IMG/VR virus record: IMGVR_UViG_3300044510_000143
Location: 1 to 25,462 of that record
Reading direction: 5' to 3' (one strand)
DNA from: a virus
DNA length: 25,462 nucleotides
Of this stretch, positions 1 through 25,462 are shown in pieces. The position numbers and the translations under genes are program-made. Within the stretch, counting starts at the first letter, position 1. Every line of letters begins with the position of its first letter. The notes beneath the pieces are model-generated. The model saw nothing but the letters and a program-made list of their open reading frames with translations. It was not told where the DNA came from and searched no databases.

Positions 1-2
1 AG

Positions 3-1088
3 GCCTTCTCTGACATGTTCGCCGCCATAGCTGATGATCTTTTAAAGTCCGGCTTGAGGATGGCAATTAATTCTTTATTTGATTCTATAGGGGGTCGGGG
101 CGGACTATTGTCTAACTTATTTAATAAGGGCGGATTAGCGAAGGGATACGCTAGCGGAGGCAAAGTTGTAGGCGGATCAGGAGTGAGGGATGATGTGCCC
201 GCTTATCTTAGTAAGGGCGAGTTCGTAATGAGAAAAGCGGCCGTTCAAAAATACGGTCTAGACTATTTGGAATCATTAAACTCTGGGTCTACGATAAAAA
301 GACAGGTCGGAGGAGAAGCAGTCATCTTTAGAGGCCAAAACGAATATCTTTACAACGACCCCAAGAGGCCAACTAAAGGAAAACTTGATGTTGACGAAAG
401 ACTTTCTATATTAGCCTTAACTGACGAAGACAATCCGCAAAACCGTATCCGCATGGAAAGGGAGGAGAGACTACTAAATTATTTAGCTGATAAAGCAGAA
501 TTCGATAGGGAGCAAGCTAAAATCCAAGCTCAATTCAAAGCTCAAAAAAGAAAGAGCGCTCTTGGGGCCCTAATTGGAGCAGGTATATCCTTGGGGTCTT
601 TCGGTATATCACAAAAAATAGGAAAATACAACACGCTAAGAGGCTTTAGAAGTTATATTGACTCGCCCATAAATTATAAAAATCGCAATTCCTCCAAGTA
701 TATGGTCGCAGCTCGCGGAGGGCTTGCTGACGATAACGTCCCGGCCTTATTAACTGGCGGCGAATATGTAATACGTAAAGATGCCGTAGATAAATACGGA
801 GTCGGCTTCTTTAATAGACTAAACTCTGGTTCTGCTAGGGGCTTTGCTGAGGGGGGGCTAGTCGGCGGCGTAGCTTCTCCGACGGCTTCATCTGCGGGCG
901 GGGCCAATACAAACAATATTAGCATAACGGTAAATGTGAGCAATGACGGCTCAACTAATACTGGAGCACGAACCGAAGGTAAGGCTGTTAACGATAAAAA
1001 CGCTAGGGCCCTAGCTGAAACTATCAATAACGCCGTAATTAGAACTATTATAGAGCAGCAAAAACCGGGCGGCTTGCTTTACAGATAA
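3..1088 (+). CDS. Phage tail tape measure protein, C-terminal part (5' truncated by window)
   Basis: The reading frame is open from base 3, upstream of the first ATG at base 15, so this is probably the 3' end of a longer gene. Tape measure proteins set tail length inside the tail tube and are delivered with the DNA. Residues are counted from the ATG at base 15. Two copies of a motif common near tape-measure C-termini are visible: about residues 49-91 (GG..V, DDVPA.LS.GEFV, AVQKYG, LNSG) and about 232-273 (GGLADDNVPALL, GEYVIRK, AVDKYG, LNSG). Between them lie a charged, probably coiled-coil stretch (about 145-180) and a Gly/Ala/Ile-rich hydrophobic stretch (about 182-200). The end is Gly/Ser/Thr-rich. 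The family is well supported by motif and by the adjacent tail-tip genes. The stop codon abuts the stop of the opposing gene with no space. Confidence 0.8.
   Translation, partial: AFSDMFAAIADDLLKSGLRMAINSLFDSIGGRGGLLSNLFNKGGLAKGYASGGKVVGGSGVRDDVPAYLSKGEFVMRKAAVQKYGLDYLESLNSGSTIKRQVGGEAVIFRGQNEYLYNDPKRPTKGKLDVDERLSILALTDEDNPQNRIRMEREERLLNYLADKAEFDREQAKIQAQFKAQKRKSALGALIGAGISLGSFGISQKIGKYNTLRGFRSYIDSPINYKNRNSSKYMVAARGGLADDNVPALLTGGEYVIRKDAVDKYGVGFFNRLNSGSARGFAEGGLVGGVASPTASSAGGANTNNISITVNVSNDGSTNTGARTEGKAVNDKNARALAETINNAVIRTIIEQQKPGGLLYR
159..287 (+). repeat. Tape-measure motif copy 1
   Basis: Encodes the first copy of the DDVPA-GEFV-AVxKYG-LNSG motif (residues 49-91 of the visible tape measure). 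It is diverged from copy 2 at the DNA level but clearly alike in protein, which suggests an old internal duplication. Confidence 0.7.
708..833 (+). repeat. Tape-measure motif copy 2
   Basis: Encodes the second copy (residues 232-273) with the same order of landmarks: GGL, DDNVPALL, GEYVIRK, AVDKYG, LNSG. It lies about 140 residues after copy 1. Confidence 0.7.
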
Positions 1089-1790
1089 TTAAACCATATT
1101 CTCAATAGCAAGGCAAGCAGCTAAAGCCTGCTTTCCAGACGGGGGAGGCGCTATAGAAATTTTAGGTAAATTTATATATCCGCTGCCTTGATCTGTAATT
1201 TCAATTCTTACGACTTTGCCTCCATCTATGAACGCTAAGGCTTTAGCTGGGGACCCAATGAAAAAGTCTGCCGGGGGCTCTATTTCTACAGCAGGAGGCT
1301 CTAAATACCCTTCTCCAGCGTTTATTATAATAATTCGAAGGATATTATTAAATGGATTATATCTAGATATTTCTTCTGCGGTTTTTAATTCGTCCATCCT
1401 TAAGTTATCTGGTAAATCTCTAAGAAAATTCTTGAGGGAGATTATGTAATTTTTAAATTTTTCATCATTCCTCTCTAGAGCCATCATGAAGGGAACATCT
1501 AGGCTTTTGATGATGCTATTCCTTACTTCTTTGATATTTCTAATTTTTGAAAATTTTAATGATTCAATTGGATCAAAAAAAACCTTTCCATTTTGTAATT
1601 TCAAATCAGATGGACCGAGCAATAAGGGAATTTTTAAGTCTTTTGTGTAAAAATGCTGTTTTATACTTTTGTTTCTATTGTGAGAACTTTTTTTAAAAAA
1701 GTCAAGAGCTTCTACTTCACGCGTGTGTTCGTCAAAAAACAAGACCTCGTTTGAGCCGTCTTCAAAAAATATTATTAATTTGTTGTTCAT
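1089..1790 (-). CDS. Tail accessory protein with assembly-chaperone-like segment and GxGY repeats
   Basis: This 233-residue protein is the last gene of the tail-tip operon, starting 3 bases after the stop of the J-like gene. Residues about 85-150 (EVRNSIIKSLDVPFMMALE then LRDLPDNLR) resemble the C-terminal region of phage tail assembly chaperone or fibre accessory proteins, which typically carry R..R...L..SD..... and LRD.P. Residues about 155-225 contain two similar beta motifs, IINAGEGYLEPPAVEI and ITDQGSGYINLPKISI, a GxGY..PP.V.I repeat often found in phage virion proteins. No Shine-Dalgarno site is obvious, so translation is probably coupled to the upstream gene. A role in assembling or capping the J-type tip or fibre is inferred from position. 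It is not a close match to a named protein that I recognise. Confidence 0.55.
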   Translation of the reverse strand: MNNKLIIFFEDGSNEVLFFDEHTREVEALDFFKKSSHNRNKSIKQHFYTKDLKIPLLLGPSDLKLQNGKVFFDPIESLKFSKIRNIKEVRNSIIKSLDVPFMMALERNDEKFKNYIISLKNFLRDLPDNLRMDELKTAEEISRYNPFNNILRIIIINAGEGYLEPPAVEIEPPADFFIGSPAKALAFIDGGKVVRIEITDQGSGYINLPKISIAPPPSGKQALAACLAIENMV

Positions 1791-1793
1791 TTT

Positions 1794-4700
1794 TTAAATG
1801 ATTGTATCCTGCACGTCTCGGTTAGACCAAACTACGCCAAAAAATGCAGAAGTTAAAAAGCCATGATCCACCAGCCTTCCCATGTGGATATCAAAATACT
1901 TAGTATTCTTTTCTAACCCGCCGAACCCCTGCCCGAATCCAGCCGGATGATGGTTATATTCTGGGTTATTATCAAAATATGGGAAATAATTAAGGATATA
2001 AAAATTATCTGATAAATTGCCCGGGGTAGAATAAATTTTATTAAATATAGGATTTACTATACCATCACCCATTGTTCTGTAATCTCTATTTCTTGCATTC
2101 GTACCTATGACGTGGTAATTTCCTTGATATAATGTGCCTTGTGAAGAATATGAATTGTAAATTGCGTCCACCAAAGGCGCACCATTGCTTTGCTTTGAGT
2201 AGGGTACGTTAATTTCCGCTTCGTTGAAATAACATCTAAATCTAACCCACTGGAGAAGGCTTGAAAGGGTAAAGGTATAAGCTGCCGGGAAAGCCTCATC
2301 CGCTCTAAATACTCCAGCAGCATTTATTACTGGCTCTCCATATCCACAATATTTATCATATGTAACTAAGGTCCTATACCTAGTCTTCTCAATGCTGGTA
2401 TCATACCATTCGTCATTAACAAAAGTGTATTGTATTCGATTATCGCATCTATATTTTCTAAACCCTTTAAAAAGTCTATAGGGGTGATTGGCATTTAAAG
2501 AATCCAAGACTATTGGCACAACCGACTTTATACCAAACCCTTTCCATATACCAGCTTCTAAATCTATTAAGAGCCAAGCCTTATACCCTTCTCCGCCATA
2601 GCTTCTAATTTCTGGTCTTATAGCTGGTTGAACAGAAGAGGTTTTTTGATATATTTCTAGCTTAGGCTTGACTGGCGCTAAGTCTGACCATTGTTTGTCA
2701 AACGAATCATATAGGTTATATGCTATATAAACTTTTCTTGATTGAGCTAAGACGTTCGCACTAGATGGCCTTACTATAATTGGATTCGTAAACTTCTTAA
2801 ATTCGAGAACCTCTACGCCAGCCGCATTACATTGTGCTATAGTTTTACCCTCGACCGTGCTAGTGGAAAATGGATTTTCACTTACATAAACAAATCCTCC
2901 GGCGGCGTCATTAAAATTAGATGGAATGCTTGTAAAATGGATTTTTATTTCTTTTTCGTAAGAATAAAATGACTCAGTACAATATTCTGCTCCAGCTGGG
3001 CAATTATTATTTTCATTTAATAGAATATTTGTAATTCTTGGGTTATTCACCGTCAATATATCATAACCATTTGAGTTTGTAAAATCTGAATCTGAACTAG
3101 TTAAGAAATTACCCCCAGCAGAGCTATTACCATTTGAATCGTGAGCCTCCACCACGACATCATATTCTCTTAAAGGAGTTCCTCCGTTAGAGTTTATATT
3201 ATCTAACAGACTAAATGTATAATTGGGATTTAATGAATCATTTGGTAAAAAGCCCGTAACTTGGAAAAATTTACTTGTGGCCGGAGCGTTGTTAGCTGAT
3301 TTCGGCCTAAATGATATTCTATAATAAAAATTAGATGCAAAAATTGATCCAGCTATTGTATTGTACGACCAATTAAAATTAAAAGTTGGTGATTCTTGAG
3401 AATATATGGACGGAGAAGCATTCTTTTGTCCCGCAGGATTTGTGGAGATTATGTCACTGCTTAATCTTAGATTTTGGACTACTATGTCTTTTATCGGGAA
3501 ATTGTTTTGGATCAACGGTGTTGAAGCCGAAAGCGCGTCCGATGTTGCATTTGAAGAATTCGCCGCGAAGATTTTAAAGAAATAGTAAATATTATTATCC
3601 AATGGAATAAAATTAGATGTTACTACGGTCATGTTCGGCGCCGATAAGTTACCGATTTTATATCTAGAATCAGGCAGTAGAACATTCGTGTCGATGGAAT
3701 CAGTGTCAAATCCGCCAAGAGACGGATTATTTTCTCTATAATCTCCTTTTTTCCAAGGATTGACGTTGAGAGTGCTTGATTTAGCAAAAACTAAATAATG
3801 AGAAAGGGCACCCAAGCTCTGAGTACTTGTGTTAGAATTTATTGTATAATTTATAATCTTCGAATTACCTGCGGAAGTTATATTAAACCCTACAGACTGA
3901 GCCGTGGAGGGTATTACGTTAGAATATGAAGAGTCGAAACTCAATCCTGACTCTATGGCCGTAAATTTTAATGGATTAAATTCTATAGCCGAAACTTTAT
4001 ACTTGTTTGATTCTGATTCTTCTACGGAAAGAACTCTAAAAGTTTCATTCCTAGAAGAAAGTTCATTTAAATCTGAGAAGTCAGTTCCAGCACTCGGGAA
4101 AGCTTTCCCTTGCTCATTACCAGATACAGATAAAGTCCAAATTGCGCCAGTTAGCAAAGAATAACTCGTTGTATCGGGAAATTGCGGGTTTAAATTAATA
4201 ACGGTGCTATTATCCCCCACGGATATCTGGCTTCCTTCTAAATAGAAATTCTGAACCTGTCCTCTTCTAATATTTTGTGTATCATTTGAGCTCGAAAGGT
4301 CGACTATGCTAGTATCATAAAAAAATGATGGGGTAAGTATTGAAAGGAAATATTTCTTCGAAGCGTCTATCCCCGGCAAGTTAGAATCGAGAGTAACAGT
4401 TTTTGACGTAGAATTAAAGTCAGATAACCTTCCCCCCCTTCTTCTTATGTTACGGTTTTGATCAGAAATGGAAATTACATCTCCGGGTCTAAGATAATTG
4501 GCTTCTAGCCCGGCAGAAAAGGAAACGGTTTCTGTTTCTAGATTTTCCGTGAAGAGAATCCATTTGCCGAGTCGACTAGCTTGTCCTCTACTCGTGCAAC
4601 CAAAGGCCGCCACTTCGCTTTCTTTGATTCCATTTTTTCTTATGCCATCTACATCTTCTACGTACTCTATTGAAGATTTATAGAAATTAGATTTATCATT

Positions 4701-6104
4701 GTATCTAACGATGGCGACGTTGCGTCTAGCTTTCGAGCTGCTGCTAGAATACATGAACTCCCCATCTTCCACGTTGGCATTTGTAAATTGATAAATTGGA
4801 TTTTTCTTTTCGTTATCTTGATTTATATAAATATTTCCTGCGGCATAATAAGCAATGCCACGGAAAATACTGGCCATATCATTAATCACTTTATAAGCTT
4901 CTTCTCTTGATTGAAGCATTAAATTGCATGTAAATCTTGGTTCTATTCCTCCAAATCCGTCTGGCACCAAAACGTCGCAATATTGACCTATTTCATATAG
5001 CGTCCATTTATCTACGAATTGAGAATCAATATATTTACCTAATCCATATCTGGAATTCGTAACTAAATCATAAAAACACCAAGCAGGATTATCGCTCCAC
5101 GTCTTATCAGCCTTAAAAGTGCCGTCCCAATTGCCCGTATAGGTTTTTTTGATCGGGTCGTAATTCGATGGGACTTTAACTTTTAATAGTTTGGTGTCAT
5201 AACTTCTGGTTGGAATTTGTGAGAAGTATTCCGCATCAAAATTGAATGATATTAGTGCCGAATTAGGATACGAAAACTTCGAACTATGAATTTCCGAGAT
5301 CGAGTCTATAAAAGTAGAATTAGAAGTATCTGTTTCTGTCGGATCATGAGTGACTCTGTATATTTTGATCTCCCATCCTATAAATTTATTTACATCAGAA
5401 ATGTAGGACGAAATAAAATCGATTCTAGTTGATTCAATGTATGGAGAGGTTATCCTTCCCTCGACGGAAACAGTCGTTCCTCTGAAATAAAGACTTGGAG
5501 TTAAATCAGAATACCGGGGTCTATAATCAATAGCATAATCGACGATGGTATCAGTTATCTTTACTTCACCGTCTTTTTCATTTGCCCTATTTATAAATTG
5601 TAAAGAATTAAACTTTATGTTAACCTCTATTGAAGAGCAGTCTTTATTAAAAACTTTATAGTATTTTGCAAATTGATCTATGGCGCCGACTATTTGCTTG
5701 GTGGTAGTATTGTAATTCGGCCCTCTGAGGCGTTCGTTAATAACTATAGTCTTTTTGGTTTCTGTTCTTATTAAATTACTACTTGAGAATTCACCATTTG
5801 GTGAACCGTTGGACTTGGCTAATTGTATATCTTGAAAGTTAAATAGACCCTCTTTACTTAAGATTGGAATATCATTTAAATAAATTGAATTTAAAAATCC
5901 GCTCGAAGAGAAAGTCGGTACAGATTGTCTAGCTATAACAGTTGACCATCCCGTATTACCCGCTGTTCCCGCAAGAACATATTCTACGGAAACGGGGCCA
6001 TCTATTTCTCCTTCCGACAATAAATCAGAAATTTCAATTAGAGCCTTGGAGACAACCCTACTTGAACCTTTCTTTATCCCTATTGGACCTTCTATTATCG
6101 CCAT
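1794..6104 (-). CDS. J: Tail tip central fibre / host specificity protein, lambda gpJ-like
   Basis: The 1,436-residue protein corresponds to lambda gpJ (1,132 residues), the tail-tip hub and receptor-binding fibre. The start (SKALIEISDLLSEGEIDGPV) matches the gpJ family start. The most conserved block, residues about 311-395, includes VPSNYDP, GNWDGTFK, NPAWCFYDL, RYGLGKYI, DKWTLYEIGQYCD and VPDGFGGIEPRFTCN. AFGCTSRGQASRLGKW follows near residue 500, and a GDVI motif after it. Residues about 730-1050 look like fibronectin-III/Ig-like beta domains. The last roughly 300 residues do not resemble lambda J and are probably the receptor-specific tip. The ATG at 6104 is 33 bases downstream of the gpI stop, with a GCGGAAA ribosome site. 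The order after M, L, K and I is that of lambda. Confidence 0.95.
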   Translation of the reverse strand: MAIIEGPIGIKKGSSRVVSKALIEISDLLSEGEIDGPVSVEYVLAGTAGNTGWSTVIARQSVPTFSSSGFLNSIYLNDIPILSKEGLFNFQDIQLAKSNGSPNGEFSSSNLIRTETKKTIVINERLRGPNYNTTTKQIVGAIDQFAKYYKVFNKDCSSIEVNIKFNSLQFINRANEKDGEVKITDTIVDYAIDYRPRYSDLTPSLYFRGTTVSVEGRITSPYIESTRIDFISSYISDVNKFIGWEIKIYRVTHDPTETDTSNSTFIDSISEIHSSKFSYPNSALISFNFDAEYFSQIPTRSYDTKLLKVKVPSNYDPIKKTYTGNWDGTFKADKTWSDNPAWCFYDLVTNSRYGLGKYIDSQFVDKWTLYEIGQYCDVLVPDGFGGIEPRFTCNLMLQSREEAYKVINDMASIFRGIAYYAAGNIYINQDNEKKNPIYQFTNANVEDGEFMYSSSSSKARRNVAIVRYNDKSNFYKSSIEYVEDVDGIRKNGIKESEVAAFGCTSRGQASRLGKWILFTENLETETVSFSAGLEANYLRPGDVISISDQNRNIRRRGGRLSDFNSTSKTVTLDSNLPGIDASKKYFLSILTPSFFYDTSIVDLSSSNDTQNIRRGQVQNFYLEGSQISVGDNSTVINLNPQFPDTTSYSLLTGAIWTLSVSGNEQGKAFPSAGTDFSDLNELSSRNETFRVLSVEESESNKYKVSAIEFNPLKFTAIESGLSFDSSYSNVIPSTAQSVGFNITSAGNSKIINYTINSNTSTQSLGALSHYLVFAKSSTLNVNPWKKGDYRENNPSLGGFDTDSIDTNVLLPDSRYKIGNLSAPNMTVVTSNFIPLDNNIYYFFKIFAANSSNATSDALSASTPLIQNNFPIKDIVVQNLRLSSDIISTNPAGQKNASPSIYSQESPTFNFNWSYNTIAGSIFASNFYYRISFRPKSANNAPATSKFFQVTGFLPNDSLNPNYTFSLLDNINSNGGTPLREYDVVVEAHDSNGNSSAGGNFLTSSDSDFTNSNGYDILTVNNPRITNILLNENNNCPAGAEYCTESFYSYEKEIKIHFTSIPSNFNDAAGGFVYVSENPFSTSTVEGKTIAQCNAAGVEVLEFKKFTNPIIVRPSSANVLAQSRKVYIAYNLYDSFDKQWSDLAPVKPKLEIYQKTSSVQPAIRPEIRSYGGEGYKAWLLIDLEAGIWKGFGIKSVVPIVLDSLNANHPYRLFKGFRKYRCDNRIQYTFVNDEWYDTSIEKTRYRTLVTYDKYCGYGEPVINAAGVFRADEAFPAAYTFTLSSLLQWVRFRCYFNEAEINVPYSKQSNGAPLVDAIYNSYSSQGTLYQGNYHVIGTNARNRDYRTMGDGIVNPIFNKIYSTPGNLSDNFYILNYFPYFDNNPEYNHHPAGFGQGFGGLEKNTKYFDIHMGRLVDHGFLTSAFFGVVWSNRDVQDTII

Positions 6105-6137
6105 ATTTAAAGATTTCCGCTGCCAAAGTTAAGACGA

Positions 6138-6767
6138 CTATATGGTATTTTGCTTAATGACATAATTACTAGCTACGTTTTGAGACCCAATAATGAGCCT
6201 TCCGTAACCGACTGGAACTGGGCCGCCTTCATTAATAGTGTTTTCTGGGCCATTAAATAGATAGGAAACTGCCTGCCTTGTCTTTTCTATCTCCCTAAAC
6301 TCTTCTAGCGCTGGAGGTTTAGCTAAAAGATTGGCAATACCTTTAAAAGCTAGACCCAAACCGGTCATAAATAACATGGGCCCCCAAATAGGTCCAGCGA
6401 AAAAGGCGGCAAAAATTAATGTCACACCAAGAAAAATATTTATGAAATCTAATGCGTCTCCCGCGCCTTCTATGACCGGAACTATATCTATAGTCCGAAG
6501 ATTACCCAAGTTTATAGCTAATTCTGAGTTTTTAATCTGCTCCCTATCCGTTTCGTCAAAAGACTTTTTTATTATCTTGTTGTTAGTAATTACTTGATAT
6601 TTGATATTATTCTTGTCATTATCTAGCAAGAATTTATTTAATTTTCTACCCGACAAAATCTCTATGGCACGGATAGCCTCTGAGACGCTGGATACTGATA
6701 GCTTCCAACTTTCTCCGATTGCTTGTCCCAAAATCCCATGTAATTTAATTTCTACCAAATCACTCAT
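6138..6767 (-). CDS. I: Tail tip assembly protein, lambda gpI-like
   Basis: This 209-residue protein sits between the K-like and J-like genes, as in lambda. The N-terminal region (residues about 1-90; VEIKLHGILGQAIGESWKL, then SEAIRAIEIL) fits the ubiquitin-like N-terminal domain of gpI-type proteins. Residues about 103-150 are strongly hydrophobic and glycine-rich (FINIFLGVTLIFAAFFAGP onwards) and could insert in a membrane or pack in the tail tip. The C-terminus (about 180-200) carries the family signature GGPVPVGYGRLIIGSQ. The ATG overlaps the K-like stop as ATGA and is preceded by AAGGA at normal spacing, which indicates coupled translation. gpI is needed for tail-tip assembly in lambda; its exact activity is not known to me. 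Confidence 0.9.
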   Translation of the reverse strand: MSDLVEIKLHGILGQAIGESWKLSVSSVSEAIRAIEILSGRKLNKFLLDNDKNNIKYQVITNNKIIKKSFDETDREQIKNSELAINLGNLRTIDIVPVIEGAGDALDFINIFLGVTLIFAAFFAGPIWGPMLFMTGLGLAFKGIANLLAKPPALEEFREIEKTRQAVSYLFNGPENTINEGGPVPVGYGRLIIGSQNVASNYVIKQNTI

Positions 6768-7471
6768 AACAAATCCTTATGTCTAATTATGTAATTAGTT
6801 AGTCTCTTATAAGCCTCCGAATATTCTTCTATTTTAGAGAAGGAATTCGTTTGATTATGAAGCATTAAAGAGTCTCCCAGATAAACGGCGATATGACCAG
6901 AGAATCCTCTCCTAAATGGAGAATTAAAAATAATTATATCATATTTTTTAATGTCGTTTACCTTGGTAAATCCTTCGTCCTCATAATATAAGTCGAAAAG
7001 GCTATCATCTTGTTCGGACCAGTTTTCGTTTCTACTGTAGTCCTTTATGTTTACGTCAAGTTCTGTTTTGTAGAAATCTCTCACCAAAGAAAAACAGTCT
7101 TCTTCTCCGATTTTGAAGAATTTACCAACATATTTTTTATATTTTGTATCATATCCGAATTCTTTAAACGAATTGGATTTGAGGGAGTAAAGGATAAATT
7201 TTATGCCATGATATAAACTGTTTTTCTTGTCTAGCTCCGAAAACTCTTCGTTACCATTGGTATGCGAATGGTAAACGGCTTCTATCTGTCCTTTTTCTTT
7301 GGCCGCTAAATAATCTACGGAAGAAATCTGGAATCTTTTGCCAAATTTGTTTTCACAATGGAAAAGGAAATTTGAATCGTCATTAGATAAAATAAAACCA
7401 CAACATTCATCTGGAGAATGAATTTCAGCCTGATGAACTATACCACTTTCTATTTCTTTAGTCAAAAACAT
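6764..7471 (-). CDS. K: Tail tip protein with JAMM (MPN) and NlpC/P60 peptidase domains, lambda gpK-like
   Basis: The frame opens at a TTG at 7507, but I choose the ATG at 7471: it follows the L-like stop in a TAATATG junction and has a GAGG ribosome site 5 bases upstream. The product is then 235 residues. The N-terminal JAMM metalloprotease-like domain has an intact signature: Glu22 (DECCGF), His68-Ser-His70, Ser78 and Asp81, that is HxHx7SxxD. The C-terminal half is an NlpC/P60 cysteine peptidase domain with Cys126 (EEDCFSLV), His193 (GHIAVYLG) and a further His205. In lambda gpK these domains sit in the tail tip and are thought to cut peptidoglycan or proteins during DNA entry. Both active sites look complete. 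The gene order fits. Confidence 0.93.
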   Translation of the reverse strand: MFLTKEIESGIVHQAEIHSPDECCGFILSNDDSNFLFHCENKFGKRFQISSVDYLAAKEKGQIEAVYHSHTNGNEEFSELDKKNSLYHGIKFILYSLKSNSFKEFGYDTKYKKYVGKFFKIGEEDCFSLVRDFYKTELDVNIKDYSRNENWSEQDDSLFDLYYEDEGFTKVNDIKKYDIIIFNSPFRRGFSGHIAVYLGDSLMLHNQTNSFSKIEEYSEAYKRLTNYIIRHKDLL

Positions 7472-7472
7472 A

Positions 7473-8579
7473 TTATCCTCTGGATTGAACACCGGGGAAT
7501 CCGCCAAAGGGTAGAAATCCGTTATAGATTGTATTATTAATCCATCTTAATTTGCAGCCTTTTAACGTCTTAGAGCATTGATCTGCGATCCAGTATTTAT
7601 TGTTTGGAGGAGGCGTATTTGAGGGGACTGATGTTTTTGCTACAAAGTAGTAGTTAATATTATCAATTTTTATTTTGACTATCATACCCGTAGAGTAGGG
7701 GACCCCATATTGCCAATCATTTGGCGCGTTAGTTTGATTTGGATTATAAGAGGGAACTATGTCTGCAATTTTTTCATCCTTTTCGTTGGCTACTGGATTA
7801 GCTAATGATGGGAGAGTTGCGGAGCCATGTGTGGCCGTTTTGTTTGCGTTATATTCGTAACAACATCCTTCTCCCCTGTATTGCCAAAAACATTTCTTTT
7901 CCAACACTATTCTGGCTGGTAAAAGAATTCCTTGAACATCAATAAGAGATGCTAACTCTAATTCAACTAAACTTTTAGATTCAACAGACTTTCTATCTAC
8001 GTAGAATACATCTTTAGGGAAAATAGCATTTGGATCCGGGCAAAAGTCTATGGGGGGCGTTAAAGTCTCATCTATAATATTTAAAAATACCTGAGAAGTG
8101 CAATTCACTGCGTTATTCCAATTAGAATAAAAATTTACCCCATCTATATATTTTACAAAGGTTCTTATTCTGGTTACCCTTGCTCCAATAAGCCCATTCA
8201 AATACCTCAAAAACATCTTAAAATTAACAAAGTAAATATCCCCATCCGAGGACGATACCATTGATAATTTCGGAGTTGGCAACGTGCCCTTTGAGCTAAT
8301 TTCAAATCCGGATGCCTCTATGGGGAGTGCGGCATAAGATTTGGAATTAAAGATTATATCCTTATTTATTAATTTTAAATTATTATGGAATCTAAAGATT
8401 TTACTCCCATCTGTCGGGTTATAATTAAAGTTTATTGATCTAAAGGCTTTTACTAAGGATTCTGTAGATGCAATGTCCGTAACATCTATTTCGTATAACG
8501 AAATTAGCGTATTCGCTTCTAGCGTCGAATTCTCCGTTGTGATTTTTTTTAAGGATGAGGTGGCCTGAATGGTATTCAT
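7473..8579 (-). CDS. L: Minor tail protein L-like, predicted iron-sulfur protein
   Basis: The frame opens at a TTG at 8600, but the ATG at 8579 (368 residues) sits in a TAATATG junction with the M-like stop, the same arrangement as at the next junction, with AGGAGG upstream. Lambda gpL-type tail-tip proteins bind an iron-sulfur cluster through C-terminal cysteines. Here Cys230 (KKCFWQYRGEG), Cys239-Cys240, Cys335 and Cys342 (CSKTLKGCKLRW) fit, followed by the family ending LPFGGFPGVQSRG. Between the two cysteine groups, about residues 285-333, lies a Trp/Tyr-rich stretch (WQYGVPYSTGMIVKI, then YYFVAKTS and a final YW) resembling a small carbohydrate-binding module of the CBM5/12 type. The cluster is inferred from the family. 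The extra module is my reading of the pattern. Confidence 0.9.
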   Translation of the reverse strand: MNTIQATSSLKKITTENSTLEANTLISLYEIDVTDIASTESLVKAFRSINFNYNPTDGSKIFRFHNNLKLINKDIIFNSKSYAALPIEASGFEISSKGTLPTPKLSMVSSSDGDIYFVNFKMFLRYLNGLIGARVTRIRTFVKYIDGVNFYSNWNNAVNCTSQVFLNIIDETLTPPIDFCPDPNAIFPKDVFYVDRKSVESKSLVELELASLIDVQGILLPARIVLEKKCFWQYRGEGCCYEYNANKTATHGSATLPSLANPVANEKDEKIADIVPSYNPNQTNAPNDWQYGVPYSTGMIVKIKIDNINYYFVAKTSVPSNTPPPNNKYWIADQCSKTLKGCKLRWINNTIYNGFLPFGGFPGVQSRG

Positions 8580-8580
8580 A

Positions 8581-9093
8581 TTACCTAACGACCTCCTCAA
8601 AATTCATTTTCACAGAAAAATTTCCGAAGAATGGAATAGATGAATCCCATTTTCTACAAACGAACTTCTTCCTTATAGAATAAGGCTCTGGAACAGTAAA
8701 AAAGAAAGACTCAAATCCTTTGCGTGATTGCAGGAAATGTAAAATCGCCGTGGCCTCCTTCGGATTCCTCTTTTCAAAGGTCAAATCTAGGTTCAAAAGG
8801 GAGTTGTTTATGCCATCTGCAAATCTTTGTTCGTATCCGTCTCCAAACTGCACAGTTTTGACTTTAGGCTCGACAGAAATTGATAGGTTATAAGATGGGG
8901 TCCAAATGAATTCCGGCTTAGTTTCACCGCTCGAAGAGACTAATCCACCCCAAGTAGAAGAAGATACGGTAGGGGTTACTCCAACAGCGGATTCTACATT
9001 CAAATAGTAAAAATTATTCTGATATTTGACTATATCGTTGCGATAGTAGGTTGTTCCGTTATCATAATTACTAATTTCAAATATAGATGGCAT
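8581..9093 (-). CDS. M: Minor tail protein M-like, with N-terminal carbohydrate-binding-like module
   Basis: This 170-residue protein opens the tail-tip operon. Residues about 60-170 match the phage minor tail protein M family: FIWTPSYNLSISVEPKVKTV, FGDGYEQRFADGIN, a segment of the type LDLTFEKRNPKEA, LHFLQSRKGFESFFFTVPEP and a terminal MNFEEVVR. Lambda gpM works in building the tail tip onto the tape measure. The first 50 residues are an addition: Y..GTTYYRNDIVKYQNNFYYL and STW have the spacing of a CBM5/12-like (chitin-binding-type) module. The ATG at 9093 is preceded by AGGTAAAAGGGT, half of an inverted repeat shared with the divergent gene. The assignment is firm for the C-terminal domain and tentative for the N-terminal one. 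Confidence 0.85.
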   Translation of the reverse strand: MPSIFEISNYDNGTTYYRNDIVKYQNNFYYLNVESAVGVTPTVSSSTWGGLVSSSGETKPEFIWTPSYNLSISVEPKVKTVQFGDGYEQRFADGINNSLLNLDLTFEKRNPKEATAILHFLQSRKGFESFFFTVPEPYSIRKKFVCRKWDSSIPFFGNFSVKMNFEEVVR

Positions 9094-9177
9094 ACCCTTT
9101 TACCTTTTTCCCCTGTTATTTTTACACTTTTTAAAATACAATATTCGTGTAAATATTATAGGTAAAAGGGATAAGGA
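9094..9177. promoter_or_regulatory. Divergent control region with nested inverted repeats
   Basis: This 84-base gap separates the leftward tail-tip operon from the rightward IPT operon. A perfect 10-base inverted repeat (CCCTTTTACC at 9095-9104, GGTAAAAGGG at 9161-9170) places the same GGTAAAAGGG just upstream of both ATGs, where it serves as the ribosome-binding region. Inside it a perfect 7-base inverted repeat (TTTACAC at 9121-9127, GTGTAAA at 9147-9153) is set 19 bases apart, with AT-rich DNA between. No convincing sigma70 -35/-10 pair is present on either strand. A phage-modified or sigma-switch promoter pair, or a regulator dyad, is inferred. Confidence 0.5.
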
Positions 9178-10197
9178 ATGCCATATTTTAATTATAATAA
9201 TGCAAAAATTAGTATAACTGGACAGGCATTTATGGCCGAATCAGTGGGTATTTCCATGGAAAATGCACTTTCTCCCTCCTTTCTTCTGAACAGAAGAAGC
9301 TCTGAAAACTATATCCCAGAAGATGGCATGCGGGGCTCTTTATCTTTAAGATATTATCTAACTGGAGTAGATCCTTTAAAAAACTTCTTGAAGAATGAAA
9401 AAGATGTAATATCTATAAACTTTAACGGTCTAGAAATAAAAAGCGGATATTTAACTTCGTATGGGTTTGAGGCCTCTCCATTCTCCCCTGTTATTGTAGA
9501 TGCAGATATAACGTTTTATGATACTTTAGTAGGATCATTTTTACCTTTGAAAGAGACAAATGAGCCTCCAAACTTTGTCACTTTCAAGTCTTTGAGTTTC
9601 GACGTGACCGGCGCTGACTTAAATGATAATACAATTTCTTTCTCTTATAAATACGATTCCACAATAGAGCCGCTTTACACAGTGGGTCAGACTACCCCTA
9701 AAGAGGTAAGATTTTTAGAGAAATCTCAGAATTTATCAGTAAAGGCTTACGATTTGGGCAATATTTTCTCCCATACGGGCAAATTTATAACCGCCAACGT
9801 GTCAATTGGCACAGAATCTTACGACATTAAGGGAATTTTGACTTCAAAAGAGACCTCTGCTTCGTTCGGAGATAAAATCATCAGTTCCTTAGAGATAACG
9901 CAAAGTACTTACGGTAATAAACCGATCGTCAAAGATGTTTCCCCCTCGTCTGTTGCTTGGGGAAATGAAATTCTTATATCGGGTAGCAATTTGGACACTA
10001 CAACGGCTGTCCTATTTAAACACAACTTATATTCTACAAAAATAACTCATTTTGGCGAAAATATAATAAAAGTAAAAGTGCCCAAATTTGCTAGAAGTGG
10101 AAGTTTTACTGTAATTAATTTAGCTGGAGAAACAAGAGTGCCAGAAGACTCCCGAAGTCAAGCCGGTGGATTTTCAGATGGCATTAAAATAACATGA
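9178..10197 (+). CDS. IPT/TIG-domain virion protein with tail-tube-like N-terminal domains
   Basis: This 339-residue protein is the first of five overlapping rightward genes. Residues about 5-125 and 130-243 look like two related beta domains: each has an N-terminal strand pair, a Gly-containing SGYL or IKGIL strand, and an end of the type VDADITFYD or IISSLEITQ. The overall impression is of phage tail-tube folds, but this is inference. Residues about 248-339 are a clear IPT/TIG Ig-like domain: PIVKDVSPSSVAWGNEILISG, SNLDTTTAVLF, IIKVKVP and GSFTVINLAG. The start is supported by AAGGG 8-10 bases upstream of the ATG. Its stop overlaps the next gene as ATGA. It could be a decorated tail-tube or distal-tail protein. 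Host-surface contact is a possible role for the Ig-like part. Confidence 0.65.
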   Translation: MPYFNYNNAKISITGQAFMAESVGISMENALSPSFLLNRRSSENYIPEDGMRGSLSLRYYLTGVDPLKNFLKNEKDVISINFNGLEIKSGYLTSYGFEASPFSPVIVDADITFYDTLVGSFLPLKETNEPPNFVTFKSLSFDVTGADLNDNTISFSYKYDSTIEPLYTVGQTTPKEVRFLEKSQNLSVKAYDLGNIFSHTGKFITANVSIGTESYDIKGILTSKETSASFGDKIISSLEITQSTYGNKPIVKDVSPSSVAWGNEILISGSNLDTTTAVLFKHNLYSTKITHFGENIIKVKVPKFARSGSFTVINLAGETRVPEDSRSQAGGFSDGIKIT

Positions 10198-10916
10198 TTA
10201 TAAGCGGAAAAATTGGTGAAACGATTAAAGTTACTGGAAAAAATTTCTCCACGGTAACTAGGGTTAATCTTTTAACGGAAGACTGTCAATTTGAGGTTTT
10301 AAATGATAACTTGATGAATATAGTTATTCCCTCCTTTGGGACCTCTTCGTTTCCCGTATTTTCGTCTGATTATACAAGTAGCTTGTCAACTGGAGTAGAT
10401 AAAATAAGCGTTTATCCAGCCCCTTTGGCCTTAGATAGGCATACTGGAATGTATTTGGATACCATTCAGATGTCTGGACTTTATTTCTCTGGGGTTACTG
10501 GCGTTAAACTTAACAATATAGAATGTCCATTTTCGGTGCTTTCTAACGACAGCATAAATTTTGTCATACCTTCTGGCGATACTAGATCAACTATCAAATT
10601 GCAAACCATAGATGGATTAGAGTCTTTATCTGATTTTAAATTTTTCCCAGAAATTCTCATAACAGGCTTCAATCTAAGCAGTGCCACTACCGGACAGAAT
10701 TTGCAAATACTAGGCAAATATTTCTTCCCCGAACTTCTTTTGGGGACTGACTCGAAATTTATGGTTTCATTTAATGGAGATCAATCCACGGGATCTTTTA
10801 CTAGAATAGGAAATTTTATTTTATCTGGATTAATACCTACTGGAGCCATCTCTGGAGAAGTCAAAATTGCTAAAAATGCCGAAGCAACCGGGTTAATTGA
10901 ATATTATCAATCATGA
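10194..10916 (+). CDS. IPT/TIG Ig-like repeat protein (about three domains)
   Basis: The 240-residue protein starts at an ATGA overlap with the preceding gene and ends in another. It consists of about three IPT/TIG-like units: residues 1-75 (IISGKIGETIKVTGKNF, VTRVNLL), about 80-155 (YLDTIQMSGLYFSGVTGVKL, INFVIPSGD) and about 155-240 (ILITGFNLSSATTGQNLQIL, ISGEVKIAK). IPT domains are Ig-like folds used in surface and adhesion proteins. There is no signal peptide or membrane segment, which fits a virion part rather than a secreted protein. The first unit begins immediately at the start Met with no leader, as if the preceding protein's Ig array simply continues here. The precise role is unknown; a fibre or tail decoration is inferred. 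Confidence 0.65.
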   Translation: MIISGKIGETIKVTGKNFSTVTRVNLLTEDCQFEVLNDNLMNIVIPSFGTSSFPVFSSDYTSSLSTGVDKISVYPAPLALDRHTGMYLDTIQMSGLYFSGVTGVKLNNIECPFSVLSNDSINFVIPSGDTRSTIKLQTIDGLESLSDFKFFPEILITGFNLSSATTGQNLQILGKYFFPELLLGTDSKFMVSFNGDQSTGSFTRIGNFILSGLIPTGAISGEVKIAKNAEATGLIEYYQS

Positions 10917-11692
10917 GTATTTCATTTAATATCCAATCTAACCAACCTAGTCTTTCTGCGTCTGTTTTGCAAAGCGGTAAGAAATCTAGCGCTCAAGCTG
11001 GATATACTACTCATGTTTATGGCGGCGACAATTTAAATAATTTGACTGGCGTATTCTTAATAGGCTCTACCCCGGAAGTGTCTAATTTGTTAGATATTCC
11101 TAGCGGGCAATTCGGTACGAACCAAAGCCAAAACGTTACATTTAACGTCAACGCCGTGACTTTTAATACTCCTAGACTAAAATCAGATATATATTCCCTT
11201 AAAGTATCAGACCAATTTGGAAAATCATCTCAGATATCTGATGCTCTTAAAATATTAGATAATTCAATCATAGCTATAGAAACTTTCGAAAGTGAAGAAT
11301 CTGAGCTTATAGGAAATGACGCGAACTACTTTAGCGCCACCGATATCAATAATACCTTTGGAGGGGTTGAAATTAAATCTTTTGATTTAACCAGTGCGAA
11401 AACTGGTATATGTATAAGTTTGTTCGATAAGATGGGAGAATATGCTGACAATATAGGATCTTCTACTTTTAGATTGACTTGGACAGGAGATGCGTCAATC
11501 GACTATGGCGAGATGACCACTTACGACGTAACGACTGAAGGCGGAACAGAATATTGTTGGTCTGGAGATTTTACTCCGTTGCCAATTGGAACATATGGTC
11601 GATATTCTATTTCATTTGTATCTGGAAACTTTTCCCCCGACGCCGGGACGAATTTTAGAATCGGTCTATTTTATATGAAGAAGAGGGCCTAA
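10913..11692 (+). CDS. IPT-like protein with shared C-terminal virion domain
   Basis: This 259-residue protein starts at an ATGA overlap. Residues about 10-115 form one Ig/IPT-like unit (AGYTTHVYGGDNLNNLTGVFL, VTFNTPRLKSDIYSLKVSD). After a short acidic linker (ETFESEESE) comes a distinct domain, residues about 139-259, which is closely repeated at the end of the 753-residue protein downstream. Shared landmarks are KSF.L, GSSTF.L.W.GD, NYG or DYG, DVTTEGG, CW.G.FT.LP and GTYGRYSI.FVSGNFSP. Each copy has two cysteines, which could pair. The domain is not one I can name. A common C-terminal module on two co-transcribed proteins suggests a shared docking or ligand-binding function. Confidence 0.6.
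   Translation: MSISFNIQSNQPSLSASVLQSGKKSSAQAGYTTHVYGGDNLNNLTGVFLIGSTPEVSNLLDIPSGQFGTNQSQNVTFNVNAVTFNTPRLKSDIYSLKVSDQFGKSSQISDALKILDNSIIAIETFESEESELIGNDANYFSATDINNTFGGVEIKSFDLTSAKTGICISLFDKMGEYADNIGSSTFRLTWTGDASIDYGEMTTYDVTTEGGTEYCWSGDFTPLPIGTYGRYSISFVSGNFSPDAGTNFRIGLFYMKKRA
11327..11689 (+). repeat. Duplicated C-terminal domain, copy A
   Basis: Codes for residues 139-259 of the 259-residue IPT protein. By eye more than half of the residues match copy B over about 105 positions, with identical runs DVTTEGG, TYGRYSI and FVSGNFSP. DNA conservation is lower, so the duplication or exchange is not recent. Confidence 0.8.
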
Positions 11693-11695
11693 ATT

Positions 11696-13957
11696 ATGGA
11701 ATTTTCTGGAACATTTGGTAAAGTTATTCAGTTGACTGGAAGGAATATATATAATATACCTGATTCTAGAATTTATATCAATTATCCAGAGGAGACGAAC
11801 AGAATCCTATCTTTTTCTGGAAATGGAGAAACTGGGATATATTTTTCTTTGCCGCGCTTAACAGAAAAAACAAATTCTATCATTTACTACAATACGATAA
11901 ACTATTCCATAATTACTGGAATAAAATATATTGATATTCCTTTCGTATCTGGATTTTCTCCCGTCTCTGGGCGATGGGGAGACACTATCCACGTTAGCGG
12001 AAAAGAGTTTATAGAAGTCACTGGAGTTTTCGTTGGAGACAGACCATCTGAAAACTTCTTCACTTCGGGGGAAAATAATTTATTTTTCACCATACCAGAT
12101 AAAGCTTCATTAGGGCCGGTAGAAATACGTACTACGGGCGGAACCGTAAGTACTTCTTTCTCCGGCATCTTTAACACTGGAAGTTTTACGGGAGACTTAC
12201 AGATAATAGTCCCCCCGATTGCTATAAGTGGTTTTACCCCAGACAGAGCTAAGTATAATGAAGAAATTTTTGTTACCGGCAGAAGTTTTCAAAAAGTTAA
12301 TCTAATTAGCTTAACCGGAATACGTAACCTAATTGATTTGGACGTGTTCGACATATTAGGGACTACGGGCATAAAGTTTAGATTACCGAGCGGCGTTTTA
12401 AACGCTAACCCATTTAGATTGAGCAGCGTCGGTTTCGTTTTAGATGGAGAAACAACAGTCCCAACCGGATTCGAAGTTGTAGAAACCGAAGATAAATTAT
12501 ACATAACCGGATATTCTATTATTAACATAATAGATAACACGGGCAAATACCAAGATATAATTCCAATTTCAGGTACGAACATGCAGGGAAGATCATTTTT
12601 CTTTCAAGGATATACTATTAGTGGGGAAAGACCGAATTATATTGAAAGCCTTAGTTATAATTATATAAATAATGAGTATGTTGAGCTTGAAGTCCCAAAG
12701 GAAATTATAAGGGGTCCTATTTATATAAGCGGAGAAGAAGGCCTCCGAAGAAGCGAAGATCATTTTACGCCAATCCCAACAATTTTTGAAACGTCTTCAA
12801 AATATTTGACTATAGGTACAGAGTTCAAGATTAAAGCTAGAAACGCTTCTGAAATATATAAAGTTTTAGGTATAAGCGGATTTAACCAATATGAGAATAA
12901 AACTGGAATCTACATAGTATCCAATCAAGATTTTTCTTTCGTTTCCGTGCAGGAGGAGCAGGTAGGAAAATACGCTTCCGACAATTACTTTGGCAATATA
13001 TCTTTGAACTTTGATTCTTTACATGATAGATATCCCTCTGGAATAAAGACTGGCCACGTCTTAATAACTGGACTAATTAATAACTCCTTTGTTGGAACTG
13101 GTTTTTTATTTTTGGCAAGCAAAAACAATTTGGCAAGCGAATTTGACACGAACATTTTTACTAATATATTAAATTTAAAAAATAGCATAGAAACTAATTA
13201 TGAAATACCTGATTTCCAAGACGCATTATTTACTGGAGTAACCTTCATAGACTCTAAAATCCCAGTAATACTTGGATTTAAAGAAAGGGTCGCTAGAAGC
13301 GGAGAACTTGAAGTGACTGGAAAATATTTAATGTCTATCACGGGATTTTTATTAAAAGGCTTTTCAGAAACTGGATCAATAAACAGTGGAAATTTCGTGG
13401 GAATCCCAGAGCAAGGCATTGTTACTAAACTTGATGAAGCCTCATCTTCGAATGTATATGAAGCGCAGCAGGTAATAACAATAAGAACTCAAGACCTAGG
13501 GTTTACCGAAAAAAGCGGATCAACCTCCATAGAGAGGGCTTATTCAGAGCTCCCCGTGAAAACACCCGAGGCGGTCGGAAGCGTTACTACATTTGCTTCG
13601 GCGGCAGAATTGAATAACGCGATGGCTGGGACGGAGGTAAAATCTTTTAGTTTATCAGATCCTAAAACAGAATTATGCTTAAAAACCCTTGATATAGCTT
13701 TGGGCTATGGCGATAACGTGGGGTCATCCACTTTTAACCTGTCTTGGGTTGGAGACGTTCCTATAAATTACGGCAACCTAACAGTCGAAGACGTAACCAC
13801 CGAAGGCGGGGTAAATTCTTGTTGGCAAGGTAATTTTACCTCTTTGCCCGCTGGTACTTATGGAAGATATTCTATAACTTTTGTTTCCGGTAATTTTTCT
13901 CCTAACGGGGGGGCTCTTTACAACATAGGTGTATTTACATTCTCTAAATTATCATGA
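11696..13957 (+). CDS. Large multi-IPT/TIG Ig-like protein, candidate fibre or adhesin
   Basis: The 753-residue protein starts 3 bases after the preceding stop. I count about six IPT/TIG-like units over residues 1-600, recognised by recurring lead strands such as GKVIQLTGRNI, GDTIHVSGKEFIEVTGV, NEEIFVTGRSF, QDIIPISGTNM and GELEVTGKYLMSITGF, each followed about 40-60 residues later by a FxxP or xVP strand. PFVSGFSPVSGRWG and IAISGFTPDRAKY are typical IPT openings. Residues about 631-753 repeat the C-terminal domain of the preceding protein. It has no signal peptide, no membrane segment and few cysteines. Size and build suit an elongated fibre. Receptor binding is inferred from the fold and the location beside tail genes. 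Confidence 0.7.
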   Translation: MEFSGTFGKVIQLTGRNIYNIPDSRIYINYPEETNRILSFSGNGETGIYFSLPRLTEKTNSIIYYNTINYSIITGIKYIDIPFVSGFSPVSGRWGDTIHVSGKEFIEVTGVFVGDRPSENFFTSGENNLFFTIPDKASLGPVEIRTTGGTVSTSFSGIFNTGSFTGDLQIIVPPIAISGFTPDRAKYNEEIFVTGRSFQKVNLISLTGIRNLIDLDVFDILGTTGIKFRLPSGVLNANPFRLSSVGFVLDGETTVPTGFEVVETEDKLYITGYSIINIIDNTGKYQDIIPISGTNMQGRSFFFQGYTISGERPNYIESLSYNYINNEYVELEVPKEIIRGPIYISGEEGLRRSEDHFTPIPTIFETSSKYLTIGTEFKIKARNASEIYKVLGISGFNQYENKTGIYIVSNQDFSFVSVQEEQVGKYASDNYFGNISLNFDSLHDRYPSGIKTGHVLITGLINNSFVGTGFLFLASKNNLASEFDTNIFTNILNLKNSIETNYEIPDFQDALFTGVTFIDSKIPVILGFKERVARSGELEVTGKYLMSITGFLLKGFSETGSINSGNFVGIPEQGIVTKLDEASSSNVYEAQQVITIRTQDLGFTEKSGSTSIERAYSELPVKTPEAVGSVTTFASAAELNNAMAGTEVKSFSLSDPKTELCLKTLDIALGYGDNVGSSTFNLSWVGDVPINYGNLTVEDVTTEGGVNSCWQGNFTSLPAGTYGRYSITFVSGNFSPNGGALYNIGVFTFSKLS
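13586..13954 (+). repeat. Duplicated C-terminal domain, copy B
   Basis: Codes for residues 631-753 of the large multi-IPT protein. It aligns without large gaps to copy A from the EVKSF motif to the last residues. Both cysteines of copy A (in the CLK/CIS and CW positions) are kept. Confidence 0.8.
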
Positions 13958-14328
13958 GTCATTTAATTTTTATTGAACCGTTAGAGATATCCGGCTTTTC
14001 CCCTAAAATGGCTGGAACTGGATTTAATTTTTTAATTACCGGAAAGAATTTCGAAGACGCCACGACTGTTTATTTCTTAAACCAATTTGAAGAAAGGTTT
14101 ACTACTCCATTTTCATTAGATCCAGCTAAGAATATAACTGGAAGGATACCCTATCTGAACCCCCCAGAGGGCTTTTATAAAATCGGGGTAGAAAACGAAA
14201 TAAGTACAGTAGAAAAATGCTGCATACAGATAACTGGCTTATCCTTCCCGCCAATTACTGGATTAACTGACTCCACAACATACTATCTAAAATGGCATTC
14301 TGAAACGGGAATGGTGTGGCAACAGTAG
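13954..14328 (+). CDS. Small single-IPT-domain protein
   Basis: The 124-residue protein starts at an ATGA overlap with the large IPT gene and closes the operon. Residues about 5-92 form one IPT/TIG unit (PLEISGFSPKMAGTGFNFLITG, KNFEDATTVYFL, ITGRIPYLNPPEGFYKIGV). The remaining 30 residues (GLSFPPITGLTDSTTYYLKW, ending VWQQ) may be a separate short cap or the start of another module. The role is unknown; shared transcription points to the same virion structure as its neighbours. Its stop abuts the stop of the opposing gene directly. Confidence 0.6.
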   Translation: MSHLIFIEPLEISGFSPKMAGTGFNFLITGKNFEDATTVYFLNQFEERFTTPFSLDPAKNITGRIPYLNPPEGFYKIGVENEISTVEKCCIQITGLSFPPITGLTDSTTYYLKWHSETGMVWQQ

Positions 14329-14341
14329 CTACTTCTTTGCC
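14318..14341. terminator. Possible bidirectional hairpin at convergent stops
   Basis: Two operons meet head-on with abutting stop codons (TAG ends at 14328, the opposite TAG ends at 14329). The stops form a perfect palindrome AGTAGCTACT (14324-14333), flanked by GGCAA (14318-14322) and TTGCC (14337-14341). This could fold as a hairpin in both transcripts. There is no clear T-run after it, so a true intrinsic terminator is uncertain. Confidence 0.3.
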
Positions 14342-15057
14342 GCTTTCAATCTTACAATCAGCTCAAATATTTTAACATTTGGAATATCTTGGGTTGACTG
14401 AAAGTTTTCCGCTCCCTCGCATTTCTCTTTTATTAGTTTAGCCTTTAGTACGTCGAAGGAAATTCCCTTATCTTTCATTATATTCTCGAGGAGAGATTTA
14501 GGGTTAAATTCATTTGATGGAGTACTTGGTTCTTCGATTTTCACTGACCCCACTTCTTCCTGAGATACGATATTTATTTTAAGGAAGTTCCTTACGCAAC
14601 GGACAAAGGCTCTATTCTCGGCTATCGGGCCTAGATAATGTCTGGCAAAATTAGAAGTATTACTTGTTGATGCATCGCCGATCGCGGAGAAAACAACTTC
14701 TTTGTTTTCCGTCTCATAATTCGGTGCCCAGACTATCGAACAAGTAGCAACAACATATTCTGGACTTGGAGAAACTACATCGTATTTAACACTCGTAAAA
14801 CCACGAATCTGAGCCAACTCCTTGATCCCACCTAGTAAAATTAATAAATCTCTATCTTCAAGTCCTTCAATCGAAGTGGGGACTGGCTTGTTTTTTTTCT
14901 CGAAGTTTTGGCGATTTGCCACTAGGAATTCTGGCTTCACCATCTTTCGCCAATCGATCATCCCGCTCTCATTGAAAATGTATTGGACATCTTCATTCTC
15001 TATGAGGCCGAACTCGTTTCTAACGAAAGCTTTTGGGGGACTAACCTTTTTAGACAT
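14329..15057 (-). CDS. Candidate Rad52-like single-strand annealing protein
   Basis: This 242-residue protein has a pattern seen in phage single-strand annealing proteins of the Rad52/ERF-like group: GGIKELAQIRGFTSVKY (residues about 76-92), a V.ATCSI.W strand (103-110), VVFSAIGDAS (121-130) and IAENRAFVRCVRNFLKI (145-161), comparable to the family's A.E.RA..RA(L/V)R helix. The C-terminal part (185-238; SLLENIMKDKGISFDVLKAK, then DIPNVKIFELIVRLK) is a small helical region often attached to such proteins. These proteins anneal complementary DNA during phage recombination and repair. Its place in a replication block supports this. It has its own promoter directly at the ATG. Assignment to an exact family would need a profile search. 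Confidence 0.5.
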   Translation of the reverse strand: MSKKVSPPKAFVRNEFGLIENEDVQYIFNESGMIDWRKMVKPEFLVANRQNFEKKNKPVPTSIEGLEDRDLLILLGGIKELAQIRGFTSVKYDVVSPSPEYVVATCSIVWAPNYETENKEVVFSAIGDASTSNTSNFARHYLGPIAENRAFVRCVRNFLKINIVSQEEVGSVKIEEPSTPSNEFNPKSLLENIMKDKGISFDVLKAKLIKEKCEGAENFQSTQDIPNVKIFELIVRLKAAKK

Positions 15058-15062
15058 AATTA

Positions 15063-15091
15063 ATTATGCCATTCGAGGACCACCTAGTCAA
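15063..15091 (-). promoter_or_regulatory. Sigma70-type promoter of the Rad52-like gene, predicted leaderless
   Basis: On the minus strand: TTGACT (15091-15086), a 17-base spacer, then CATAAT (15068-15063) with an extended TGG before it. Only 5 bases separate the -10 box from the ATG at 15057, so transcription should begin at or inside the start codon. The -35 box overlaps the last codons of the upstream GT9 gene. Confidence 0.6.
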
Positions 15092-16253
15092 CCTTAAAGA
15101 TGTAAAAATTCTCCATGTCCCTCCAGAACTCTTCGCTGTCTATAACCCCGCAATATTCTGGCCTCAGACTGGAGATGGGAGCGTTCTTCTTCCAAGCCGC
15201 AACGCTAGGATATATTTTACCTTCCGAAATTAAAAACTTATTAGATTTATAAACTAAATTTTGTACCCCGATTTCTTTAATTTTTTCTATATCTGTTGGG
15301 TTAGGGGACAGCTTTTGAGAAATAAAACCAAAGTCTAAATAGTCGAATTTCTTTTTATCAACTTCTTCTTTGCTCATCTCGCTTATGAGGACACAGTTTA
15401 AGCCTATTTTTTGTAAGCTTTTAACAAACAATGGGTCATTATTTTCGTCTATAAAATAAACTATTTGCTCGATTTTCCCCTTAAAACTCTTTAAAATGTC
15501 AATGTTTATTGGGTTTTTAGTGACAATGTTACATTTAGTTCTCTTTAATTGTTCTAATAGAAATTGTTCATTGTGATATAGGTCCATTCTGACCAGCAGG
15601 GTGTCGATTCCGTTAATCTCTATAACGGAGTTTGGAATCATTTCGATGTTTATTTTATTAAAATTCGGTCCACGTAATATGGTGGTAAGATTAATCCTTT
15701 CCTTAAGTCCAAGCATTTCAAATATTTTATTTGCAATATATTCTGGCTTTATATTGTTTATGACTTTAGGATTTTCGTTTGCAGAATACGAAGGCTTGTG
15801 TCCATTTCTATCTGGCTCTATTAGAAGAACATCTTCCTCCTTCGACCAGTAAGGCTTGGAGTGCTCTTTAAACATGTTTGGATATAGCCCCAAAATCTTT
15901 GTATAAGCGGACGCCAAATGAATTGGGAAACTGTCTATGCCTACGTGAAGCAGAGATCTTCTAACTACATAGGCTAATTGATTAATATTGGTTTGGCCAT
16001 TCAGATTGATGCAATTATGGAGCTTTGGCTCCTCTTTGCCGCCAACCTGTAAAATATTTATTCCATGATCTCCCAAAACCGGAGAAATGAAATCTAGAAC
16101 TTCTTCCCAATAATCGTAACGGCGAGAATTAAATTTAGCAAAGCCATGCAGAGTTATGTACTTATCAAACGGTATAGGGAAAAACTTTTCAAAAATGAAA
16201 GGTTTATCTATCTTTAAACCGCAAGAAGTAGCGTAAGACTCAAGAATGTGCAT
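15084..16253 (-). CDS. GT9-type glycosyltransferase, C-terminal (nucleotide-sugar) half plus extra domain
   Basis: The 389-residue protein begins in the middle of a GT9 (heptosyltransferase-like, GT-B) fold. KYITLHGFAKFNSRRYDYWEEV (residues about 31-52) is the start of the C-terminal Rossmann domain. INILQVGGKEEPKL, then LNGQTNINQLAYVVRRS and LHVGIDSFPIHLAS (65-115) are the sugar-nucleotide-binding signature, including the GxDS..xHLA motif. The N-terminal half of the fold is missing here but is found at the end of the upstream gene, which overlaps by 14 bases in another frame. Residues about 195-389 are a further alpha/beta region that I do not recognise. No ribosome site is visible before the ATG, so coupling or frameshifting is likely. 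The acceptor (host surface sugar, modified base or virion) is unknown. Confidence 0.65.
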   Translation of the reverse strand: MHILESYATSCGLKIDKPFIFEKFFPIPFDKYITLHGFAKFNSRRYDYWEEVLDFISPVLGDHGINILQVGGKEEPKLHNCINLNGQTNINQLAYVVRRSLLHVGIDSFPIHLASAYTKILGLYPNMFKEHSKPYWSKEEDVLLIEPDRNGHKPSYSANENPKVINNIKPEYIANKIFEMLGLKERINLTTILRGPNFNKINIEMIPNSVIEINGIDTLLVRMDLYHNEQFLLEQLKRTKCNIVTKNPINIDILKSFKGKIEQIVYFIDENNDPLFVKSLQKIGLNCVLISEMSKEEVDKKKFDYLDFGFISQKLSPNPTDIEKIKEIGVQNLVYKSNKFLISEGKIYPSVAAWKKNAPISSLRPEYCGVIDSEEFWRDMENFYIFKVD

Positions 16254-18165
16254 ATTTCAAATCAAAGGCAATTTTATCTTTACCATTATGTAAGTAATTT
16301 AAAAATCTCTGTGTACCAGCATGAGCTAGGTAAGCCACCTCGAAGAATCCTTGATGTTCGCCCGCGCCCTCCAACCAGAGTAAATTATCCATTTGCGGGA
16401 TATAATTCAAGACCTTAAATACGTAAGGATTTCCATCTAAAATATCAAAGTATTCGGGTTTAGTTGCGACATAAAGATTATGATCTGGATAACTGTCTTT
16501 TATGCACTTGAATAAGCTGGTCGACATGAAGATATCTCCGGCGCTCTCTGGAATTACGAAGAGGATTCTTTTTCCATTATCGTCTTTGCTCAAAAGTCCC
16601 TCAAAGGAGACTTTCTTATTCTTTTGATTATCCTTGGACGCCTGCTGTCGGAAGAAGTTTTCTATATCTTCCCTTTTGGCCCCCTTTTGGATTTCATTCA
16701 TCCAATATTTGTAGCCATTATCATTTTCATCTATACCATCCAGCCTAAGGATATTCTTGTACAGAGAAAGGATCCACTTGCCATCGTCCTCAATATTGTC
16801 GATCTTACAATTAGGATCTTTCTCCTCTGTCTTTATTTCAAATGCATCTGAGGTTATCTCTGGGAAGGAGTCGACCTTCTTTTCGATTAATCCGCCGATA
16901 TTTTCCACCGAGAAGTTTTTAATAGTCCATTCTCGAGCCTTTTCCCCCATCCCCCTTCTCTCTTGGGGGCGCATCTTAAAGACCTTGTTTATCTGCTTGG
17001 CTATGGACAATGGATAAGTAGAGGCTTTTCTAAATTCGGTGCCATGCTCTCTATACTCAGACCAATCCAAAGGAAGGGATGCAGCTTCCTCCTCACACAT
17101 CTCTTCTCCGCAACTGTAGTTCGTGACTAGGGTAATAAGCTCTGTGTATTTGGCCTCTTGAATGGGTATTTCCTGTCCACCAGAAGTAAATGGGTGAACA
17201 TACACATCCATTAAATTATAAACTTCATTAAGTTCTTCTTCGGAAATGCCCAAGCCGACGTTTGTCGTCATTTGGGCTTTATCAGCGGAACAAAATTTAC
17301 ATTTGAGGTCTTGGCCGCGAAATGGTTTTATTTCATAATTTAAACAACCCTTACAAATGTAAGTTGTTAGAATTTCATTTTTATCTATTTGATATTCGTC
17401 GGCTAGCTTTAGAATATTCCAACCTTCTCCGAAGTGGGTATGTAAAAGTAGTCTAGTATTTTTAGCTTCCGGATTAGACTGCTTCCACATTTTGTACCCT
17501 TCTAATAAATTGGGTGCGCTCTTTCTCAATTGATTTCTGAAAACAAAGCCGACGACGAAAGCATTCTCGTCTATTGAAAATCTTTTCCTAAGATCTTTTC
17601 TTTCGTGATCTCTTAATCTAAAAAATGATTTTTTATCTACTGCTCCGTGGACGGTTTCCACGTTTTTGTATCCTAGTTTATTTAATTCTTTTGTAGCGAA
17701 ACTACTCCAAATCCAATAATTTTTAACTTTCTTGGCCGCTTCGATTGCAGAGGGGAGAATCGGCAATGAATCTAATGTAGTCCAAATGACAGAATTGATT
17801 TTATTAAACCAAGGCTTATTTATCGCAAAATCCACGCCCCAAATATCTTGCGTGGCTATATAGACATCGGGTTTCTCTTCCGCTATTACTTTGTCGAGAT
17901 AATATGCCCCATAACCGGCCAATCTTTCAAAATTAGGATCTTTTCTAATTTCATTTAATTCTCTTTCATCATTAGGCAAACATCCAAGAGACCTCCAAGG
18001 AGTCCTAGAAAGATGGGGATGTCCATGCGGTATTCCACAGCAATAATGAACAATGTCGTATTTATCAGACTTATATAAATGACTTAAAATAGACTTGGCA
18101 TTTCGCCCAAATCCAGTTTTAGCCAGTGAAAAATCTGTTTGGAGGAGGATTTTTTTCTTGCTCAT
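16240..18165 (-). CDS. GT4-like glycosyltransferase fused to DUF4214 and to the N-terminal half of a GT9 enzyme
   Basis: The 641-residue protein has three parts. Residues 1-435 are a GT-B (GT4-like) glycosyltransferase: ILLQTDFSLAKTGFGRN at the start, VVGFVFRNQLRKSAPNLLEG (204-223), LLLHTHFGEGWNI (239-251), and the donor-site region DVYVHPFTSGGQEIPIQEAK (320-339). Inside it lies a zinc-ribbon-like insertion, Cys271-x2-Cys274 and Cys289-x2-Cys292. Residues about 462-510 (WILSLYKNILRLDG, GYKYWMNEIQKGA) look like a DUF4214 module. Residues 531-641 are the N-terminal half of a GT9 enzyme (RILFVIPESAGDIFMSTSLF, GNPYVFKVL), ending at TGA where the GT9 core should continue. The start ATG overlaps the preceding stop (TAATG). 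Confidence 0.7.
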   Translation of the reverse strand: MSKKKILLQTDFSLAKTGFGRNAKSILSHLYKSDKYDIVHYCCGIPHGHPHLSRTPWRSLGCLPNDERELNEIRKDPNFERLAGYGAYYLDKVIAEEKPDVYIATQDIWGVDFAINKPWFNKINSVIWTTLDSLPILPSAIEAAKKVKNYWIWSSFATKELNKLGYKNVETVHGAVDKKSFFRLRDHERKDLRKRFSIDENAFVVGFVFRNQLRKSAPNLLEGYKMWKQSNPEAKNTRLLLHTHFGEGWNILKLADEYQIDKNEILTTYICKGCLNYEIKPFRGQDLKCKFCSADKAQMTTNVGLGISEEELNEVYNLMDVYVHPFTSGGQEIPIQEAKYTELITLVTNYSCGEEMCEEEAASLPLDWSEYREHGTEFRKASTYPLSIAKQINKVFKMRPQERRGMGEKAREWTIKNFSVENIGGLIEKKVDSFPEITSDAFEIKTEEKDPNCKIDNIEDDGKWILSLYKNILRLDGIDENDNGYKYWMNEIQKGAKREDIENFFRQQASKDNQKNKKVSFEGLLSKDDNGKRILFVIPESAGDIFMSTSLFKCIKDSYPDHNLYVATKPEYFDILDGNPYVFKVLNYIPQMDNLLWLEGAGEHQGFFEVAYLAHAGTQRFLNYLHNGKDKIAFDLKYAHS

Positions 18166-18734
18166 TACCAGTCAAGAGAATCTTCGCTATTTTGAGCTTC
18201 AGGGGCGATACTTCTTTGTTCCCGCTGCTCCGACTTGGCCGTGGGCGCTGGGGAGTCTTGCCGACTCTCCCCCTTAGAAGAGACCTCTCGACTTTCCATG
18301 AGTAATGTTTCTAGCTCGTGCTTAAGAAGTCTGGCTTCTGGATATGTAAAGCCAATGATAAAAGAGGCTTTTGCAATAGAATCCTCCTTATCTTGCTTAT
18401 TAACGGAGAAAGAGAAACCCTTTTTCTCACTTGTATTCTTGTCAAGATAAAGACAAAATCTTCCTTGCAGAACTTGCTTCTGGCTATCGTGATAAATCTT
18501 GTACTCGACTTCTCTTTCCATCGCGTCAATTATACCAGCAACTTCAATCCTACTCAGTTTAATAATAACTCTGGCGTTGGGGTTATCTTTGTTCTTGGAA
18601 AAAGATCCAATCTTTTTCTGGTCATTCCATGAATCCTGCTTAATGAGCGAAGCCATAATTACCCCATCTCTTGTTACCCAAAACGAGCAAGCTGTTCCTG
18701 TCACTTTGGGGTTGGGTTTATAGAATTGTATCAT
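18165..18734 (-). CDS. Candidate phage single-stranded DNA-binding protein
   Basis: The 189-residue protein has a beta-rich N-terminal domain (residues about 1-145: FYKPNPKVTGTACSFWV, ARVIIKLSRIEVAGIIDAME, YKIYHDSQKQVLQG, GFSFSVNKQDKED, SFIIGFTYPEARLLKHELE). This is followed by a disordered Ser/Pro/Glu/Gln linker and an acidic tip NSEDSLDW. An ordered domain, a flexible linker and an acidic tail ending in an aromatic residue is the plan of SSB proteins, whose tail recruits replication partners. It lies directly after the polymerase genes. AAGGAG sits 7 bases before the ATG, the best ribosome site of the block, which fits high expression. The fold itself I do not recognise as OB. The assignment is by architecture and context. 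Confidence 0.5.
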   Translation of the reverse strand: MIQFYKPNPKVTGTACSFWVTRDGVIMASLIKQDSWNDQKKIGSFSKNKDNPNARVIIKLSRIEVAGIIDAMEREVEYKIYHDSQKQVLQGRFCLYLDKNTSEKKGFSFSVNKQDKEDSIAKASFIIGFTYPEARLLKHELETLLMESREVSSKGESRQDSPAPTAKSEQREQRSIAPEAQNSEDSLDW

Positions 18735-18761
18735 AATTTATCTCCTTTAGACTATTTATTG

Positions 18762-19931
18762 TTATATTCTCTTCAATTCTGAAAGTTTTGTATATACTTT
18801 GATATCTTGGACACCAATAACGTCAGCAAAAATGGCTCCATCAAACTTTCTTCCTTTAACTATAACAATGTTTTTCTCTTTTGGCAAGCCATTATTTATA
18901 GAATCGCATTCTTCCATTTTTTTGCTAAAAATCATTACTTTGGCAATACCGGTTTCGTCAGAAACCATTGCTTTATAATACTTTGTTTTTTTCTCTTTAG
19001 AAGTGCCCGTCCAACACTCATCCACCCGACAAACGAATATAACCTCGCTATTAAGGGGAAGGGCGTCTATTTCCTTTATAGAAATGAGATCTGGCCTCTT
19101 CTCTAAGAATATATCTCTGAGAGTCTTACCGTAAGTATACCCCAAAAGCATTTTCTCGTAATACCAATTAGCAAAGTTTTCTGATTTACTATTTTTATTG
19201 TAAATATCTAGATATGGTTGATATTTCTTTTTAATCGTCTCGTATCTCGACTCTTTTATGATAGACTTGCCTTTTTCGTCTTTAAACTGAACAAGATGCT
19301 TGAGAATAGCTACTAAGTCGTAATTCTTTTCTTGCCCGAAATTAAAGATATACCTCTTCTCTCTGTCCGTTAAGAGGTTCCAAAGTTGAGCTTCCAGAAC
19401 TACTTTAGAGCGAGATTGCTTGAATCCTTCTAGAGCGCCCGCTTGAATTAGAGCAGATAAAATACCGATGTTAAGTTCGGCTTCTTCGGCGGCCTTAAAG
19501 ATCTCAAATTTATTGCCAAAGATATTTTTAAAATTATTAATTTTCTCAATAGACTTTTCAGAAATTCCCTTTACAGACAACAATCCAAATCGGATGTTGC
19601 CGTCTTCAATTGAAAAATCTAACTTTGATTTAATAAGGTGAGGAGGAAGTAACTTTATGCCGAAAGAATTCATCTCTTTGTGGATCTTGGAAATTTCAGA
19701 TATCGGGTCCGGCTCATGCCTCGTCATCTTTAAGAGGGATAAGAAAAATTCTTTAGGATATTTAAATTTGAGATAAACAGTACAGGCAGCAAGAGCTGAA
19801 TAAGAAATGCTATGAGAATTAGAAGTAACAATTCCCTCGGCGTAAAAATTATGATCGGGATGGTCGACCTCTAAATCCAAAGTCGGCTTGATGCCTATTG
19901 GCGTAATGGATTTAATTTTAAGAGTTTGCAT
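18762..19931 (-). CDS. dnaE: DNA polymerase III alpha, C-terminal part preceded by a C-terminal half-intein
   Basis: The 389-residue protein starts with a 38-residue C-terminal half-intein (MQTLKIKSITPIG, DLEVDHPDHNFYAEG, ending IVTSN) and continues at Ser39 as the polymerase: SHSISYSALAACTVYLKFKYPKEFF is the conserved finger-to-helix region of DnaE. Further parts are the tandem HhH region (about 70-150; FGLLSVKGISEKSIEKI) and an OB-fold-like region (about 275-365; EVIFVCRVDECW, MVSDETGIAKVMIFS). The splice junction has Asn38 and a Ser +1 nucleophile; the penultimate residue is Ser rather than the usual His, as in cyanobacterial DnaE inteins. The ATG lies in the same frame as the upstream polymerase gene, 27 bases after its stop. 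AAGAAG precedes it. Confidence 0.9.
   Translation of the reverse strand: MQTLKIKSITPIGIKPTLDLEVDHPDHNFYAEGIVTSNSHSISYSALAACTVYLKFKYPKEFFLSLLKMTRHEPDPISEISKIHKEMNSFGIKLLPPHLIKSKLDFSIEDGNIRFGLLSVKGISEKSIEKINNFKNIFGNKFEIFKAAEEAELNIGILSALIQAGALEGFKQSRSKVVLEAQLWNLLTDREKRYIFNFGQEKNYDLVAILKHLVQFKDEKGKSIIKESRYETIKKKYQPYLDIYNKNSKSENFANWYYEKMLLGYTYGKTLRDIFLEKRPDLISIKEIDALPLNSEVIFVCRVDECWTGTSKEKKTKYYKAMVSDETGIAKVMIFSKKMEECDSINNGLPKEKNIVIVKGRKFDGAIFADVIGVQDIKVYTKLSELKRI
19818..19931 (-). other. Split intein, C-terminal half (Int-C)
   Basis: It has 38 codons, from the start Met to Asn38. Block F is DLEVDHPDHNFYAEG, containing the DHNF core, and block G is IVTSN followed by Ser of the extein. It is similar in length to the C-half of cyanobacterial DnaE inteins (36 residues). 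Confidence 0.9.
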
Positions 19932-19958
19932 TTTAAATCTTCTTTAAATGTTCCATCG

Positions 19959-21737
19959 CTAATAACTGCATATAATGCTATGGTTTTGAGAAATGATGTC
20001 TCTTAGAGGTCTCATTTCCTTGTCTTCGCACAAAAACTTATGATCCATAGAGCATTTAATTTTTCTGCCATCTTCGAGTTCGACTTCGTATAATTCTTTA
20101 CGATTTTTATGGACATCCAGAACTTCTACGTAGTGATCTTTCTCATCTCTTACGGAATACGCCAACACCTTATCCCCTTTTTTAATTTCGAAAAGCATTT
20201 TATCTCCATCAATTGTTTTTACAATAGTGTCTTCCGAGAGACATTTGTTAAAGCTGTAGTTTGCAGAATCTTCCAATACTTTCCAAAGAACGTCACCAAT
20301 TTCTGTCTCTAATTTATTCTCTCTAATCTTAAGAGAGATTTTCTCTTTCCACGCTTTGACTTCTTCAATTTTTTTCTTACCCACAATTCTTCTTAATATT
20401 TCCGCTTCATCAAGGGTAAATCCTATTTTGTGAGCCATCCTCATCATCTGTTCCTGATAGAGACAGACTCCCCCAGTTTTATTTAGAATATCATCAAAGA
20501 AAGGATGGATTGATTTAGTAGTGCTTGTGTTAGTGAATAGGGCGTATTGGTCAACATAATCTAACGCGCCCGGGCGAGCCAATGCTAGAACCGCGCTTAG
20601 TTCGTCAAGACTCTTTGGCTTGACTTTATTACATACTTTGAAGTTTGTGTCGGCTTCGATTTGGAAAAGACCGTGGGGAGTTTTTAATTCTTGTAGGTTC
20701 TGGTAAATAATCGGGTCATTTAAATTAATATCTGTTATTTTAATATTAATTTGTTTACATACGTCATCAACTACAGACACGCTTCTAAGACCAAGAAGAT
20801 CTAGCTTTACGTTAAACAGGGAAATCCAATTCATGTCATACGAACTAACGAAGCTTTCCTTACCGGAGGTCAGCTCCGTCGGACAAGAATCATTAATTTG
20901 CTCGTAAGACAAGGAAACCGCCGAAGGGTGGACGCCTTTATTTTTAATTAAACCCCTGAGCTTCAGAGCTATATCATAAATAGTCCTGTTTGAATCGCAC
21001 CAATTTTTGAATTTTTCCTCTTCTAAATACGCCTCTTCGATGTCTTTTACTTGCCCGAAAACTTTGGGAATAAGTGCAGTAACCTCATTCATCTCTGACT
21101 CAGACTTCTCTTCAATAATCTTCCCGCACTCCTTCATCAGAAGTTTGCCGCTAAGAGTATTCAAAGTCAAAACTTTTGACGTCTTTCCTTTAAACTTGCC
21201 CTCTAAATATTCTATTACTTTTTGTCTATTGTAATAACAGATATCCAAGTCGACGTCGCACATCAAAGAGCCATCTAGATAAGTAACCCCGTCAACAATC
21301 TGCTTTTTAGCGCGAACTTTGGATACGAATCTTTCGAAATACAAATCGTATTTGATCGGATCCACGCCAGTAACACCAATCAAATAAAGAACCAAGCTGC
21401 CAGCCGCGCTACCACGCCCTAACCCAGTTGGAATATCATTTTCTTTGCAAAAGTTAATAACATCCCATACGAGTAGAACATAATCAATAAATTCGAGCTC
21501 CTTAAGAATGTCTAGCTCGTATTTTACTCTATCTGTATATTTTTTATATTCTGGAGAATCTTTTGTTAGGTTAAGATTTTTGAAACCCCTCAAGCAAAGA
21601 GACCGAAGAAACTCGTGATTAGAACAGTCTTCGCTTATTTCCAACTTATGCTTATGCCGGTTATCTATATTAAATTGAGGCAATCTTACGCCATGAATGG
21701 CTAAATTATAATTTTCAAATGTAATATCTGTTGACAT
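19959..21737 (-). CDS. dnaE: DNA polymerase III alpha catalytic core followed by an N-terminal half-intein
   Basis: The 592-residue protein is the palm, thumb and fingers of a DnaE-type Pol III alpha without the PHP domain. GLGRGSAAGSLVLYL (residues 105-119) and DPIKYDLYFERF (126-137) match the family. The catalytic aspartates are Asp163 and Asp165 (CDVDLDI) and Asp313 (KLDLLGLRS). GLFQIE, LALARPGALDY, LYQEQMM and the LRRIVGKKK region follow in family order. The extein ends at NYSFNK (residue 498), and residues 499-592 are an N-terminal half-intein. After trans-splicing to the next gene's product the chain would be 849 residues. It starts 2 bases after the preceding stop, without a clear ribosome site, so translation is probably coupled. 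The PHP domain is supplied by a separate gene two genes upstream. Confidence 0.93.
   Translation of the reverse strand: MSTDITFENYNLAIHGVRLPQFNIDNRHKHKLEISEDCSNHEFLRSLCLRGFKNLNLTKDSPEYKKYTDRVKYELDILKELEFIDYVLLVWDVINFCKENDIPTGLGRGSAAGSLVLYLIGVTGVDPIKYDLYFERFVSKVRAKKQIVDGVTYLDGSLMCDVDLDICYYNRQKVIEYLEGKFKGKTSKVLTLNTLSGKLLMKECGKIIEEKSESEMNEVTALIPKVFGQVKDIEEAYLEEEKFKNWCDSNRTIYDIALKLRGLIKNKGVHPSAVSLSYEQINDSCPTELTSGKESFVSSYDMNWISLFNVKLDLLGLRSVSVVDDVCKQINIKITDINLNDPIIYQNLQELKTPHGLFQIEADTNFKVCNKVKPKSLDELSAVLALARPGALDYVDQYALFTNTSTTKSIHPFFDDILNKTGGVCLYQEQMMRMAHKIGFTLDEAEILRRIVGKKKIEEVKAWKEKISLKIRENKLETEIGDVLWKVLEDSANYSFNKCLSEDTIVKTIDGDKMLFEIKKGDKVLAYSVRDEKDHYVEVLDVHKNRKELYEVELEDGRKIKCSMDHKFLCEDKEMRPLRDIISQNHSIICSY
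19962..20243 (-). other. Split intein, N-terminal half (Int-N)
   Basis: It has 94 codons, starting with Cys499 of the polymerase gene. Block A is CLSEDTIVKT. A further strand is KKGDKVLAYS. Block B is LEDGRKIKCSMDHKFL, with the SxxH form of the TxxH motif (His68 of the intein). It ends at a TAG in the region where contiguous mini-inteins carry a loop. The layout is very close to the cyanobacterial DnaE Int-N. Confidence 0.93.
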
Positions 21738-21739
21738 TT

Positions 21740-22003
21740 TTACTTTTTATTTTTGCCGCCGCTCTTGCGGTCCTTCTTCGGGGTCTTCTTTTCGGAATTT
21801 ATGCCGAATTTATTTTTTATTTCTTTTATCAGATTGTCATTAACAATCAAAGCGGACTCCGCCGAAGCTGAATTAGTAAAATTAAAAAATACGTCAGCTT
21901 TATGATCTCCATTTTTCTCCTCTTGGACGGTAATCAAATAGTAATCTATTTTTTGTGACTCCACCCTCTCCAAAATATCTATAATAAAATCTAAAGATGC
22001 CAT
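21740..22003 (-). CDS. Small basic-tailed protein of unknown function
   Basis: This 87-residue protein lies between the exonuclease and the polymerase core, 3 bases after the former and 2 before the latter, so it is clearly part of the replication operon. Residues 1-65 look like a small alpha/beta domain (LDFIIDILERVESQ, DYYLITVQEEKN, DVFFNFTNSASAESAL). The tail is rich in Lys and Arg (TPKKDRKSGGKNKK) and may bind nucleic acid or the polymerase. I recognise no family. A polymerase or exonuclease accessory, comparable in position only to small subunits such as theta, is one possibility. Confidence 0.6.
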   Translation of the reverse strand: MASLDFIIDILERVESQKIDYYLITVQEEKNGDHKADVFFNFTNSASAESALIVNDNLIKEIKNKFGINSEKKTPKKDRKSGGKNKK

Positions 22004-22006
22004 AAA

Positions 22007-22645
22007 TTAAATTTCGATCATGTATTTGAGCTTGTTCCAAACCTTGAGGTTTAACTCTAAATCGATAATTGCGTCATGCAGGTTATCGTAGTCGTGTTGA
22101 ATATTATACTCTTTCCCCAAAGTTAGCAAGTTAGTTTTAATGCCTTTTTGCTTTTTGTGGTAATTTCTATACTGATACTCTAGTAATGAATCTCCGCTCT
22201 TAAATGGGATTGACATTTTTATGCCTTTAGCTAGAGCGCTTGTATCTAAGAATTTATCATACAGATGGGAAGAGTCCTGCCCCATGTATTTATAAAACTC
22301 TTTAATTAAATAAATATCGAACCCAAGCACATTATGGCCAACGATATAGTCTGCGTTTTCAAGCCAATCTTTAATCGTCGGGAAACATTCTTCCGGGGTA
22401 ATTCCTAACGTGTCTATGGTTTTTTGGTTATATCTCGTAATTCTAGCAGCTTCGGCACTAATTTTCAAATCCGTGGCCCACTTTATGTAGAAATTCTTTT
22501 CATCAATCTTCTTGTCGCCCTTGACTTTAAGCATTGCTATTTGCCAAGGAAGATTGTGACAATAATTAAGGCAGAGATTAAGGGTCTCCGCGTCGAAGAA
22601 TACAAAGGTTTTTTCGTTTTGGAATCTTAATAAATGGTTATCCAT
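22007..22645 (-). CDS. DnaQ-like DEDDh 3'-5' exonuclease (proofreading subunit candidate)
   Basis: The frame opens at a TTG at 22669, but the ATG at 22645 has GGAAGGAG 7 bases upstream and is the better start (212 residues). The three exonuclease motifs are complete: Exo I FFDAETLNL (Asp18, Glu20), Exo II GHNVLGFDIYLI (Asp110) and Exo III HDAIIDLELN (His190, Asp195), which makes it DEDDh. WQIAML in the first helix region and LDTSALA after motif II are usual for DnaQ-type enzymes. The gene lies between the PHP-domain gene and the polymerase core and overlaps the former by 8 bases, so it is very probably the proofreader of this Pol III. No C-terminal polymerase-binding tail like that of E. coli epsilon is evident. 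Confidence 0.88.
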   Translation of the reverse strand: MDNHLLRFQNEKTFVFFDAETLNLCLNYCHNLPWQIAMLKVKGDKKIDEKNFYIKWATDLKISAEAARITRYNQKTIDTLGITPEECFPTIKDWLENADYIVGHNVLGFDIYLIKEFYKYMGQDSSHLYDKFLDTSALAKGIKMSIPFKSGDSLLEYQYRNYHKKQKGIKTNLLTLGKEYNIQHDYDNLHDAIIDLELNLKVWNKLKYMIEI

Positions 22646-23405
22646 TATTTTGCTCCTTCCAATTTTCAAAGCAAAATTCGTTGCTGGTCATATGTTCGAA
22701 CTCTGGTTTGTCCAATTTACTTCTATTGTTAATACAGCGAAACGTAAGATAAGCTTTAAAGTCTGATTTGTTTTTGTAGTAAATGCTTTTCGTTTTTACT
22801 ATTTCGTATTTATCTTTGCAATAATTTAAAACATGCCTTTTTATTATATTATTAAAAGGTATGTCATTATGCTCCAGCATGAACTTGGGCTCACAAAAAT
22901 CAAACTCTGGAATACAAATTTTACCATAAAGAGTGTTCTGATATAAAAAAGAATCGTAGAAGGGCACGAAAAGGATTAAGTCTTTATTGCTCCATAGATC
23001 TTTTAATTCTTTGAAACTAATTCTTGGCTCATAATAGAAGCCATTTTGGGCTGCATAAGAATAAATTTTGATTAACTTTTGATATCCTTCTTTGCTCTTT
23101 GCAAAAATGACATATTTGCTGGTTCTATTTAAAGATTCTTCGTTTTTTTGCTCACAATTGTCACATATAGAAATCCTTAGCCCAAATCTGAGATCCATTT
23201 TGGCGTCTTTACCGTTAAGATAAGCCTCCAAAAATCCACCCATTGAATCATCAACTAAATAAAAATCCTTAAATCCTTCCTCGGAGCAAATGTCAATTAT
23301 GGAGTCGGGGCCGCCAGCCTTAGAGGATCCCTTTTTTTCTAAGGTTAATATGCTACGACCTAAGCTATAATGACTTTTCCAAATGGGGAGAACTGCTTCT
23401 CTCAT
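22638..23405 (-). CDS. DNA polymerase III alpha PHP domain as a separate protein, metal site degenerate
   Basis: This 255-residue protein matches the N-terminal PHP domain of DnaE. KSHYSL (residues 10-15) is the first motif. GFKDFYLVDDSMGGFLEAY (44-62) corresponds to G...IAITDHG.M.G..EFY. FGLRISICDNC (74-84) corresponds to the GxE motif. SKYVIFAKSKEGYQKLIKIYS is the typical LLA.N..GY.NL..L.S segment, and EPRISFKEL follows. The end (AYLTFRCINNRSKLD, then FEHMTSNEFCFENW) matches the PHP-palm linker. Metal ligands appear lost: HxH is replaced by Ile8-x-Lys10, DH by Asp52-Asp53, and the Glu by Arg77. It is therefore probably structural. A sigma70-type promoter sits directly before its ATG, and no ribosome site is seen. 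Confidence 0.8.
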   Translation of the reverse strand: MREAVLPIWKSHYSLGRSILTLEKKGSSKAGGPDSIIDICSEEGFKDFYLVDDSMGGFLEAYLNGKDAKMDLRFGLRISICDNCEQKNEESLNRTSKYVIFAKSKEGYQKLIKIYSYAAQNGFYYEPRISFKELKDLWSNKDLILFVPFYDSFLYQNTLYGKICIPEFDFCEPKFMLEHNDIPFNNIIKRHVLNYCKDKYEIVKTKSIYYKNKSDFKAYLTFRCINNRSKLDKPEFEHMTSNEFCFENWKEQNNG

Positions 23406-23411
23406 AATGAA

Positions 23412-23440
23412 AGTATATTACTAAAATCTTAAAAAGTCAA
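23412..23440 (-). promoter_or_regulatory. Sigma70-type promoter of the polymerase operon, predicted leaderless
   Basis: On the minus strand: TTGACT (23440-23435), a spacer of exactly 17 bases, and TATACT (23417-23412), each box one mismatch from consensus. Only 6 bases (TTCATT) separate the -10 box from the ATG at 23405, so the transcript should start at about the A of the ATG. No Shine-Dalgarno sequence is present. Confidence 0.7.
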
Positions 23441-24414
23441 AAATCGAATGGGTCTGATTCTGGACTTTTTGTCTCAGTAAAATTAGAAAATCTTGGGCAA
23501 CCTTTATATTTTGCAACTTCTGAAATCTCGCCTTCTTTCACTTCTAGATTATTTTCGAGTGAAGACTTTATTACTTTGCCATCTTTGTCTTTGACGACAT
23601 AATAATCAAAGGGTTTTTTAAGGGGACAAACCCAAGTTTTTCCGGCCTCACATAGCCATTTATTTTTATCCGTATCAAAAGCGTAATTCAGAGTAGCCTT
23701 GTCTTCATCGAATTCATCTACTCTTTTATTTAAGTATTCGAGATAGAGCTCAAACCCATTTATTTGGTCTTGTGAAAATGAAAGAGATTGCTTGGGCTGC
23801 TTTGGAAATCTCAAGAAAAGAAAGTCAACACTAATATCTTTAGCTTTGGGCCATAAAGTCCTGCCAGCCAAGGTATACATCATGCCCTGAGTATTTGATA
23901 GTAATTCTTCTCCTTTGAATTTTGATTTACTAGATTTATAATCGACTATCTTTATGGAATTGCCTTTATTATAAGATACATATTTATCAATGAATCCCTT
24001 TATTCTATATTTAGGATTTTCATTAACGATTTCGAATTCTGTTTCTGGATTCCCCACTTTTCCGCCCTCTCCAAAAAAGTCGTTATTAATGCCGACCCAA
24101 ATCATATCCTTAATCATCTCGTAATTTTCTTCGTTATCGATTTCCTCCTTCCTGAGATGCTTTTTAATGAGTCTGACTAGGGCGGGAACACTTTCCACGC
24201 CGCCCCGCTTCATCATCACGTCGAAATGTCTTTTATGTCTTTTATTGAGCAGAAGTTCAAAAACCAAATGGCAAATCGTGCCCCTTTTAGCTCCGCTGTT
24301 TGACTTATCGGGTATACCCAAATGATAACGCGCCCAATAAAGCCAACTGCAAGTTTCTAAGAGTTTTATTCTAGAAGCCGAAAGGTATTTACTTACTTTA
24401 GGTTGCTTTTCCAT
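23437..24414 (-). CDS. RecB/Cas4-like PD-(D/E)XK nuclease
   Basis: The 325-residue protein shows the motifs of the RecB-type nuclease group: YLSASRIKLLETCSWLYWARY (residues 10-30), KRGTICHLVFELLL (43-56, with His49), then the core YRIKGFIDKYV (136-146, Asp143) and SIKIVDYKSSK (153-163, Asp158 and Lys160), and QGMMYTLA (176-183), which corresponds to the Q...Y motif. Cys22, Cys255, Cys263 and Cys306 are placed much as in nucleases whose ends are tied by an iron-sulfur cluster, but this is inference. The tail ends in an acidic, aromatic tip, SPESDPFDF. The start at 24414 has AGGAGG 10 bases upstream and overlaps the primase-like gene by 22 bases. It probably processes DNA ends for replication or recombination. 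Confidence 0.8.
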   Translation of the reverse strand: MEKQPKVSKYLSASRIKLLETCSWLYWARYHLGIPDKSNSGAKRGTICHLVFELLLNKRHKRHFDVMMKRGGVESVPALVRLIKKHLRKEEIDNEENYEMIKDMIWVGINNDFFGEGGKVGNPETEFEIVNENPKYRIKGFIDKYVSYNKGNSIKIVDYKSSKSKFKGEELLSNTQGMMYTLAGRTLWPKAKDISVDFLFLRFPKQPKQSLSFSQDQINGFELYLEYLNKRVDEFDEDKATLNYAFDTDKNKWLCEAGKTWVCPLKKPFDYYVVKDKDGKVIKSSLENNLEVKEGEISEVAKYKGCPRFSNFTETKSPESDPFDF

Positions 24415-25304
24415 TCTAAAATTTCCTCCTTAGACATCTCACCAAAATCTTTTTTGATTGGCAGGCTTACTAAAACCTGTTTGGCGTCAAAATATTTAAG
24501 AAGTTTTTTCTCTGCTTTGTCCGCCGCCATATTACCAGCGCTATTTTTATCTGTATCGTTATTAAATGAAATATAAATTTTGCTTAGATCAAATCTTAAA
24601 AACAAATTTATTAATGCGACACTAATATCTAATCCAAAGCTTACAACAACATTCTTAATGCCCGTGTCCCAAAGAGAAAGCATGTCTCCAATACTTTCTA
24701 CAATGATTACTTCTTTGGAGCTCTTTATTTCTTTACCATTATTAGCTAATGGATATTTCCATTGAGATTTATCTCCAATCAATTTCCACTTGGGGCGAAT
24801 GGAGTCTTTTGAGCTAATTAAATCTCTTCCGGCGAACCCTATGAGTTCTTTTTCATAATTAAAAATGGGGAAAACGTATCTATCTTTCATCCTGCCGTCT
24901 TTAACTACCCCCCCCTGAAATATTTGCATCGTCTCCTCTGATACTCCTCTATTTATCCAATAAGAATGATCTGGGAAGACCTTGGCGAGCGAATCTTTCG
25001 AGAAGGTTCGTTGCGCTTTTATTTCGGGTTTACTGATATTTTGAATTGCGGCGCGACTGTATTTATTAGAAACCCACTCTTTGGCTTCTTCAATTGTTTT
25101 TAAATTCAAAGACAATTTAATTAAATCTTCAAAAGAGCCACTAATATTTCTGGCGAAATCGACAAAATACCCAGTGTCCTTTTTAATACTTAAGGCCGAG
25201 TTGTTATCTGAATCCCTATAGATTGGTCTTGTTCTAAATTCTTTGGAGTTTTCGATTATATTTGTATATCCCAAATCAAAAAGTATTTCTTTAATATTGT
25301 TCAT
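24393..25304 (-). CDS. DnaG-like primase with TOPRIM domain and cysteine-free zinc-finger remnant
   Basis: The 303-residue protein has the DnaG order. Residues about 1-80 resemble a CHC2 zinc-binding domain (FRTRPIYRDSDNNSALSI, GYFVDFARNISGSFEDLIKL, IEEAKEWV), but all zinc ligands are absent, and the whole protein has no cysteine. Residues about 95-190 are the primase core (YWINRGVSEETMQIFQ, DRYVFPIFN, GFAGRDL). Residues about 197-290 are a TOPRIM domain with Glu203 (IIVESIGDMLSLW), Asp250 and Asp252 (FNNDTDKNSAGNMAADKA) and KDFGEM. It would make RNA primers for the phage polymerase. The helicase-binding domain of DnaG is missing, as in shorter phage primases. Its ATG overlaps the upstream stop as ATGA. 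Confidence 0.82.
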   Translation of the reverse strand: MNNIKEILFDLGYTNIIENSKEFRTRPIYRDSDNNSALSIKKDTGYFVDFARNISGSFEDLIKLSLNLKTIEEAKEWVSNKYSRAAIQNISKPEIKAQRTFSKDSLAKVFPDHSYWINRGVSEETMQIFQGGVVKDGRMKDRYVFPIFNYEKELIGFAGRDLISSKDSIRPKWKLIGDKSQWKYPLANNGKEIKSSKEVIIVESIGDMLSLWDTGIKNVVVSFGLDISVALINLFLRFDLSKIYISFNNDTDKNSAGNMAADKAEKKLLKYFDAKQVLVSLPIKKDFGEMSKEEILEWKSNLK

Positions 25305-25462
25305 AATTCGAGATTACTGTCCTTGCCTTCTTCGTCTTGGATTTCGTAGGTTTCCTTGGCTCTTTCCACCACATGTCTTAAAGAGCCCTTTTCTTCTACG
25401 TTGAAATTAGTAACATCAAAATTAAGGTAGTTCATCATGTATTTATGAGAACCATCTGGGAG
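25301..25462 (-). CDS. C-terminal end of an unidentified upstream gene (partial)
   Basis: An open frame enters from the right edge and ends in a TGA that overlaps the ATG of the primase-like gene (ATGA). The last 53 residues are visible. They are charged (KGSLRHVVERAKETYEIQDE, ending DSNLEL) and have no motif that I recognise. By position it is the gene before the primase in the replication operon. A replicative helicase would be one guess, but nothing in this fragment shows it. Confidence 0.65.
   Translation of the reverse strand, partial: LPDGSHKYMMNYLNFDVTNFNVEEKGSLRHVVERAKETYEIQDEEGKDSNLEL

What the first reader, a model, noticed from the sequence alone, without database searches (positions are those of the whole stretch)
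19818..20243. Split intein in a phage DNA polymerase III alpha, with both halves adjacent and in frame
Seen: the polymerase core gene ends in a 94-residue Int-N (Cys1, block A CLSEDTIVKT, block B SMDH), and the next gene starts with a 38-residue Int-C (DHNF, IVTSN|S). Known: cyanobacterial DnaE is joined by a split intein, but its halves are far apart in the genome and the cut is at Y|CFNKSHS. Here the cut is four residues further on, at FNK|SHS, with Ser as the +1 residue, and the halves are neighbours. I infer efficient trans-splicing to an 849-residue chain. An independent invasion of the same conserved motif in a phage polymerase would be a new split-intein locus.
Basis: partly seen in the sequence, partly recalled or inferred. 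Interest (0 to 1): 0.9.

Follow-up and report, generated by a model that had tools for sequence, protein, structure and literature searches.

The report
Split intein in phage DNA polymerase
An uncultured phage makes its DNA polymerase as two separate proteins that should join themselves with a split intein, and the short gap between the two genes still holds the remains of the selfish endonuclease gene that once sat there.

Summary
A phage DnaE core gene ends in a 94-residue Int-N. The next gene, 27 nt on, starts with a 38-residue Int-C. The interruption falls at FNK|SHS. In the 80 closest viral DnaE loci the site is empty in 79 and carries the same split intein in one (L002). The spliced product (849 aa) matches uninterrupted relatives.

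The reading "new split-intein locus by independent invasion" is only partly right. The same site is an intein hotspot in many phages: split with a free-standing EDxHD homing endonuclease between the halves (at least 12 contigs), split with an HNH endonuclease, with a truncated endonuclease, with none, and contiguous. Cultured Rhodococcus phages carry contiguous, unannotated inteins there. The architecture is the "fractured gene" type reported in 2009.

New here: read in another frame, the window's gap encodes ISDGTFKEDLKCKL, the remains of the EDxHD endonuclease's C-terminus (best of 50,854 six-frame 12-mers; HMM E = 1.3e-5). The adjacent, endonuclease-free split intein is therefore most likely a deletion derivative of a homing locus. 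It is not a cyanobacterial-type DnaE intein. Trans-splicing is well supported by sequence but untested.

The parts
20244..21737 (-). N-extein: DnaE (Pol III alpha) NTPase/palm and finger part, 498 aa, ending ...SANYSFNK
   Evidence: Pfam PF07733, PF17657; PHROG 405 DNA polymerase E 1.9e-119
19962..20243 (-). Int-N, 94 residues, Cys1, block B C-SMDH; followed by stop TAG 19961-19959
   Evidence: TIGR01445 above cut-off; relatives and fold
19932..19958 (-). 27-nt spacer between the two genes, with a second in-frame stop (TAA)
   Evidence: translation; alignment of the upstream sequences
19928..19963 (-). Fossil of the EDxHD endonuclease C-terminus in another reading frame: ISDGTFKEDLKC (continuing KLLKLNPL inside the Int-C gene)
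   Evidence: top of 50,854 six-frame 12-mers, 19.9 bits against 15.8 for the next and a maximum of 14.3 in 40 random windows; HMM E 1.3e-5
19818..19931 (-). Int-C, 38 residues, DHNF block F, C-terminal Asn38, +1 Ser
   Evidence: TIGR01443 above cut-off
18762..19817 (-). C-extein: DnaE C-terminal part, 351 aa (SHSISYSALAAC...)
   Evidence: Pfam HHH_6; NCBIfam DnaE profiles continue at the same profile position where the N-part stops (752/752)

Best explanation
A natural split intein interrupts the phage replicative polymerase DnaE at FNK|SHS. The two genes are translated separately from one operon; Int-N and Int-C should associate, splice, and release an 849-aa polymerase. The locus descends from a mobile 'fractured gene' element in which a free-standing EDxHD (Vsr-like) homing endonuclease gene lay between the halves and overlapped the start of the Int-C gene. 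In the ancestor of the window and L002 the endonuclease was deleted except for its last codons, which now form the leader of the Int-C gene. Because that deletion did not fuse the reading frames, the intein stayed split. Shown by sequence: anatomy, empty sites, relatives at every stage, the fossil. Inferred: splicing, homing activity of the ancestor, the direction of change.
For: Intein motifs and profiles. 79 of 80 nearest DnaE relatives are uninterrupted exactly at FNK|[SA]HS; the spliced product matches their single ORFs (67-72% identity over 849 residues for L005, L010, L030 and L055). Both halves evolve under strong purifying selection between window and L002 (dN/dS about 0.05 for Int-N and 0.02 for Int-C, with synonymous sites near saturation in Int-N). 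Related inteins at the same site have a roughly 300-aa ORF between the halves. Its profile matches the solved EDxHD domain 3r3p (E 4e-4, annotated as a mobile intron protein) best, then Vsr weakly, with NUMOD3 in 7 of 11. The window's gap holds the end of that ORF; L002 holds it too, with one stop inside; L110 holds a longer remnant (E 4.8e-14); L091/L092 keep a 93-aa remnant. A contiguous natural homologue at the same site (L086, 58-59% identical) and a model built with the window's halves in the alignment (pLDDT 88, about 95 in the intein) match gp41-1 and Npu DnaE inteins.
Against: No splicing or cleavage data exist. The polymerase of this phage has not been shown to need joining; the two parts could work as a complex. 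The fossil is short (12 residues in unconstrained DNA, 20 in all); its strength rests on position and on its repeat in L002. L086 could mean that the contiguous form came first.
Confidence: 0.87

Rival explanations
1. An independent split intein arose or arrived here without any endonuclease: a plain adjacent split intein, with the gap being ordinary intergenic DNA.
For: No endonuclease gene is present in the window or in L002.
Against: The gap encodes the endonuclease C-terminus in the frame and position seen in full loci, in two genomes; the same site carries the full element in many phages.
Confidence: 0.06
2. The two halves no longer splice; the polymerase works as two non-covalently associated subunits carrying intein relics.
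For: This phage already encodes PHP and exonuclease parts of DNA polymerase as separate genes, so a multi-subunit enzyme is conceivable.
Against: Cys1, the SMDH block, DHNF and Asn+Ser are all kept; dN/dS is as low as or lower than in working genes; the interruption lies inside a conserved motif of the polymerase.
Confidence: 0.08
3. The split is an artefact: a contiguous intein read with wrong stops, recoding or assembly error.
For: The halves are in the same frame.
Against: Two different in-frame stops in the gap, different stops in L002, all three stops used to end genes in the window, and an ATG at the same place in most of the split loci.
Confidence: 0.01

Closest known systems
'Fractured gene' split inteins with a free-standing EDxHD/Vsr-like homing endonuclease (Dassa et al. 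2009, NAR 37:2560; cited in PMC12350094 and PMC10448857; paper itself not held, content from memory)
   Same: Phage enzyme gene interrupted by a split intein; relatives of the window have the EDxHD endonuclease between the halves; nearest solved inteins include gp41-1, a member of that set
   Different: Host gene here is DnaE at FNK|SHS; the window has lost the endonuclease and keeps only a fossil. Whether this site was among the 2009 loci could not be checked
Cyanobacterial split DnaE intein (Npu, Ssp)
   Same: Host protein DnaE; same fold; similar split position; SN at the C-terminus and DHNF in block F
   Different: Site is four residues away (Y|CFNKSHS against FNK|SHS); +1 is Ser, not Cys; halves adjacent instead of far apart; separate branch in the tree; 30% identity
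Contiguous DnaE inteins of Rhodococcus phages (Grayson gp103, NiceHouse gp90)
   Same: Same FNK|SHS site in a phage DnaE
   Different: Contiguous, no neighbouring endonuclease gene, about 25-34% identical to a relative (L099) of the window's intein; annotated simply as DnaE
I-Bth0305I EDxHD homing endonuclease (PDB 3r3p)
   Same: Catalytic domain of the ORF found between the halves in relatives (E 4e-4)
   Different: A mobile-intron enzyme; the ones here lie in split inteins

Membership tests
Natural split intein | Nucleophile 1 and blocks A/B in one protein, block F/G with terminal Asn and +1 Cys/Ser/Thr in another | tested here: met
   Cys1, CSMDH; DHNF, TSN|S; TIGR01445 and TIGR01443 above cut-offs
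Natural split intein | Each half fused to one part of a protein that is continuous in relatives | tested here: met
   79 of 80 nearest relatives are continuous at the junction
Natural split intein | Trans-splicing activity | not testable with these tools
   needs co-expression
Cyanobacterial split DnaE intein | Insertion at Y|CFNKSHS with Cys +1 | tested here: not met
   Insertion at FNK|SHS with Ser +1
Cyanobacterial split DnaE intein | Groups with Npu/Ssp DnaE inteins | tested here: not met
   Npu and Ssp pair together (99/97) apart from the window
Fractured-gene split intein locus | Split intein inside a phage or viral enzyme gene | tested here: met
Fractured-gene split intein locus | Free-standing EDxHD endonuclease gene between the halves | tested here: not met
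   Absent in the window; only a fossil of its C-terminus. Met in relatives L083, L088, L089, L090, L093, L095, L097, L098, L099, L114, L127, L130

The most novel reading that the evidence does not exclude
Endonuclease genes that overlap the start of the Int-C gene make split inteins, and loss of the endonuclease then strands the intein in the split state, because most deletions do not restore one frame. The phage DnaE site shows every stage (empty, armed with EDxHD, armed with HNH, truncated, fossil only, contiguous), and L086 would be a re-fusion. This would be a general route to stable, endonuclease-free split inteins.
Probability: 0.35. Interest if true: 0.65.

Novelty: new member of a known kind. 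Interest (0 to 1): 0.5.

Why it matters
The site gives a natural series of states of one mobile intein in one gene, from empty site to armed element to disarmed split intein with a visible endonuclease scar. That makes the question of how endonuclease-free split inteins arise and persist directly testable. It also supplies a set of diverse split inteins, with close contiguous homologues and Ser at +1, for protein-joining work.

Tried and rejected
Single-sequence fold of the 592-aa N-half was useless (pLDDT 36). The papers library does not hold the 2009 fractured-genes paper, and several searches found no paper on phage DnaE split inteins. The dnaE interruptions of Bacillus phage KLEB27-3 and Rossellomorea phage phiT1 were checked and are not inteins at this site. 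Salicola phage SCTP-2 gp204, the best full-length hit in cultured phages, is a RecA-like protein. Whether contiguous L086 is a re-fusion could not be decided: its endonuclease-like tail (ELQKLNLMNQ) lies inside Int-C coding sequence, scores only E 0.04, its tree position is open, and no close relatives were found. Stop-codon recoding was rejected. The one bacterial hit, L110 in a Verrucomicrobiales MAG, looks phage-derived because its DnaE groups with viral ones; this was not pursued further.

Full report
What is there. The window is a 25,462-base virus record. On the minus strand lies a replication operon: primase-like TOPRIM gene, PD-(D/E)XK nuclease, a PHP-domain gene, an RNase T-type exonuclease, a small ORF, then the DnaE core. 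The core is interrupted after SANYSFNK. Int-N has 94 residues (20243-19962), Int-C 38 residues (19931-19818); both pass the curated cut-offs of the NCBIfam intein terminal models. The NCBIfam DnaE profiles stop at position 752 in the first protein and resume at 752 in the second. The two genes are separated by a TAG stop and 27 nt containing a TAA in the same frame.

More than chance. The 80 closest DnaE loci in IMG/VR were read at the junction. One, L002, has the same split intein; 75 read FNK|SHS (or a close variant) without interruption and four read FNK|AHS, also without interruption. The in-silico spliced protein (849 aa) aligns with single-ORF relatives of 850-869 aa at 67-72% identity. 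Between window and L002, Int-N and Int-C show dN/dS of about 0.05 and 0.02 (synonymous sites are near saturation for Int-N, so the first value is rough).

Relatives at the same site. An intein-only search and reading of the loci found related inteins at the same DnaE position in several states. (a) Split, with an ORF of about 300 aa between the halves: L083, L088, L089, L090, L093, L095, L097, L098, L099, L114, L127, L130. (b) Split, with Int-N running into a NUMOD4/HNH endonuclease: L094, L096, L122, L123 (Pfam for L094 and L122). (c) Split, with the endonuclease cut down to 93 aa: L091, L092. (d) Split and adjacent: window, L002, L110, L128. (e) Contiguous mini-inteins: L086/L087, L121, L133. 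Cultured Rhodococcus phages Grayson and NiceHouse have contiguous inteins at FNK|SH, unannotated.

The endonuclease. A profile of 11 of the ORFs from state (a) finds PDB 3r3p, the EDxHD enzyme I-Bth0305I, as its best match (E 4e-4); 3hrl and Vsr follow weakly. NUMOD3 is found in 7 of 11 members and the Vsr Pfam model in one. PMC3943268 describes EDxHD as a phage homing endonuclease family. PMC12350094 cites Dassa et al. 2009 for the EDxHD/Vsr family and for fractured genes with split inteins.

The fossil. In full loci the endonuclease gene ends inside the Int-C gene, in another frame. In the window that frame reads VISDGTFKEDLKCKLLKLN across the gap. A score matrix from eight full loci ranks ISDGTFKEDLKC first among all 50,854 six-frame 12-mers of the window (19.9 bits; next 15.8; maximum 14.3 in 40 random sequences of the same dinucleotide make-up). 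In L002 the top hit is INDGIFK*DLKC at the same place. An HMM of the endonuclease C-terminus gives E 1.3e-5 for the window, 2.8e-6 for L002 and 4.8e-14 for L110. Twelve of the residues lie in DNA with no present coding constraint, so this is not a by-product of the intein sequence. Window and L002 share the break, so one deletion in their ancestor is the simplest account; L110 and L091/L092 are separate losses.

Mobility. In the DnaE tree L002 pairs with the empty L003 (SH-aLRT 98) with the window outside, and L083 pairs with the empty L102: presence changes among near relatives. Inteins of L099, L127 and L130 are 50-53% identical to the window's although their polymerases are only 30-32% identical, which points to transfer between distant phages.

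Fold. A model of the contiguous homologue L086, with the window's own halves in the alignment, has mean pLDDT 88 (about 95 in the intein) and matches gp41-1 (TM by target 0.9) and Npu DnaE (0.85) best in the PDB. The phage inteins are not members of the cyanobacterial DnaE set: another site, another +1 residue, another branch. The inner branches of the intein tree are weak.

How it works, and what is shown. Shown: anatomy, empty sites, kinship, fossil. Inferred from established intein chemistry: association of the halves, acyl shift at Cys1, transesterification to Ser+1, Asn38 cyclisation, and an 849-aa polymerase. Inferred: the ancestor homed by EDxHD cutting of empty alleles; after loss of the endonuclease the intein persists because the deletion left two reading frames and the Int-C gene's leader.

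Verdict. The claim of a unique, independent invasion does not: it is a disarmed member of a widespread family of phage DnaE inteins at this site. The endonuclease scar and the graded series of states are the interesting part.

Noticed in passing
window 22638-23405, 22007-22669, 21740-22003, 18762-21737: The phage's Pol III alpha is spread over separate genes: PHP domain, RNase T-type exonuclease, a small ORF of unknown kind, and the core (itself split by the intein).
   Followed up: partly
L083:271-1104: A free-standing LAGLIDADG endonuclease ORF sits between the exonuclease and dnaE in the phage that also has the EDxHD gene in its split intein.
   Followed up: partly
L123:4415-5014: Pieces of an MT-A70 methyltransferase gene (with a stop inside) lie between the HNH-fused Int-N and the Int-C gene.
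   Followed up: partly
L107 (Salicola phage SCTP-2 gp204): A RecA/UvsX-like protein annotated as hypothetical seems to carry two inteins (CLPEDA...VSHN|SGKS and CLVADT...VVSHN|SGQI).
   Followed up: no
L146, L147 (Rhodococcus phages Grayson and NiceHouse): DnaE carries a contiguous intein at FNK|SH that the deposited annotation does not mention.
   Followed up: partly
L070, L075, L076, L077: Empty sites that read SFNK|AHS: Ala at +1 could not serve as splicing nucleophile, so such alleles may resist this intein.
   Followed up: no
L088, L089, L090, L095 downstream of dnaE: A large ClpA/ClpB-like AAA ATPase gene follows the dnaE C-part in these phages (by eye).
   Followed up: no
window 9178-14328 and 15084-18165: A run of repeat-bearing surface-type proteins on the + strand, and glycosyltransferase-like genes on the - strand (weak Pfam match for 16240-18165).
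   Followed up: no
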